Source: Thalassorhabdomicrobium marinisediminis
GTDB lineage: Bacteria; Pseudomonadota; Alphaproteobacteria; Rhodobacterales; Rhodobacteraceae
Assembly (NCBI RefSeq): GCF_003072065.1
Contig: NZ_QCYG01000002.1
Location: 124,001-188,000 of the forward strand
Direction of reading: 5' to 3'
DNA length: 64,000 nucleotides
The notes under the pieces were generated by a model. That model was not told where the DNA came from. It ran no database searches and worked only from the letters and a program-made list of their open reading frames with translations. Of this stretch, positions 1-64,000 are shown piece after piece (positions within the stretch are counted from its first letter, which is position 1; each line of letters begins with the position of its first letter). The translations under genes and the position numbers were made by a program.

Positions 1-1
1 C

Positions 2-442
2 AAACGGGCCGAGGCCGCGCGACTTGAGGACCAGCTTGATTGGGTGATGGGGGACGCCATGGCGCTGCCCTTCGAGGACAACACCTTCGACGTCTATACA
101 ATCAGCTTCGGCATCCGCAACGTGACCCGCCCGCAAGCGGCATTGAACGAGGCGTATCGCGTCCTCAAACCCGGGGGGCGGCTGATGGTGCTGGAATTCA
201 GCCAGATCCCCAACGACATGATGCAGCGGCTGTATGATTTCTATTCCTTCAACGCGATTCCGGTGATGGGCAAAGTGATCACCGGCGACCGCGACAGCTA
301 TCAATATCTCGTCGAATCGATCCGCAAGTTCCCCGATCAAGAGACGTTCCTCGAGATGGTGAAAACCGCCGGGTTCGAGAACGCGAAGTATCGCAACCTG
401 AGCCTTGGCATCGCCTGTCTGCACTCCGGCTGGAAGGTCTAG
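2..442 (+). CDS. ubiE: UbiE methyltransferase, C-terminal part (cut by window edge)
   Basis: C-methyltransferase of ubiquinone (and, where present, menaquinone) biosynthesis, using S-adenosylmethionine in the cytoplasm. The reading frame is open from base 2, so the start and the main SAM-binding glycine loop lie to the left of the window. Visible family blocks are the GDAMALPF segment followed by [13 protein letters not shown], then the [12 protein letters not shown] block, and the C-terminal end with CLHSGWKV, which is typical of UbiE. It stops one base before the start codon of ubiB, so the two are very probably co-transcribed. The family assignment is secure; only the missing N-terminus cannot be judged. 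Confidence 0.93.
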
Positions 443-443
443 G

Positions 444-1976
444 ATGCGCGGACCACACAACATCTGGCGTCTGATCCGGACGGGCGCCACGCTGGAACGC
501 ACGGGTGCGATGCCGGTCCTGCTGGACGCGGTCGAGGCGCCACGCTTGACGCGTATGGCGATACGGGGGCTGGTCTGGCCGTTCCAATGGCTCGGGCTGA
601 AAGGGGACGAAACGCTCCCCCCCGTGCCGCGCGCGCTGCAGGCGATGGGTCCGGCCTACATCAAGTTCGGGCAGGTGCTGTCCACCCGCCCCGATGTGGT
701 GGGCTCCGGCCTTGCGGTTGAGTTGCGCGTTCTGCAGGACAAGCTGCCCCCTTTCCCGGTCGAGGTCGCCAAGGCCGAGGTCGAGAAAGAGCTGGGCCGC
801 CCCGTCGATGCGCTGTTTTCCATGTTCTCCGAACCCGTGGCGGCGGCGTCGATCGCGCAGGTCCATCAGGCGCAACTGCGCGAGAGCGGTGATTTCGTCG
901 CCGTGAAGGTCCTGCGTCCGGGGATCGAACGGGCGTTTCAGCGCGACATTGACACCTTCTACCTGATCGCTTCGTTCCTCGATGCGGTCTCGCCCTCGTC
1001 CCGGCGTCTGAAGCCGCTGGACGTGATCGAACATTTCGAAGGGGTCGTGCTGGGCGAGCTGGACCTTCGGCTGGAAAGCGCGTCGGCGTCGGAATTCGCG
1101 GCCAACACGGAGACGGATAAGGGCTTCACCCTGCCCCGCGTGCGCTGGGCGTTGTCGGCGCGCCGGGTGATGACGCTGGACTGGGCCGAGGGGATCAACG
1201 CCGCCGAGGTCGAGGCGATCGCCGCCGCCGGGCACGACATGACGCAACTGGCGCAACGGGTGCTGCAACTGTTCCTGAAGCACGCCCTGCGCGACGGGTT
1301 CTTTCATGCGGATATGCACCACGGGAACCTCAAGATCGCGCCGAACGGGGATATCATCGCCCTTGATTTCGGCATCATGGGGCATCTGGATGAATACACC
1401 CGTCGGGTCTATGCGGAGATCCTGTTCGGCTTCATCCAGCGCGACTACATGCGCGTGGCGGAAGTGCATTTCGAAGCAGGCTATGTGCCCGCTGACCGGG
1501 ATGTGAACGCATTCGCCCGCGCCCTGCGCGCCGTGGGGGAGCCGATTTTCGGCATGAACGCGGAACAGATTTCCATGGCGCGGTTGCTGTCCTATCTGTT
1601 CGAGGTCACCGAACGTTTCGGGATGGAAACCCGCACCGAGCTGATCCTGTTGCAGCGGACTATGGTTGTGGTTGAGGGCGTGGCGCGGACCTTTGATCCG
1701 CGGATGAACATCTGGGACGCCGCCAAACCCGTGGTCGAGACCTATATCGCCGACAGCATCGGGCCACGTGCGATGATTGCGGACCTTCAGCGGACGGCGC
1801 GGGTGCTCGGGCGGTTCGGGCCACGTTTGCCGGCCTTGGCCGAATCGGCCCTGATCCGGCTGAGCGAAGAGCGTGACCCCGCCCCCCGCGCCCGCCCCTG
1901 GCCCGCAGTCGGCTGGATGGCGGTGGGGGCCGGATTGGCAACCGCCGTCGCTGCCGTGATCGCAGGGATCGCCTGA
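444..1976 (+). CDS. ubiB: UbiB, atypical kinase-like ubiquinone biosynthesis protein
   Basis: 510-residue member of the UbiB/ADCK (ABC1) family, needed for ubiquinone synthesis as a membrane-associated ATPase-like factor. The sequence shows the family's KFGQ motif in the N-terminal extension, the alanine-rich AAASIAQVH loop that replaces the kinase glycine-rich loop, an invariant lysine in VAVKVLRPG, the HADMHHGNL catalytic-like loop and DFGIMG. A hydrophobic C-terminal segment (last ~25 residues) should be the membrane anchor. The ATG at 444 begins one base after the ubiE stop; a longer frame from 405 lies inside ubiE and is not used. It ends back-to-back with flgD on the other strand with no space between stops. 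Confidence 0.95.
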   Translation: MRGPHNIWRLIRTGATLERTGAMPVLLDAVEAPRLTRMAIRGLVWPFQWLGLKGDETLPPVPRALQAMGPAYIKFGQVLSTRPDVVGSGLAVELRVLQDKLPPFPVEVAKAEVEKELGRPVDALFSMFSEPVAAASIAQVHQAQLRESGDFVAVKVLRPGIERAFQRDIDTFYLIASFLDAVSPSSRRLKPLDVIEHFEGVVLGELDLRLESASASEFAANTETDKGFTLPRVRWALSARRVMTLDWAEGINAAEVEAIAAAGHDMTQLAQRVLQLFLKHALRDGFFHADMHHGNLKIAPNGDIIALDFGIMGHLDEYTRRVYAEILFGFIQRDYMRVAEVHFEAGYVPADRDVNAFARALRAVGEPIFGMNAEQISMARLLSYLFEVTERFGMETRTELILLQRTMVVVEGVARTFDPRMNIWDAAKPVVETYIADSIGPRAMIADLQRTARVLGRFGPRLPALAESALIRLSEERDPAPRARPWPAVGWMAVGAGLATAVAAVIAGIA

Positions 1977-2630
1977 TCAGCCTTCGCGCAGGGCGCTGAC
2001 GTCCGAGGCCAGCACCGCGACGCCGCCTTCCAGCAACAGGACCGACGCGCCGTTCTCGCTGCGGACCTCCTGCACGCGGGCATAGACGTCCGCCACCTCA
2101 TCCAGCACCACGTTGCCGCCGGAGTGGCTCTCGACGCGGAAGGTATAAACGCCGGTGGGCAGCGGATTGCCGGCGCTGTCCACGCCGGCCCAGTCCACAG
2201 GCTCGGCCGATTTGGCGATTTCCATGCGCTGCACCTCGATGCCGTCCGCGTCCAGCACCACCAGTTCGACCTTGTCGGCGATGGCGGCGGGATTGGGCGC
2301 GATGGTGATCGGGCTGCCGTCGAAATACGCGGGGGCGGCGGCGCGGGCCTCTTTCCCGACCCAATCGGCCATCTGCGCCATGCCGGTCGTGTTCATCTGC
2401 ACCATGAGCGAGGACAGAAGGTCATTGGTCAGCACCTGCTGCTCGACGCCGGAAAACGTCGCCAGTTGCTGGGCATAGTCCGAGGCATCGGTCGGGTTCA
2501 GGGGGTCCTGATTCTCCATCTGCACGGTGAGCATTTTCAGGAAGGTCTCGAAGTCCGAACTGATCACCGCCTCCGACGTTTCGGTGGTCGGCACGAACGA
2601 GGCGGCGGATGGGGTGCTTGCGATTTCCAT
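1977..2630 (-). CDS. flgD: FlgD, flagellar hook capping/assembly protein
   Basis: 217-residue hook-cap protein that scaffolds polymerisation of FlgE at the growing hook tip. The N-terminal third carries the FlgD hallmark in which FLKMLTVQMENQDPLNP is followed by an S-x-F-S-G-V-E-Q block; the middle contains a FLN-like beta region with the LPTGVYTFRVES element. The ATG at 2630 is chosen because the family N-terminus starts there, and the upstream extension would overlap fliK. It follows fliK by 13 bases on the same strand, so the pair forms an operon. The stop codon directly abuts the ubiB stop. Confidence 0.92.
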   Translation of the reverse strand: MEIASTPSAASFVPTTETSEAVISSDFETFLKMLTVQMENQDPLNPTDASDYAQQLATFSGVEQQVLTNDLLSSLMVQMNTTGMAQMADWVGKEARAAAPAYFDGSPITIAPNPAAIADKVELVVLDADGIEVQRMEIAKSAEPVDWAGVDSAGNPLPTGVYTFRVESHSGGNVVLDEVADVYARVQEVRSENGASVLLLEGGVAVLASDVSALREG

Positions 2631-2643
2631 GGGAAAGCTCCGG

Positions 2644-4650
2644 TCAGAGTTTGAGGTCCAGACCGCCCGTCGGGGCCGTCCGTGAAGGTGTGTTCGCGGG
2701 CATGTCGTCTGCGGCGGCAAGAGCGGGCGTGTTGCGGGTGGGCCGCTCATCCCCGTTCGGGGTGTCGCCCCCGGCCGAGGTGTCGCCGAAGGAGAAGGTC
2801 AGGGACGCGTGCCCCATGTCGCGGAACTCCTGAATGAGCTGGTCAAGATTGCGGCGCATCAGATCGGCGGTCTCCGGGCGCTCGGCCATGATCGTCATGG
2901 TGAGCCCCTGTTCGCCGGTGGTGAGGGTCATCCGGACGCGGCCCAACTCTTCGGGGTTGAGCGCGATCTCGGTGGTGCCGCCCGCCGCCGGCGGCATCGC
3001 CGAGGCAAGCTGCGTCGCGACCTTCGGAACGATCGCGCGGTCCATCATCGGGGCGCTGGCATGGGCAGAGGTCGAGGCAGTCTGCGCGGTTGGCGTGAGC
3101 ACAAGTCCGTCGGAGTCCAGTTGTCCGGGGGCGCTGTCGAAGGCGCCCAGTTCCAGGGGCGATAGGGACGGACCGAAACCGGTCGTCTCGAAACCCGTCG
3201 GCGTAGCAAGGTTCAGCGGCGCGGTTGAAGATACGGCTGTTGAAGACACGGTCGTGCGCACAGTGGGCGCGGTTTGCGGCAGGCCCAGCCGGGCCGGAAC
3301 AGGTTGATCGACGCGCGGCTTCGGTATCAAATTCGACGTAGCTTGCGGGGTGATTGGCTGCTCGTTTGGCAAAAAACCATTCTGCGTGATGTCCGGAGAA
3401 GCGGCTGGCGTCGGAGCGTCCGACTGGGTGAGGTGCGGTGCCTGTGGTCGCTGCCGGGTCTCGGGCAACGGGGTGACGGAACGGCGAGTCGCGCCGTCGG
3501 CCATCGTCGCCGGAGCGGGAGTCGCGTCTCTGTTTCGGGACGTGGGCCCCTGCCCTTCAACGCGGAAAGCGGTCATGGCCCGCGCGCCCTGTGATTGCCC
3601 CAGCGACCGCCCGTCCGGAAGGGATGGAAGCCGGCTCACAGGGGGCTGCGATTCGGGCGTGGGCGTCGGGGCTTTCGGGGTGGGCGCGGGTGCAGCCGGG
3701 CTTGTGAGCTGCGACGTATCGGAGCGCGGCAGTGCGGCGCTAAAGGCCGCCGACCTGTGCGCATCGCGGGGCTGGGTGGGGCGATCGCGCAGACTGACAC
3801 TGTCAGCGACTTTGCTGCCGATGGCCTGCTCGGCAAGACTGGGGCGGGGTCTGGCACTCTGCGGGTGCACGTCCGACGGCGACGCAGTCCGCCCGGCTGC
3901 GCGCGTCGATGCGGCAACGGGCGATTCGACCTGCGGACTGCTTAAAGGTGCGGTTGCGGGCGATGGTGGTGCAGGCACCGCCTTCGCTGTTTGCGATGGA
4001 ATCGTCACGGAATTTGCCTCCTTCCGCGCGGGGAGGGTTGCGTTTGCCCCCGGCTGCGAGCGGACGGGGGTAGTCTCCTGAAACTGCCCCTGCGGCGGGG
4101 CCGGTTCGGCGGCGCGCGACAGGGTCTGCGGCCCCTGGTCCACCGGAATCGGTTGGATTTGCGCCCTCTGATCCACCGGAGTCGGTTGGATCTGCGGGGC
4201 TGCTGCGGTCTGGTGTTGCGTCAGCGGCGCAAGCTCAGCCTTGGCCGGTTGCGGGAGCACGGGGGCCGCTGGGTCGGTGGACATACGCGGCATAAAGGCT
4301 GGCCCGTGCGGGGGCCGCGCCGGGGCGTCAGTGTCCGGGGCTTCATGGGCGGAGGCGGGACGGCTGTCGAGGCGCGTCTCGGCCGTTGGAACCGGCGCGC
4401 GCGCGGCCTCGGGCAAAGGGTCGGTGGCGTCGCCTTCGGCCTTGGGGGTCGGCGTCGGCACCTCACCCTCGGGGAGGGTCGGCAGCGCGGGAGCGGCGGG
4501 TGTTTCGGCGGCGATCTGGTCGCTCAGCACCTGCAGAAAGGGGATCTGATCCCCGGTCTCGGACGGTGCCGCCCGCCCTTGGGATGTGCCGGATTTCAGG
4601 CCTCCGGACAACAGGGACAAACCCGGGTCGGTATTTTCAAAAGGGAACAT
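2644..4650 (-). CDS. fliK: FliK-like flagellar hook-length control protein
   Basis: 668-residue secreted ruler protein that sets hook length and triggers the substrate switch of the flagellar export apparatus. Only the last ~110 residues are conserved: a segment with EIALNPEELGRVRMTL and a downstream F-R-D-M-G-H-A-S-L-T-F-S-F motif match the Flg_hook domain. The first ~520 residues are extremely Pro/Ala/Thr/Ser/Gln-rich with imperfect repeats (for example two copies of QIQPIPVDQ-like text), as is usual for the disordered ruler part. ATG at 4650 gives the usual short hydrophobic N-terminus; the 19-residue extension upstream is unlikely. It heads the fliK-flgD operon, divergent from the rod-binding gene. 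Confidence 0.88.
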   Translation of the reverse strand: MFPFENTDPGLSLLSGGLKSGTSQGRAAPSETGDQIPFLQVLSDQIAAETPAAPALPTLPEGEVPTPTPKAEGDATDPLPEAARAPVPTAETRLDSRPASAHEAPDTDAPARPPHGPAFMPRMSTDPAAPVLPQPAKAELAPLTQHQTAAAPQIQPTPVDQRAQIQPIPVDQGPQTLSRAAEPAPPQGQFQETTPVRSQPGANATLPARKEANSVTIPSQTAKAVPAPPSPATAPLSSPQVESPVAASTRAAGRTASPSDVHPQSARPRPSLAEQAIGSKVADSVSLRDRPTQPRDAHRSAAFSAALPRSDTSQLTSPAAPAPTPKAPTPTPESQPPVSRLPSLPDGRSLGQSQGARAMTAFRVEGQGPTSRNRDATPAPATMADGATRRSVTPLPETRQRPQAPHLTQSDAPTPAASPDITQNGFLPNEQPITPQATSNLIPKPRVDQPVPARLGLPQTAPTVRTTVSSTAVSSTAPLNLATPTGFETTGFGPSLSPLELGAFDSAPGQLDSDGLVLTPTAQTASTSAHASAPMMDRAIVPKVATQLASAMPPAAGGTTEIALNPEELGRVRMTLTTGEQGLTMTIMAERPETADLMRRNLDQLIQEFRDMGHASLTFSFGDTSAGGDTPNGDERPTRNTPALAAADDMPANTPSRTAPTGGLDLKL

Positions 4651-4762
4651 CGTCGGCTTCTCCGAGTCGCAAGGTTGCCTTTCTCTAGCGCCCAGATGCT
4701 TACCCAATCTTTACCGACACCGGCTAAAGATCGTGAAAATTGTCACGATCGGAGCATACGCT

Positions 4763-5059
4763 ATGAACATCGACTCGACACCATCGCTTAGCCCCTCCCC
4801 CCGGACGGGGGGAGACGACCCGGACCTTCGCGCCGCGCAGCTGATGAAGGTCGCACAGACCCTGGAAGCGCAATTCCTGTCGGAAATGTTGAAATCCGCA
4901 GGCGTCGGGCAGACGCCGGGCACCTTCGGCGGCGGCGCGGGAGAGGACCAGTTCGCGTCCTTCCTGCGCGATGAACAGGCCAAACAGATGACCGAGGCCG
5001 GCGGCATCGGTCTGGCGCAGGCGCTGTTCGAATCAATGATGGCGAAATCCGATGGGTAG
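4763..5059 (+). CDS. Rod-binding protein (FlgJ N-terminal-domain type)
   Basis: 98-residue protein consisting only of the FlgJ rod-binding domain, which helps assemble the flagellar rod in the periplasm. The block LRAAQLMKVAQTLEAQFL, then a Gly-rich linker, then DEQAKQMTEAGGIGLAQ match this family; the muramidase half found in enterobacterial FlgJ is absent, which is normal in alphaproteobacteria. The ATG at 4763 starts the conserved protein; the open frame extends upstream but into the fliK promoter region. It overlaps the next gene by 8 bases and is divergent from fliK. Confidence 0.85.
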   Translation: MNIDSTPSLSPSPRTGGDDPDLRAAQLMKVAQTLEAQFLSEMLKSAGVGQTPGTFGGGAGEDQFASFLRDEQAKQMTEAGGIGLAQALFESMMAKSDG

Positions 5060-5387
5060 CCGCCGGATTGACGGGTTCCTTGCCCTGCTCGAGGAAGAAC
5101 GCAGCCTGTTGCTGCGCGGTGATCTGCAAGCGCTTGGGGATCTGGCATCGCAGAAAGAGGCGCTGACGGAAACGCTGGAACAGGTGTCGAGCGCGGACCT
5201 CGGGCGGCTGTCGCGCGCGCTGGATCGCAACAAGTCCTTGCTGGCGGCGGCGCAAAGCGGGGTGGCCACGGTGCTTGAGACGTTACGCGCCCAGAAACAG
5301 GCGCGCCGGTCGCTGTCCACCTACGACCGCGCTGGGCGGCCCGCGACCATCGCCCGCACCAGCGGCGGCACCGAACGGCGGTTCTAG
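5052..5387 (+). CDS. FlgN-like flagellar export chaperone (putative)
   Basis: 111-residue, largely helical protein with heptad-like leucines between residues 8 and 85, matching in size and pattern the FlgN-type chaperones that hold hook-filament junction proteins before export. A basic C-terminal tail contains the STYDRAGRP string I associate with the Rhodobacterales version. It overlaps the rod-binding gene by 8 bases, so the two are translationally coupled. The assignment rests on context and helical pattern more than on a diagnostic motif, and it could be a different flagellar helper. It is the last intact flagellar gene before the deletion scar. Confidence 0.6.
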   Translation: MGSRRIDGFLALLEEERSLLLRGDLQALGDLASQKEALTETLEQVSSADLGRLSRALDRNKSLLAAAQSGVATVLETLRAQKQARRSLSTYDRAGRPATIARTSGGTERRF

Positions 5388-5597
5388 AAAATTGGACTCA
5401 AAGGCCATGGATATCGGATGCAGGCATTAAACCCCTGTTAGGGCTGTCGGGTCATGTTGGCCGGGCACCCAGCAACGGGTGGCGCCGACCGCAAAACCGG
5501 ATCGGCATTCGTCAGAAGGACGCCTCATCCAGCCTGTGCAGGGCTGGTTCATGAAATCCCGGCGCAAAAGCGCCCTTATCTATAGGACCCGAATTAT
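5388..5597 (+). other. Structured leader of a lost gene (probable flagellin-type 5' UTR)
   Basis: About 210 bases without a gene. It holds two clear hairpins (5529-5547 with a CCAGCC/GGCTGG stem, and 5561-5574 with GGCGC-AAAA-GCGCC) and ends in AGGACCCGAATTATG, a good ribosome-binding site and start codon at 5596. That ATG opens only eight codons before a stop, and its third codon already lies in the motB remnant of the other strand. The arrangement looks like the intact 5' leader of a highly expressed gene whose body was deleted. In this flagellar context a flagellin is the natural candidate, but that identity is inferred. Confidence 0.45.
5529..5547 (+). other. Hairpin in orphan leader
   Basis: Perfect 6-bp stem CCAGCC/GGCTGG with a seven-base loop, 49 bases before the orphan ATG at 5596. 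It is followed 13 bases later by a second hairpin (GGCGC-AAAA-GCGCC, 5561-5574). Such paired stems are typical of long stable mRNA leaders; there is no T-run to make either a convincing terminator. Confidence 0.5.
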
Positions 5598-5687
5598 GGC
5601 CACTTTCCATGCGCCACCGTGATGGCCGCCGCCTGCGACGACCTTCTTGCGTTTGATGATGACCGGCGCGTTTGATCGATCCGACAT
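5580..5687 (-). pseudogene. motB: motB remnant: first ~30 codons of the flagellar stator gene
   Basis: A minus-strand frame starts at ATG 5687 behind a GGGGGACGCT ribosome-binding site and encodes 35 residues. Residues 1-30 read as a MotB N-terminus: the PVIIKRKKV lysine-rich cytoplasmic stretch followed by GGGHHGGAWKVA, which in complete MotB leads directly into YADF and the proton-channel transmembrane helix. Here homology ends exactly after the Ala codon (near 5598), and five unrelated residues and a stop follow. No transmembrane helix or peptidoglycan-binding domain is present anywhere nearby, so the gene is truncated and cannot make a stator. The break coincides with the orphan ATG of the opposite-strand leader, marking a deletion junction. 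Confidence 0.82.
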
Positions 5688-5762
5688 GAGCGTCCCCCGT
5701 TACTGACGTGGAACATCCCTAGGAGGCAGCGCAGCCGGCGCTGTGATGGAAATGTGGTGCGG

Positions 5763-6524
5763 CTAGGGCAAACGCTTAAAATACATCTCATCCGGGCCGC
5801 AGAACTCGACCAGATCGTAGCCCTTCTGGTCCATGAGTTGCTTGATCTCGGGCGTGCCCCTGTTGTTCTCGATCGCCCAGATTTTCACGTCATGACGCTC
5901 GAACGGGAAGCTTTGCAGGCAGGCCATCTCACCGCCTTCGATATCGAGAGAGATGAAATCCGGGTTCGGGATGTCCACGTGGTCCAACAGCGCCGACAGC
6001 GTCATCGTCTTGACCGTGATCAGGTTTTCCTTGTGGCGCTTGTCGCTGCGGACCCGTTGCAGCAAGGTCTTGTCGTAGCTGTCCACCAGACCGCTCATCT
6101 GGGTGTAGCCTTCGGTGATCTCGACGAACTCGGCTTCCCCCTCATCCAGGGCGATGGCGACCTCAAAACAGGGGCAGCGCCGGACGGTGCGGGCTTTCTC
6201 GATCTGCGTGCTGACCGGTTCGACCAGCGCGCCGGTCCAGCCGCGGTGGGTTTCCAGATAGAACGTGTTGGAGCCGGTGACCCCGTCATAGCCACCCACA
6301 TCGACGAAGGTGCCCCCGCGCATAGCCTTTGTCATCGTGTCGACAACGCGATCCTGCCCCGCCTGCGAGGTATAGGCATACAGCGGCGAGAGCATCTGCT
6401 GGATCTCGTGCAGTTGCCGCACGATGGGCGCCCGCGCGCGTGAGCGGTTGTCCTCAAGCTGGCGGGCCAGTTTTTTGGCTTCCTTGCGCAACAGGCGCTG
6501 CGCTTCTTTGACGTTCTCGCTCAT
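5763..6524 (-). CDS. FkbM family SAM-dependent methyltransferase
   Basis: 253-residue methyltransferase of the FkbM type, a family that O-methylates sugars or polyketides. An N-terminal charged helical stretch (~55 residues) precedes the catalytic fold; TFVDVGGYDGVTGSNT is the SAM-binding glycine loop, and FISLDIEGGE is the characteristic motif of the family. The ATG at 6524 overlaps the stop of the upstream DUF6165 gene by four bases (ATGA), so it is the last gene of a coupled unit with DUF6165 and the TPR protein. Its position beside flagellar genes and a glycosyltransferase-like protein suggests glycan methylation, but the substrate is unknown. Confidence 0.85.
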   Translation of the reverse strand: MSENVKEAQRLLRKEAKKLARQLEDNRSRARAPIVRQLHEIQQMLSPLYAYTSQAGQDRVVDTMTKAMRGGTFVDVGGYDGVTGSNTFYLETHRGWTGALVEPVSTQIEKARTVRRCPCFEVAIALDEGEAEFVEITEGYTQMSGLVDSYDKTLLQRVRSDKRHKENLITVKTMTLSALLDHVDIPNPDFISLDIEGGEMACLQSFPFERHDVKIWAIENNRGTPEIKQLMDQKGYDLVEFCGPDEMYFKRLP

Positions 6525-6925
6525 GTCTCTACCCCGTGGTCTTTGTAGGATTTTTCTTCGATCAGGGCGGACCCCAACAGCAGGTTGATTTTCTTCTTCA
6601 CCTCGGCGCGGCGGTCGTTGGTGACATAGACCGCGCGGGCAAGACGGATGAAGGTTTCTCCGAAATCCTTGGCCCGTTCGCAATCCCGAATGTCATCCTC
6701 GATCACCCAAAGGGCGGCGTTGATCTGATAGAGCTCCTCCCACAGGCCCTGCAACTTCTCACTGTCGGGGATCTGCGCCTGCGCTGTTTGCATCAGCGCC
6801 GCTTTTTCCACCTGCACGTTGGCGCGTTTGTCGGGATCGGTGATCCGTTCTTCTTTGAGGCGCAGGATCGTCAGCTTGTCGATCAACTCCCCCGGGGAGG
6901 TGGGCACGAGAATGTGGTCAGCCAT
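6521..6925 (-). CDS. DUF6165 family protein
   Basis: 134-residue cytoplasmic protein of unknown function. The N-terminal motif ILVPTSPGELIDKLTIL followed by a charged KEERI helix matches the DUF6165 family, whose members are usually found next to TPR and glycosyltransferase genes. The rest is predicted helical with many charged residues and no catalytic signature I can recognise. It overlaps both neighbours (8 bases with the TPR protein upstream, 4 bases with the FkbM gene downstream), so all three are translated together. Function in glycan assembly is inferred only from this company. Confidence 0.72.
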   Translation of the reverse strand: MADHILVPTSPGELIDKLTILRLKEERITDPDKRANVQVEKAALMQTAQAQIPDSEKLQGLWEELYQINAALWVIEDDIRDCERAKDFGETFIRLARAVYVTNDRRAEVKKKINLLLGSALIEEKSYKDHGVET

Positions 6926-8288
6926 GGGCTTTCGCTTCCCTTTCCAAAGCGGCATGGGCGGCGTCGAACACCGAAGCCCAGTCCTGCGGCGCGGCCTGCC
7001 GGCACAGCCGCATGGAGGGATACCATTTCGTGCCCCGCCCCGCATGGCGATAGACCCAGAAGGCATCCCAGTGCAGCAGGACCCATGTCGGCAGGCCAAG
7101 CGATCCGGCGATATGCGCGGTCGCCGTGTCGGATGTGATGATCAGGTCCATTTCGCGCATGGTGGCCGCCGCATCGGCAAAGTCGCGGTCGGTGCTGGCG
7201 GTGTCGATGATCAAGGCCGCGCTGCCGTCCTTTTCGTAGGCCTCAAGGAACGGGCCCTTGTAGAGCGAGAAGAGCTGCACGTTGGGAATCCGCGCCATGG
7301 GCAGAAAGTCCCGATGGGTGAAAGAGCGGAAGGAGTTGCCCTTGTAGGTGGCCGAGCCGGACCACACGACGCCCACTTTGAACATATCCTGATGGTGCGC
7401 GGTGAAGCCTTGCGCCCGTGCGACGGAATCGGGCGGCACGGTAAGGGTCGTGGGGGGCGGGATTTCGCCCCGGTCTTTGGGGCCGATCACCAGTTTCGGC
7501 AGGTCCATCAAGGTGATCCAGAGGTCGATCGGGTCGTCGCGATGGGCGGCGGGGCCGATCCAGTCGAGCCCTTCGATCCCGGACAAAAGGCGCGTCAGTG
7601 GCGGTTTGGCCACCAGCCGCACCCGCGCGCCGCGGGCGGCCAGAAGGGGAATGAACCGCACCAGCAACACCATGTCGCCGAACCCCTGTTCGGGCAGGAT
7701 CAGGATCGTCTTGCCGGCGACCTCGTCCCCATCGCGCCAGCGCGGGAAAGGCACGTTGAGCGGTTCAAGCTCGCCGGTCCTCCAGCGGGCGTCGTAGTTG
7801 CGAAACGCCGCGCCATACTGCCCGGCCCCCAGTTGCGCGAAGGCCAGTTGCAGCTGGATCTCGGGCTCTTGCGGGTAGGTTTCGACCAGCGGAGTAAGGT
7901 AATCGATGGCCTTCTGGTATTCTCCCATCCCGCGATAGCAGCGCCCGATCATCGCGTGATGCATCAGGTGGTTCGGGTTGAGCGCGAGGGATTTCTTGCG
8001 CAGCTTGATCGAGCGTTCATAGCCGCCCAGATCCGACAGGATATTCGCGTAATTGTTCAGCACGCCTTCCTGATCGGGGGCGAGGGCATAGGCCCGCTCT
8101 TGGGCGATGAGGGCCATATCGTGCTGTTCGCGGGTGCGGTAAAGCGCGCCTAGGTTGGTCCAAATGCCTGCATCGTCCGGATACCGCGCAAGGTAGCGGG
8201 CATAGGCCTGCAACGCGGCGTCAAGCTGGCCGGCCTTGTGCCTGTCGACCGCGATCCTGCGGGCGGTGGCCCGATCCGGCGTGGTCAT
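6918..8288 (-). CDS. TPR protein with C-terminal glycosyltransferase-like domain
   Basis: 456 residues. The first ~160 form tetratricopeptide repeats (pattern W-x2-LG-x2-Y, then N-x-A-N-I-L, then G-x-C-Y-R-G-M-G-E-Y). The remaining part resembles a GT-B fold of the ADP-heptose/GT41-like kind: LPEQGFGDMVLLVRFIP near residue 200 corresponds to the phosphate-binding loop, and DLIITSDTATAHIAGSLG near residue 390 to the donor-binding C-terminal half. Proteins with this architecture are common in roseobacter surface-glycan and flagellin-modification loci. It starts the coupled trio with DUF6165 and FkbM and begins 3 bases after the stop of the unknown gene upstream. No membrane segments are seen. 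Confidence 0.75.
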   Translation of the reverse strand: MTTPDRATARRIAVDRHKAGQLDAALQAYARYLARYPDDAGIWTNLGALYRTREQHDMALIAQERAYALAPDQEGVLNNYANILSDLGGYERSIKLRKKSLALNPNHLMHHAMIGRCYRGMGEYQKAIDYLTPLVETYPQEPEIQLQLAFAQLGAGQYGAAFRNYDARWRTGELEPLNVPFPRWRDGDEVAGKTILILPEQGFGDMVLLVRFIPLLAARGARVRLVAKPPLTRLLSGIEGLDWIGPAAHRDDPIDLWITLMDLPKLVIGPKDRGEIPPPTTLTVPPDSVARAQGFTAHHQDMFKVGVVWSGSATYKGNSFRSFTHRDFLPMARIPNVQLFSLYKGPFLEAYEKDGSAALIIDTASTDRDFADAAATMREMDLIITSDTATAHIAGSLGLPTWVLLHWDAFWVYRHAGRGTKWYPSMRLCRQAAPQDWASVFDAAHAALEREAKAHG

Positions 8289-8291
8289 GGG

Positions 8292-9080
8292 TCAGGACCT
8301 GTCGCGCTTGCGGGCGATGGGTTTCAGCAACGTCTCGGGGCGGCGTTCCTCGGCGGCCTCGAACAGGCTGAATGTCTGGTTGACGTAGTTCACGGCCCCG
8401 GAAATCAGGTCCATATAGTCCTGAAGCTCGGGCGTCAGCTCGGTCTCGGTGACGGTGATCGGGCGTTCGGGGGACTGTGTCTCGAACCCCATGTAGAACA
8501 GCGGATCGCCGCGTTTGATCTTGATCGGCTTGTCGGGCTCGTGCCACTCAAACGCCCACATCAGCGGGCGCGGCCAGACGTTGATCGGGAACCGGCCGCC
8601 AAAGATCGTACCGGGCAGCGGATCGCGATTGTAGTGCATGAAGGGGCTGACCTGACTGGCATAGACCGGCTCATCCGAGACGAAGACGTAAGGCAGCGAA
8701 AGCTGGATCGTCGGCACGCCCTTTGTGCGCCATTCGACTTCGTTGGTCAGGTGCAGCTTCTCGCCCAGTTTGTTGGCCCGGATCGCGGATTGGGTGCCCG
8801 CAAGGTTGCGCAGCATCGGCTTGCCCTGATCATCGCGGACAAAACCGATATGAATGTCGAACGGGCATTTCACCATGAAATAGCGACTTTCCATGTTGAT
8901 CACCGCCGGACAGCGTGAAGCCGATTTCGCATGTTCGCGGTTCATCTCGACCGAGCGGACCCGTTCGGGCGCGTCGTAGATCACGCCGCCCTTGGATTCG
9001 TTCAGGAACCAGCCGACCTGTACGGGGCCACGCCCGGCGTCGGTGTCACGGGTGTTTTCAAATGCCACTGAAAGCCGCAT
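8292..9080 (-). CDS. Conserved protein of unknown function
   Basis: 262-residue soluble protein that I do not recognise with certainty. It is rich in aromatic and beta-strand-like segments (for example WPRPLMWAFEW and GDPLFYMGFE), has no signal peptide or membrane helix, and ends in a basic tail. The mixture of buried aromatics and conserved-looking His/Asp residues suggests an all-beta cupin- or hydroxylase-like fold, but no metal-binding signature is clear. ATG at 9080 follows an AGAAGG ribosome-binding site; the 30-residue extension upstream is unlikely. It is the first gene of the cluster that continues through the TPR protein, DUF6165 and FkbM genes, with only 3 bases to the next gene. 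Confidence 0.6.
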   Translation of the reverse strand: MRLSVAFENTRDTDAGRGPVQVGWFLNESKGGVIYDAPERVRSVEMNREHAKSASRCPAVINMESRYFMVKCPFDIHIGFVRDDQGKPMLRNLAGTQSAIRANKLGEKLHLTNEVEWRTKGVPTIQLSLPYVFVSDEPVYASQVSPFMHYNRDPLPGTIFGGRFPINVWPRPLMWAFEWHEPDKPIKIKRGDPLFYMGFETQSPERPITVTETELTPELQDYMDLISGAVNYVNQTFSLFEAAEERRPETLLKPIARKRDRS

Positions 9081-9338
9081 GGCCTTCTCCATCAAATTGT
9101 TTGCGGCGATAGAACCGTAAGCCCGCCGGCAAGTCAAAGCCACCGTGAGCGTTTTGCGTGGCGGTCTCATTGCCGTAGCGGGGCAGGACGGGGGCAGCCC
9201 GCCGGGCGACGCCGGTGGTTGCGTGACCTAGGATGCTCCGGATGTGCTCTCAGGTTGGTGAGGTTGCTGTCATAAACTGGTAAAACACCGTTCCGGCCCC
9301 ATATTGTGACCCGTAATAATGAATTGGGGGACTGACCT

Positions 9339-9785
9339 ATGGCGAAGTATGAAAGATCACCGGATGTCATTGCGTCTTTGACGCCCGAACAATTCCACGT
9401 AACGCAGGAAAACGGCACTGAGCGGCCCTGGACGGGGCCCTACCTCGACACGAAAGAACCCGGCATCTATGTCGATATCGTATCTGGCGAGCCGCTTTTT
9501 GCCTCGTCCGACAAGTTTGACGCAGGTTGCGGCTGGCCGAGCTTCACCAAACCCATCGAACCGGCCCATGTCACGGAAGTGACGGACACGTCGCTGGGCA
9601 TGGTCCGGACCGAGGTGCGCTCAAAACATGGCGACAGCCATCTAGGCCACGTCTTTCCTGACGGGCCGCAGGACAAGGGCGGCCTGCGTTATTGCATCAA
9701 CGGCGCGTCCTTGCGGTTCATTCCGAAAGCCGACATGGAAGCCGAAGGATACGGCGATTATATCAATCAGGTGGAGGATATCTGA
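9339..9785 (+). CDS. msrB: Peptide-methionine (R)-S-oxide reductase MsrB
   Basis: 148-residue enzyme that reduces the R epimer of methionine sulfoxide in proteins. It has the GCGWPSF block (Cys64), the [10 protein letters not shown] motif and the catalytic RYC segment (Cys119). The usual Ser of RYCINSAS is Gly here. The two CxxC zinc pairs of some MsrB proteins are absent, so this is the zinc-free type. The stop overlaps the msrA start by one base (TGATG), coupling reduction of both sulfoxide epimers in one operon. The 258 bases upstream contain no gene and should carry the promoter. Confidence 0.95.
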
Positions 9786-10291
9786 TGACCGAACGTGCAG
9801 TGCTGGCCGGAGGGTGCTTCTGGGGCATGGAAGAACTGATCCGCAAGCTTCCCGGGGTTGAGCAGACCCGCGTTGGCTACTCCGGTGGCGACGTGCCCAA
9901 TGCGACCTATCGCAACCACGGCACCCATGCGGAAGCGATCGAGATCCTGTTTGATCCGTCGCAGATCACCTATCGCCGTCTGCTTGAATTCTTCTTCCAG
10001 ATCCACGACCCGACGACCGAAAACCGGCAGGGCAATGACCGCGGCATGTCCTATCGCTCGGCGATCTACTACGTGAACGACGAGCAGAAGGCGGTGGCCG
10101 AGGATACGATCAAGGACGTCGATGCGTCCGGCCTCTGGCCCGGCAAGGTTGTCACCGAAGTGGAGCCGGTCGGCGATTTCTGGGAGGCCGAGCCCGAGCA
10201 TCAGGATTATCTGCAGCGCGTGCCCAACGGCTACACCTGTCATTTCATCCGGCCCGATTGGGTGCTGCCGCGGCGCGACGCGGCGGAATAG
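9785..10291 (+). CDS. msrA: Peptide-methionine (S)-S-oxide reductase MsrA
   Basis: 168-residue enzyme that reduces the S epimer of methionine sulfoxide with thioredoxin as electron donor. The catalytic GGCFWG motif is at the N-terminus (Cys11), followed by the family blocks VGYSGG and a [13 protein letters not shown] stretch; the C-terminal YTCHF carries a possible resolving cysteine. The start at 9785 uses the A of the msrB stop codon (TGATG) and is preceded by GGAGG. The gene ends 4 bases before the stop of the convergent hydantoinase gene, leaving no room for a separate terminator. Confidence 0.96.
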
Positions 10292-10295
10292 TCCC

Positions 10296-12290
10296 TTATT
10301 TTGTCAAACGCGGACGGCCCAGCGCGGTCACGCGCAGGCTGGCTTCGATGAAAATCGACTTCGTCTCGATCTGCGATTCCCGCAGATCGAGGCTTTCGCG
10401 AAACCGGATGACTTCGACGCCTGCCGCGCGGGCGCGGGCTCCGGCATCTTCGGTGAGCGCAGCGCGCAGGGCGTTCATGGCCTCATCGCGGCTTTCAAAC
10501 TGTTGCGGGCCGCCGGGCAGATGGGCCGCGAATAGACCTTCGCCCGCGCTGGTGATGCTTCCGTCAGCATGCAGTGCGACCTGACCCACCACAGCCCCGA
10601 TCGCGTTCGCCACGCCACCGGCGTCCGGCAGGATCGCATCACACCCGAGTGTCTCGCCCACCGCGCCGTAATAGCATTGCGCCGACGCCCCCAAGCCCAC
10701 CACTGGCACCGCCAGCCCTGTGTTGAGGGTGATGAGGTTTCGGTGCCCGCGCAACCCCGCCACCGTCAGCGAATGCCGCGCCATGCGTGCGGCATCTTCC
10801 CAGCCTTCGTCGGCAAAAGCCGTCTCTAACACGGCGAAACTGGTCTGTTTGGTCAAGGCATCGACAATCTGATCCGCCAGCGCTTCGGCGGAGAGGGCGA
10901 CGCGACCGCCGTTTGCGGTGCGTCTGCGGGCAAAGACGGTCAAAGCGTCCTTGGCAATTTCTGCGTTACCGGCATCGACGCGACCCTGCAGGCGGCTCGC
11001 GTCCGTCGGCGTGATGTCGGAAAGGGCCACGAGGCCGCGACGCACAAGACGGCGCAGGGCCGAAAGCTCCACTCTCCTTTGGATCGCGTCGGCCCAAGGC
11101 AGGGGGCCAGACGCCAAGCGCTGCGCGACCGCGTCCTCGCGACGGTCCAGACCGCTTGGCAGCTCCGACCATTGGGGCACCACGAACCGTGTGGCGTGTT
11201 CCGGTGGCGTTTCGAATTGCAGCGCATGATCGAGTGTGCGGCGCACCAGCGCGGGATACGTGTCCGCAAAGCGCGAAACCGGGATCACCCGTCGCGGGCC
11301 CAGCATGACGCCGCCTTCGAGACCGGATGAGAGGGAGACTTCGCTGTCCCCGCCCAACCCGAAGGTGCGCATGGCCACGGCTTCGACCATGGTGCGATAG
11401 GGGCCGACCTTTGCCCCTTGGGGGTCCAGCTTGGGGTGCCCACCTTGCAGCACGCAGATATCCGTCGTTGTTCCGCCGATGTCACTGACCAAAGCCTCAC
11501 GCGCGCCGGTCAGCCATTGCGCGCCGGCAACGCTGGCGGCCGGGCCGCTCAGGATGGTTTCCACCGGGCGATCCCGCGCCAGTTGCGCCGACACAAGCGC
11601 GCCGTCCCCGCGCACGACCATCAACCGCGCGTCGATGCCGCGGGACGCCATATGCGCTTCGGTCGCGGCGATAAGCGCGTCGATCATCCCGACCAGCCGC
11701 GCGTTCAGAACGGCGGTGAGCGCGCGTTTCGGCCCGCCAAGCGCCTTGCTAAGGTCGTGGGAACAGGTCACCGGGCGCGCCAGCTTGCCCCGGATCAGAT
11801 CGCGCGCAGCCTGTTCGTGTTCGGGGTTGCGGGTGGCGAAGCGAGAAGCGACGGCGAAGGCGGTGACGCCGTCAGAAACAGTCTCTAACCCGGCAAGAAG
11901 CGCTGCTTCATCGAACGGCGCGATGGGGTCGCCTTGATGGTCGTGTCCCCCTGTGACGTGGAGCACGGGATCCCCGGCCAGCGCGTCGAGAAGCTCGCTG
12001 TCGGCAAGGGTCTCTTCTTCGAATCCGATAAGCACCAATGCCACCGCGCCGCCCTGCCCTTCGATCAGCGCGTTGGTGGCCAACGTTGTGGACAGCGACA
12101 CCATCGCCACCTCGGAGCCCTGCATCTGCGCCTGGGACAACACCCCGTCCATCGCGGCGCCGATGCCATGGGACAGGTCGGGCCGGGTGGTCAGGCTTTT
12201 GGCCGAGGCGATAACCTCGTTCCGCTGATCATCCAGCAGGACCGCGTCCGTATAGGTTCCGCCGGTGTCGATCCCCATGAGAACTGCCAT
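10296..12290 (-). CDS. Hydantoinase/oxoprolinase family protein (HyuA type)
   Basis: 664-residue ATP-dependent ring-opening enzyme subunit related to N-methylhydantoinase A and 5-oxoprolinase. MGIDTGGTYTDAVLLD at the N-terminus and SDIGGTTTDICVL near residue 280 are the two phosphate-binding motifs of the actin-like ATPase fold. HyuA subunits usually work with a HyuB partner, but no HyuB gene is adjacent, so this is either a lone form or pairs with a distant gene. It follows the YnjBCD-type transporter genes by 87 bases on the same strand, so it may act on an imported compound. The ATG at 12290 is chosen over an upstream ATG because the family starts within a few residues of it. Confidence 0.85.
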   Translation of the reverse strand: MAVLMGIDTGGTYTDAVLLDDQRNEVIASAKSLTTRPDLSHGIGAAMDGVLSQAQMQGSEVAMVSLSTTLATNALIEGQGGAVALVLIGFEEETLADSELLDALAGDPVLHVTGGHDHQGDPIAPFDEAALLAGLETVSDGVTAFAVASRFATRNPEHEQAARDLIRGKLARPVTCSHDLSKALGGPKRALTAVLNARLVGMIDALIAATEAHMASRGIDARLMVVRGDGALVSAQLARDRPVETILSGPAASVAGAQWLTGAREALVSDIGGTTTDICVLQGGHPKLDPQGAKVGPYRTMVEAVAMRTFGLGGDSEVSLSSGLEGGVMLGPRRVIPVSRFADTYPALVRRTLDHALQFETPPEHATRFVVPQWSELPSGLDRREDAVAQRLASGPLPWADAIQRRVELSALRRLVRRGLVALSDITPTDASRLQGRVDAGNAEIAKDALTVFARRRTANGGRVALSAEALADQIVDALTKQTSFAVLETAFADEGWEDAARMARHSLTVAGLRGHRNLITLNTGLAVPVVGLGASAQCYYGAVGETLGCDAILPDAGGVANAIGAVVGQVALHADGSITSAGEGLFAAHLPGGPQQFESRDEAMNALRAALTEDAGARARAAGVEVIRFRESLDLRESQIETKSIFIEASLRVTALGRPRLTK

Positions 12291-12377
12291 GATCCGCCTC
12301 CTGTTCACTGCGACCTTATCGCCCGTCCCCCCTCGTGCCAGTCCGGGACCGACATGCCAAGGCGGCGGGGGCGACGT

Positions 12378-13025
12378 TCAACCGCCCGAAAGGCTGCGCA
12401 ATTCGATGACGGGGCCTTTTGCGGCGGCGGCATCCTCCGCGTCATGGGTGACCATGAGCACCGGCAGGCCCCGGTCCTGCGCTGTCTGAAAGATGAGCGT
12501 TCGCACCTGTGCCCTCAGCGCCACGTCAAGGCGCGAAAAGGCTTCGTCGAGCAGCAACGCTTTCGGTTGCGACAGCATCATGCGGACCAGCGCAACCCGC
12601 GCCCTTTGCCCGCCGGACAGGGTCGCGGGGTCGCGGTTGGCATAGCCCTCAAGCCCGACATCGCGAAGCGCCTCCGCGATCAGCCGCTGCCGCACCGCCC
12701 GCCGCCCGCCGGGGGGCATGCCGAAAGCCAGATTTGCGCCGACGCTCATATGGGGGAACAGCAAGTCGTCCTGAAACAGGATGCCGATTTGCCGCAGATG
12801 CGGCGGGGTCGTGGTGATATCGCGACCGTCCAGCGCGATCTCGCCCATGCCGGTGAAGTCCGGCCCCAGCGTTCCGGTGATATAGGCCAGCAGCGTGGAT
12901 TTACCGACGCCAGACGGCCCCATAACGGTGAGGATCTCACCAGGGGGGATGTGGTGATCGACCTCGATCAAAGGCTTTGCGTCCTTCAGAATGCAGATTT
13001 TACGCAGCGTTAGACCCTTATCCAT
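12378..13025 (-). CDS. ynjD: ABC transporter ATPase, YnjD type
   Basis: 215-residue ATP-binding subunit of an importer. It has Walker A GPSGVGKST, the Q-loop FQDD, signature LSGGQRARV, Walker B KALLLDEAFSRLD and the H-loop VTHD. It overlaps the permease gene by eight bases. The gene order solute-binding protein, fused permease, short ATPase, with a CDP-alcohol phosphatidyltransferase at the head, is the same set as E. coli ynjB-ynjC-ynjD-ynjF, so I use that name. The transported substrate of that system is not established; the closest relatives are thiamine/iron-type importers. Confidence 0.85.
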   Translation of the reverse strand: MDKGLTLRKICILKDAKPLIEVDHHIPPGEILTVMGPSGVGKSTLLAYITGTLGPDFTGMGEIALDGRDITTTPPHLRQIGILFQDDLLFPHMSVGANLAFGMPPGGRRAVRQRLIAEALRDVGLEGYANRDPATLSGGQRARVALVRMMLSQPKALLLDEAFSRLDVALRAQVRTLIFQTAQDRGLPVLMVTHDAEDAAAAKGPVIELRSLSGG

Positions 13026-14694
13026 GCAAACCTCTTCGATTGCGCCAGAGCAGCGTCGGGAGCAGCAGGGCCAGCGCGAACGGGATCAGCGCGGCGAGGG
13101 TCTGCATCAGCCCGTAGACCCCGATGGCCCGCCGGTCGCCCCCTGAAGCGAGTGCCACGGCCTCGGTCGTCAGGGTGGACACCCGCCCGCCCCCGATCAG
13201 CAGGGTCGGCAGATATTGCCCCACCGACACGGCCAGCCCCACCGCGGTTGCTGTCAGGATCGGGCGCAAAAGGGTCGGCAGACGCACCTGGCAGAACACC
13301 CGCCACGGGGTCGCGCCCAGCGCGTGGGCCACGGTGGCATAGCGCCTGTCCCAAGCCCGCCACGGATCGCCGAGGGACAGGAAGACATAGGGCAGCACAA
13401 AGACCAGATGTGCGAAAATCACCGGCGCCCGCCCGGTGTCGGCACCGATGGACAGAAGCAGCGTCTGCAAGCCGGGCAGAAAGGCCGTTTGCGGCACGAG
13501 GAGCGGCAGATAGAGCAGCCAGAGCCCGCGATGGGTCAACCGACGGCCGCTGCGGTGCTCGGATTCCAGACAGCCGAGAACCAGCAAAAGCGCCAGGGCC
13601 ATCGCCGCGCCCGCGACGACGAATGTCTCACCCATGGTTTGCAACGCAGGGGGACCGTGGCGCGCCCAGGTGCGGGCGGACCAGCCCTGCGGAAAGATGT
13701 CGGGAAAGCTCCAGAACCCCGCCACCGACCAGACGGCGAGGCTTATGAGGCCAACGAGCACCGACAAAGCCGAGACCGCGCCAAGAACAAGGGCAGCCCC
13801 ACGCAGCGCCCCCTCGCCCCGGCCACGGCTTCCGGCGGCAATCCATGCGCGACCCGCGCGGGCGACCAACCGCTCGCCCAGCCACCAGAGGCCGAGCGCC
13901 AGGAGCACCAGCGCGAATTGCCAAAGGGCCGCCGCTGCGCCGGTCAGACGCATGGCAAGGTCCGGATCGCCCATCCAGTTGACGATCTGCACCGACAACG
14001 TCGGCGGCGTGGTCGGCCCCAGGATCAACGCCACGTCGACGACGCTCATGGAATAGGCGAGCACCACGAAGACGGGCAAACGAATCTGCCGATAGATCCG
14101 CGGAAACACGGTCTTCAGCCAGCCGGTCGAACGGCGGTATCCAAGACTTTGCGCCACCAACAGAGACTGTTTCGGCTGCGCCTGACCAAGGGCAACCAGA
14201 GACATCAACAGCAGGAACGGAACCTCTTTCACGACCAGCCCGGCGATCAGGGCCAGGCCGCCCGGGTCCTGCAAAATTAACAGATCGGGCGGGCGGTCCC
14301 ATCCGGTCAAGCCCGGCGAGGCAAGCCGCGCGATCCAGCCTGAGGGCGCGATCAGGAACGCAAGGCCGAAGGCGGCGGCGGCATGGGGCACCGACAGCAC
14401 CGGAGAGAGCAGACGTTCGAACAGCCGGAATGTGCGTGTGCCGGACCAGCCGGCCATGAACACGGCAACGATGCCCAGCGACAGGATTGTCGCGCCGAGG
14501 CCGGTCACCACCGACAGGCGGGACGCCTCGGTGACACCGGGCCAGTGCAGCAAAGCGCGAAACGGATCGAGCGTTGGCCCCAACAAACCCGCCGCGGGCA
14601 GGTGGCCGAACGCGGGCAGCACCGTGCCCCAGAGCCCCGCGATCACCGGCCCCAGCATGGCCAGCACGGTAAGCAGGGGCAGCAGCTTCAACAT
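13018..14694 (-). CDS. ynjC: ABC transporter permease, YnjC type (two fused domains)
   Basis: 558-residue inner-membrane permease with about twelve hydrophobic helices arranged as two successive BPD-type transporter domains, as in ThiP, FbpB and YnjC. The first half contains KTVFPRIYRQIRLPVF as the EAA-like coupling loop, and the second half ATPWRVFCQVRLPTLLRP as the matching loop. Fusion of the two halves means one polypeptide serves the homodimeric ATPase. It starts 18 bases after the binding-protein gene and overlaps the ATPase gene. Substrate unknown. Confidence 0.88.
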   Translation of the reverse strand: MLKLLPLLTVLAMLGPVIAGLWGTVLPAFGHLPAAGLLGPTLDPFRALLHWPGVTEASRLSVVTGLGATILSLGIVAVFMAGWSGTRTFRLFERLLSPVLSVPHAAAAFGLAFLIAPSGWIARLASPGLTGWDRPPDLLILQDPGGLALIAGLVVKEVPFLLLMSLVALGQAQPKQSLLVAQSLGYRRSTGWLKTVFPRIYRQIRLPVFVVLAYSMSVVDVALILGPTTPPTLSVQIVNWMGDPDLAMRLTGAAAALWQFALVLLALGLWWLGERLVARAGRAWIAAGSRGRGEGALRGAALVLGAVSALSVLVGLISLAVWSVAGFWSFPDIFPQGWSARTWARHGPPALQTMGETFVVAGAAMALALLLVLGCLESEHRSGRRLTHRGLWLLYLPLLVPQTAFLPGLQTLLLSIGADTGRAPVIFAHLVFVLPYVFLSLGDPWRAWDRRYATVAHALGATPWRVFCQVRLPTLLRPILTATAVGLAVSVGQYLPTLLIGGGRVSTLTTEAVALASGGDRRAIGVYGLMQTLAALIPFALALLLPTLLWRNRRGLHG

Positions 14695-14712
14695 CGGGCC
14701 CGCAAGGCGCGG

Positions 14713-15912
14713 TTACGGCCCGCTGCCGTAACGATCGACCCAATCGTTGGTGATCCGCGTCATCCAGCTTGGGTGCGGTTCGGCCTGAACCGCGCCGAGG
14801 TCTTCGGGCGACAAGGTGGCCACGCCGAGGTCAAGCGCATCGAAGGTGGCGCGGTCTTCCGCGGTGAGCGCGTCCATATCCAGCACGGTGCCGTAGCCCA
14901 GAACCTCGGGGTCTTGCGCCCGCGCCTGCGCTTCCGGCGACATCAGGAAGTTGGCAACGACCATCGCCCCCGCCTTGGAGCCGGAGTTGTAGGGGATCGC
15001 CACGAATGACGCATTGCCAATCGTCCCCTTCTCAAGCACGAACGTGCGCACCGTTTCGGGAAGCTGAAAATTCGCAATGGCCGCCGTGGCTTCTCCGGGG
15101 CTGAACGAAATCGCCAAATCGATCTCGTCATCGGCCATCAGTTGCAACTGCGCCGGGCCGGACGCCGGATAGGCGCGCCCTTCGCGCCACAAAAGCGGCG
15201 TCAATTCGTCGAGGAAGGCCCAGAGCGGGCCGGTCACGCCGGAATAGGTCTCTTCCGACACCGGGTCCTGCAAGACACTCGGGTCTTCCAGAAGGTCAAC
15301 CAAAGCCTGTTTGAGGAACGTCGCCCCGAGGAAGTCCGGCGGTTGCGGATAGGTGAAGCGACCGGGGTTCGCGCGCGCCCAGTCCAGAAGGGCTGGCATG
15401 GAGGTGAGCGACTCGGGCACGTCGGCGGTGTCATACATAAAGACCACCTGCGCCATCGCCCACGGCGCTTCATAGCCTTCGACCGGAACGGTGAAGTCGG
15501 TCTGGACAGTCTTGCCGTCCGTGTCGACCAAGGCCCAATTCGGCAAGTGCTCGGCGAACGGGCCGAACAGCAGGTCCGCTTCTTTCATGGCAGCGAAATT
15601 CGCGCCGTTGATCCAGATCAGGTCAATCGCGCCGTCTTCGTTCTCGCCCGCCTGCCGTTCACTCAGCACACGGGTCACTGCGTCGGCGGTGTCCGTCAGC
15701 TTCACGTGCTCCAGCGTGACGCCATAGTCTTGGGCGACGCGCTCTCCGACCCATGCGATGAAGTCGTTCGTCGTGGTTGAGCCGCCCCAGGCGTTCCAGA
15801 ACACCGTCTGCCCGTCGGCCTCAGTCAACACAGCGTCCCAGTCGGCGGGATCAGGGTTGGCGAGGGCGGGACCGGGCAGCGCGAGCGCCGCGAGCAGGGC
15901 GAGATATTTCAT
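14713..15912 (-). CDS. ynjB: Periplasmic solute-binding protein, YnjB type
   Basis: 399-residue extracellular binding protein. The first 18 residues are a clear Sec signal peptide (MKYLALLAALALPGPALA, cleavage after ALA). The mature part resembles family 1 binding proteins of the YnjB group, with VFWNAWGGSTTTNDFIAWV near the start and IDLIWINGANFAAMKEADLLFG in the first lobe. No lipobox cysteine, so it should be free in the periplasm. It overlaps the phosphatidyltransferase gene by four bases (ATGA), tying the lipid enzyme to the importer operon. The ligand cannot be read from the sequence. Confidence 0.87.
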   Translation of the reverse strand: MKYLALLAALALPGPALANPDPADWDAVLTEADGQTVFWNAWGGSTTTNDFIAWVGERVAQDYGVTLEHVKLTDTADAVTRVLSERQAGENEDGAIDLIWINGANFAAMKEADLLFGPFAEHLPNWALVDTDGKTVQTDFTVPVEGYEAPWAMAQVVFMYDTADVPESLTSMPALLDWARANPGRFTYPQPPDFLGATFLKQALVDLLEDPSVLQDPVSEETYSGVTGPLWAFLDELTPLLWREGRAYPASGPAQLQLMADDEIDLAISFSPGEATAAIANFQLPETVRTFVLEKGTIGNASFVAIPYNSGSKAGAMVVANFLMSPEAQARAQDPEVLGYGTVLDMDALTAEDRATFDALDLGVATLSPEDLGAVQAEPHPSWMTRITNDWVDRYGSGP

Positions 15913-16529
15913 GGGGAGTCCTTTGAAGCAAAGATGGTTCGGGCCGCGAGGATCCGAAGCGTGGCCGTGGCAAAACAGAGCGTGCCGAAGATGAAGGCGA
16001 GAAGGGGGAACATCGCCGGCAACAAGCACAAAAGCACGAAAAACACAATGGTTTCCGTGCCTTCCAGCAGTCCGTTGGAATAGTAGAGGGACTTGGCGCC
16101 CTGTGCCGATGTCGCAATCCCGCGTTTCTCGGCCAGAATCGCGTAACCCAGAAAGCTGGTGCCGTTGAAATAGAAGCTGGTCAGCAGAAACGCTCCGGCA
16201 ACCGCGTTTTGTGCAGGGTCCAGAAGGACAAAAGCGAACGGGACGGCGCCGTAGAACAGAAAATCGCTAGTGATATCGAGGTAGCCGCCGAAGTCTGAGG
16301 GCCGCGTCGCCCGCGCGATGGCGCCGTCCAGCCCGTCGGCGAGGCGAGAGGCCAGAAGCGGCAGCAAGGCCCACGCGGGAAACCCGAAAGCGATGAAGAG
16401 CGCGGACGTCAAGCCCAACACCAGCCCGATCAAGGTCACCGCATCCGCTGAAAGCCCGCGCGCTGCGAGCGCTACGCCCATGGCGTTCAGGGGTGGGTCG
16501 ATCAACTTTCGGGCGGCAGCGTCGAGCAT
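15909..16529 (-). CDS. CDP-alcohol phosphatidyltransferase family membrane protein
   Basis: 206-residue polytopic enzyme of the CDP-alcohol phosphotransferase family, which transfers a phosphatidyl (or similar) group from a CDP-linked donor to an alcohol. The catalytic motif is visible around residues 65-90 as DGAIARATRPSDFGGYLDITSD, i.e. DG-x2-AR followed by G-x3-D-x3-D; the spacing between AR and G is one shorter than in classical PgsA, as I recall for the YnjF branch. About five or six hydrophobic helices are present. ATG at 16529 has an AGAGG ribosome-binding site. It is coupled to the YnjBCD importer, but which alcohol it uses is unknown. Confidence 0.82.
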   Translation of the reverse strand: MLDAAARKLIDPPLNAMGVALAARGLSADAVTLIGLVLGLTSALFIAFGFPAWALLPLLASRLADGLDGAIARATRPSDFGGYLDITSDFLFYGAVPFAFVLLDPAQNAVAGAFLLTSFYFNGTSFLGYAILAEKRGIATSAQGAKSLYYSNGLLEGTETIVFFVLLCLLPAMFPLLAFIFGTLCFATATLRILAARTIFASKDSP

Positions 16530-16625
16530 CGGACCTCTCGTTCTGGATGGATAATTACTGACCGATGATGTCCCTTCGCGCAATCTGGCTTACGCGAATG
16601 TGACAGCCGCGCGAGGCGTCGAACG

Positions 16626-16652
16626 AAAAAGGCCGCGCAAAAGCGCGGCCTT
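16626..16652 (-). terminator. Rho-independent terminator after cytochrome c gene
   Basis: Perfect 8-bp stem GGCCGCGC/GCGCGGCC with an AAAA loop, read on the minus strand with a run of five T after the stem. It lies 20 bases after the cytochrome c stop codon and separates that gene from the phosphatidyltransferase operon downstream. Confidence 0.85.
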
Positions 16653-16671
16653 CCTATCGGTTTGCCATGGA

Positions 16672-17184
16672 TCAATCGGTTTCGGTCTCCGACTCGGCCT
16701 CATCGCCGTCGTCCATGTCATCCATATCGTCGCCGTCTTCCATTTCGACCGGGTCGAAGGTCGCGAGGAAGGCATACAGGTCCAGCGCGTCTTCTTCGCT
16801 GCGGACGCGGTAGGCCATCTTGCCGCGCGCGCGGTTGTTGTCGAGCTCTTCACGAAGCCAGCCGGTGGGGTCCTGAACGTAGGCGACGAATGCCTCTTCG
16901 GTCCAGACTCGGTCTTCTTCGCCCAGCTCGATGAGCGCGTCACTGTAGCGGAAATCCTCGAGCGAGGCGATTTGGCGTCCGGCCAGACCATGAAGGTTCG
17001 GCCCGGTCCGCGCGTTGCGCCCGGCCAGCACTTCGCCGTCGTCATCGCGGACAACGTGGCAGGCGACGCACTGGCGACCGAACTGCTCTTCGCCGGCTTC
17101 GGCATCTCCGGTCGGCGCATGGCCGTCGGCAAGAACGGGGGCGGCCAATAACGCGGCCGCTGCGATTGTCATTGATCTGATCAT
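16672..17184 (-). CDS. Periplasmic class I cytochrome c with acidic tail
   Basis: 170-residue c-type cytochrome exported to the periplasm. Residues 1-19 form a signal peptide (ending VLADGHA), the haem-binding CVACH motif is at 39-43, the GPNLHGLAGR element around 61-70 is typical of mitochondrial-like c2/c550 cytochromes, and Met123 in GKMAY is the probable sixth ligand. After the last helix there is a strongly acidic tail of ~24 residues (repeats of D, E, M and T). The tail is not part of the usual fold and may steer electron-partner binding. ATG at 17184 has a good AGGAG-like site. Transcribed alone, ended by its own terminator. Confidence 0.9.
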   Translation of the reverse strand: MIRSMTIAAAALLAAPVLADGHAPTGDAEAGEEQFGRQCVACHVVRDDDGEVLAGRNARTGPNLHGLAGRQIASLEDFRYSDALIELGEEDRVWTEEAFVAYVQDPTGWLREELDNNRARGKMAYRVRSEEDALDLYAFLATFDPVEMEDGDDMDDMDDGDEAESETETD

Positions 17185-17371
17185 GTAACTCTCCTGAACG
17201 TTTACGTTTCGGCACTGCTTTCTCGCCCTAGAGATAGCGTGTCCGGCTGCAACGTCCAGCACCAAAGCTGCGACGCCGTAAAAGTCGGCGCGGGGGCCGG
17301 TCGCCCGAGGTTCACTTGTGCGCGCCCGCACTTTATGAGGGCGGGGAACGAAGGAGCTTCAGGATCACGCC

Positions 17372-17893
17372 ATGACGCAAATTCCCGCATGGGTGGACGG
17401 CACCTTGACCCCCGTCGATAAGCTTGAGGTCCACCAGCGGGGCCTGCGGCACAAGGCGGTGTCGATCTTTGTGATGGACGGAACGCGAGTGCTGATCCAG
17501 CAACGGGCTTTGAACAAGTACCACACGCCGGGCCTATGGGCGAACACCTGCTGCACCCATCCCCACTGGGGCGAGACGCCGCAGACCTGCGCGATCCGGC
17601 GGCTGTCTGACGAATTGGGGATCGCCGGGGTGCCGGTGACTTATCGCGATCAACTCGAATATCGCGCGGACGTAGGTGGCGGGCTGGTGGAACATGAGGT
17701 CGTCGACCTGTTCACGGCGCAGGTTGACGCGGAAACGCTGATGATGTCGCCAAACCCCGAGGAGGTTATGGCCACCCGTTGGGTTGATATACACGAACTG
17801 GCGGATGAGGTTGCGCGCACGTCTGATCTTTATACGCCATGGTTGCGCATCTATCTGGCGGACCACCTGGCGGCGGTGCTTGACGGCACCTGA
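17372..17893 (+). CDS. idi: Isopentenyl-diphosphate delta-isomerase, type I
   Basis: 173-residue Nudix-fold isomerase that interconverts isopentenyl and dimethylallyl diphosphate for isoprenoid synthesis. The TCCTHPHWGE motif (catalytic Cys61), the following RRLSDELGI Nudix-like helix and a C-terminal W-x-R-IY motif are diagnostic of the type I enzyme. ATG at 17372 gives the expected short N-terminus. It stands alone, divergent from the cytochrome c gene and convergent with the tRNA-Thr gene. No carotenoid or photosynthesis genes are next to it. Confidence 0.95.
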   Translation: MTQIPAWVDGTLTPVDKLEVHQRGLRHKAVSIFVMDGTRVLIQQRALNKYHTPGLWANTCCTHPHWGETPQTCAIRRLSDELGIAGVPVTYRDQLEYRADVGGGLVEHEVVDLFTAQVDAETLMMSPNPEEVMATRWVDIHELADEVARTSDLYTPWLRIYLADHLAAVLDGT

Positions 17894-17919
17894 CGGCGCT
17901 GCGAGCGGATGGCAGAAAA

Positions 17920-17995
17920 TGGTGCCGCTGGAGGGACTCGAACCCCCTACCCCATCATTACGAATGATGTGCTCTACCAGATGAGCTACAGCGGC
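17920..17995 (-). tRNA. tRNA-Thr (anticodon CGT)
   Basis: Read on the minus strand, the sequence folds into a full cloverleaf: acceptor GCCGCTG pairs with CAGCGGC, D arm GCTC/GAGC, anticodon stem CATCA/TGATG with loop TTCGTAA giving anticodon CGT (reads ACG, Thr), and T loop TTCGAGT. The terminal CCA is encoded (17920-17922). No integrase or att-like repeat is adjacent. Confidence 0.95.
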
Positions 17996-18037
17996 CTCGG
18001 CGCGGGGTTTAGCACCGGATTTCGGCTTGGGAAAGCT

Positions 18038-19552
18038 TTAATTGCGGCGCTCGACCACGGTTTCTGCTTCACCGTCCTCGACGACTTCCGCGTCGGTGAC
18101 GCCATCGGTCGCCGCAGGCGGTGCGGGTTCAACACCCGAGGAGGGTGAGGCAACCGGCGCAGGCGTGGGCGGTTCGATCTGTCCAACGATCAGGGGCAGC
18201 ATTTCGGTGCCCGTCGGCATTGCCGCATCACTCTCGGGCGGCTCGCGCCAGGACAGGGTATCGAAGCTGTGGCAGTTGCTGCAGACCGGCTCCCACGTCG
18301 CATGGATGTGCTGGCAATTGTCGCAGATCCATTGCGGGCCGCGCGGTGCGGTCAGGGCCTTTGCCAGCCAGCCGCGCACCACCGCATCCGCGGAGCCTTC
18401 GCCCCGTTCGATGGCGGCCATGATCGTCATGTTGCGCGCATTCGGGTGGTTGGCCACAAGGTCGCTGATCGTGCGGCGGGCTTCGGGGAAATCCTCGGCC
18501 GCGATGTGGAGTTCGGCCAGCAGCATTTTGGTTTCTGCGTCATCCGGGTGCAGGCGCGTGAGGGTCGAGAACCGCTTCAACCGCGCCTGTGGTGTTTCGT
18601 CCGGCTCGATCGCGGCGAAGGCGGCGGCAAGATCGGGATGGGGCTGAACCTCCCACGCTTTTTTCACGACCCGCGTCGCCGCGCGCTTGTTGCCCTTTTC
18701 AACGTAGGCCTGCGCCGCCATGAGCGCCGCGGGGACGAGATCCGGCGACATGCGGTTGGCTTCGATGGCGGCTTCATGGGCTTGCAGGGTGTGCCCCGTC
18801 TCGAAAATGTCCTTGGCCTCGCACAGGGCAAGGATCGCATCGCGGCGGCGGTGGACGTTGCGGGGCAGTTGCCCGGTCTTGAGCTTGGTCGTCAGGGTCT
18901 CACGCGCGCCCTTCCAGTCCGCTTGCTCGGCTTGCAGTCGCAGCAGCGTGTCCTGCGTCTCAACGTGCTTGGGCTTGATCGCGAAAGCCTTCTTGGCAAG
19001 GATCATCGCAGTCTCGGTGTCGCCCTGTTCCAGCTTCTGCTTCATCAGCCCGCGCACGCCGACGAAGCGCGTCTTCTCGTCCTCAAGCAGCTTGCGATAG
19101 GTCTGCTCGGCGGTCTCACGGTCCCCGGCCAGTTCCGCCGCCTGCGCGGTCAGAAGGTTGGTCAACTCGGGCCGGTGCAGGTACTTCTCGGCGCGGTTCG
19201 CCTTGGCCATGGCCAGCCGCCCTTCGCCCGAGGCAAGCGCCATCATCCCCTCTGACAGCGCCTCATATCCTTTGCGCTCGCGGTTGCGCGACAGATAGCG
19301 CGAGATGGCGGTTTCATCGCCGTTCAGAAAGCGGAAGGTCGCGATCAGAAGCCCGATCAGTTTGAAGGCCAACCAGACGAGCGCCACCAGAACGATCAGG
19401 CCGATCACCATCTCGATGACCGAGAAGGACGCGGCGACGCCGCCGATGTCGATCGTCGCACTGCCCTGCATGTCCAAGAGCAGCGTCGCGCTGTATGTGG
19501 CGAGCATCACGAAGGCGACGAACGCCAAAATCTTAATCAGGGACCATAGCAT
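18038..19552 (-). CDS. hemY: HemY-like TPR membrane protein with C-terminal zinc ribbon
   Basis: 504 residues. Two hydrophobic helices at the N-terminus (about residues 5-25 and 45-65) match the HemY N-terminal domain, followed by TPR-like helical repeats through residue ~370. Near residue 410 a CDNC-x10-CSNC pair forms a rubredoxin-like zinc ribbon, as in LapB/YciM. Beyond it lies a disordered Pro/Glu-rich tail. HemY proteins sit beside haem-synthesis genes, but their role is thought to be scaffold-like rather than enzymatic. It follows the Mic60 homologue on the same strand by 19 bases, and hemD lies upstream of that: one locus. Confidence 0.85.
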   Translation of the reverse strand: MLWSLIKILAFVAFVMLATYSATLLLDMQGSATIDIGGVAASFSVIEMVIGLIVLVALVWLAFKLIGLLIATFRFLNGDETAISRYLSRNRERKGYEALSEGMMALASGEGRLAMAKANRAEKYLHRPELTNLLTAQAAELAGDRETAEQTYRKLLEDEKTRFVGVRGLMKQKLEQGDTETAMILAKKAFAIKPKHVETQDTLLRLQAEQADWKGARETLTTKLKTGQLPRNVHRRRDAILALCEAKDIFETGHTLQAHEAAIEANRMSPDLVPAALMAAQAYVEKGNKRAATRVVKKAWEVQPHPDLAAAFAAIEPDETPQARLKRFSTLTRLHPDDAETKMLLAELHIAAEDFPEARRTISDLVANHPNARNMTIMAAIERGEGSADAVVRGWLAKALTAPRGPQWICDNCQHIHATWEPVCSNCHSFDTLSWREPPESDAAMPTGTEMLPLIVGQIEPPTPAPVASPSSGVEPAPPAATDGVTDAEVVEDGEAETVVERRN

Positions 19553-19571
19553 CAGGGGACAGCCTTCGGGT

Positions 19572-21038
19572 TCAGTTGTAGGTTTCAGACAGGGCGGCGA
19601 TGGCGTCGAGAACGTCGGCCCGTTCGGTGGCGCGGGCGGTCCAGTCGGTCATTTCGGCGCGTGCAACCTCGGGCAGGGCCTCAAGCTCGGCCAGTGCATC
19701 GTCGATCCGGCCTTCTTTTACAGCCGCTTCGGCGCGAGACAGCACTGCATCAGGACCGGTGCCGTCGCGGGGCGCGGTCGAGCGGACGTCGAACTGGCTG
19801 CGCAGGAAGCCACCAAGACCGGCGGCGTCGTCCGATTGCCCCTCGGCGCGGGCAGTGGCCAGCGCATCACGGGCGGCTTGCGGGAAGGCGGCAATCAATT
19901 CAGCCTGAGTGGCCACACCGCTTGGGGCCGCATCGGAAAGCACCGGCGCAACATCTGCCTCTTTCAGATCGTTCAAGGCATCCTCGAAGGGCGCGCCGGT
20001 CTCGACCGCGGCGGCGATCCGGTTCAGCGCCGCGCGTGCGGCTGCAGCCTCGGCCGCGGCGACCGCTTCCTGCTCCAGCGCTTCCGCCTCGGCGCGGGCG
20101 GCGGCAAGATCCGCTTCGGCCTGCGCGGCGGCGGTCAGAACGGTCTCCTGCTGGGCCTCCATCTCGGCGCGCAGATCTTCCAGCTCACGCTGATAGGCCT
20201 CGAGCGCTGCGTCGGACAGGGTGCCGTCGGCGTTGGGCTGTTTTTCCAAAGCGGTCAGACGGTCTTCAAAGGTCGTAGTCTGCTGCGACAGTTGCTCTTG
20301 CACCTCGGTTACCTGCGCGGCGGTCTGGTCGGCCAGTTCGGTCAACCGACCCTCAAGATCGGAAAGGTCCGGCGGAGGCAGATTGCCGATGCGATCGTCG
20401 AGCGCGGCAATCCGGTCGCTTTGGGCGGCAACTTCCTGCCGCAGGGCGTCTGCGTCGGTATTGCCAGTCAGGGGATAGTAACTGCCCACGGCATATCCGA
20501 TCCCGCCGGCGATCACGCCGCCCAACAACATCGGAAAGAAGCCGGACGATTTTCGCGGCTGTGCAGGCGGTCTCACGGGCGCGGGAACGGCGGCGTCGGT
20601 TGAACGGGGGCGATCCGATGGTTGAGGGCGGTCGGATTCGGGCGTGTCAGTTTCGGCGCCAAGGTCTTCATCCTGCGCGTCATCCGTGCTGTCGGGACTG
20701 CTGCCAACGGGGGCGAAGGGCGATGTCGGAGCCGGTTCACTGTCCGAAACGGTCTCATCATCAAACTGTGAGGGCTCCGTTTCGTCCGCCGATTTCTCAT
20801 CTTCGGAAGGTGTTTCACCCGCTTCGGCCAGCGTATCACCCGCGCTGTTCTGCGAGCTGTCGCGTGTCACCGGATTACGGTCGTCCTTGCCGGATGGCGC
20901 ATCGGCCGGATCCTTCACCGGTTCTGGAGTATCGGCCCCGTCCACGTCGGGCGTCTGCGTCTCGGAAACCTCAACAGCGTCCGTAACGTCTGGATCGATC
21001 TTGGATTTCTTTGTCTTTGGTCTCGAAGACTTCGCCAC
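19572..21038 (-). CDS. Mic60/mitofilin homologue (COG4223 family)
   Basis: About 488 residues, anchored in the inner membrane. A long acidic disordered N-terminus (~165 residues of Asp/Glu/Pro/Ser) precedes one transmembrane helix (FFPMLLGGVIAGGIGYAVG), then a long coiled coil with continuous Ala/Glu/Gln heptads, and a C-terminal helical mitofilin-type domain that includes VDPLARAEMTDWTARAT-like helices. Alphaproteobacterial Mic60 is known to lie between hemD and hemY, exactly the order here, and to shape intracytoplasmic membranes in some species. Start: two in-frame GTG codons (21047 and 21038) are possible; the second is better placed after AGTAGG. Confidence 0.8.
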   Translation of the reverse strand: MAKSSRPKTKKSKIDPDVTDAVEVSETQTPDVDGADTPEPVKDPADAPSGKDDRNPVTRDSSQNSAGDTLAEAGETPSEDEKSADETEPSQFDDETVSDSEPAPTSPFAPVGSSPDSTDDAQDEDLGAETDTPESDRPQPSDRPRSTDAAVPAPVRPPAQPRKSSGFFPMLLGGVIAGGIGYAVGSYYPLTGNTDADALRQEVAAQSDRIAALDDRIGNLPPPDLSDLEGRLTELADQTAAQVTEVQEQLSQQTTTFEDRLTALEKQPNADGTLSDAALEAYQRELEDLRAEMEAQQETVLTAAAQAEADLAAARAEAEALEQEAVAAAEAAAARAALNRIAAAVETGAPFEDALNDLKEADVAPVLSDAAPSGVATQAELIAAFPQAARDALATARAEGQSDDAAGLGGFLRSQFDVRSTAPRDGTGPDAVLSRAEAAVKEGRIDDALAELEALPEVARAEMTDWTARATERADVLDAIAALSETYN

Positions 21039-21109
21039 GCGCCTCACCTACTCAAATTTTTTTCGGAGCCCTGTTAATGCCTGCATCCTATCGTGGCGCC
21101 TGTGGACCC

Positions 21110-21799
21110 TCAAGCAATCAAACGAGCGACGGCGCGGATGGTTCCCTCTTGCGTCATGCTGTCGGACACGGCGATCCCTGCCGGCGACAGCTGCGCGGCA
21201 GCGTCCGCCACTGTTTCACTGATCGCGACCGCGTGGCACCGCTGGAACGAGCAGGGCCATTCGGCGAGGATCGAGACTGTTTCAGCAGAGAACAGCGGCA
21301 GGATGAGGGCCTCTTCGTCTTGCAGGGCGACAAGCGCCGCGGCGTCTGGTGCACATGGTTCTTTGCGGTAGGCTATGACCTCGAATGCGGGCAATCCGGC
21401 CTCCGTCAGGATTCTTGCTGCTTCGGCGGCCGCAGTCTCACCCCGCACGTGCAACAGACGTCCGTTCGGAGCCTGATCCAGAATCAGCGGAATCAGGTCG
21501 ACGGCGCTGCCCGATGCGCTGATGGCGCGATACCCCCGCGCCTCGGCGGCCTGCGCAGTGGCATCGCCGACGCAGAAGGCTTGCCGCCCCGCCCCCTCAG
21601 GCGCCATGGCGACGCCCGCGCGTGAGGTGAAAATGGCAACGTCGAACGGCGGGATCGGCGCACCGGTTGACGCGCATTCGAACGCGGGCGCGATGAGGCC
21701 ACGGAACGCACCGGCTTCGCCCTGCAAAGCGATCAGAAACGCTTCGGAGAAGGCGCGCGGCCGGGTGGCCAGGACGATAGGGTTTTCAAAACGGGACAC
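21110..21799 (-). CDS. hemD: Uroporphyrinogen-III synthase
   Basis: 229-residue cytoplasmic enzyme that closes and inverts ring D of hydroxymethylbilane to give uroporphyrinogen III in haem synthesis. HemD is poorly conserved, but the LATRP N-terminus, the VAIFTSRAGV segment, the FCVGDATAQAAEARGY block and the AISETVADAA segment match the family. A GTG at 21799 gives normal length; the much longer frame that runs back across tsaD is antisense and not real. It is divergent from tsaD (72 bases apart) and followed by the Mic60 homologue, the usual alphaproteobacterial arrangement. Confidence 0.85.
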   Translation of the reverse strand: MSRFENPIVLATRPRAFSEAFLIALQGEAGAFRGLIAPAFECASTGAPIPPFDVAIFTSRAGVAMAPEGAGRQAFCVGDATAQAAEARGYRAISASGSAVDLIPLILDQAPNGRLLHVRGETAAAEAARILTEAGLPAFEVIAYRKEPCAPDAAALVALQDEEALILPLFSAETVSILAEWPCSFQRCHAVAISETVADAAAQLSPAGIAVSDSMTQEGTIRAVARLIA

Positions 21800-21871
21800 G
21801 GCGACCTGACCATTGAAGGAACTGCCCGCAAATGTTACCTGCGGGAACCTTAGACGCAAGCAGGTCCCGCC

Positions 21872-22966
21872 ATGTCCGCCCCCCTCACCATTCTTGGTAT
21901 CGAAAGCAGTTGCGACGACACGGCCGCCGCAGTCGTGCGCGGCGTGGCAGGGTCCGCCGAGGTGCTGACGAACATCGTTTACGACCAGACCACGGCCCAT
22001 GCGGCGTTCGGTGGCGTCGTGCCGGAAATTGCCGCACGTGCCCACGCGGAAAAAGTCGATGTTGCAGTGCAACAGGCTCTGATTTCGTCCGATGTGGCTT
22101 TGCGGGACATCGATGCGATCGCCGTTACAGCGGGGCCGGGGCTGATCGGTGGCGTGCTGTCGGGTGTGATGTGTGCGAAGGGGCTGTCGGCTGCGACGGG
22201 CCTGCCCCTGATCGGGGTAAACCACCTTGCGGGGCACGCCCTTACCCCGCAGCTGACCGATGGCATCGCCTTTCCCTATCTCATGCTTCTTGTCTCCGGC
22301 GGGCATTGCCAGTTTCTGCTGGTCCACGACGCCGAGACCTATACCCGGCTTGGGGGCACCATCGACGACGCCCCGGGCGAGGCGTTCGACAAGACTGCGC
22401 GCATTCTCGGACTGCCGCAGCCCGGCGGCCCAGCGGTCGAGGCTGCCGCAGCGCAGGGTGATCCCACGGCCTTCCCCTTGCCGCGGCCGCTAATGAACCG
22501 CGACGATTGCAACATGTCTTTCTCCGGCCTGAAAACCGCGGTGCTGCGCGCACGGGATGCGGTGATGGCCGAGCATGGCGGTCTGCCGGAAGCGATCCGC
22601 TCCGATCTTTGCGCCAGCTTCCAAGGCGCGATTTGCGATGTGCTGACAGCGAAATCCCGGCGTGCGCTCAAGGCGGCGCGGGCGCTTGCCCCGGATCTTT
22701 CGACCTTCGCAGTGGCGGGCGGCGTTGCCGCGAACACGCAGATCCGGACGGCGCTTTCAGGTCTTTGCGCCGAGTTAGAGACGGATTTCCTCGCGCCGCC
22801 ACTGAAATTGTGCACCGACAACGCTGCGATGATTGCCTATGCCGGCCTGCTCCGCTTTACTGCGGGCATGACCGACGATCTGACCCTGTCTGCCCGCCCG
22901 CGATGGCCGCTGGATCAATCCAGCCCCGCCATGCTTGGCAGCGGCAAGAAAGGGGCGAAAGCATGA
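21872..22966 (+). CDS. tsaD: tRNA N6-threonylcarbamoyladenosine transferase TsaD
   Basis: 364-residue catalytic subunit that transfers the threonylcarbamoyl group to A37 of ANN-decoding tRNAs. [14 protein letters not shown] starts the ASKHA fold, HLAGH (residues near 110) is the metal-binding His pair, and SGGHCQFL and the [11 protein letters not shown]-like [11 protein letters not shown] motif follow. It works with TsaB, TsaC and TsaE; tsaE is 10 kb downstream in this window. It overlaps gpsA by four bases (ATGA). ATG at 21872 gives the normal N-terminus. Confidence 0.96.
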
Positions 22967-23925
22967 AGGTCGCGGTTGCCGGCGCCGGGGCCTTCGGAAC
23001 CGCCCTTGCAATCAGCCTTGCGGCGAAGGGGCCGGTGACGCTTTGGGCGCGGGATGCGGACGCGGCCAACGACATGCAAACGCGGCGAGAGAATACGCGC
23101 CGGCTTGCGGGGCACCGCTTCCCCGATACGATCACCGCCACGGGGGATCTGTCGCAACTGTTCGAGGCCGATACCCTTCTGCTCTCTATTCCGGCACAAA
23201 AGCTGGGACCATGGCTGGAGCACCACGCAACGAAGCTGCGCGGCAAGCACCTTGTGGCCTGTTGCAAGGGCATCGACCAGACCACCTTGCGCGGTCCCGT
23301 TGCGCTGATCGAGAGCGCCGTGCCCGACGCGGTGCCAGCCATGCTGACGGGGCCGAGTTTCGCAGCCGACATTGCCCAGAACCTGCCCACGGCGCTGACC
23401 CTTGCCTGCGCGTCGCCCGATGCCGGTGCCGTGTTGCAAGAGGCGCTGTCGACGCCGACATTGCGGCTCTATCTCAGCGGTGATGTCATCGGTGCGGAGC
23501 TGGGCGGCGCGTTGAAGAACGTCATTGCCATCGCCTGCGGGGTCAGCATTGGCGCGGGCTTCGGCGAAAGCGCCCGCGCGGCGGTCATGACCCGTGGCTT
23601 TGCCGAAATGCGACGGATCGGGGCCACGCTCGGCGCGGAGCCCGAGACGCTCACCGGCTTGTCGGGCTTCGGTGATCTGGCGCTGACTTGCACCTCGGAC
23701 GGGTCGCGGAATTACCGCTTCGGGCTCTCCATCGGCGCAGGAGAGGCTTTCGACCCGAACACCACCGTCGAAGGGGCAGCGACCGCTGTTTCCTTGACGA
23801 AACTTGCGGAAAAGCACGATCTTGACCTGCCGATTTGTCGCGTCGTATCGGATCTTTCGGCGGGGCGCATGGATGCAGAAGCTGCGATGACCGCCCTGCT
23901 GTCCCGCCCCTTGCGAAAGGAATAG
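22963..23925 (+). CDS. gpsA: Glycerol-3-phosphate dehydrogenase (NAD(P)+)
   Basis: 320-residue cytosolic enzyme that reduces dihydroxyacetone phosphate to sn-glycerol-3-phosphate for phospholipid synthesis. [14 protein letters not shown] is the dinucleotide-binding loop at the N-terminus, [10 protein letters not shown] and CKGID follow, the catalytic-lysine segment is [13 protein letters not shown], and [20 protein letters not shown] is the substrate-binding block. It overlaps tsaD by four bases and is followed two bases later by the EVE-domain gene, so three genes are coupled. Confidence 0.96.
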
Positions 23926-23927
23926 AC

Positions 23928-24356
23928 ATGGCACCCGCGCGATATTGGCTGTTCAAATCCGAACCCTCAACCTGGAGCTGGGACGACCAAGTTGCCAAGG
24001 GCGACGCCGGAGAGGAATGGGACGGCGTGCGCAACTATCAGGCCCGCAATTTCATGCGTGAGATGCAGGTGGGCGACCGGGGGTTCTTTTATCACTCGCA
24101 GAAAGAGAAAGCCGTAGTCGGCATCGTCGAAGTCTGCGCCGCGGCCCACCCGGATTCCACCACCGACGACGATCGGTGGGACTGTGTCGACGTGAAAGCC
24201 GTCCGACCGTTCACGACGCCGGTCACTCTGGACCAGATCAAGGCGGACGGGCGGTTGGACGAGATGGTTCTGGTGAAGAACTCACGCCTGTCGGTGCAAC
24301 CGGTCTCGGACGAGGAATGGCGCATCGTCTGCGCGCTTGGCGACACAAAACCCTAG
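23928..24356 (+). CDS. EVE domain-containing protein
   Basis: 142-residue protein consisting of a single EVE domain, a PUA-like fold that binds modified nucleic-acid bases. It has the family's YWLFKSEP start, WDGVRNYQARNFMREM and GDRGFFYHS motifs. Bacterial EVE proteins of this short type commonly sit beside core genes and their physiological ligand is unknown. The start at 23928 is 2 bases after the gpsA stop codon, with GAAAGGAA as ribosome-binding site inside the end of gpsA. Probably the third gene of the tsaD-gpsA operon. Confidence 0.88.
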   Translation: MAPARYWLFKSEPSTWSWDDQVAKGDAGEEWDGVRNYQARNFMREMQVGDRGFFYHSQKEKAVVGIVEVCAAAHPDSTTDDDRWDCVDVKAVRPFTTPVTLDQIKADGRLDEMVLVKNSRLSVQPVSDEEWRIVCALGDTKP

Positions 24357-24413
24357 GTGTTTGCGCCCGTAGCGCGCATTCTGGTTCCGTCACAGCAAAT
24401 AAGGGGACAGCAC

Positions 24414-24806
24414 ATGGGGTTTATAGCAGTGGTCGTTGCGGCAATCACCGGGTTCGCCTTCGGGGCGGTCTGGTATATGGCGCTGGCCAAGCCGTGGATG
24501 GCGGCGGCGAACATAAAGACAGACGCGAACGGACGGCCCGAGGGGGACACCGCGCTGCCCTACATCATGGCCGCCGTGGCGATGCTGATCGTGGCGGGCA
24601 TGATGCGGCATTCCTTTGCCCTGTCGGGCATCGATACCGTGGGCAAGGGTCTGATTTCGGGACTGGGGATCGGTCTATTCTTCATCTCGCCGTGGATCAT
24701 GATCAACAACGGCTACACCGGACGGCCCTTTAAACTCACGCTGATTGACGGGGGCTATGCGACCTTCGGATGTGCGGTGATCGGGGCGGTGTTGACGCTG
24801 TTCTAG
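24414..24806 (+). CDS. DUF1761 family membrane protein
   Basis: 130-residue inner-membrane protein with four hydrophobic helices. The N-terminal A-A-x-x-G-F-A-F-G-A-V-W-Y segment and the later NNGYTGRPFKLTLIDGGY segment match DUF1761, a family of small membrane proteins without known function. ATG at 24414 lies behind AAGGGGACAG. A 57-base gap follows the EVE gene, so it may share that transcript or have its own promoter. Confidence 0.8.
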   Translation: MGFIAVVVAAITGFAFGAVWYMALAKPWMAAANIKTDANGRPEGDTALPYIMAAVAMLIVAGMMRHSFALSGIDTVGKGLISGLGIGLFFISPWIMINNGYTGRPFKLTLIDGGYATFGCAVIGAVLTLF

Positions 24807-24822
24807 AGACGACGCAGGGCAG

Positions 24823-24860
24823 AAAAAAATAAAAGGGTCCAGGCACCCCGCCCGGACCCT
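24823..24860 (-). terminator. Intrinsic terminator of the candidate small RNA
   Basis: Seven-base stem AGGGTCC/GGACCCT enclosing a GC-rich loop that can add further pairs, followed on the minus strand by TTTTATTTTTTT. It is the best U-tract terminator in this part of the window, and it lies well past the DUF2853 stop codon (25050). Confidence 0.8.
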
Positions 24861-24960
24861 CTCTCACCCACGTGCACTCCGCAAAGCCACCACACGTGTA
24901 TCTGAAACTGGAACCGGGCCATCCTGGCCGCCTGTGTGTCTTAAACCGGCGCGGGCCACG
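24823..24960 (-). ncRNA. Candidate small RNA with intrinsic terminator
   Basis: The 243-base gap between two convergent genes (24807-25049) holds more structure than needed. On the minus strand it contains, in order, a GAATTG/CAATTC inverted repeat (24970-24987), a TTGACG box near 24991, a stem with CACGTG at both ends (about 24868-24897), and a strong terminator hairpin AGGGTCC/GGACCCT (24834-24860) followed by TTTTATTTTTTT. There is no open frame worth calling. The arrangement fits an independent ~130-nt RNA, but an extended 3' UTR of the DUF2853 gene is possible. I do not recognise the family. Confidence 0.4.
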
Positions 24961-24999
24961 AAAGCAAAGGAATTGCCCGGACAATTCGCGTCAAATGCG

Positions 25000-25026
25000 A
25001 GACGCCCGCGGGGTGCGCGGGCGTCT
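25000..25026 (-). terminator. Hairpin just after the DUF2853 gene
   Basis: Perfect 11-bp stem AGACGCCCGCG/CGCGGGCGTCT with a five-base loop, 24 bases after the stop codon of the minus-strand gene. No T-run follows on either strand, so it may stabilise the mRNA 3' end or act as a Rho-aided terminator rather than a simple intrinsic one. Confidence 0.5.
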
Positions 25027-25049
25027 GGTCGGGCAAATTATAAGGCAAA

Positions 25050-25391
25050 TCAGCCGTAAACGGACTCTTTGCCGAAATGCTTGGTCAGCATGTAATAGAC
25101 GACCGCGCGATACTTGTCGCGCTCTGAGCGGCCATAAGTCTCAACCACGGAGTCGATCGCTTCCATCAGCTCAGGACCATCAGACAAGCCAAGTTTCTTG
25201 ATCAGAAAATTGTTCTTTACCGTCTCGAGCTCACCGGGCTGCGAACTTGCCACCGTCGCGGAATCCGCGTTGTAGATTGACGGACCGCAGCCGATCGTCA
25301 CCTTGCGCAGAAGGTCCATGTCGGGCTCCATCCCGCATTTCTGGCGCAGGTCGTCCGCGTATTTCCCGATCAGTTCGTCACGCTTGCTCAT
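25050..25391 (-). CDS. DUF2853 family protein
   Basis: 113-residue soluble, mostly helical protein. The start MSKRDELIGKYADDLRQKCG and the middle IGCGPSIYN segment with LVxxSQPGELETVKxNFL-like text match DUF2853, a small alphaproteobacterial family of unknown function. It ends with a KHFGKESVYG tail. ATG at 25391 has GGGAGACGATA as ribosome-binding region. It stands alone between ahcY (on the same strand, 93 bases upstream) and the candidate small RNA. Confidence 0.8.
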   Translation of the reverse strand: MSKRDELIGKYADDLRQKCGMEPDMDLLRKVTIGCGPSIYNADSATVASSQPGELETVKNNFLIKKLGLSDGPELMEAIDSVVETYGRSERDKYRAVVYYMLTKHFGKESVYG

Positions 25392-25484
25392 TATCGTCTC
25401 CCGTATTCGAATGGGCCGTTTTCACGGCGCTGACGCAAGGTTAGCGACTGATCCCACGCAGGCAAGGAAAAAGGCCCGCTTGCG

Positions 25485-26873
25485 TCAGTAGCGGTAGTGC
25501 TCGGGTTTGAAGGGGCCGTCGGGCGACACGCCGATATAGGCCGCCTGCTCGGGGTTGAGCTTCGACAGCTTCACGCCGATGCGGTCCAGATGCAGACGCG
25601 CGACCTTCTCGTCCAGATGCTTGGGCAGGATATAGACGCCGGGCTGATAGTCCGCGTGTTTGGTGAACAGTTCGATCTGCGCCAGAACCTGATTGGTGAA
25701 AGAGGCCGACATCACAAAGGAGGGGTGCCCAGTCGCGTTGCCGAGGTTCAGCAAGCGCCCTTCGGACAGCAGGATCAACCGATTGCCGTTCGGCATCTCG
25801 ATCATGTCCACCTGTTCCTTGATGTTCGTCCACTTGTGGTTCTTCAACGCGGCGACCTGAATTTCGTTGTCGAAGTGGCCAATGTTGCCGACGATGGCCA
25901 TATCTTTCATCCGGCGCATATGCTCGATGCGGATCACGTCACGGTTGCCCGTGGTGGTGACGAAAATATCAGCCGTTTCGACGACCTCGTCGATTGTCGT
26001 CACCTGAAACCCGTCCATCGCGGCCTGCAGGGCGCAGATCGGGTCAACCTCAGTCACGATCACGCGGGCACCAGCGCCACGCAGCGAGGCGGCAGAGCCT
26101 TTGCCCACGTCGCCGTAGCCCATAACCACCGCGACCTTGCCCGCCATCATCGTGTCTGTTGCGCGGCGAATCCCGTCGACAAGGCTTTCCTTGCAGCCGT
26201 ATTTGTTGTCGAACTTCGACTTGGTCACGCTGTCGTTGACGTTGATCGCCGGGAACGGAAGCTGGCCGTTCTTGTGCAGGTCATAAAGGCGGTGCACGCC
26301 GGTCGTCGTCTCTTCCGAGACGCCAAGGATGGCGGCCTTGGTCTTGGCGAACCAGCCGGGGCTTTCCTTCATGCGTTTCTGGATTTGCGCCTTGATCACC
26401 TCTTCCTCTTCCGAGGTGGGGACCGACAGCACGTCTTCGCCCGCTTCCATCCGCGCGCCCAGCAGGATGTAGAGCGTCGCATCGCCGCCGTCGTCAAGGA
26501 TCATGTTCGCGCCCTCGGGGAACATGAAGGACCGGTCGAGATAGTCCCAATGCTCTTCCAGGCTTTGCCCCTTGATCGCAAAGACGGGCACGCCGGACTC
26601 GGCGATGGCCGCTGCCGCGTGGTCCTGCGTGGAGAAGATGTTGCACGAGGCCCAGCGCACGTCCGCCCCAAGCGCGGTGAGCGTCTCGATCAGCACCGCC
26701 GTTTGCACTGTCATGTGCAGCGATCCGACGATCCGCGCCCCGGTAAGCGGCTTGCTCTCGCCATACTCCGCGCGACAGGCCATCAGCCCGGGCATCTCGG
26801 TTTCCGCGATATCGAGCTCCTTGCGCCCGAACGGAGCAAGTGCGATGTCTTTGACGATGTAATCCTTGGCCAT
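25485..26873 (-). CDS. ahcY: Adenosylhomocysteinase
   Basis: 462-residue cytosolic NAD-dependent enzyme that hydrolyses S-adenosylhomocysteine to adenosine and homocysteine, keeping methyltransferases active. The N-terminal [27 protein letters not shown] block is diagnostic; [18 protein letters not shown] is the NAD-binding loop; the C-terminus ends KPEHYRY as in all members. The ATG at 26873 follows GGGGCGCCCC; the longer open frame across the HD-domain gene is antisense. I saw no SAH or SAM riboswitch in the 108 bases before it. Confidence 0.97.
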
Positions 26874-26981
26874 GGGGCGCCCCTTTCGGAATTTTGCTGC
26901 CTGCGCAATAGCAGGGCTGCGGGGCCTCGACAATCCAGCAGGAGGGGCCATAGCTGTCCGGGGTTTTGAGGGGTGCTTTTG

Positions 26982-27572
26982 ATGAAACAACCACGCGCAT
27001 GGCAACGGATGCTGTCCGGGCGCAGGCTTGATCTGCTCGACCCCACGCCGATGGATATCGAGATCGAGGACATCGCCCACGGGCTGGCCTTCGTCGCGCG
27101 CTGGAACGGCCAGACGAAGGGGGATTACCCTTATTCCGTGGCGGAACATTCGCTGTTGGTCGAGCAGATTTTCCGAGTGATCCAACCGAAAGCGCCGGTG
27201 AAATGGCATCTTGCAGCGCTTTTGCATGACGGGCCGGAATATGTGATCGGCGACATGATCTCTCCGGTCAAGAATGCGGTCGGGCCGGGCTATCGCACAT
27301 TAGACGACCGGCTTCTTGCGGCGATTCACATCCGCTTCGGCCTGCCCACGCAGGTGCCTGTGGTGGTGAAAAAGCAGATCAAAAAGGCCGACAAGATCAG
27401 CGCATGGCTGGAGGCGGTGCAAATCGCGGGGTTCACCCGGACCGAGGCGAACAAGCTGTTCGGTGCGCCCAATCCGGCCGTGATCGACGGGATCACGTTG
27501 CGCCTGCGCCCGCCGGTCGAGGTGCGGCAGGACTTCACCAAGCGCCACGCCGAACTGATGGCCGAGCTTTAA
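26982..27572 (+). CDS. HD domain-containing phosphohydrolase (YfbR-like)
   Basis: 196-residue HD-superfamily hydrolase. The metal ligands are visible as [10 protein letters not shown] (His), [15 protein letters not shown] (His-Asp) and [12 protein letters not shown] (Asp), the same layout as YfbR-type 5'-deoxynucleotidases that act on nucleoside monophosphates. Start ATG at 26982 chosen over a GTG three codons earlier. It is divergent from ahcY and its stop overlaps the stop of regA by three to four bases (convergent). The actual substrate is inferred from family only. Confidence 0.85.
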
Positions 27573-28114
27573 CGCGGGCTGCGCTTGGCAAGGATCCGCT
27601 GTAGGGTCCGACGGTGCATGTTCAGCCGGCGCGCGGTCTCGGACACGTTGCGGTCGCACAACTCATAGACCCGCTGGATATGCTCCCACCGCACCCGATC
27701 CGCCGACATCGGATTTTCCGGCGGCGGGGGCAGCTCGTCACTGTCGGTCAGCAGCGCATTCATCACGTCCTGCGCATCGGCGGGCTTTGACAGGTAGTCC
27801 GTGGCCCCGATCTTCACCGCCGCCACCGCCGTGGCAATCGCGCCATAACCGGTAAGCACGACGATCCGGCTTTCGGGCCGCCGCTCGCGCAGGGTTTCGA
27901 CCACGTCCAAGCCCGTGCCGTCGGCCAGCCGCAGATCCACCACCGCATAGGCGGGGGGCCGCGCTGTCGCGATGGCTATGCCTGCGGCGACACTGTCGGC
28001 GGTCTCGACCGAGAAGCCGCGTTTTTCCATGGCCTTGGCCAACCGCCTCAGGAACGGCTCGTCGTCGTCCACAAGCAAAAGCGTGTTGTCTTCGCCAATC
28101 GGGTTCAATTGCAT
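27569..28114 (-). CDS. regA: Redox response regulator RegA/PrrA/ActR
   Basis: 181-residue DNA-binding response regulator of the RegB/RegA redox system, which controls respiratory, haem and carbon-fixation genes in response to oxygen. Acidic pocket DDDEPF near residue 17, phospho-acceptor Asp60 in AVVDLRLADG, a Pro-rich linker (ELPPPPENP) and a C-terminal Fis-type helix-turn-helix NVSETARRLNMHRRTLQRIL that is nearly invariant in RegA orthologues. ATG at 28114 follows GAGAGGAACAGCAG. The sensor gene regB is divergent, with senC between, exactly as in Rhodobacter. Confidence 0.96.
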   Translation of the reverse strand: MQLNPIGEDNTLLLVDDDEPFLRRLAKAMEKRGFSVETADSVAAGIAIATARPPAYAVVDLRLADGTGLDVVETLRERRPESRIVVLTGYGAIATAVAAVKIGATDYLSKPADAQDVMNALLTDSDELPPPPENPMSADRVRWEHIQRVYELCDRNVSETARRLNMHRRTLQRILAKRSPR

Positions 28115-28181
28115 CTGCTGTTCCTCTCGCGTGCGCCTTCTATCGGTATCGCCCGCGGCGGGTCCGGTCAAACCTGATCCC

Positions 28182-28808
28182 TCAGCTGGCGTCCTCATAA
28201 GCCTCTACGAAGCAGGCCAGACTTTCGGCCATTTTCTCCGGCGTTACGTCCCGGCGGTAGAATTCCTGAAACCCGTGCTCGGGGAACATCAGATAGGACA
28301 TGGTCGAATGATCCATGAGATAGAATTCGTCCTCGGCGTCCTGTTTCGCGTAATAGGTGCGATAGGCTTGCGAGGCGGCGCGGACCTGTTCGGGGGTGCC
28401 GGTCAGGCCGATCATCCGCTCGTGGAAGTTGTCGGTATAGTCGCGCACCGCCTCAACCGTGTCGCGCTCGGGGTCGATTGAGATGAACACCGGCGTGACG
28501 TCGATGCCCTCTTCCTCAAGGATCGACACGGCCTGCGCGTTGCGCATGACGTCGAGGGGGCAGACGTCGGGGCAGAAGGTATAGCCGAAATAAATGAGCG
28601 TCGGGCCGGTGATCACGTCCTTGTCCGTGACCGTGGCGCCGGTGTCGTCCACCAGTTCGAACGGCCCCCCGATGGCGCCGCCCCCGGTCTGGCTGGCGCG
28701 ACAAACGGCGAAAGCGTCATCGCTGGCGCGCATCTGGGTCACGGCATAGGTGCCGCCCAGCATGACGAGAACGGCAACCCCGGCCGCGATTGCAAAAGGT
28801 TTCGACAT
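28182..28808 (-). CDS. senC: SenC/PrrC (Sco family) copper chaperone
   Basis: 208-residue Sco1/SenC protein of the inner membrane facing the periplasm, needed to assemble the copper centre of cytochrome oxidase and to relay signals to RegB. An N-terminal transmembrane segment (residues 5-24) is followed by the thioredoxin fold with FGYTFCPDVCPLDV, whose CxxxC binds copper, and by the conserved His in YLMDHSTMSYLM. It lies 67 bases before regA on the same strand and is divergent from regB (85 bases), so regA-senC and regB share a control region. Confidence 0.94.
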   Translation of the reverse strand: MSKPFAIAAGVAVLVMLGGTYAVTQMRASDDAFAVCRASQTGGGAIGGPFELVDDTGATVTDKDVITGPTLIYFGYTFCPDVCPLDVMRNAQAVSILEEEGIDVTPVFISIDPERDTVEAVRDYTDNFHERMIGLTGTPEQVRAASQAYRTYYAKQDAEDEFYLMDHSTMSYLMFPEHGFQEFYRRDVTPEKMAESLACFVEAYEDAS

Positions 28809-28893
28809 GGGATCCCCCGGAATATGGTCGCAGTTGGCCCCTAATTATGCGCAAGATCGCAGGGGTAAAGTCGGAAAATTTGAACGGGTCACT

Positions 28894-30273
28894 ATGGCGC
28901 AGGTCGAACTGGACGTATTTCAAAGCCGCGAACGCAGCAATTGGGTCAGGCTGCGCACGCTGGTCTGGCTGCGCTGGTTCGCCATCGCGGGGCAGATCGT
29001 CGCGGTTCTGGTGGCCCGCTACGTCTATCATCTGACCCTTGAGGTTGGCTTGATCACCGTCGTCATTGGCCTGCCGATCCTGGTCAACGTGGTGTCGATG
29101 TTTCTCTATCCCGAAACCCGGCGCTTGTCCGAGGGCGAAGCCGACCTGATGATCGGCTTCGATCTGCTGCAACTGGGGGCGCTGCTGTATCTCGCCGGGG
29201 GGCTGAGCAATCCTTTCGCGCTTTTGATCCTTGCGCCGGTCACGGTGGCCTCGACCATTCTGCCGTTGCGCAGCACGCTTGTTCTGGGCGGCGTCACGCT
29301 GGCCATCATCACCCTGTTGCGCTTTGACAGCCTGCCGATCCTGACCGCCGACGGGGCGCCGCTGACCCTGCCGGAGCTGTTCGTCTTCGGCTTCTGGGTC
29401 GCGCTGATCATCGGCGTGGTCTTCGTTGGCGTTTACGCGCGGCAGGTCACGCAGGAAACGCTTTCGATGGGGGAAGCACTGGCCGCAACGCAGATGGCGC
29501 TGGCCCGGGAACAGAAACTGACCGACCTTGGCGGCGTGGTGGCGGCGGCCGCGCACGAGCTTGGCACCCCGCTCGCCACGATCAAACTGGTCAGCCGCGA
29601 GTTGATGGACGAGTTGGACGGCAACGCCGACCTGCAAGAGGATGCCCGCTTGATCAACGAACAGGCCGACCGCTGCCGCGATATCCTGCGCTCCATGGGG
29701 CGGGCGGGCAAAGAGGATCAGTTGCTGCGGCAGGCCCCGCTTGAAACCGTCGTGCGTGAAGCCAGCGAACCCCATATGGATCGCGGCAAAACCGTCAGCA
29801 TCACGCTCAGTCCGCCCGTGGGCACGGAGGCGCGTCAGCCCCATATCCTGCGTCGGTCCGAGATCATCCACGGCCTGCGCAATCTGGTGCAGAACGCCGT
29901 CGATTTCGCGGCCTCCGAGGTCCGGGTCGAGATCACCTGGACGGAAGAGACGATCACCGTGCGGATCAACGACGACGGGCCCGGGTTCCCCGCCTCAGTG
30001 ATCGGCCGGATCGGTGACCCTTTCGTGCGGCGCAGGTGGTCCGACAGCGGCACCAAACGCCGCCCGGGCTATGAAGGCATGGGCCTTGGCCTGTTCATCG
30101 CCAAAACGCTTCTTGAGCGATCCGGGGCGGTGCTGACCTTCCTCAACGGGTCTGAAAAGCAGCAGTCCGGTCTGCGCAGCGGGGCGATTGTCACGGTCGA
30201 ATGGCCCCGCGCAAGCATCGAAGGCTCACTGGATGCCACGGGTGCCTTGGGGGACAACACGCTGATTACGTGA
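28894..30273 (+). CDS. regB: Redox sensor histidine kinase RegB/PrrB
   Basis: 459-residue membrane sensor kinase, partner of RegA. Six hydrophobic helices span the N-terminal ~180 residues and include the ubiquinone-binding GGLSNPF (GGxxNPF) loop. The H-box AAAAHELGTPLATIK carries the phosphorylated His221; the redox-sensing cysteine is Cys261 in ADRCRDIL; the ATPase domain shows N (LVQNAVDFA), G1 (INDDGPGFP) and G2 (YEGMGLGLFIAK) boxes. The start at 28894 (MAQVELD) is used instead of an upstream frame that overlaps senC. Divergent from senC. Confidence 0.96.
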   Translation: MAQVELDVFQSRERSNWVRLRTLVWLRWFAIAGQIVAVLVARYVYHLTLEVGLITVVIGLPILVNVVSMFLYPETRRLSEGEADLMIGFDLLQLGALLYLAGGLSNPFALLILAPVTVASTILPLRSTLVLGGVTLAIITLLRFDSLPILTADGAPLTLPELFVFGFWVALIIGVVFVGVYARQVTQETLSMGEALAATQMALAREQKLTDLGGVVAAAAHELGTPLATIKLVSRELMDELDGNADLQEDARLINEQADRCRDILRSMGRAGKEDQLLRQAPLETVVREASEPHMDRGKTVSITLSPPVGTEARQPHILRRSEIIHGLRNLVQNAVDFAASEVRVEITWTEETITVRINDDGPGFPASVIGRIGDPFVRRRWSDSGTKRRPGYEGMGLGLFIAKTLLERSGAVLTFLNGSEKQQSGLRSGAIVTVEWPRASIEGSLDATGALGDNTLIT

Positions 30274-30344
30274 AGAAAATGGATGCCTTAACGGCGAATT
30301 AACCAATTTGGCACACCCTGACGGCGGCTGAGTCGGAGGGCGAG

Positions 30345-31946
30345 ATGCAACAATACGGTGTGATAGGCACGGTCGCGGCGCTGTTTCTGGGCATCGCCGT
30401 GGCCGTTGTTCTCCTGATCTACTGGATCCGCGCGAACAGCAGCTCGGCCATCATCTCGCGCACGTTGATGCACGAAGCCGAAGAGTCCATCGCCTTTCTG
30501 TTCGACGATCAGGAACTCGTGGATCTGACGCCTCGGGCAAAGGGCCTGATGACGCAAGCCGACAAGCAACGGACCGATTGGGAAAATCTCGTCACGCTCC
30601 TCTCCGCGCGCTTCCCGCATCTGCGGTCGCAATGCGCCGATCTGGCCAGCGTCGGGAAAAAGACCATCCTGCCCGAGGATGGCGGCACCGGCTGGATCGA
30701 GGCGGAGTTCTGGAACGGGCTGGCGCGGATCACACTCGTGCAGGACGACGACCCGCCCGACAAAACGCTCGATGCGCTTACCGCGTCGGCGATGGAACAT
30801 GAGCTCAACACTCTGCGCTGCATCGGAGAGGATTCGCCGCAGCTGATCTGGAAACGCGACGCCGAAGGCGTGTTGATCTGGGCCAACCGCGCCTATATCG
30901 AGATGTCGGAAACGCTCAATCCCGTGGGCGCGGACGAAATCCGGCCCTGGCCCCCCCATGACGTCTTTCAAGAGGCGCCGCCCCCCCAAGGCACCGCGCC
31001 GCTGATCGATATGCACCGCGTCGACCTGCCCGGAGCGGAGGCTCCAATCTGGTATGAGGTGACAAGCCTGCGGCGCGGCACGGACACGATCTACTTCGCG
31101 ATCGACGCCACCCCAGTGGTCGCCGCGCGCGATGCCCAGCGGACCTTCGTGCAGACCCTGACCAAGACCTTCGCGCACCTTTCGGTCGGACTGGCGATTT
31201 TCGATGAGGATCGAAGGCTTGTCCTGTTCAACCCCGCGCTGGTGGATCTGACCACCCTGCCCGCCGACTTCCTCATCGGCCGCCCCACGCTGTTCGCGGT
31301 TCTGGACCGCCTGCGCAATCTGCAGATGATTCCCGAACCGAAGAACTACAACACGTGGCGCGATGAGGTGGTCGCACTGGAAACCGCCGCCGCCGCCGGC
31401 AGCTATCATGAGACATGGACCCTGCCCAACGGGCAGACCTTCCGCGTGACCGGAAAGCCGCACCCCAACGGGGCCATTGCGATGTTGATCGAGGATATCA
31501 GCGACGATGTCTCGCTCACGCGGAAATTCCGCTCTCAGATCGACACGACGCGGGCGGTCATCGACAATGTGCCCGGCTCGATCGCCGTCTTTTCGGCCTC
31601 TGGCGCGCTGATCCTTGCCAACGAAGCCTATCGGCAGCTTTGGGGCGCCCAACACGACGGCTCTTTCGCCGATCAGGATTTTCTCGATGAGCTCGCCACT
31701 TGGCAGGCGCTTTCCGCGCCTTCGCCGGTCTGGATGAAGCTGAAGAAAACGCTGACGCAGGGCGGCAGCAACGGACGGTGGAGCGGGCAGATATGGCTCG
31801 ATAATCAGGTTGAAGTCACTTGCCACTACGCGCCTTTGCCCGAGGGCAATCACCAGATCACTTTCCTTCCTGTCGCGGGCGAATCCCGCACGGGCGGGCG
31901 GGTCGAACCTCTGGCACCTGACATGCGCGAGATGGCCCAGGGCTGA
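30345..31946 (+). CDS. PAS-domain membrane protein without a kinase domain
   Basis: 533 residues: one N-terminal transmembrane helix (residues 6-28), a variable region, then PAS-type domains starting near residues 165 (LIWKRDAEGVLIWANRAYIEMS), 275 (LSVGLAIFDEDRRLVLFNPALVDL) and 400 (GSIAVFSASGALILANEAYRQLWG). No H-box, N-box or ATP-binding motif follows; the protein stops after the last PAS domain and a short acidic tail. It therefore senses or binds something but must signal through another protein. It is followed 40 bases later by tsaE on the same strand. DivL-type pseudo-kinases are a distant comparison. Confidence 0.75.
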   Translation: MQQYGVIGTVAALFLGIAVAVVLLIYWIRANSSSAIISRTLMHEAEESIAFLFDDQELVDLTPRAKGLMTQADKQRTDWENLVTLLSARFPHLRSQCADLASVGKKTILPEDGGTGWIEAEFWNGLARITLVQDDDPPDKTLDALTASAMEHELNTLRCIGEDSPQLIWKRDAEGVLIWANRAYIEMSETLNPVGADEIRPWPPHDVFQEAPPPQGTAPLIDMHRVDLPGAEAPIWYEVTSLRRGTDTIYFAIDATPVVAARDAQRTFVQTLTKTFAHLSVGLAIFDEDRRLVLFNPALVDLTTLPADFLIGRPTLFAVLDRLRNLQMIPEPKNYNTWRDEVVALETAAAAGSYHETWTLPNGQTFRVTGKPHPNGAIAMLIEDISDDVSLTRKFRSQIDTTRAVIDNVPGSIAVFSASGALILANEAYRQLWGAQHDGSFADQDFLDELATWQALSAPSPVWMKLKKTLTQGGSNGRWSGQIWLDNQVEVTCHYAPLPEGNHQITFLPVAGESRTGGRVEPLAPDMREMAQG

Positions 31947-31986
31947 TTGCCCTTGCAGCGCCGCGCAGGCGGCATAGTGTTGCGCC

Positions 31987-32457
31987 ATGACCCGCCGCAC
32001 CCTAAAACTCGACCTTCCTTCGGAAGAGGAAACCGCTCAACTTGGCCGCACCCTCGCACGGCTGGCCATCAAGGGCGATGTCATCTTGTTGCGGGGCCAG
32101 ATCGGCGCGGGGAAATCCGCGCTTGCCCGAGCATTCATCCGGGCGCGACTCGGGGCCGAGGTCGAGGTCCCCTCTCCGACGTTCACGCTGGTGCAGACCT
32201 ACGACGCGGGGCCGGTGGAAATCTGGCATGCGGACCTCTACCGTCTTGGCGACCCACAAGAGGCTGTGGAGCTTGGCCTGCTCGATGCCTTCGAAACCGC
32301 GATCTGCCTTGTGGAATGGCCCGATCTGTTGGCGGACCTGATCCCGCAAGACGCCCTCGACATCCGGCTTGAGGTGGCCCGGGACAGCCACGTTGCCACC
32401 CTGACCTTTAACGACACTTGGCACGAAAAACTGGACACGCTGCATGTCGGCGCGTGA
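31987..32457 (+). CDS. tsaE: TsaE, ATPase of threonylcarbamoyladenosine tRNA modification
   Basis: 156-residue P-loop ATPase that drives the TsaBD complex during t6A37 tRNA modification. Walker A is GQIGAGKSALARAFI near residue 37, then the switch-like SPTFTLVQTY block, the HADLYRL motif and the VEWPD segment at ~110 that are all standard for TsaE. It overlaps the start of the amgK-like kinase by 14 bases. It starts an operon that continues to trxA. Confidence 0.94.
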   Translation: MTRRTLKLDLPSEEETAQLGRTLARLAIKGDVILLRGQIGAGKSALARAFIRARLGAEVEVPSPTFTLVQTYDAGPVEIWHADLYRLGDPQEAVELGLLDAFETAICLVEWPDLLADLIPQDALDIRLEVARDSHVATLTFNDTWHEKLDTLHVGA

Positions 32458-33394
32458 GGCTCTTGTGCAGGACTGGCTGGCCGGCAGCCCTTGGGCCGCG
32501 TGGCAGCACAGCCCGATCACCGGCGATGCCTCGGCCCGGCGATATCTGCGGCTGACCGATCCCACCGGCGGGACCGTGATCCTGATGGACGCGCCTCCTG
32601 ATCTTTGCGGCAGCCAAAATCGTTTCGCGCAAATGGCGGACCACCTGCGCGGGCTGGGACTCGCGGCGCCAGAGGTTCTGGCCTTCGATGACACACTGGG
32701 CGTGATGGTTCTCGAAGACCTCGGCCCCACCGATTTCGCGCGCCATCTGCGCCACACACCGCAAGACGAACGGCCGCTTTATGAAGCCGGGGTGGATGTG
32801 CTCAAGGCAATTGGCGCGGCCCCGCCCCCTTCGGGTCTTGACGTGATGACACCGCAGGTCGGCGGCGCGATGATCGACCTCGCGTTCGACTGGGCCGCGC
32901 AAGACGACAGCGCAAGCCTGCGACAAGACATCACCGCGATCCTCACCCGGCTCTTGCAATCGGTCAGCCCCGCCCCGGCGACCCTGTCGCTTCGGGATTT
33001 CCACGCCGAAAACCTGATCTGGCGGCCAGAGCAAGCCGGAGGGCTGCGCATTGGCCTGCTGGATTTTCAGGACGCCTTCGTCACGCATCCCGCCTACGAC
33101 CTCGCCTCGCTCCTGCGGGATGCCCGCCGCGACGTCGACCCCTCGCTCGTCGCGCCGTTACTGGCCCGGCTGGGCCCCGATCATACGGCGGCGTTCCACA
33201 TCATGGCGGTGCAGCGCAACCTGCGAATCCTTGGCATCTTTAACCGACTGGCCCGGCGCGACGCTAAACCGGGCTATCTTGCGCTTGTGCCTCGTGTTCG
33301 CGCCCATCTGGCGACTGACCTGCGCACACCGTATCTTGCGCCATTGGCGCCGCTGGTTGACCACGCGTTTGGGTTGAATATAGGGGCGGCATGA
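32444..33394 (+). CDS. amgK: AmgK-like amino-sugar kinase (APH fold)
   Basis: 316-residue kinase of the aminoglycoside-phosphotransferase family. [13 protein letters not shown] is the nucleotide-binding strand, MVLEDLG follows, and [13 protein letters not shown] with LLDFQDAF form the catalytic loop and metal motif. Paired with the adjacent nucleotidyltransferase it matches AmgK-MurU, which phosphorylates N-acetylmuramate at C1 and makes UDP-MurNAc directly from recycled cell wall. The start overlaps tsaE by 14 bases and the stop overlaps murU by four. Without the neighbour it would be called just a phosphotransferase; the pairing makes AmgK likely. Confidence 0.82.
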
Positions 33395-34074
33395 CCCACA
33401 CACCGAACGCTGTCCTTCTCTTCGCCGCAGGGCTTGGCACCCGCATGGCGCCACTGACCGATACGCGGCCGAAACCGCTGGTCCAAGTCGCCGGCCGGCC
33501 GTTGCTGGATCATGCTTTGGCGCTCTGCGACGGGCTAAAGACAGTGGTCAACTGTCACTACCTTGCGGGCCAGATCAAGGCGCATTTGGCTGGAACAGAG
33601 ACGCAAGTTTCCGACGAGAGCGACCTTTTGCGGGAGACCGGCGGCGGGCTGAAGCATGCGCTTCCGCTGCTGGGGCCCGCCCCGGTCTTCACCCTGAACA
33701 CCGATGCCGTCTGGCACGGCCCGAACCCGGTGGAGGCTTTGCGCACCACTTGGCGGCCCGAGATGGAAGCGCTGCTTCTGATGATCCCGCGCGAGGCCGC
33801 TGTCGGTCACGGGGGCGGCGGCGATTTCGACATCAACGCAACCGGACGGCTGCACCGGGGCTCGGAGTATGTCTATTCGGGCCTGCAGATCATCCGCACC
33901 AACCGTCTCGCCGCTGTCCCTGAAGACGTGTTTTCCATGTGGAGGCTTTGGTCAGGCATGCTGGAACGTGGCACCATGTATGGCACCGCTTACGGGGGGC
34001 GCTGGTGCGATGTGGGGCGGCCGGACAGCATCCCACTCGCCGAAGCCATGTTGAACGGAACCGCCGATGTTTGA
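33391..34074 (+). CDS. murU: MurU-like nucleotidyltransferase (N-acetylmuramate-1-P uridylyltransferase)
   Basis: 227-residue NTP transferase. The N-terminal [22 protein letters not shown] motif is the nucleotide-binding signature; NTDAVW corresponds to the metal-binding Asp region and the C-terminal [12 protein letters not shown] closes the fold. The lack of a left-handed beta-helix separates it from GlmU. Coupled to the amgK-like gene by a four-base overlap, it is best read as MurU, which makes UDP-N-acetylmuramate in peptidoglycan recycling and bypasses fosfomycin-sensitive MurA. It overlaps addB by eight bases. Confidence 0.82.
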
Positions 34075-37024
34075 GAGATCCGCCACCCCCCGCGTCTTCG
34101 CCGTCCCGCTGGGCGCGGATTTTTCCACCAGCCTTTACGACGGGTTGCGTGCGCGGTTTCGCGCCATGCCCCCCGAGGCGGTCGCGCAGGTCGAGGTTTT
34201 CGTCAATACCCGCCGCATGCAGCGCCGCCTGACCGAGCTGTTCCATCGCGACGACGCGCTGCTTTTGCCACGCATCAGGCTGGTCACCGATCTGGGCACC
34301 GACGTAGCCTTGCAAGACATTCCGCCCGCCGTTGCGCCGCTGCGCCGCAGGCTTGAGGTGGCGCAGCTGGTGAAGGGGCTGCTGGAAGTCGATCCCACGC
34401 TCGCCGCGCAGACGGCCGCCTTTGATCTGGCGGATTCGCTGGTCGATCTGATGGGGGAGATGCAGGGCGAAGACGTTCCTCCCGATGCAATCGCCGGTCT
34501 CAACCTGACCGATCAATCAGGGCATTGGGAACGCGCACTGGCGTTCATCAATCTCGTGCAGCGCTATTTCGCCGAGGATGCGCAACCGGACGTCGAAGGG
34601 CGTCAGCGGCGCGTGGTCGAAGCGCAGATCGCCCGGTGGGCGGACAGCCCCCCGCAACATCCGATCATCGTCGCAGGGTCCACCGGATCACGGGGCACCA
34701 CGTTGAAATTCATGCAAGCCGTGGCACAACTTCCGCAGGGGGCGGTGATTCTGCCCGGCGTGGACATGGATATGCCCGGCGCGGTTTGGGACCGACTTTC
34801 CCCCGCCGAGGACGGGGCCTACGGCGCTGAGGATCATCCGCAATACCGGTTCAAGATCATCTGCGACGGGCTGGGCCTTGATCCGACCGACCTGCCGCCC
34901 TGGCCCTCGGACGCGCCCCGTGGAACCGCACGCACGGCCCTGATTTCGTTGTCCATGCGCCCGGCACCGGTCACGGACCAATGGATCACGGATGGGCCCG
35001 CGCTGGGCAATCTTGAGGCCGCCACGGCGCGGCTTTCGATGATCGAGGCCCCGACACCGCGCGCCGAGGCCGATGCCATCGCCCTGCGCCTGCGCCTTGC
35101 CGTGGAAGAGGGCCAGACCGCCGCGCTGATTTCCCCCGACCGGATGCTGACCCGACAGGTGACGGCAGCGCTGGACCGGTGGCGTATTGTGCCCGACGAC
35201 AGTGCCGGTCTGCCGCTGCAACTCACCGCGCCGGGGCGGTTCTTGCGTCATGTGGCCGACGCGCTGTGCGAGCCGGTGGACGCGGAACGTCTGCTGGTGA
35301 TCCTGCGACATCCGCTGTGCAATTCCGATCAGTCAGACCGCGGGCCGCACACCCTGCTCACCAACGCGCTCGAGCTGCACCTGCGCCGCCACGGGCCGCC
35401 CTATCCCACCCGAGAGAGCATGATGGCCTGGGCTGAGGAGAGTACCGAAGGCCGCGCGGAGCGTGTTGCTTGGGCGGACTGGATCTCGCGCACCTTGCTG
35501 ACTGCGCAGGATCCGTCTGAACGGGCCCTCGACACCTTCGTCAGGAACCATTTGCAGCTGGCGCAGTCCCTTGCCGCAGGCCCCGCAGGGACCGACACCG
35601 GTGAGCTTTGGCGCAAGGCCGCGGGACGCGAGGCGTTGCGCGTGATGGGCGACGTGCAGACCCACGCCGAGGCCGGAGGTGCGATGACCCCGCGAGAGTA
35701 TCGCGACCTGATCGGCAGCATCCTTGCCACCGGTGAGGTGCGCGACCGCGACGCGGGGCACCCGCAGGTCCTGATCTGGGGCACGCTTGAGGCGCGGGTG
35801 CAATCCGCCGACCTTGTCATCCTTGGCGGCCTCAACGAAGGCACTTGGCCCGAAGCGCCGGCCCCCGATCCTTGGCTGAACCGCCCCTTGCGCAAACAGG
35901 CCGGACTGTTGTTGCCCGAGCGTCGCATCGGGCTGAGCGCGCACGATTACCAACAGGCTGTTTGCGCCGATGAGGTGGTGCTGAGCCGCGCCGTGAGGTC
36001 GGATGAGGCGGAAACCGTGCCAAGCCGCTGGATCAACCGGTTGACGAACCTGCTGGGCGGGTTGGGCGCGCAGAACGGACCGGCCTGTCTGACGGCGATG
36101 AAGGCGCGCGGGCAGGTCTGGTTGGACATGGCCGAACGCATCGCGACCCCTGATCATCAGATTGACCCAGCCCCGCGCCCCTCACCCGCTCCGCCCACGG
36201 ACGCGCGGCCGACGCAATTGTCCGTCACGCAGATCGGCACGCTGATCCGCGATCCCTATGCGATTTACGGGCGGAAGGTGCTGAAGCTGAACGCGCTGGA
36301 CCCGCTGGCGAAAACCGCTGATGCGCCCTTGCGGGGGGTGATCGTTCATGCGGTGCTCGAGCAGTTCATCACGCGCCGGATCGACCCGCATGATCCCGGC
36401 GCGCTGAGGCAGATGCTGCAAATCACTGACGAGGTTCTGGCCGACCGGTGCCCCTGGCCCGCCGTGCGCGTGCAATGGCGCGCCCGCATCGCCCGGTTCC
36501 TGCCCCACTTCCTGCGAGAGGAGCAGGAGCGACAGTTGGACACCACAAACATTGGTGTTGAACTCTGGGGCGAAATGAAGCTCAACCGCACGGACTTCAA
36601 GCTTGTCGCCAAGGCGGATCGCATCGACAAGACCGATGCGGGCGAGGCGCTGATCTACGACTACAAGACCGGCACCCCGCCCAGCGCCAAGCAGCAAAAA
36701 CAGTTCGACCTGCAACTGTTGCTTGAGGCGGTGATGGTCGAGAAAGGCGGGTTTAAGGATGTCGGCGCGCTGCGCACACAGAACGCGGTTTACATCGGGC
36801 TGGGCAGCAAACTGGCCAACCAGCCCGCACCGCTTGACGAAGAGCCGACCCATGAGACAGAGCGCCGTTTCGAGGAGCTGATCCGCAAATGGATGGACCC
36901 CGCCAAGGGCTACACATCGCGTCGGGCCAATGAATCCATCAAGTTCGAAGGCGATTATGACCATCTGGCCCGCTATGGCGAATGGGGCGAGACCGACGAT
37001 CCGGTGATAGAGGACCTGTCATGA
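34067..37024 (+). CDS. addB: Double-strand break repair protein AddB (alphaproteobacterial)
   Basis: 985-residue subunit of the AddAB helicase-nuclease that processes double-strand breaks for RecA. The [18 protein letters not shown]-terminus and [18 protein letters not shown] are typical of the alphaproteobacterial AddB, and the C-terminal nuclease domain shows [11 protein letters not shown] and the PD-(D/E)xK catalytic [12 protein letters not shown] motif. No full Walker A is present, as is usual in AddB. It overlaps addA by four bases. The genome is expected to lack recBCD. Confidence 0.93.
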
Positions 37025-40000
37025 CCCACGACGACGCAACCCTTCGCCAGATCGAGGCCGCCGATCCGGTGCGCTCGACATGGCTTTCGGCGAACGCGGG
37101 ATCGGGCAAGACGCGGGTGCTGACGGACCGTGTGGCGCGGCTGTTGCTCAATGGAACGCGGCCCGAGAACGTGTTGTGTCTGACCTATACCAAGGCCGCC
37201 GCCTCGGAGATGCAGAACCGCCTGTTCAAGCGGCTGGGCGAATGGGCGATGATGCCGGACAGCGCCCTGCGCCAGCAGTTGCGCGATCTGGGCGCGGAAC
37301 AGGCGACGAGCGGCGAAGACCTGCGCCATGCCCGGACGCTTTTTGCGGCGGCACTGGAAACCCCCGGCGGGTTGAAGATCCAGACCATCCATTCCTTCTG
37401 CGCCGGCGTGCTGCGGCGCTTCCCGCTTGAGGCCGAAGTCAGCCCCCAGTTCCGTGAGATGGAGGACCGCACCGCACAGCTTCTGCGCGAAGAGGTTCTG
37501 GACGAGATGGCGCTGGGCGAACACGCCGGGGCGCTCGCCGGGTTGGCGCAGCACTACAGCGGCGGGGACCTCTACAAGATCCTGTCCGAGATTTCCGGCC
37601 GCAAAGAGGCTTTCGCAAATCCGCCGTCGCAGGCGGAACTCTCCGATTGGTTCGACCTGCCACCGGATGCCTCGCCCGAGGATGCGGTGAACATCGCCTT
37701 TTGCGGAGGAGAGGACGGGCTTGCGGATGATCTTGCTGACGCTTGCAAGGCGCTGTCGAAAACCTACGCGACCTTCGCGACCAACCTGCAGTCGCTGAAC
37801 CTCAAGACGCCGGATATGGAGACGCTCACGGGCGTTTTTTCGCTGCTGCTTTATGCGGACAAGACCTCGAAATCGCGGAATTGGCCGCAATCGAACCACA
37901 AGGCGGCGGTCGCTGGGCTGGAACACCTGACCGACGACGTGCACGCCTGGATGGACCGCACGGCCGAGGCCTACGATTACCTGCGCCGCCTCAAGGCGCT
38001 CGACAAGACCCGCGCGCTCTTCGCCTTTGCTGCCCCCTTTATCCGGCGTTACGAAACCAAAAAGCTGCACCGCGCGGCGCTGGATTTCGACGATCTGATC
38101 AACAAGGCCCGGGCCCTGCTGCAAGACCCCGCAGTGGCGCAATGGGTCTTGTTCCGCCTTGATGGCGGGGTCGATCACGTGCTGGTGGATGAGGCGCAGG
38201 ACACCTCGCCCGCGCAGTGGGAGGTCGTGCGCCTCCTCACGCAGGAGTTCTCGACCGGCGAGGGGGCGCACCCCGATCGCGAACGGACCGTCTTCGTAGT
38301 CGGCGACAAGAAACAGTCGATCTATTCTTTTCAGGGCGCGGACCCGGAAGGCTTCGACCGGATGCGCGACCATTTCAGCGGTGAGCTGGAGAAGGTGCAA
38401 AAGGAACTACAGGACAAGGAACTTCTGTATTCCTTCCGCTCGTCCGAGGCGATCCTTTCGCTGGTGGATCAGACCTTCGTGGGTGAGATGAAAGAGGGGT
38501 TGGGCGATCACATCCACCACAAGCCCTTCAAGTCCGACATGCCCGGTCGGGTCGACCTTTGGCCGGTGATCGAAAAGGACAAATCCTCTGAAGGCCGCGA
38601 ATGGGACGATCCGGTCGATCTTGAGGGGCGCACAAACCACAATGTCATTCTGGCGCACAACATCGCGACCGAGATCAAGCGGATGCTGGCCGAGGAAACC
38701 CTGCCCGACACGCGGCAGGCCGATGGCGTCTGGTCACGCCGCCGGATCACGCCGGGGGATATTTTGATCCTTGTTCAGGGGCGGACGACTGGCGTGTTTC
38801 AGCATATCATTTCCGTCTGCAAAGCCGCCGGACTGGACGTCGCCGGGGCCGACCAGTTGAAGCTGGGCGGAGAATTAGCGGTCAAGGACATCTCGGCCGT
38901 GCTGCAATTTCTGGCCCTGCAGGACGACGATCTTTCACTCGCAGCTGCGTTGAAATCGCCGCTCTTCGGATGGACGGAAAAGCAGCTTTATGACCTTGCC
39001 CAGCCGCGCCGGGGCAAACAAACCCTGTGGGAGGCGTTACGCCGGTCCGGTCAGCATGAGGACACGCTGGCCATTCTCTATGACCTGCGCAACCAAGCGG
39101 ATTTTCTGCGCCCCTACGACCTCATCAACCGGTTGTTGATCCGGCACGGCGGGCGGCACAACCTGCTCGCCCGGCTGGGGCACGAGGCCGAGGACGGGAT
39201 CGATGCGTTGCTGTCGCAAGCGCTTGGTTACGAGCAATCCGCCGTGCCCAGCCTGACCGGGTTCCTGTCGTGGTTGCAGACCGAGGACGTGACTGTGAAG
39301 CGGCAGATGGACACCGCCGGGGATCGCATCCGGGTGATGACGGTGCATGGCTCGAAGGGTCTTGAAGCGCCCATCGTTATTCTGCCGGACACGGCGAAAC
39401 GCAGCCGCGACCTGAAATCCGAGCTTATGACCTCGGGCGGGCAGGTGTTCTGGAAACCCGCCGCCGACGACCTGCCCAACCTGTTGGCCGAGGTGAAAGA
39501 GGAGATGCTCACCGCGCAGGATCGCGAACGGCGGCGGTTGCTCTATGTGGCGATGACGCGGGCCGAGAACTGGCTGATCGTCGCAGGCGCGGGCGATATG
39601 GGCAAGGATGACAGCCCGTGGCACCGAACCATCAGCAACGCGATGGATCACCTTGACGCCGTTGAGCACAGCAACAGCGTCGGCCAGATCAAACGGTTCA
39701 GCCGCCACGACTGGGACGCCGGGCCGCTAGTAGAGCGTTCGCAGGTGGACGCACCGCAGCCCCCGACGCCGACCTTCGGAGACACCTTGCCCGCGTTCGA
39801 GGCGCCGCGCCCCACCCGCGCACCGTCTGATCTCGGGGGGGCCAAGATCCTCCCCGATGAGACACACACCGAGGAGTCCGAGCCGGCCCTGGCCTGGGGG
39901 CGGATCATCCACCTTCTGCTTGAGGTTTTGCCGCCGCTGCCAGCGCATGATCGCGCCGACACGGGGCTGTCACTGACCCGCAATCATCCGGACGCGGGCC

Positions 40001-40398
40001 TGATCCCGGATCACGCCGAGCTCGTGCAAGAGGCGCTGGACCTGATCGAAGCGCCCGACCTCTCGTGGGTGTTCAGTCAAGGGCTGGCCGAAGTTCCCAT
40101 CTCGGCCAACCTTGCGTCCCTCGGCGGCGACCGGCTTTACGGCTTGATCGACCGTCTGATCGTGTCGGAGGATGAGGTGATCGCCGTGGACTACAAATCC
40201 AACCGCTCCGTGCCCGACACGCCGGACAAAACGCCGGTCGGGCTGGTCCGGCAGATGGCCGCCTATCGTGATGCGCTGCGCGTGATCTATCCGGATCGCC
40301 GGGTACGTGTGGTGCTGCTCTGGACGCGCAACGGCACGGTGAGCGAGCTGGACGATGCGGCGCTGGATCACGCTCTCGCAGGTGTGAGCCTCCCTTGA
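37021..40398 (+). CDS. addA: AddA helicase-nuclease
   Basis: 1125-residue UvrD-like (SF1) helicase with a C-terminal nuclease, partner of AddB. Motif I is SANAGSGKTRVLTDRVARLL near residue 20; further helicase motifs are LTYTKAAASEMQNRL, IQTIHSFC, VLVDEAQDTSPAQW, VVGDKKQSIYSFQGADP, VMTVHGSKGLEAP and RRLLYVAMTRAEN. The C-terminal PD-(D/E)xK motif is VIAVDYKSNR. ATG at 37021 overlaps the addB stop (ATGA). It is followed after 62 bases by trxA. Confidence 0.96.
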   Translation: MTHDDATLRQIEAADPVRSTWLSANAGSGKTRVLTDRVARLLLNGTRPENVLCLTYTKAAASEMQNRLFKRLGEWAMMPDSALRQQLRDLGAEQATSGEDLRHARTLFAAALETPGGLKIQTIHSFCAGVLRRFPLEAEVSPQFREMEDRTAQLLREEVLDEMALGEHAGALAGLAQHYSGGDLYKILSEISGRKEAFANPPSQAELSDWFDLPPDASPEDAVNIAFCGGEDGLADDLADACKALSKTYATFATNLQSLNLKTPDMETLTGVFSLLLYADKTSKSRNWPQSNHKAAVAGLEHLTDDVHAWMDRTAEAYDYLRRLKALDKTRALFAFAAPFIRRYETKKLHRAALDFDDLINKARALLQDPAVAQWVLFRLDGGVDHVLVDEAQDTSPAQWEVVRLLTQEFSTGEGAHPDRERTVFVVGDKKQSIYSFQGADPEGFDRMRDHFSGELEKVQKELQDKELLYSFRSSEAILSLVDQTFVGEMKEGLGDHIHHKPFKSDMPGRVDLWPVIEKDKSSEGREWDDPVDLEGRTNHNVILAHNIATEIKRMLAEETLPDTRQADGVWSRRRITPGDILILVQGRTTGVFQHIISVCKAAGLDVAGADQLKLGGELAVKDISAVLQFLALQDDDLSLAAALKSPLFGWTEKQLYDLAQPRRGKQTLWEALRRSGQHEDTLAILYDLRNQADFLRPYDLINRLLIRHGGRHNLLARLGHEAEDGIDALLSQALGYEQSAVPSLTGFLSWLQTEDVTVKRQMDTAGDRIRVMTVHGSKGLEAPIVILPDTAKRSRDLKSELMTSGGQVFWKPAADDLPNLLAEVKEEMLTAQDRERRRLLYVAMTRAENWLIVAGAGDMGKDDSPWHRTISNAMDHLDAVEHSNSVGQIKRFSRHDWDAGPLVERSQVDAPQPPTPTFGDTLPAFEAPRPTRAPSDLGGAKILPDETHTEESEPALAWGRIIHLLLEVLPPLPAHDRADTGLSLTRNHPDAGLIPDHAELVQEALDLIEAPDLSWVFSQGLAEVPISANLASLGGDRLYGLIDRLIVSEDEVIAVDYKSNRSVPDTPDKTPVGLVRQMAAYRDALRVIYPDRRVRVVLLWTRNGTVSELDDAALDHALAGVSLP

Positions 40399-40460
40399 CG
40401 GCACGGGGCCCCAACCATACGTTCCGCCCTGAACGCATTTTCCCGTAAAGGAGCAGCCAG

Positions 40461-40781
40461 ATGGCGACCGTAGCAGTAACTGATCAGACTTTTGACGCCG
40501 AGGTGCGCCAGTCCGACATCCCCGTTGTGGTGGATTTCTGGGCCGAATGGTGTGGCCCTTGCAAGCAGATCGGCCCCGCTCTGGAAGAACTTTCCGCAGA
40601 GCTGGACGGCAAGGTCAAGATCGTCAAGGTGAACGTGGACGAGAACCCCAACTCTCCGTCGCAGATGGGCGTGCGCGGCATTCCGGCGCTGTTCCTGTTC
40701 AAGAACGGCGAAGTCGTCTCGAACAAGACCGGCGCAGCTCCCAAGGCGGCACTTCAGGGCTGGATCGAAGAAAGCCTCTGA
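40461..40781 (+). CDS. trxA: Thioredoxin
   Basis: 106-residue cytoplasmic thiol reductant. The active site is WCGPCK with Cys31 and Cys34, and the cis-proline is in [11 protein letters not shown]. It has the standard length and ribosome-binding site AAAGGAGCAGCC, 9 bases before ATG. It could supply electrons to MsrA, MsrB and ribonucleotide reductase. A strong terminator follows 19 bases after the stop codon, ending the long tsaE-addAB-trxA series. Confidence 0.97.
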
Positions 40782-40800
40782 TCGCACAGCACTTTACTCA

Positions 40801-40827
40801 AAGGGCGCCCCCGCGGGCGCCCTTTTT
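40801..40827 (+). terminator. Rho-independent terminator after trxA
   Basis: Eight-base stem GGGCGCCC/GGGCGCCC (self-complementary) around a CCGC loop, followed by TTTTT. It lies 19 bases after the trxA stop codon. The palindromic stem also works on the other strand, where it has no T-run. Confidence 0.9.
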
Positions 40828-40836
40828 GTTGGCGAC

Positions 40837-40867
40837 CTTGTGCCGGTGCAACGGCACCGCCATATAA
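40837..40867 (+). promoter_or_regulatory. Candidate promoter of hslVU (heat-shock sigma-like)
   Basis: CTTGTGC at 40837 and CCGCCATATAA at 40857-40867 lie between the trxA terminator and the hslV ribosome-binding site. The CTTG start and the C-rich run before CATATA resemble RpoH promoters, which fits a heat-shock protease operon, though a sigma-70 reading (TTGTGC, 17 bases, CATATA) is equally possible. Confidence 0.5.
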
Positions 40868-40896
40868 ACGCCGACACGGACAGGAGGACCAGACAC

Positions 40897-41450
40897 ATGG
40901 CAGACGACACATTCCCCGGCTGGCACGGCACGACGATCATCGGGGTCCGCAAGGGCGGCGAAGTGGTGATTGCGGGCGACGGGCAGGTCTCGGTCGGGCA
41001 GACCGTCATGAAAGGCACCGCGAAGAAGGTGCGTCGGTTGTCGCCTGGCGGCAACGATGTGATCGCGGGGTTTGCCGGTTCGACCGCCGATGCCTTCACG
41101 CTGCTGGAACGGCTGGAAAAGAAGCTTGAAGCCACGCCGGGGCAGCTGGCCCGCGCGAGTGTTGAGTTGGCCAAGGACTGGCGCACCGACAAATACCTGC
41201 AGAAGCTCGAAGCGATGCTGATCGTCAGCGACGGAAAGGATCTGTTCGTCATCACCGGGGCCGGCGACGTGCTTGAGCCTGAGTTCGACGTGACCGCCAT
41301 CGGCTCGGGCGGGAACTACGCCCTCGCCGCAGGACGCGCGCTGATGGATCAGGACCTGAGCGCCGAAGAGATCGCCCGCCGCGCCATGGCCATCGCCTCG
41401 GACATCTGCGTGTACACCAACGGAAACCTGACCGTGGAGACCATTCAACA

Positions 41451-41454
<4 letters not shown>
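40897..41454 (+). CDS. hslV: ATP-dependent protease subunit HslV
   Basis: 185-residue proteasome-like peptidase of the HslVU (ClpQY) protease. After a short propeptide ([11 protein letters not shown]) the catalytic threonine is exposed in [11 protein letters not shown], followed by [10 protein letters not shown]. The gene starts with ATG at 40897 behind AGGAGG, and overlaps hslU by four bases. The CTTG/CATATA promoter-like sequence just upstream would suit heat-shock control. Confidence 0.96.
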
Positions 41455-42758
<1,304 letters not shown>

Positions 42759-42795
42759 GGCTGGCCCCTTGCTGGCATTCGTCCAATAAGGACCC

Positions 42796-44028
42796 ATGCA
42801 GAGCAAAACGGGCTATTTTTCATTCATCCGCGACAACGCGCCGTTTCTTGCAACCGGCGCGTTGTTGTCGTTTCTGTCCAGTTTCGGGCAGACTTTCTTC
42901 ATCTCCGTTTTTGGCGGTGAGATCCGTGCGGACTACGGGCTGAGCAACGGCGATTGGGGCTTGATCTACATGATCGGTACCGGCGCATCAGCTGTGGTGA
43001 TGGTCTTCGCGGGCGGTCTGGCAGACCGGCTCAGAGTCCGGCAGTTGGGGATCACCGTGGTACTGCTTCTGGGGCTGTCCTGCATCCTCATGGCGGTCAA
43101 TCCATGGGCGGCGGCGCTTCCCGTCATCGTATTCCTTTTGCGGTTCTTCGGACAGGGCATGACCAGTCACGTGGCGACCGTCGCCATGGCACGGTGGTTC
43201 ATCGCGGCACGCGGGCGGGCGCTCGCGGTGGCCGCGATGGGGTTCATGTTGGGTGAAGCTGCCTTGCCGTTGATCATGGTCTGGATCAAGACGCGGATCG
43301 ACTGGCACCTGATCTGGGTGGGCTGTGCGCTGTTCTGTCTGGCCATGGCACCGGTGCTGCTTTGGCTGCTTCGGTTGGAGCGCACGCCGCAATCGGTCGC
43401 GGCAACCGAGCAATCGACCGGACTATGGGGCCGCCACTGGACCCGGTCCGAGGCGTTGCGCACACCGCTGTTCTGGGCCATGGCCCCGGCGGTGATGTCC
43501 TTTTCGGGCTTTGGCACGGCCTTCTGGTTCCATCAGGTTCACTTCGCTGAAATCAAAGGCTGGTCGCACCTGGCCCTCGTCTCGGTCTTTCCACTGGGCA
43601 CCGCCACATTGCTGGCCTCAACGATCTTTTTTGGCTGGGCGGTGGACCGGTTGGGCGCGGTGCGGCTGTTGCCGGTTTACCTCTTGCCCCTCGTGCTTGC
43701 CTTCATCCTGCACTGGTATGCGCCCAGTCTGATCTGGACCGCAATCGCCGTGATCCTGATGGGGATGGCCGGGGGCGGACAGGCGACGTTGCTCAATGCC
43801 TGCTGGGCGGAATTCTTCGGGACGCGGCATCTGGGCGCGATCAAGGCATCGGCTGCGGCGCTCATGGTTCTGGGATCGGCCATCGGCCCGGGGTTGAGCG
43901 GTTTCCTCATTGATCAGGGGATCGGCTTCGAGGTGCAGATGCTGGGCTATGCGGCAAGTTTCGCGATTGCCGCGCTGCTCCTGCTCTACCCGGTTGCCGT
44001 CATGCGACGCTCAGCGGCTGCGGCGTAG
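42796..44028 (+). CDS. MFS transporter
   Basis: 410-residue major facilitator superfamily transporter with about twelve transmembrane helices and a loop between helices 2 and 3 that contains GGLADRLRVRQLG, matching the MFS G-x3-D-R-x-G motif; a related GWAVDRLGAVRLL loop occurs between helices 8 and 9. Nothing in the sequence reveals the substrate. ATG at 42796 is preceded by AAGGACCC. The stop is convergent with smr, overlapping it by 18 bases. It may be read through from hslU. Confidence 0.85.
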   Translation: MQSKTGYFSFIRDNAPFLATGALLSFLSSFGQTFFISVFGGEIRADYGLSNGDWGLIYMIGTGASAVVMVFAGGLADRLRVRQLGITVVLLLGLSCILMAVNPWAAALPVIVFLLRFFGQGMTSHVATVAMARWFIAARGRALAVAAMGFMLGEAALPLIMVWIKTRIDWHLIWVGCALFCLAMAPVLLWLLRLERTPQSVAATEQSTGLWGRHWTRSEALRTPLFWAMAPAVMSFSGFGTAFWFHQVHFAEIKGWSHLALVSVFPLGTATLLASTIFFGWAVDRLGAVRLLPVYLLPLVLAFILHWYAPSLIWTAIAVILMGMAGGGQATLLNACWAEFFGTRHLGAIKASAAALMVLGSAIGPGLSGFLIDQGIGFEVQMLGYAASFAIAALLLLYPVAVMRRSAAAA

Positions 44029-44601
44029 ATAGACGTAGTAAGCACCCTGCCCGCCGTGGCGGATATGGGATTCGGTTACCTGAAGCACGAGACTGTTCAA
44101 CGGCGCCATCTTCAGCCATTGCGGCACCTGATGGCGCAGCACGCCGAATTTCGTCGGGATCGGCCCGCCGTCGTCGCGGTTCTTGCCCTTGCCGGTGATC
44201 ACAAGAACCAGACGATGGCCCGCGCTGACCGAGCGCATGATAAACCCGATCAACGCCGGATGGGCCTGTGCCAAGGTCATGCCGTGCAGATCGATCCGCG
44301 CGTCCGGCTTCAGCTTGCCCCGCCGCATCCGGCCATAGGCTTTCTTGTCCATCTCGACCGGCGCCGCTTTCATCTGCTGCCCGAGCGACGGCAAGAGGTC
44401 ATGGTCTTTGCGGTGGGTCGCCCCTTGCCCGACCTTGAACTGCGGAAGCGGCGCGGGGCGCGGGGCCTCAACCTTGGGCGGGGTCGGCTTGGGCGCGGCG
44501 TGGGCGCGTTTCGCCTTGGGCTTCTCGAGTGGTTCCGCACGTCGCGCGACGCTGTCCCACAGGGCCCGTTCCTCGGCCGAGATATGACGCGGGCGTTTCA
44601 T
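44011..44601 (-). CDS. Smr domain-containing protein
   Basis: 196 residues: a Pro/Ala/Lys-rich N-terminus (~65 residues) followed by a Smr domain with the IDLHGMTLAQAHPALIGFI motif and the VLVITGKGKN loop. Smr domains nick or cleave nucleic acids and occur alone (as here) or at the C-terminus of MutS2. This stand-alone type is common in alphaproteobacteria next to mltA. The ATG at 44601 overlaps the mltA stop by four bases, so smr is translated together with mltA and the Tim44-like gene upstream. Confidence 0.86.
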   Translation of the reverse strand: MKRPRHISAEERALWDSVARRAEPLEKPKAKRAHAAPKPTPPKVEAPRPAPLPQFKVGQGATHRKDHDLLPSLGQQMKAAPVEMDKKAYGRMRRGKLKPDARIDLHGMTLAQAHPALIGFIMRSVSAGHRLVLVITGKGKNRDDGGPIPTKFGVLRHQVPQWLKMAPLNSLVLQVTESHIRHGGQGAYYVYLRRSR

Positions 44602-45638
44602 TCGATGATATCGGGCAGCATCGCATAGGCGGCCTGAATCGGCATCAGCACGACCATGCGCCCGCCATCCTTGATCTTGCCCGCCTCGCGCCCCGCCAGA
44701 TCACCGGTGCCAAAGAAGATATCCGCCCGTTGTGCGCCACGAATGGCCGACCCGGTGTCTTGCGCGATCATCAGACGATCCAGCGGGTCCGCGCCGTCCT
44801 TCTCGATCCAGACCGGCGCGCCATAGGGGACGTAAGCGGGGTCGATGGCGACGGTGCGCATGGGTGTCACCGAACGGTTCATCGCGCCAAGCGGGCCCTT
44901 ATCCGGTGGCACCTCGTTCACCTCACGGAAGAAAACGTAGCTGTCGTTGATCCACAAAAGCTCGCGCCCTGCGTCCCCGTTGTCGCGGACCCAGTCGCGG
45001 ATCACATCGGCAGAGACCTGATGGGCCTGAAACTCGCCCCGGTTGACCAGCTCAAGCCCAACGGACGAATACTCGCGCCCGTTGGCCCCCGCATAGCCCA
45101 CGCGGATCATCCCGCCCGTGTTCAGCCGCACCCGACCGGAGCCCTGCACCTGCAAAAAGAAGACGTCGACCGGATCGTCGATCCAGACGATTTCCAACCC
45201 CTGCCCGCCCAGTGCGTCGGTCTCTTCGATCTCGCGCCGGGTAAGCCACGGCGCGGAGAGATCGCTGGGCATACGGTAAAGGGGATATTGATAACGCCCG
45301 CCCCGCGTGCGGGAGCCGCGCAGCTCAGGCTCGAAATAGCCGGTGAACAGCGCGTCTTTGCCATCGTCGATCAGAACCGGAGTAAAGAACCGTTCGAAGA
45401 ACTCTTTGGGGTCGGGGCCGGATTTGGCAAATTGGCACAGCGACGCCCAGATCGGATCGTCCATATCACCACAGGTGGAGACATAGACATCCAGCGCAGC
45501 TTGGTGATCGTCCACGTCCCAGCCGCGCAACGTTTCGAATTGCAAGAGCTGATAGGTCGGATTGGCCATCGCTGCCTCGGTCCAGAAAAGGGATGCCAGG
45601 CCGATCGACAGTCGCGCGACCGCCGATGCCAGCGTCAT
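44598..45638 (-). CDS. mltA: Membrane-bound lytic murein transglycosylase A
   Basis: 346-residue periplasmic enzyme that cleaves peptidoglycan glycosidic bonds with formation of 1,6-anhydro-muramate. A signal peptide (residues 1-25, ending TEAAMA) precedes the MltA barrel domain; LFTGYFEPELRGSR and VFFLQVQGSGRVRL are family motifs, and IAQDTGSAIRGAQRADIFFG is the C-terminal 3D domain with the catalytic Asp. There is no lipobox cysteine, so it is probably periplasmic rather than outer-membrane anchored. It is coupled to the Tim44-like gene upstream and smr downstream by four-base overlaps. Confidence 0.93.
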   Translation of the reverse strand: MTLASAVARLSIGLASLFWTEAAMANPTYQLLQFETLRGWDVDDHQAALDVYVSTCGDMDDPIWASLCQFAKSGPDPKEFFERFFTPVLIDDGKDALFTGYFEPELRGSRTRGGRYQYPLYRMPSDLSAPWLTRREIEETDALGGQGLEIVWIDDPVDVFFLQVQGSGRVRLNTGGMIRVGYAGANGREYSSVGLELVNRGEFQAHQVSADVIRDWVRDNGDAGRELLWINDSYVFFREVNEVPPDKGPLGAMNRSVTPMRTVAIDPAYVPYGAPVWIEKDGADPLDRLMIAQDTGSAIRGAQRADIFFGTGDLAGREAGKIKDGGRMVVLMPIQAAYAMLPDIIE

Positions 45639-46294
45639 CCGCCAGTGGCGACAAGGAACCAGTTCGGGTCGCCGGTGCCCATGGTCCGGCCAAAGGTCCA
45701 AACGTCGCGCTGCTTCTTGATCTCGGTGGGGGACCCTTCGATGAGGTCGCCGCCACGGTCATAAACGGCGGAGGTGCTCTCACTCAGGAAGCGCACCGAA
45801 ATCTCGGCCTCTTTCGTGGCGGGATCATAGGTCGCGTCCATCAGCTTGGTCTCGGAGATGCCGACAAACTTGAAATCGACGCTCAGGCCGTTCTTTTCGC
45901 GTTCTTCGACGACGGTGGCGAACGCCTCATAGACATCTTCGGACAGGAAGGGCTTGATCCCGGACAGCTCACCGGTCTCGAACCCGGTCAGGATCATCTC
46001 ATAGGCGCCGCGCGCGCCGCGGACAAATTCCTGCACGTTAAAGCTGCGGTCGTCGGCCTTCATCTTGGCCAAAGCCTCGGCCGAGGGGGTGTCGGCATCC
46101 ACATAATCGGTGATGTCAGGATCGGGGCCACCTTCGATCACCTCGAACTCGGGCCCGGTGCGCTTTTGCGCGGGCTGTGCGGTCACCTGCGGCTTCTCGA
46201 AGCCTTCGCGCGTGCCAAGGACGCTGCGCAATCGCAGGATCAGAAAGATCGCGATACCGGCAAGAACCAGAAGCTGAAGAACAGGCGAATTCAT
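45635..46294 (-). CDS. Tim44/TimA-like domain protein
   Basis: 219-residue protein with one N-terminal transmembrane helix (residues 4-22) and a C-terminal Tim44-like domain (~residues 85-215) that begins with FNVQEFVRGARGAYEMILTGFETGEL. Bacterial TimA proteins are the ancestors of the mitochondrial import motor anchor Tim44, but their own role is not known. It is placed at the head of the timA-mltA-smr operon, divergent from fxsA with 121 bases between. The ATG at 46294 gives the membrane helix at the N-terminus as expected. Confidence 0.88.
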   Translation of the reverse strand: MNSPVLQLLVLAGIAIFLILRLRSVLGTREGFEKPQVTAQPAQKRTGPEFEVIEGGPDPDITDYVDADTPSAEALAKMKADDRSFNVQEFVRGARGAYEMILTGFETGELSGIKPFLSEDVYEAFATVVEEREKNGLSVDFKFVGISETKLMDATYDPATKEAEISVRFLSESTSAVYDRGGDLIEGSPTEIKKQRDVWTFGRTMGTGDPNWFLVATGG

Positions 46295-46415
46295 GTGTGT
46301 TTCTTTCCGATCAGGGATGGACACGTGGTAAAAGTCACTCACCCGCCTTATGTAAGTCTGGCAGTGGGGCAAGTCCACCTTGCCGCAGATTTTTAACGAC
46401 GCAACCGGGGGCATC

Positions 46416-46913
46416 ATGCTGCTGTCTATACTCTTCATCGGCATTCCGCTGCTGGAAATCACCTTGTTCATCCAGATCGGCGGGGTGATCGGGCTGGGCT
46501 GGACGCTTGCCATTGTGATCCTGACAGCGCTGCTGGGCGCCTGGATGGTGCGCAGTCAGGGGGCGCAGGCGATGTTGAACCTGCGGCAGTCTTTCTCATC
46601 CTTGCAAGATCCGACGGAACATCTGGCTCACGGGGCGATGATCCTGTTTTCCGGCGCGCTGCTGCTTACCCCCGGATTTTTCACCGACTTTGTAGGCTTT
46701 GCCTTGCTCGTGCCTGCGGTGCGGTCCGCAGCCTATCGCGCGCTGCGGGACCGGGTCGAGGTGCAGAGCTTCCAGATGGGCCCGGGCGGCGACCCGCGAC
46801 GCGGACCACCGCCACGCCGGCATCCCGACGACCGCGTGATCGACGGCGAGTTCGAAGAGGTTGATCCCCCCGACCGCACATCGCGCGGCCCGTCAGGCTG
46901 GACAAGAGATTGA
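46416..46913 (+). CDS. fxsA: FxsA family membrane protein
   Basis: 165-residue inner-membrane protein. LLSILFIGIPLLEITLFIQIG, then VILTALLGAWMVRSQGAQAM, then the GALLLTPGFFTDFVGFALLVP helices are the FxsA pattern, three or four transmembrane segments, with a basic and acidic cytoplasmic tail. E. coli FxsA is linked to phage T7 exclusion by F plasmid; its normal function is not clear. It starts divergent from the Tim44-like gene, and 55 bases separate it from secB. Confidence 0.88.
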   Translation: MLLSILFIGIPLLEITLFIQIGGVIGLGWTLAIVILTALLGAWMVRSQGAQAMLNLRQSFSSLQDPTEHLAHGAMILFSGALLLTPGFFTDFVGFALLVPAVRSAAYRALRDRVEVQSFQMGPGGDPRRGPPPRRHPDDRVIDGEFEEVDPPDRTSRGPSGWTRD

Positions 46914-46968
46914 GGCCCCGCCCCGGCCCTGTTACACAAACGTGAACGTATCAGAGCCGGAGAGCCAC

Positions 46969-47478
46969 ATGGCCGAAGAAGACACCCAACAGACAAACGG
47001 GGCCGCTGAGGCCCGACCCCAGATCAAACAGCGCATCCTTGCCCAGTTCGTGCGTGACCTGTCGTTCGAGAACGTCATGGCGCAAAAGGGCGTGGATGGT
47101 GAGGTGAAGCCGGAAATCAAGGTCGAAGTGAACCTTGACGCCCGCAAACGCGGCACGGCGAACCAGTTCGAGGTTGTCACCAAGCTGAAGGTAACCTCGC
47201 TCAATCAGGGCAGCGAGAAGACGCTTTTCCTGCTTGAGCTGGAATATTCCGGCGTGTTCGAGATCGAAGGCGTGCCAGAGCAGCAGATGCACCCCTATCT
47301 GATGATCGAATGCCCGCGCATGACCTTCCCGTTCATCCGGCGCATCGTGTCGGACGTCACCCGCGACGGGGGCTTCCCACCGCTGAACCTCGAACAGATC
47401 GACTTTGTTGCGATCTATCGCCAACAACTTGCGCTGCGGGCCCAGCAACAGGCCGAGCAAAAGCCCGCGGACGCCTAG
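46969..47478 (+). CDS. secB: Protein-export chaperone SecB
   Basis: 169-residue homotetrameric cytoplasmic chaperone that holds precursors unfolded and hands them to SecA. The family blocks [10 protein letters not shown], the acidic EVNLDARKR-containing strand, [18 protein letters not shown], and [33 protein letters not shown] (seen as [18 protein letters not shown]) are clear. The ATG at 46969 lies behind CCGGAGAG. It is convergent with dnaQ and their stops overlap by four bases. Confidence 0.96.
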
Positions 47479-48203
47479 ACCCTGTTCCACAGGGCGTTGT
47501 CGCCCAATGTTTCGACGAAAGCGGCGTGGGCTTCGGCCTCCGCCGCTTTTATTTTTGGCGCCAGCGGTGTCGGGCGGGGATAGGGCCGCCAATCGGTATC
47601 CGCTGCCGACTTGGCCTTCGAGCGGTCCTGTCCCGCCAGAACCAGATCGGGCTGCCGCCCGCCGATCAGCTCAAGATAGACCTCCGCCAGGATTTCACTG
47701 TCAAGCAACGCGCCGTGCAACGTGCGATTGGAGTTGTCGATGCCAAAACGGCGACACAAAGCATCAAGCGACGCCGGAGAGCCGGGGAATTTCTTGCGCG
47801 CGATGGCCAGCGTATCAAGGGCCTGAGCCATGGGTAGAAGCGGACGATTGAGCCAGCCAAGTTCCGCATTGAGAAATTTCATGTCGAACGCGGCATTGTG
47901 GATCACCAGCCGCGCATCCCCGATGAAGTCGACAAACGCCTGTGCCACATCCGCGAACACGGGCTTGTCCCGCAGGGTCACCTGCCCCGGTTTGGGGTCT
48001 TGCGGCGGCGTCAGAAGGTCCGGTCCGATGCCGTGAATCTCGAACGCGCCCGACGGCATGTCCCGTTTGGGGTTGATGTACTGATGATAAGTCCGCCCGG
48101 TGGGCATGTGGTTCATCAGTTCGATCGCGCCGATTTCCACGATGCGGTCGCCTTCGCTGGGCTCGAAACCGGTGGTCTCTGTATCAAGGACAATCTCACG
48201 CAT
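47475..48203 (-). CDS. dnaQ: DNA polymerase III epsilon subunit (3'-5' exonuclease)
   Basis: 242-residue proofreading exonuclease of DNA polymerase III. The three exonuclease motifs are VLDTETTG (Exo I), [11 protein letters not shown] (Exo II) and [14 protein letters not shown] (Exo III, with the His-x4-Asp of the DEDDh class). The C-terminal region with clamp-binding and alpha-binding segments is shorter. The gene overlaps coaE by eight bases and is the last gene of the maf-aroE-coaE-dnaQ operon leading away from the origin. Confidence 0.96.
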
Positions 48204-48789
48204 CGGCCTGTTCCTGTTCGATTTCGGCGATGATCTCTCTCACGGATTGGCGGGCGGCGTCCAGTGTCAGCGTCTCGATCACCCAGCGGGCTTTTGCGCG
48301 TTTCTCTGCGTCGGGCATCTGCCGCGCCTTGATCAGCTCGAAGTCCGCCTCTGACATTTCGCCCCGGGCCAGCACGCGTTGACGTTGCACGTCTTCGGGA
48401 ACCGAGACGACAGCGACCCCGTCACACTGCGCGTCGCCGCCCCCCTCATACAAGAGCGGGATGTCCAGCAGCACGATGGGCGCAGGGGTCTGTTTGAGAA
48501 ACGCCTGCCGGTCCTGCGCCACCAGCGGATGCACAAGGGTTTGAATGTGATCAAGGACTTCGGGGCTTGCGGCGATGAGGGTGCGGAGTTTCTGGCGCGA
48601 GACGGCCCCCTCTTCGATCACCTCAGGATAGGCCGCACCAATTGCAGCCGCCCCTTGCCCGCCCTTGGCGTAAAGACGACGCACGGCGGCATCGGCGTCC
48701 CAGACCGGGATGCCTTCGTCGGCAAACATCGCGGCAGTGGTGGATTTCCCCATGCCGATCGACCCCGTCAGGCCTAGAACGAAGGTCAT
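48196..48789 (-). CDS. coaE: Dephospho-CoA kinase
   Basis: 197-residue P-loop kinase catalysing the last step of coenzyme A synthesis, phosphorylation of the 3'-OH of dephospho-CoA. Walker [13 protein letters not shown] near the N-terminus, the [11 protein letters not shown] lid/substrate block, and [12 protein letters not shown] followed by the R-V-L-A-R-G-x-M-S region are typical. It overlaps aroE by four bases upstream and dnaQ by eight downstream. Confidence 0.96.
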
Positions 48790-49619
48790 GACAAGACCGC
48801 AGCCCGCGTGTCGGCGCCCACCTCGGGCCGCACGCCGAACCAGCGTTCAAAGCCGGGCACTGCCTGATGCAACAGCATGCCCAGACCGTCCACGGTGATG
48901 CAGCCGGCAGCCTCTGCTGTGGCGAGGAATGGGGTTTTCAACGGCGTATAGACAAGATCGGTCACCACCGTGCCGCGCCGCAGACCGTCCAACGGCACCC
49001 GCAAAGCGGGCTGCCCCTCCATACCGAGCGAGGTTGTGTTCACGACCGTTGCCGCGTCCTCAAGCATATTTCCGGCCTGCACCCAATCGACCACCTGCAC
49101 TTTGGTCCCGAAGGCGGATTGCAGGGCTTCGGCTTTGGGGCGGGTACGATTGCTGAGATAGATCTGCGTGACGCCAACGTCGATCAGCGAGGCGATGACG
49201 GCCCGCGCGGCACCACCGGCCCCCAGCACCGCAGCGGGTCCAAGGGACGGCGCCCACCCGGGCGCGCCCTGCCGAAGATTGGCAATAAAGCCGTAACCGT
49301 CTGTGTTATCAGCGTGAATCTTGCCGTCTTTGCGGAAAATCAGCGTGTTCGCAGCGCCGATCAAGGTCGCGCGATCCGTGGCCAGATCTGCGATGGACAG
49401 CACATCGACCTTGTGGGGGATCGTCACATTGCACCCGACGAACCCCATTTTGGGCAGGGTACGGATCACCTGCTCAAGGTCGCTTTCGCCCACGTGGAGC
49501 GGCACATAATGTCCGACGCGGTTGTGCTTTTTCAACCAGTGGCGGAACAGGCGCGGTGAACGGGAATGCGCGACGGGCTGGCCGATCACGCCGGCAAGGG
49601 GAATGGGTTGATCGCTCAT
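48786..49619 (-). CDS. aroE: Shikimate dehydrogenase
   Basis: 277-residue NADP-dependent enzyme that reduces 3-dehydroshikimate to shikimate in aromatic amino-acid synthesis. The substrate site is [13 protein letters not shown] near the N-terminus, the catalytic Lys is in [10 protein letters not shown], and [12 protein letters not shown] is the cofactor loop; the C-terminal [11 protein letters not shown] matches the family. It overlaps maf and coaE by four bases each (ATGA). Confidence 0.96.
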
Positions 49620-50215
49620 TTGGGCAATGTCCCGCGAAGTGTGAGATAAGACAAGAGTTCAAGCAGCGGCAGGCCTTGAATGGTAAAGGTATCGCCCTGC
49701 ACCGTGCGGAACAGGCGGATCCCCTCCTCCTCGATCTTGTAGCCGCCGACAGACCATCGGATGCTCTCCCAGTTGCGTTCGAGATAGGCATCGAGATAGC
49801 TGTCCGAGAAGTCGCGCATGGTCAACCGCGCCACGCCCACATGGCGCCAGATGGGCGCGTGGTCCTCGTAGATCACGGCGGCGGACAATAGCTGATGGGA
49901 CTCGCCACGCAGTCGGAGGAGTTGCGCACGCGCCGCGGCGGGGGTCTCGGGCTTCGACAGAACCTCACCCTTGAAAGACAGAACCTGATCGCATCCGAGC
50001 ACCAGCCCCTCTGCCCCGCGCTCCGCGACCTTGCGTGCCTTCATCTCCGCCAGGGTATCGGCCATGTCCCGCGGCGACGCACCTTCGGCCTGAAGGGACA
50101 GTTTAACCGAATCTTCATCGATTCGCGCTGGAGTTACTGTCACCGATAGGCCGGCATTCTCGAGCAGTCGGGCCCGGATGGACGAGGAAGAGGCGAGAGT
50201 AAGCCGATCTTTCAT
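49616..50215 (-). CDS. maf: Maf family nucleotide pyrophosphatase
   Basis: 199-residue Maf/HAM1-like nucleoside triphosphate pyrophosphatase that removes non-canonical or methylated nucleotides. [19 protein letters not shown] starts the fold; the metal-binding motif is [11 protein letters not shown], and the C-terminal [13 protein letters not shown] is conserved. The ATG at 50215 has its start codon directly touching a DnaA box (50215-50223), so its ribosome-binding region lies in the origin. It heads the maf-aroE-coaE-dnaQ operon. Confidence 0.93.
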
Positions 50216-50223
50216 GTGGATAA
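50215..50223 (-). promoter_or_regulatory. DnaA box (perfect)
   Basis: TGTGGATAA on the plus strand, i.e. TTATCCACA on the minus strand, an exact consensus DnaA binding site. It touches the first base of the maf start codon. Confidence 0.8.
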
Positions 50224-50359
50224 TCCCGTGGACGAAACCATGCACACCTCATGGGACGGATTGAGGTCAATCGCAAGCCTGTCCCGCCCGGGGGAAAGTT
50301 ATGCGAGTGGTCCCGTACCACGCCTGAGTTATCCCGTGAGGATATGAAAGAATCGACGC

Positions 50360-50368
50360 TGTGGATAA
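50360..50368 (-). promoter_or_regulatory. DnaA box (perfect)
   Basis: TGTGGATAA, exact consensus in reverse orientation, in the middle of the maf-rho intergenic region and in the same orientation as the box at 50215. Confidence 0.82.
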
Positions 50369-50488
50369 ACTGCGGTCGGACTCATACAAGACGCGCGGGC
50401 AAGATGGGTCTGTATGATAATTTCGTTTCGTCACAGAAGGTTAGCAGTCATCGGGGTTGTTTGAAAGTCCTGCTCTTGGCAAACACCA

Positions 50489-50497
50489 TGTGGATAT
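50489..50497 (-). promoter_or_regulatory. DnaA box (one mismatch)
   Basis: TGTGGATAT differs from the consensus only at the last base; it is followed by an alternating TATATATG stretch that should melt easily. Confidence 0.55.
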
Positions 50498-50524
50498 ATA
50501 TGTGTGCAAGCGAGTTTTGGGAGG

Positions 50525-50533
50525 TTATCCCCA
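50525..50533 (+). promoter_or_regulatory. DnaA box (one mismatch)
   Basis: TTATCCCCA differs from TTATCCACA at the seventh position and is oriented opposite to the other boxes, on the edge of the AT-rich segment. Confidence 0.5.
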
Positions 50534-50719
50534 GCGCTAACACTACTTCCACCTAGAATCCTTTTTTCTTTGGAAAGAATACAGATCATCGCTCCGCCGA
50601 TCCTGGTTCCCTCCGATTGACAGAACCCAGCTAAGCGCTTAGGCAGGGTTAACCTTCGTCCGAAGGCTGTTTTCCAGATCAGACAGAGAAATGACCGGTC
50701 ATCCGGTTGGAGTTCCACC

Positions 50720-52018
50720 ATGCCCGAAGATATCACGCAGAACGACGCGGTCACAGATCGTTTGAACCTCGCCGACCTGAAGGCGCAAAGCCCCAAGGAT
50801 CTGCTCGCGCTGGCTGAAGAGCTCGAGATTGAGAATGCGTCGACCATGCGCAAAGGCGACATGATGTTCTCGATTCTCAAGGAGCGGGCAGAAGACGATT
50901 GGGTCATCGGTGGGGACGGTGTTCTGGAAGTGGTTCAGGACGGCTTCGGGTTCCTACGCTCGCCTGAGGCAAACTATCTTCCCGGTCCGGATGACATCTA
51001 CGTCTCCCCCGATATGATCCGCCTGCACGCGTTGCGCACCGGCGATACCGTTGAAGGTGTGATCCAGGAACCGTCTGATACTGAACGGTATTTTGCGCTG
51101 ACGAAGGTCGAGAAGATTAACTTCGAAGAGCCGTCGCGCGCGCGCCACAAGGTGGCGTTCGAGAACCTAACTCCGCTTTATCCCGATGAACGCCTGAAGA
51201 TGGAGACGTCGGACCCCACGACGAAGGATCGCTCTGCCCGGATCATCGATCTGGTCGCTCCGATCGGGAAAGGGCAACGGTCTTTGATCGTGGCGCCTCC
51301 GCGGACCGGTAAGACGGTGCTGTTGCAGAACATCGCCCATTCCATCGCGGCCAATCACCCCGAGTGCTATCTGATCGTGCTGCTCATCGACGAGCGGCCG
51401 GAAGAGGTCACAGACATGCAGCGTTCGGTGAAGGGTGAAGTCGTATCCTCGACCTTTGACGAACCCGCGTCCCGTCACGTTGCCGTCTCTGAAATGGTGA
51501 TTGAGAAGGCGAAACGTCTGGTCGAGCACAAACGGGACGTGGTGATTTTGCTTGATTCGATCACCCGATTGGGCCGCGCCTTCAACACAACGGTTCCGTC
51601 ATCGGGTAAAGTTCTGACCGGGGGCGTCGATGCTAACGCGCTGCAACGGCCCAAGCGGTTCTTCGGTGCGGCGCGGAACATCGAAGAAGGCGGCTCTCTG
51701 ACCATTATCGCCACGGCACTCATCGATACCGGAAGCCGGATGGACGAGGTGATCTTCGAAGAGTTCAAAGGCACCGGCAACTCCGAGATCGTGCTGGATC
51801 GCAAAATCGCGGACAAACGGGTGTTCCCGGCAATGGATATTCTCAAATCCGGGACCCGGAAAGAGGATCTTCTGGTCGATAAAGTCGATCTCCAGAAGAC
51901 TTATGTGCTGCGTCGGATTCTTAATCCGATGGGAACCACTGATGCGATTGAATTCCTGATCTCGAAGTTGAAACAGACCAAGACGAATTCGGATTTCTTC
52001 GACTCCATGAATACGTAA
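50720..52018 (+). CDS. rho: Transcription termination factor Rho
   Basis: 432-residue hexameric RNA helicase that ends transcription at Rho-dependent sites. The N-terminal SAP-like helix domain ([24 protein letters not shown]) precedes the cold-shock RNA-binding fold with [23 protein letters not shown], then Walker A APPRTGKT, Walker [17 protein letters not shown], and [20 protein letters not shown]. It is the first plus-strand gene right of the origin. The ribosome-binding site GGAG lies 12 bases before ATG. Confidence 0.97.
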
Positions 52019-52047
52019 ATCCGTTTTAAACCAAAAGGTTAATAGTG

Positions 52048-53328
52048 ATGGATACGATTTTCGCCCTGGCGTCTGCGCCGGGGAAAGCAGGTGTGTCGAT
52101 CATTCGGATTTCCGGGCCGGACGCCAGATCTGTCGTAGCGAAGATGGGCGCCCGTCTTGAGCCGCATGATCGCAAACTGGTCACACTCCTCGACCGGGAC
52201 GGTGTCTTGATCGATCAGGCCTTTGCGCTCAGTTTCTCGGAGGGACGCAGTTTCACCGGGGAGGAGGTGGTCGAGCTGCACACGCACGGCTCCCCTTCGA
52301 TTGTTGCCGCCGTCCAAGACCATTTGAGTGAGCTTGGTCTTCGGCTGGCGGATCCTGGCGAGTTTACACGCCGCGCCATGGAGAACGGACGCCTCGACCT
52401 CGCCCAGGTCGAAGGACTGGCCGACCTGATTGATGCCGAAACCGAAAGCCAAAGGCGGCAGGCAGTTCGGGTCTTTTCCGGTGAACTGGGAACTCTCGCC
52501 GAAAAATGGCGCAAGGACCTGATCCGCGCGGTCGCGCTACTGGAGGCGACCATTGATTTTGCCGATGAAGAGGTGCCGGAGGATGTATACCCCGAGGTCA
52601 ATGCGCTCATTACCTCCGTTTCTGCAGAGGTGGAGTCAGAGGCAAAAGGCGTTGCCGTACGCGAAAGGATCCGAGATGGGTTCGAGATTGCCTTGGTTGG
52701 TCCGCCCAACAGCGGAAAGTCGACGTTGCTCAATCGGTTGGCCGGGCGCGAAGCCGCAATTACTTCCGATATCGCCGGCACCACCCGGGATGTTATCGAA
52801 GTAAGGATGGATGTTGCCGGATTTCCTGTGACATTTCTCGATACGGCCGGAATTCGTGAATCGGACGATCAGCTAGAGGCTTTGGGGATCGAGCATGGTA
52901 GGCGACGTGCGAGCCGCGCTGATATGAGGATTCATTTGGTAGAACCGGATGAAATGCCGGATCAAATCTCCGATAGTGATCTAAACGTCATAAGCAAATC
53001 TGACCTTCGTCCTACCAAAGATCGGTTGTCCGTTTCTGGGATAGACGGGACCGGTATTGATGCACTGCTGAACCGGATTTCAAACTTCCTGGCTGACCAG
53101 GTTGCAGATGCCGGTGTTGCGACCCGACTTCGACATGAGAAAGCGCTGGTCGCTGCGCGGGTCCATCTCAGCGAAGTCCAAGCGATGTTGCAGAGTTCCG
53201 CCGACGAGGTTGATATCCTCGCGGAGGAGCTTCATACTGCGATCCGGTGTCTTGACAGCTTGATTGGCCGCGTCGATGTAGAGAATGTCTTGGATGAGAT
53301 ATTCTTAAGCTTCTGTATCGGTAAATAG
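52048..53328 (+). CDS. mnmE: tRNA modification GTPase MnmE
   Basis: 426-residue GTPase that with MnmG installs 5-carboxymethylaminomethyl at wobble uridine 34. [22 protein letters not shown] is the N-terminal folate-binding region, G1 is [10 protein letters not shown]3 DTAGIRES, and the C-terminal catalytic FCIGK contains the conserved Cys. The G4 NKxD is replaced by SKSD, a change worth noting. The ATG at 52048 is used; an in-frame GTG lies directly before it. It stops two bases before the mnmG start, so the pair is coupled. Confidence 0.95.
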
Positions 53329-53330
53329 GA

Positions 53331-55217
53331 TTGTTTCACGTGAAACACGCGAATTTCGATGTCTTGGTTATTGGTGGCGGTCATGCTGGTGTAGAAGCTG
53401 CGCATGCAGCCGCGCGATGCGGTGCGCGTACAGGACTGGTCACACTCCGTCGGAGTGATATTGGAGTGATGTCATGCAATCCTGCAATTGGGGGTCTCGG
53501 GAAGGGGCATCTTGTTAGAGAGATCGACGCCCTGGATGGAGTTATGGGCGTCGCAGCTGACCGTGCTGGCATTCAGTTTAGGCTGTTGAACCGAAAGAAA
53601 GGGCCAGCGGTACAGGGGCCACGGACCCAGGCTGATAGACAGCTTTATCAAGCCGCAATGATCGAACTTACCCGACAGCGGTCAAATCTTGAACTTATCG
53701 AGGGAGAGGTCATCGACCTGATGGTCGAGAACCATAAGGTCATCGGGCTAGTGTTGAAAGACCGCTCGCAAATCTTAGCGAGGTCTGTAGTCTTGACGTC
53801 AGGCACTTTCCTCCGTGGTGTCATGCATATCGGTCAGGAACGTAGTGAAGGTGGTCGCATGGGTGCCGCACCGTCCATCGCACTGGCCGAACGGCTAGAG
53901 AGCTACGGACTACGTATGGGGCGTTTAAAAACGGGAACCCCACCTAGGTTGGATGGTCGGACCATACATTGGGACGAACTTGAGCTGCAAGAAGCTGATG
54001 CCGATCCCGAGCTGTTCTCATTCCTTCATAGGAAACCGTTTGCCAGCCAGATTTCATGCGGCATCTCGCATACCAATGAGCACACTCACGAGATCATTCG
54101 CAATAATTTGGACAAATCAGCGATGTATGGGGGTACAATCGACGGCGTGGGGCCGCGATACTGTCCCTCCATCGAGGATAAAGTTGTTCGGTTCGCTGAC
54201 AAGACGTCTCATCAGATCTTTCTGGAACCCGAAGGGCTGAATGACGATACCGTATATCCCAATGGTATTTCCACTTCTCTGCCAGCCGATGTTCAGCTTG
54301 ACTATGTGCGTTCGATTAACGGATTGCAGCGGGCGGTAATTACGCAACCAGGGTATGCCATCGAGTACGATTACGTCGATCCTCGTGAGTTAAATATTCA
54401 ATTAGGCCTGAAAAAGATTCCTGGTCTGTATCTGGCTGGCCAGATTAATGGGACGACAGGATATGAAGAAGCTGCGGCTCAAGGATTGGTAGCGGGATTG
54501 AACGCAGCCGCATCATCTCGAGGAGGTGCTCCCGTCAACTTCGACCGGTCGACATCTTATATAGGGGTGATGGTCGACGACCTGACCGTACGCGGCGTGA
54601 CTGAGCCGTATCGAATGTTCACGTCGAGAGCTGAATTCCGCCTTTCTTTGCGGGCTGACAACGCAGATCAGCGTCTGACCGCATTTGGTCGCGACGTAGG
54701 CTGCGTGAGCGATGAAAGGTGGCGCGTTTTCACCCAAAAGATAGAGAAAATTGATTTTTGGACCAGAACCCTTCGGGAAAAGAGGGCCTCCGCGCGTGCC
54801 CTTTCGGAAGCCGGGGTGAAAATCAATAGCAATGGCGCGAGCCGGACGCTTTACGATGCCCTAACGGTTGCTGGTACCAAGACAGAACAAATCGCCGATC
54901 TTGCTGAGGGAATGGAAGAAATCCCATCGGATATCGCCTCTCAAATCGAACGCGATGCGCTCTATTCCCATTATGTGCAACGCCAGAAGGCAGAAGTCGC
55001 CTTAATGGCCAGGGATCATGCACGGATAATTCCTTCACAACTTGATTACGATGCCATTTCTGGTCTCTCGAATGAAATTAGATCGAAGCTAAAGGCGGCC
55101 ATGCCTGATACGCTAGCTCAAGCCGGACGGTTGGAGGGGATCACGCCAGCCGCACTTGTATTGCTCCTGGGTGAAATCAATCGTATCGGCGCTGGTGGTC
55201 GGGCGACAGGGTCATGA
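53331..55217 (+). CDS. mnmG: tRNA modification enzyme MnmG (GidA)
   Basis: 628-residue FAD enzyme, partner of MnmE in wobble uridine modification. The FAD loop is [22 protein letters not shown] near the N-terminus, with [22 protein letters not shown] and [11 protein letters not shown] as MnmG signatures. The apparent first codon is TTG (53331), and its next five codons are read from a perfect parS site; the encoded start F-H-V-K-H is what I recall from other Rhodobacterales MnmG. A GTG at 53340 with better spacing from TAGGA could also be used. GC content is clearly lower than in most neighbouring genes. It overlaps rsmG by four bases. Confidence 0.95.
53332..53347. promoter_or_regulatory. 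parS site 1
   Basis: TGTTTCACGTGAAACA, an exact palindromic parS consensus that ParB binds, lying inside the first codons of mnmG (encodes part of F-H-V-K-H). It is 2.6 kb right of the end of the oriC interval. Confidence 0.93.
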
Positions 55218-55825
55218 CGTTTAAACACAATCTCAAACATGTTTCACGTGAAACAAACGAGAAGCTGGTTCATTTTTCTACCCTCCTGAGCCGTTGGACC
55301 AAAACCATAAATCTCGTCTCAAACTCCTCGGCTAGCGATATCTGGTCTCGGCATATTGAAGACAGCGCCCAATTGTTTCATCTCGCACCGCAGAATTGGC
55401 GACGTTGGACTGACATAGGCAGCGGCGGCGGCTTGCCTGGTGTTGTGATCGCGATCCTGGATGAACGAAGGCGACCGCTGACGCTTCTTGAAAGCGATAA
55501 GCGGAAATGCCAGTTCCTTCGCACTGCAAAACGGGAACTTGGATTGAACTATCAAGTGGTGAACGACCGGATCGAAATGTCAGAGATTGTCAAAGCTGAC
55601 GTGGTTAGTGCACGCGCACTGGCTCCTCTTCCGAAGCTTTTAAATCTTGCGAAACCGCTTTTGGAAGAAGGTGGGATATCACTCTTTCCGAAGGGAAAAA
55701 CCTTTCAAAGCGAGATCGACGCCGCTAAGAACGACTGGAGCTTCGACAATAAGCTTCATCCCAGCATAACGAGCAGCGAAGCTAAAATATTGGAAATAGC
55801 TAGGATCCACCGTCGTGAACCTTAG
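55214..55825 (+). CDS. rsmG: 16S rRNA (guanine-527-N7)-methyltransferase RsmG
   Basis: 203-residue SAM-dependent methyltransferase that modifies G527 of 16S rRNA (loss causes low-level streptomycin resistance). The SAM-binding motif is [18 protein letters not shown] near residue 67, with [13 protein letters not shown] and [14 protein letters not shown] following. A second parS is written into codons 9-14 of this gene (H-V-S-R-E-T). It overlaps mnmG by four bases (ATGA) and parA by 11 bases. GC content is as low as in mnmG. Confidence 0.95.
55240..55255. promoter_or_regulatory. parS site 2
   Basis: TGTTTCACGTGAAACA, identical to site 1 in all 16 positions, inside the start of rsmG. The two sites are 1.9 kb apart in different reading frames (site 1 reads FHVK, site 2 reads HVSRET). 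Confidence 0.93.
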
Positions 55826-56630
55826 TCGGGCTACGCAACCGAAGATAATTGCGGTCGCCAACCAAAAGGGCGGTGTCGGGAAGACGACAACTGCTATCAA
55901 TTTGGGCGCAGCACTGGCCAAGGCAGGTCGCCGGGTGCTGCTGATTGATCTCGATCCTCAAGGTAATGCCTCGACCGGTCTGGGCATCGAAGCGGATCAG
56001 CGCAGATTGACGACTTACGATTTTCTCATCGGGGAAGCTCTCCCGGCGGAATGTGCCAATCAAACGACGATTGACGGACTCAAAATTATTCCGGCTACAA
56101 CAGATTTAAGTTCTGCAGATATCAGCTTGATGGCAAACGAAAAGCGGAGCTTTCTACTGCATGATGCCCTCCACCAGCCAGCGATAGATGAGCTCGGCTT
56201 AGACTATATCTTGATCGATTGTCCTCCGTCGCTCAACATATTGACGGTAAACGCTATGGTCGCGGCAAATACGGTCGTCGTGCCGCTTCAAAGCGAGTTC
56301 TTCGCCCTCGAAGGGCTGTCACAATTGATGCTAACCGTTCGCGAAGTCAGACAATCTGCCAATCCGGATCTCCGGATCGAAGGGATTGTCTTGACGATGT
56401 ATGACCAGCGCAACAATCTTAGCCAACAGGTGGAGGCTGACGCGCGCGACAACCTGGGCGATCTCGTTTTCAACACAGTCATTCCCCGCAATGTGCGGCT
56501 GAGCGAAGCCCCTTCGTTCGCAATGTCGGTTTTCGACTATGATCCGACATCCAAAGGGGCAGCTGCGTATCTCGCATTGGCTTCTGAAATCATGGCGAAA
56601 GAGCCTCAATCCCTGCAGCGGAGTTCTTAG
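55815..56630 (+). CDS. parA: Chromosome partitioning ATPase ParA
   Basis: 271-residue Walker-type ATPase that moves ParB-parS complexes and so segregates the new origin. The deviant Walker A is NQKGGVGKTTTAINLGAAL, with LLIDLDPQGNAST, the YILIDCPPSLNILTVNA motif and PLQSEFFALEGLSQL all standard. GTG start at 55815, overlapping rsmG by 11 bases; the frame has no earlier start. It is followed directly by parB, forming the par operon with the mnm/rsmG genes upstream. Confidence 0.96.
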   Translation: MNLSRATQPKIIAVANQKGGVGKTTTAINLGAALAKAGRRVLLIDLDPQGNASTGLGIEADQRRLTTYDFLIGEALPAECANQTTIDGLKIIPATTDLSSADISLMANEKRSFLLHDALHQPAIDELGLDYILIDCPPSLNILTVNAMVAANTVVVPLQSEFFALEGLSQLMLTVREVRQSANPDLRIEGIVLTMYDQRNNLSQQVEADARDNLGDLVFNTVIPRNVRLSEAPSFAMSVFDYDPTSKGAAAYLALASEIMAKEPQSLQRSS

Positions 56631-57506
56631 ATGAGCAAAACACCCACAAGAGGGCTGGGCCGCGGCCTGTCGTCGTTGATGTCCGATGTAAGCGCTTCGG
56701 CGCCCGATCAGAACCGCCCTTCCACGGAACGCTTCATTCCGATCGACCAGATCTATCCTAATCCACACCAGCCCCGCCGGACCTTCGATGAAAGCGCACT
56801 GGCTGATCTCACGGCGTCTATCTCGGAGAAGGGGATCATTCAGCCACTTATTCTGCGCCGTAAACCTTCGGCGTCCGGTCAATACGAGATCGTTGCAGGC
56901 GAACGGCGCTGGCGTGCATCGCAGCGGGCCAAACTGCACGAAGTCCCTGCCATCATTCGGGAATTTACCGACGTTGAGGTTCTCGAGGTTGCGATTATCG
57001 AGAACATCCAGCGCAGTGATCTGAACCCCATCGACGAGGCGGCAGGCTATAAACAACTGATGGAGAAGTTCGGGCGCACCCAGGAGGAAATGGGGACCGC
57101 TCTTGGCAAAAGCAGAAGCCATATCGCGAACTCCGTGCGCTTGCTGACCCTACCCGAAACCGTGCAGGACCTGCTGTCGAAGGGCGATCTAACCCCTGGT
57201 CATGCACGCACGTTGGTAGGACATCCGAAAGCGGGCGCACTCGCGGCCGAAATCGTCAAAAAGGGGCTTTCCGTTCGGGCTGCCGAGAAACTTGCCAAAA
57301 CTGCCAAGGAGCCCAAGCCCGCAGCACCGAGAAAGTCCAAGACCAAAGACGCGGACACACTCCAAATCGAAAATGATCTCGCAGCCCACCTCGGGATGAA
57401 GGTAAAAATCGACCACGCGGACGGGAAGGAGAACGGTCAGATCGTTCTGCATTACCGCAGTTTGGAACAGTTGGATGACGTTTTGCGCCTGCTGTCAGGG
57501 TCTTAA
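56631..57506 (+). CDS. parB: Chromosome partitioning protein ParB (CTPase)
   Basis: 291-residue parS-binding CTP-switch protein. An N-terminal ParA-stimulating peptide (RGLGRGLSSLM), the CTP-binding region with YPNPHQPRRTF and IVAGERRWRAS (GERR box), the ENIQRSDLNPIDEA motif, the helix-turn-helix around GRTQEEMGTALGKSRSHIANSVRLL, and a C-terminal dimerisation domain are in order. It starts where parA stops. Its stop overlaps the stop of hemW (opposite strand) by four bases. Confidence 0.97.
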   Translation: MSKTPTRGLGRGLSSLMSDVSASAPDQNRPSTERFIPIDQIYPNPHQPRRTFDESALADLTASISEKGIIQPLILRRKPSASGQYEIVAGERRWRASQRAKLHEVPAIIREFTDVEVLEVAIIENIQRSDLNPIDEAAGYKQLMEKFGRTQEEMGTALGKSRSHIANSVRLLTLPETVQDLLSKGDLTPGHARTLVGHPKAGALAAEIVKKGLSVRAAEKLAKTAKEPKPAAPRKSKTKDADTLQIENDLAAHLGMKVKIDHADGKENGQIVLHYRSLEQLDDVLRLLSGS

Positions 57507-58636
57507 TCCGTAAGAAGTTTTGCGATCACAGCGTTCAGCAGCGGTCGGCCGTTCGGGGTCACGGTGAGGCGGTCTTGCGCTACATCCAGCAGCCCGAGAT
57601 TTGTTAACTCGTTGATTTGACTAAGTTTACTCTCGACCCAAGATGCCGGCATGCCGATTCCCTCGGAAAGCCGCAGTCCCATGAGGATACGCTCTTCCAA
57701 CATAGCAGCCGGCGACATCTCCACGCTTGAAACGTCGCCCCCCTGCCCTTCAGCGACCTGCGCCAGCCAAGCGCCGGGCATACGTTCAGCTACGGTTTCA
57801 AAGCGCTGCCCGTCCAACGTCAAGCGTCCATGGGCCCCGGGCCCAATGCCTGCCCAATCGGCGGACGTCCAATACAGGATGTTGTGTCTGCTTTCTTGAT
57901 CCGGTTTGGCGAAGTTGGACACCTCATAGGCTCGCAGCCCAGCGGCATGGGTTAGACTTTGCGTCACCTCCCATAAGTCAGCGCCAAGATCCTCGTCTGG
58001 GAGGCCCTTCAATCCACCCCGTTTCAAGCGCTCGCCGAACGCGGTGCCGTCTTCCACAGTCAGCTGATACAACGAAAGGTGGTCGGGATCGAGCGCTAGC
58101 GCCTGTTCCAGTTCCATCGCCCATGCGTCGACGGATTGATTCTGACGCGCATAGATTAGATCAAAGCTCACGCGGTCGAAGGTTGATCGGGCGATCTCGA
58201 TTGCGCCAAGAGCCTCCTTCGCCGAATGGAGGCGTCCAAGTGCCTTGAGGTCGGGATCGTTCAGTGCTTGCACACCCACCGACACACGATTGACCCCGGC
58301 TGCATAATAACCCGCAAAACGATCCGCTTCGATCGAGGTGGGATTAGCTTCCAAGGTCACTTCCAGATCATTGGACAAGCGCCACCGCTTGCGGATCCGC
58401 TCCATGATTCTCTCGACGGTCTTGACTTCCATGAGGCTGGGCGTGCCGCCCCCGAAGAAAACCGACGACAGGATGCGATCTGGAGTCAGGGCAGCGACGC
58501 GGTCGATTTCGCGTTCGAACGCCTCAGCCCAGCGGGATTGGTCAACCCGTGCGACCACATGCGAGTTGAAGTCGCAATAGGGACACTTTGCCTGACAGAA
58601 CGGCCAGTGGACGTAGAGCCCGAAACCGTGCGTCAT
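57503..58636 (-). CDS. hemW: Radical SAM family haem chaperone HemW
   Basis: 377-residue radical SAM protein that carries haem, related to but distinct from coproporphyrinogen dehydrogenase HemN. The CxxxCxxC cluster is CQAKCPYCDFNS near residue 15, preceded by LYVHWPF, and GGGTPSLM is the SAM motif. HemW lacks the extra cysteine after CDFN typical of HemN, as here. The start at 58636 is ATG; the TTG codon further upstream would overlap rdgB. It follows rdgB on the same strand, separated by 10 bases. Confidence 0.93.
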   Translation of the reverse strand: MTHGFGLYVHWPFCQAKCPYCDFNSHVVARVDQSRWAEAFEREIDRVAALTPDRILSSVFFGGGTPSLMEVKTVERIMERIRKRWRLSNDLEVTLEANPTSIEADRFAGYYAAGVNRVSVGVQALNDPDLKALGRLHSAKEALGAIEIARSTFDRVSFDLIYARQNQSVDAWAMELEQALALDPDHLSLYQLTVEDGTAFGERLKRGGLKGLPDEDLGADLWEVTQSLTHAAGLRAYEVSNFAKPDQESRHNILYWTSADWAGIGPGAHGRLTLDGQRFETVAERMPGAWLAQVAEGQGGDVSSVEMSPAAMLEERILMGLRLSEGIGMPASWVESKLSQINELTNLGLLDVAQDRLTVTPNGRPLLNAVIAKLLTD

Positions 58637-58646
58637 GCCGGAAGCG

Positions 58647-59255
58647 TCACGCAAAACAACCCTCGATCAGCCTGCGAAATGCGTCGGCACGGTGGCTGAT
58701 CCGGTTCTTTTCCCATCGATCCATCTCTCCGAAGGTCACGTCATAACCGTCCGGCTGGAAGATCGGATCGTAGCCGTGGCCCTGATCCCCCCGCATGGGC
58801 CAGACGATCTGTCCGGGCATGACGCCTTCGAACACCTCATCATGGCCGTCCGGCCAAGCGAGGACCAAACAACAGCGGAACTGCGCGCGGCGCGGCGTAG
58901 CTGCGTCCCTCGCTTCCAATTCCTCCCAAGTGCGGGTCATCGCCTTCACGAAGTCGCGCCCGTCGCCCGTTTCGGCCCAATCCGCCGTATAGACGCCGGG
59001 CGCACCATCAAGTCCGTCAACTGTGAGCCCGCTGTCATCGGCCAAAGCTGGCAAACCGGTCGCCTTCACCGCCGCATGAGCCTTGATCCGCGCGTTGCCG
59101 ACGAAGGTGGTTTCGGTCTCGTCAGGTTCGGGCAATCCATGATCGGCGTTTGAGGTGACCTCGACACCATAGGGCGCCAATAAGGCCTCGATCTCTTCCA
59201 GTTTCCCGCGATTGTGCGTCGCGATTAGCAGTTTCTTTCCTTCAAACCGTCGCAT
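58647..59255 (-). CDS. rdgB: XTP/dITP diphosphatase RdgB (HAM1 family)
   Basis: 202-residue house-cleaning pyrophosphatase that hydrolyses inosine and xanthosine triphosphates. LLIATHNRGKLEEI is the N-terminal substrate loop, ALADDSGLTVDGLDGAPGVYTADW carries the metal ligands, and SHRADAFRRL ends the fold. The ATG at 59255 is at the last base of the rph stop codon, so rph, rdgB and hemW form one minus-strand operon. Confidence 0.96.
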   Translation of the reverse strand: MRRFEGKKLLIATHNRGKLEEIEALLAPYGVEVTSNADHGLPEPDETETTFVGNARIKAHAAVKATGLPALADDSGLTVDGLDGAPGVYTADWAETGDGRDFVKAMTRTWEELEARDAATPRRAQFRCCLVLAWPDGHDEVFEGVMPGQIVWPMRGDQGHGYDPIFQPDGYDVTFGEMDRWEKNRISHRADAFRRLIEGCFA

Positions 59256-59962
59256 CAGGACACGGCGTCCAACTGGGCAGCGGATAGGGTAGCAACCCCG
59301 CGTTCGGCCAGGTCCATCATGGCGTTCATCTGCTCCCGGCTAAAGGTCGAGCCTTCGGCGGACATCTGTACTTCGATCAACTTGCTGCCCGCCATGACAA
59401 AGTTTCCATCGACCCCGGCTTCGGAATCTTCCGGGTAATCCAGATCCAGCACCGACTGCCCCGCATAGACCCCGCATGACACGGCTGCCACAGGAACCGT
59501 AAGCGGGTCAGACGTGACAAACCCGGCTTTCATAAGCTTGTTGACTGCCAATTTCAGCGCGACCCAACCGCCGGTGATCGATGCACACCGTGTGCCACCG
59601 TCAGCTTGAATCACGTCGCAATCGACCACGATCTGCCGCTCGCCCAAAGCCACGCGATCGACGCCAGCTCGCAGGGACCGACCGATCAGACGCTGGATCT
59701 CCTGTGTGCGGCCGCTCTGCCCGTTCTTCGCCTCACGCCGCATGCGCGTGTTCGTCGCACGGGGCAACATGCCGTATTCCGCCGTGACCCAGCCCAATCC
59801 GGCGTTCTTCAAAAACGGAGGCACCCGTTCATCGATCGAAGCGGTGCAGAGCACGTGGGTGTCACCGCATTTGATCAGACACGACCCTTCCGCATGTCGG
59901 GTGACCCCGGTCTCGATCGTTATGGGCCGCATTTCGTCAGTTTTCCGTCCAGAGGGGCGCAT
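59255..59962 (-). CDS. rph: Ribonuclease PH
   Basis: 235-residue phosphorolytic 3'-5' exoribonuclease that trims tRNA precursors. [19 protein letters not shown] is typical of the N-terminus, followed by [25 protein letters not shown] and [18 protein letters not shown], all family motifs; it ends SAAQLDAV. The start at 59962 is ATG; the 34-residue upstream extension runs into the hrcA promoter. Divergent from hrcA with 129 bases between. Confidence 0.96.
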
Positions 59963-60023
59963 GGCATGTCCTTTCCAAGGTTTGCCACCGGATACGCGCC
60001 CTGCCCTGCAATTCCAACCCCGA

Positions 60024-60051
60024 TTGACCTTTCGGACTGCGTGCCCATATT
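60024..60051 (+). promoter_or_regulatory. Candidate promoter of hrcA-grpE
   Basis: TTGACC at 60024-60029 and CATATT at 60046-60051 with 16 bases between, 40 bases before the hrcA start codon. The three C bases (60044-60046) before ATATT make an RpoH-type reading (C-rich -10) possible. There is no CIRCE inverted repeat in the 129-base rph-hrcA gap. Confidence 0.5.
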
Positions 60052-60091
60052 GGCAAAGGGCCACCCGTCACAGGCCGGAGACCCTGAAACG

Positions 60092-61153
60092 ATGACCGAC
60101 CAGACCACCTCTTTGGACGAACTGAACGCCCGCTCGCGCGAGGTTTTTCGCCGCGTTGTGGAAGGATACCTCGAGTCCGGCCTGCCGGTGGGGTCGCGCA
60201 CGCTGACCCGCACCCTGTCGGAGAAGGTCAGCGCGGCCACCATCCGCAACGTGATGCAGGATCTTGAGCATCTGGGTCTTTTGGACAGCCCTCATATCAG
60301 CGCCGGCCGAATCCCCACACAACAAGGTCTGCGCATGTTCGTGGATGGTCTGCTGGAAGTGGGCGATCTGGATGGTCAGGATCGCGCCCGCATCGACCAA
60401 ACCCTTGGCAGCAACGACGACGATGTCGGCACCCTGCTCGACCGCGTGGGCTCGGCTCTCTCCGGTGTGACACACGGGGCGAGCCTGGTGTTGACTCCGA
60501 AACACGAAGCGCCGATCCGGCATGTGGAGTTTGTCAGCCTCGCCGCGGACCGCGCGCTTGTGGTGCTGGTCTTCGCCGACGGGCACGTGGAGAACCGCGT
60601 GTTCACGCCGCCGCCGGGGCAAACGCCGTCGTCAATGCGCGAGGCGACGAACTTCATCAATGCGGTGGCCGAGGGCCGCACCCTCTCCGAACTCGGCGCC
60701 GCCATCGCGCGTGAGGTGAAGGCCCGCCGCCAAGAGATCGACGCCCTCGCGCAAGAGCTCATCGACAGCGGCGCTGCCCTGTGGGAAAATAAGGGGGAAT
60801 CGACCGAACGGCTGATCGTGCGCGGGCGCGGCAACCTGATCACGGATGAGGATGAAGCCGACCTCGACCGCATCCGCAGCCTGTTCGACGACCTTGAACG
60901 CAAGCGGGATATCGCCAACTTTCTCGAACTGACCGAGACCGGCGAAGGGGTGCGGATCTTTATCGGGTCCGAGAACAAACTTTTCTCACTTTCGGGTTCC
61001 TCTTTGGTGGTTTCTCCTTATATGAACGCTGATCGAAAGATCATCGGCGCGGTTGGTGTCATCGGACCCACGCGCCTTAACTACGGGCGCATTGTGCCCA
61101 TCGTGGATTACACCGCGCAACTGGTCGGGAAACTGATCTCGGACCGCGGATAG
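60092..61153 (+). CDS. hrcA: Heat-inducible transcription repressor HrcA
   Basis: 353-residue DNA-binding repressor that, with GroEL, controls CIRCE-linked heat-shock genes. The N-terminal winged helix contains GLPVGSRTLTRTLSEKVSAATIRNVMQDLEHLGLL with PHISAGRIPT, the standard HrcA motif, and the C-terminal domain ends with VGVIGPTRLNYGRIVPIVDYTA. The start at 60092 follows GAAACG; the long open frame to 59606 is an antisense extension over rph. Transcribed with grpE, which begins 12 bases later. Confidence 0.95.
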   Translation: MTDQTTSLDELNARSREVFRRVVEGYLESGLPVGSRTLTRTLSEKVSAATIRNVMQDLEHLGLLDSPHISAGRIPTQQGLRMFVDGLLEVGDLDGQDRARIDQTLGSNDDDVGTLLDRVGSALSGVTHGASLVLTPKHEAPIRHVEFVSLAADRALVVLVFADGHVENRVFTPPPGQTPSSMREATNFINAVAEGRTLSELGAAIAREVKARRQEIDALAQELIDSGAALWENKGESTERLIVRGRGNLITDEDEADLDRIRSLFDDLERKRDIANFLELTETGEGVRIFIGSENKLFSLSGSSLVVSPYMNADRKIIGAVGVIGPTRLNYGRIVPIVDYTAQLVGKLISDRG

Positions 61154-61165
61154 GAAGGCTGGATA

Positions 61166-61738
61166 ATGGCTGATACAGACAAGAACGATCAATTCCTCGA
61201 TGACATCATGGCCGAGACCGACCTCGGCCCCGAGGATGAAATGACCCTTGAACAGATGGCGGATGAGGACGACTCGATCGTGGCCCTCAAGACTGAGATT
61301 CAAGAGTTGAAAGACGGCTACATGCGCGCGCTTGCCGATGCGGAGAACACCCGCAAACGGGCGGAGCGTGATCGACGTGAGGCCGAAAACTATGGCGGGT
61401 CACGTCTCGCGCGGGATCTCCTGCCCGTGTACGACAACCTGCACCGTGCGCTGCAGATGGCCAAGGAAGACGGCAAGGATGGCGACAAAGCGCTTCTGGA
61501 AGGCGTTGAGTTGACCATGCGCGCACTGATCGACGTATTCAAAAAGCACGGGATCGAGCCTGTTCAACCGGAAGTCGGTGACAAATTCGATCCGCAGTTC
61601 CACGAAGCGATGTTCGAAGCCCCCCTGCCCGGCACCAACGCGGGCGAGATTATTCAGGTCTCGGCCACCGGCTTCCTGTTGCACGACCGCCTTTTGCGGC
61701 CGGCGCAGGTCGGGGTCTCCTCTACTCCGAAGTCCTGA
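61166..61738 (+). CDS. grpE: Nucleotide exchange factor GrpE
   Basis: 190-residue co-chaperone that releases ADP from DnaK. A long N-terminal acidic and coiled-coil region leads to ADAENTRKRAERDRREAENYGGSRLARDLLPVYDNLHRAL and the beta-domain with DPQFHEAMFEAP and VSATGFLLHDRLLRPAQVGVS, all standard. Start ATG 61166 with GGAAGGC before it. It overlaps the end of mutS (opposite strand) by 17 bases. Confidence 0.96.
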   Translation: MADTDKNDQFLDDIMAETDLGPEDEMTLEQMADEDDSIVALKTEIQELKDGYMRALADAENTRKRAERDRREAENYGGSRLARDLLPVYDNLHRALQMAKEDGKDGDKALLEGVELTMRALIDVFKKHGIEPVQPEVGDKFDPQFHEAMFEAPLPGTNAGEIIQVSATGFLLHDRLLRPAQVGVSSTPKS

Positions 61739-64000
61739 CCAGACCCCGCAGCTCGTATATCAGATCGAGCGCCGCTTTCGGCGACAGCTCGTCGGGCAAA
61801 ATCTCTTTCAACCGCGCCTCCACCTCGGACGGCGCGGTTTTTTGCGGCGCCGGGGCAGGTGTGGCACTGAACAGTGGCAAATCGTCGATAATCGCCTTCT
61901 GTTTGCCTTCCCGTTCCCCCTGCTCCAACGCCTCCAGAACCACCTTCGCACGGTCGACGACTGTCGCGGGCAGGCCAGCCAGCCGCGCAACCTGCACTCC
62001 GTAGGATCGATCCGCGGTGCCGCGCTTCACTTCGTGCAGGAAGATCACGTCGCCGTCCCATTCCTTCACGCTCACAGTGGCGTTTGCCACGGCTTCGAGC
62101 TTGTCGGACAGATGCGTCATCTCGTGATAATGGGTCGCGAAAAGCGCACGACAACGGTTTACTTCGTGCAGGTGTTCCAGCGTCGCCCAGGCGATGGACA
62201 GCCCGTCATAGGTCGCCGTGCCGCGGCCGATCTCGTCCAGAATGACCAGCGCGCGATCGTCGGCCTGGTTGAGGATCGCCGCCGTCTCGACCATTTCCAC
62301 CATGAACGTGGATTGCCCCTTGCTCAGATCGTCCGACGCGCCGACGCGGCTGAAAATCTGGCTGACGATGCCGATGGTCGCCTCACGCGCGGGCACAAAG
62401 GCACCCATTTGCGCCAGAACCGCGATCAAGGCATTCTGCCGCAGATAGGTCGATTTACCGGCCATGTTCGGCCCGGTCAGAAGCCAGATCGACTCGTCAC
62501 TTAGGTCGCAGTCATTGGCGACGAACGGCGTGCCCGACGGGGCGAGTGCCGCTTCGACCACCGGATGGCGGCCCTCGGTGATCACGAACTCGCGCCCTTT
62601 CGTCAACTTTGGCCGCACCCAATTTTCTTCCCGCGCCAATCGCGCCAGCCCTGCGGTCAGATCGATCTCGGCCAAGCCCCGCGCCAGATTGAACAGCGCC
62701 GCAGCTTGTTCGAGAATAGCGTCTTTCAGGCTGGAATAGAGACGCTTTTCGATTTCCAAACACCGCCCGCCCGCGTTCAATATGCGGGTTTCAAGGTCGG
62801 AAAGCTCAACAGTCGTGAAACGCACCTGATTGGCTGTGGTCTGTCGATGGATGAAGGTCTCGGATAGCGGCGCGGCGAGCATCTTCTCGGAATGGGTCGC
62901 CGTGACCTCGACGAAATAGCCAAGAACATTGTTGTGTTTGATCTTGAGCGCGGCAATGCCCGTCTGTTCCGCATATCGGCTTTGCAGCCCGGCAATCACT
63001 GTTCGCCCCTCATCCCGAAGTGAGCGGAACTCATCCAGTTCGGCGTCATACCCGGAGGCCACGAAGCCGCCGTCTCGCGCCAGCATGGGCGGATCAGCGA
63101 CCAATGCGGCATCCAGAAGGTCCAACAGCGGCCCCTGTCCGGTCAAATCTTGCGCGGTTTCTGCTAGAACGTGTGGCAGCTCGTCCGGCAAGGTTTCGGA
63201 AATGGTTTCGGCCTGAGCGAGCGTGTTACGCACCGAAGCGAGGTCACGCGGGCCACCCCGGTCCAGCGACAGACGCGATAAGGCGCGATCCAGATCGGGC
63301 ACTTCGCGCAGGCGGTCCTCAACCGTGGCGGCGATATCGCCATGCTCAAGACTCCAGGCCACGGCCTCCTGCCGGGCGGTGATCTGGTCCAGATCCCGGG
63401 ATGGGGCCGACAGCCGACGTTCCAGTAGGCGCGCCCCCCCCGCCGTCAACGTGCGATCGATCACCGACAACAGGGACCCAGCCCGCCCCCCGTTCACGCC
63501 GCGCACCAATTCAAGCGATCTGCGCGTCGAGGCATCGATCTGCATCGCCGACGTGCGGGTTTCGCGCATGGGGGGCCGCAGCAGGGGCAACTTCCCCTTC
63601 TGCGTAATCTCAATGTATTCAACGATCGCTGCCATCGCCGCGATTTCTGCGCGCGAAAAGGTGCCGAACCCCTCAAGTGACCCCACAGAATAGACCCGAG
63701 ACAGGCGCTTTTCGCCGTTCGTGCTGTCGAAGGCCGCGTTGCCCAGCACGGTGATCGCGGCTCCGGCGTCTTCCACGATATGGCGCAGTTCCGCCTCTCC
63801 GGCCTCGGTCAAAAGCACCTCTTTCGGGTCCAACCGCGCCAATTCGGGCCCGAGGCCCGCCGCATCGCAGCTCAGAACCGAAAACGCCCCGGTCGAGATG
63901 TCGACCCAGGCCAACGCGCCCTCGTCCCGGACCGTGGCATAGGCCGCGAGGAAGTTGTTCCGCCGCGCATCCAGCAAGGTATCCTCGGTCAGGGTGCCCG
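61722..64000 (-). CDS. mutS: DNA mismatch repair protein MutS (N-terminus beyond window)
   Basis: At least 758 residues of MutS, the mismatch-recognition ATPase. The frame stays open at the right edge and its first visible residues are GTLTEDTLLDARRNN, i.e. just after the mismatch-binding domain. Walker A is LLTGPNMAGKSTYLRQ, with ALVILDEIGRGTATYDG and FATHYHEMTHL following, and the C-terminus ends DLIYELRGLV. It is convergent with grpE and overlaps its last 17 bases. Confidence 0.97.
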   Translation of the reverse strand, partial: GTLTEDTLLDARRNNFLAAYATVRDEGALAWVDISTGAFSVLSCDAAGLGPELARLDPKEVLLTEAGEAELRHIVEDAGAAITVLGNAAFDSTNGEKRLSRVYSVGSLEGFGTFSRAEIAAMAAIVEYIEITQKGKLPLLRPPMRETRTSAMQIDASTRRSLELVRGVNGGRAGSLLSVIDRTLTAGGARLLERRLSAPSRDLDQITARQEAVAWSLEHGDIAATVEDRLREVPDLDRALSRLSLDRGGPRDLASVRNTLAQAETISETLPDELPHVLAETAQDLTGQGPLLDLLDAALVADPPMLARDGGFVASGYDAELDEFRSLRDEGRTVIAGLQSRYAEQTGIAALKIKHNNVLGYFVEVTATHSEKMLAAPLSETFIHRQTTANQVRFTTVELSDLETRILNAGGRCLEIEKRLYSSLKDAILEQAAALFNLARGLAEIDLTAGLARLAREENWVRPKLTKGREFVITEGRHPVVEAALAPSGTPFVANDCDLSDESIWLLTGPNMAGKSTYLRQNALIAVLAQMGAFVPAREATIGIVSQIFSRVGASDDLSKGQSTFMVEMVETAAILNQADDRALVILDEIGRGTATYDGLSIAWATLEHLHEVNRCRALFATHYHEMTHLSDKLEAVANATVSVKEWDGDVIFLHEVKRGTADRSYGVQVARLAGLPATVVDRAKVVLEALEQGEREGKQKAIIDDLPLFSATPAPAPQKTAPSEVEARLKEILPDELSPKAALDLIYELRGLVRTSE

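Follow-up and report, generated by a model that had tools for sequence, protein, structure and literature searches.

The window, that is the whole stretch of 64,000 nucleotides that was analysed, certainly carries a large deletion, in which the first 30 codons of motB have been joined to the start of the flagellin gene fliC and the flagellar genes that lie between them in relatives have been lost. The same junction was found, to within 1 nt, in a total of 59 Rhodobacteraceae genomes. The sequence comparisons strongly support that the fla1 flagellar cluster was lost recurrently at one junction. The initial annotation had read the locus as the scar of a flagellar-cluster deletion; the deletion is real, but it is not a private accident, as the genomes with the same join are scattered over the tree.

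Extent of the deletion and structure of the junction

The interval between flgN and the FkbM-type methyltransferase gene was compared within the genus. It holds 27.3-27.7 kb of flagellar genes in G003, G016, G011 and G001 as compared to 375 bp in the window. The comparison with G003 indicated that the part excised from the lineage of the window runs from motB codon 31 through the start of fliC and comprises ~26.9 kb with 31 genes and most of motB. The suggestion of the initial annotation that a large flagellar segment was lost and orphan genes were left is thereby confirmed and sized against four relatives. The G003 interval contains 32 genes with motB included, of which 31 were scanned with Pfam and flgH, split over two loci, was left out. 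The scan gave matches for 26 of the 31 genes, 25 of them to flagellar or export families and one to MgtE_N. The families matched were MotB, the rod/hook proteins, FlgK, FlgI, FliP, FliN, FliF, FliL, MotA, FlhA, FliR, FlhB, FlgA, FliQ, FliE, the FliI-type ATPase, DUF1217, FlbT, FlaF and flagellin. The names of the five unmatched genes (fliH, fliJ and the like) and the assignment of FlgB/C/E/F/G/L are probable ones, read from gene order and sequence. No recombinase was seen among the 26 Pfam-matched genes of the 31 scanned.

The genome-wide search, which covered the check for flagellin and further motB proposed earlier, revealed no flagellin, no further MotB and also no FlhA in the genome of the window. 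Some FlhA is present in 17 of the 19 genomes of the genus group, being of a divergent type in three of them. As both flagellin and FlhA are missing, the strain is predicted to be non-motile.

The minus-strand frame at 5580-5687 has 35 codons and reads MSDRSNAPVIIKRKKVVAGGGHHGGAWKVA-IIRVL*. Its match to MotB in the search of the genus-group genomes (E 1.9e-13) is beyond chance, and the purine-rich stretch GGGGGA lies upstream of the start codon, in accordance with the earlier description of about 30 intact MotB codons with a ribosome-binding site. The loss of the channel helix and of everything behind it was also corroborated: the DNA past codon 30 is not motB but the antisense of the fliC leader, and its alignment with four relatives extends as far as the AT of the fliC ATG. 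Two-sided alignment with the four intact relatives placed the breakpoint at 5597|5598, where G5598 is assignable to either side, so that the two ends have at most 1 base in common. The fliC leader with its hairpin and Shine-Dalgarno sequence reaches the AT of the fliC ATG at 5596-5597, and from 5598 the antisense of motB codon 30 and of the earlier codons follows. The frame was also checked as a functional MotB; it ends at residue 35 and has no Pfam match, while the full MotB of G003 matches PF13677 at 13-65. Judged from its sequence, the stub is without the transmembrane plug and the domain behind the plug. On the plus strand the join restores the fliC start codon and opens an 8-codon frame, MATFHAPP (5596-5622), behind the fliC Shine-Dalgarno sequence; the same restored start and 8-codon frame were observed in scars with GCC as codon 30.

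The order of the fla1 flanks is kept in the window, with flgD, fliK, the flgJ-like gene and flgN on one side and the 5' end of motB with the FkbM gene on the other. The neighbours named in the initial annotation (fliK, flgD, the rod-binding and FlgN-like genes) are open frames with Pfam matches (Table 1). Pfam matches upstream of the motB stub identified the FkbM-type methyltransferase, a DUF6165 gene and a TPR gene. Together with an unknown 292-aa protein these form a conserved block (5763-9170, minus strand), which survives the deletion and stands upstream of motB in the same-genus genomes that were read. The block is possibly linked to flagellin modification.

Table 1. Coordinates of the features at the deletion locus (positions within the window)
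Feature	Position	Strand	Basis
motB stub, codons 1-30	5598..5687	-	97% identity to residues 1-30 of the 272-aa MotB of G003; good match ends at codon 30
Deletion junction: AT of lost fliC start codon + antisense motB codon 30	5597..5598	.	both sides aligned with four intact relatives; join shared by 59 genomes
5' leader and promoter region of lost fliC	5388..5597	+	alignable to the flgN-fliC spacer of relatives; placed among Octadecabacter leaders with 99/97 and 99/96 support
CtrA-like box TTAA-N7-TTAG in fliC leader, putative	5427..5441	+	pattern match
Hairpin GGCGC-AAAA-GCGCC ahead of lost fliC start	5561..5574	+	read in sequence; similar hairpins in intact leaders
Shine-Dalgarno AGGA of lost fliC	5584..5587	+	read in sequence
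FlgN-like gene, intact frame	5052..5387	+	PF05130, E 4.8e-7
Rod-binding (FlgJ-like) gene, intact frame; start probably further in	4586..5059	+	PF10135, E 1e-10
fliK, intact frame	2644..4707	-	PF02120, E 3.9e-16
flgD, intact frame; start probably near 2630	1977..2750	-	PF03963, E 2.6e-17; alignment to G003 FlgD begins at 2630
FkbM-type methyltransferase gene, right flank of deletion	5763..6683	-	PF05050; directly upstream of intact motB in relatives

Occurrence of the scar and of other fla1 losses

The 19 genomes of the genus group were searched for MotB, which is near-full-length in 15, missing in two (G007 and G012, both incomplete) and present as the stub only in the window and G014. The latter, probably Octadecabacter arcticus, has the same junction as the window, and so does G024 from another genus. 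A genome collection of 84,980 species by its own description was then scanned with a degenerate junction pattern. The scan gave 69 stretches, comprising 49 scars, 18 gammaproteobacterial matches, which were dropped as intact MotB with a natural Met at 31, and two unrelated matches dropped before counting. The 49 pattern-found scars come from Loktanella, Roseovarius, Roseivivax, Celeribacter, Roseibacterium, Marivivens, Wenxinia, Maritimibacter, Nereida, Shimia, Sulfitobacter and others. The ten genomes added to these are the window, G014, G075, G089, G178, G186, G245, G274, G277 and G289; eight further G handles were judged by identical sequence to be repeats of genomes among the 49 and were counted once.

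A survey independent of the junction was made with residues 1-63 of the G003 MotB against 295 genomes, about one per genus, with G014 and G387 lying outside it. A MotB match was obtained in 245 genomes and none in 50; after the genomes with weak matches had been followed up individually, the 30-codon stub was found in 16 (G000, G024, G075, G084, G089, G171, G178, G186, G189, G192, G245, G262, G274, G277, G289 and G305). The query was the MotB protein, yet eight of these 16 genomes had turned up with the junction pattern as well. Codon 30 is followed by AT in all 16 stubs, and the fliC Shine-Dalgarno sequence stands ahead of the AT in ten of the ten read for this feature. Codon 30 ends in a base other than C in eight of the 16 genomes, and hence the fliC ATG is not restored there; either the join wobbles by at most one base or later mutation has occurred. 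With G122, G126, G141, G295 and G308 (two matches each) left out, the survey, in which decayed stubs are undetectable, gave no N-terminal MotB stub with another endpoint, and no full fla1-type motB was seen beside a stub in the genomes whose MotB matches were inspected. Three of the 16 (G024, G171 and G305) have an additional MotB of another type. The initial annotation had named relatives with the same short frame and a full motB elsewhere in an unbroken cluster as evidence against its reading; relatives with the short frame do exist, but, among the genomes inspected, without the unbroken cluster.

The neighbourhood of the scars, where readable, agrees with that in the window. Among the pattern-found scars, all 42 whose left flank exceeds 1.1 kb have FlgJ and all 19 whose left flank exceeds 4 kb have FlgD, L140 being represented by its copy G024; FlgN is often present, and FkbM lies on the right in part of the scars. 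The FlhA search in the 59 scar genomes gave no match in 44, some of which are incomplete MAGs, a divergent FlhA (36-42% identity) in 13, and a fla1-like FlhA elsewhere in two, namely the MAG G245 and Rubellimicrobium roseum. In Rubellimicrobium roseum (L126, L263) the MotB scar and a fla1 core, which extends from fliP to flhB and includes motA and flhA, lie on different contigs, and the search of this genome gave the stub and no full fla1-type MotB. The MAG G245 (L259:10480-10720, L260) combines the scar with 6.7 kb of a fla1 core, located on another contig of the same bin, perhaps representing a mixed population of intact and deleted strains.

Losses of other kinds were also observed. G006 (probably Octadecabacter antarcticus; L056:6818-9892), the nearest UbiB relative of G014, has a full motB with flgE, then flgK cut after ~222 residues, an IS21-type istA/istB pair, the remaining part of the fliC leader, and flgN. 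The genes between flgK and fliC were thus lost next to the IS21-type element. Such IS-mediated loss likewise removes flagellar genes, but the window junction is without a repeat and has different endpoints. The FlgD test of 20 of the 50 survey genomes without a MotB match showed FlgD to be absent in 14, weak only in two and of fla1 type in four. The latter four carry fliC, flaF, flbT and DUF1217 beside flgJ, with flgN too in three. In G095 and G147 the missing motB is probably an assembly gap because fliI, flgB and flgC follow. G153 (L285) and G077 (L287) show fliC-flaF-flbT-DUF1217 beside flgJ/flgN with neither fliI nor any further flagellar gene recognised in the stretch read and no MotB match in the genome, and may be rearranged or partly reduced by another route. 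In G070, of another genus, motB runs over two overlapping frames (G070:C3:112901-113088; L207/L194), which may reflect a frameshift in a motB gene that is otherwise present.

Tomasch et al. 2025 (PMC12363192), in the portion of the paper available to us, described the fla1 cluster of Rhodobacterales as strictly vertical with sporadic independent losses, and no flagellar cluster was present in 51 of 306 genomes. The order of the genes given there, between motB and fliI and between flbT and flgD, is also that of the fla1 locus studied here. The losses were published there as counts, whereas here they share a breakpoint; neither the available portion of that paper nor the available parts of the other literature searched describes a remnant or a shared breakpoint of fla1 loss. 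The accessible part of another report states that plasmid pOAR118 of Octadecabacter arcticus 238 carries flagellar clusters (PMC3646047).

Leftover genes and the deletion ends

The selective state of the leftover genes was analysed by dN/dS. The value for FlgD was 0.10-0.26 in scar-only pairs as compared to 0.04-0.05 in intact pairs, that for FlgN 0.06-0.08 against 0.07, and that for FlgJ 0.06 to 0.52 against 0.14 in one intact pair; two scar pairs (Celeribacter and L136/L167), which lack shared complete genes, gave no value, and Marivivens gave FlgJ only. Constraint on the leftovers persists, and that on FlgD may be relaxed. A stop within the match was found for FlgD in one of 33 scar matches (Nereida ignava) against none of 32 intact ones, and for FlgJ in one of 45 (Celeribacter) against two of 34. 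The Shine-Dalgarno sequence is kept in 44 of 49 scar leaders, where shuffling gave an expectation of 8.1, and in 22 of 32 intact leaders, two of these being mis-anchored. None of the 49 pattern-found scars has a stop within its 30 stub codons; the pattern itself partly fixes codons 25-30 and 23. The G014 stub has a stop at codon 25 and represents a decaying case. The tail after codon 30 varies among scars. As flgD and flgN are mostly intact with dN/dS below neutral, and the fliC Shine-Dalgarno sequence is kept, most scars appear to be young or renewed through recombination, unless the leftovers still have a function.

The two ends were examined for features that could set them. No direct repeat was found at the ends in 11 intact genomes, the identity being at most 0.35 at any offset from -8 to +8, and deletion by homologous recombination between direct repeats was rejected. 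IS-mediated deletion of the window was also rejected, as no IS lies at the junction and, among the loci read, only G006 has one there. The inner ends, both read inward, are slightly alike, with 11 of 400 random placements as good, which leaves the idea of terminal inverted repeats weak. In 57 intact motB genes, codons 30, 31, 34 and 35 show a tight synonymous choice, with z from -3.4 to -4.6, as opposed to codons 12-29, where the choice is free. These tight codons give a hint of a DNA site, although codons 10, 44, 47, 53, 56, 60 and 73, away from the break, are constrained about as tightly or more so in the same 57 genomes. The reciprocal junction pattern of an excised circle was absent from the viral contigs and the 327 loci examined, and the junction pattern itself was absent from the viral contigs. 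The motif TTAA-N7-TTAG in the leader, a candidate CtrA-like box, occurs in fewer scar leaders (6/49) than intact ones (10/32).

Two known processes were compared with the scar. Excision of genomic islands by integrases is site-specific and precise, with recurrent endpoints. The scar has such endpoints, but no att repeat or circle was found here and the recombinase search described above was negative. Deletions can also spread by transformation or gene transfer agents (GTAs), by which a short allele can replace a long locus in one step. The scar would fit such one-step replacement; no clear imported tract was seen here.

Phylogeny and origin of the shared junction

The distribution of the scar was plotted on a UbiB tree with 45 rows, of which 17 carry the scar, 27 are intact and 1 has another state. 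The scar state needs 13 changes, and supported branches force at least 11 of them. Its clustering does not exceed that of shuffled labels, which gave as low a count in 188 of 500 cases; the sample was drawn from two sources and shows pattern, not rate. The leader tree of 81 rows needs 20 changes against a shuffled mean of 25.3 (3/500 as low), with 8 forced, and the scars therefore cluster in it somewhat more than shuffles. The import of the window locus from another genus was rejected, as its leader and stub fall inside Octadecabacter (99/97 and 99/96 support). Scar leaders that group with intact genomes of their own lineage are those of G000 and G014 (inside Octadecabacter), L123/L150/L171 (with G311), L175 (with G322), L125 (with G083) and L170 (with G284). 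The related Roseovarius scars L123, L150 and L171 are more simply explained by one older event. Two leaders depart from the UbiB tree: L172 pairs with G317 and not with G196, and L164 stands apart from G044.

The G014 stub has an extra Ile codon in common with G006 and G017, both having full-length motB, and hence the G014 scar arose in its own lineage. It is identical to G017 at 86 of 93 nt, and the first 137 nt of its leader show 88% identity to G006, whose leader is then cut by the IS. Right up to the join, L175 matches the intact G322 at 39 of 40 leader positions and at each of the first 18 positions of motB. In 250-nt windows this pair has 79-92% identity outside a divergent fliK stretch, with the leader window, at 92%, standing out only modestly. 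The row representing L175 in the UbiB tree is incomplete and of odd composition. Stub codons 16-30 are nearest to the chosen intact relative in one of 12 pairs (L175) and nearer to another scar in 11, a comparison that takes the best of about 48 short sequences, carries little weight and gives no support to native origin. As to a foreign tract around the junction, the leaders are mostly native and the motB side is uninformative. Same endpoints are seen in independent events, where independence rests on the trees. On balance, though not beyond doubt, the trees and the native leaders and stubs speak for repeated in-situ events.

The reading that we put forward, to which we give an even chance, is that repeated, site-determined excision of fla1 in situ made the scar. 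The fliC start and motB codon 30/31 would be the sites at which a recombinase, a nuclease with end joining or an enzyme of this kind sets the two ends. Repetition of the excision in situ is supported by the scatter of the scar over the tree and, in the best-resolved cases, by a leader and stub native to the lineage. The scar lineages would be mostly young or short-lived, so that the leftovers are mostly not decayed; the cell would lose swimming and retain flgD, fliK, flgJ and flgN with no known use here. A stronger form, that Rhodobacteraceae own or meet a dedicated enzyme that joins the fliC start to motB codon 30 and discards 27 kb as an irreversible, recurrent switch to sessile life, is tentative and would rather be doubted. 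The main alternative to our reading, one ancient deletion allele, in which fla1 was cut once and the short allele was kept as a presence/absence polymorphism and spread by homologous recombination, for example in GTA particles, is likewise possible though somewhat improbable. GTA could carry the deletion but not the 27-kb cluster, and recombination with resident alleles would make the flanks look native. This alternative explains one junction with no enzyme and agrees with the random-like scatter of the scar label on the UbiB tree, with leftover flgD/flgN dN/dS below neutral (0.06-0.26 in scar-only pairs) and with the scar and fla1 core piece on separate contigs of the MAG G245; the motB side being nearer to other scars in 11 of 12 pairs is what recombination in conserved motB codons would give, and GTA genes are well conserved in Rhodobacterales according to the accessible part of PMC9836097. 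It has to face leaders that are native to within a few nt of the join in window/G001, L175/G322 and L123/G311, no strong import tract in L175/G322, and a third base of motB codon 30 that differs among scars as 1-nt jitter would make it, unless by later mutation; it also needs maintenance across the whole family.

Selection for a new job of the leftovers, be it the MotB 1-30 peptide, the fliC leader RNA or FlgD/FliK/FlgJ/FlgN, is improbable. The stop-free stub codons of the 49 pattern-found scars, FlgJ in 42/42 and FlgD in 19/19 scars with enough flank, FlgD and FlgN dN/dS well below 1 in scar-only pairs and Shine-Dalgarno sequences in 44/49 leaders against 8.1 expected by shuffle would suit it, but it leaves the many-fold making of the same join unexplained. 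The higher FlgD dN/dS in scar-only than in intact pairs, where constraint may be relaxed, the stops inside the Nereida ignava FlgD and one Celeribacter FlgJ (two intact FlgJ matches have them too), the variable tail and the stop at codon 25 in G014 also speak against it, and a similarity search can find conserved stubs only. That the window suffered an ordinary one-off deletion unrelated to the losses of relatives is very improbable: sporadic independent fla1 losses are on record in the part of PMC12363192 available to us, G006 lost fla1 otherwise in association with IS21, and G077 and G153 may be reduced another way, but the same two endpoints in 16/16 survey stubs refute it unless all are mis-assembled alike. 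Misassembly at the join can practically be dismissed because dozens of separately deposited genomes share it, among them G014, probably the O. arcticus genome that the accessible part of PMC3646047 gives as Sanger-finished; moreover, there is no repeat at the join.

Loss of flagella in roseobacters has been treated so far as ordinary independent gene loss. The scar at the same nucleotides in dozens of relatives suggests a site-determined or shared process and not ordinary random gene loss. The scar is a simple PCR marker and the question is therefore directly testable. If the losses share one breakpoint to the nucleotide, then either the excision is site-determined or a deletion allele has spread across the whole family. 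Either outcome, if true, would change the view of gene loss and of the swim-or-stick switch in these abundant marine bacteria.
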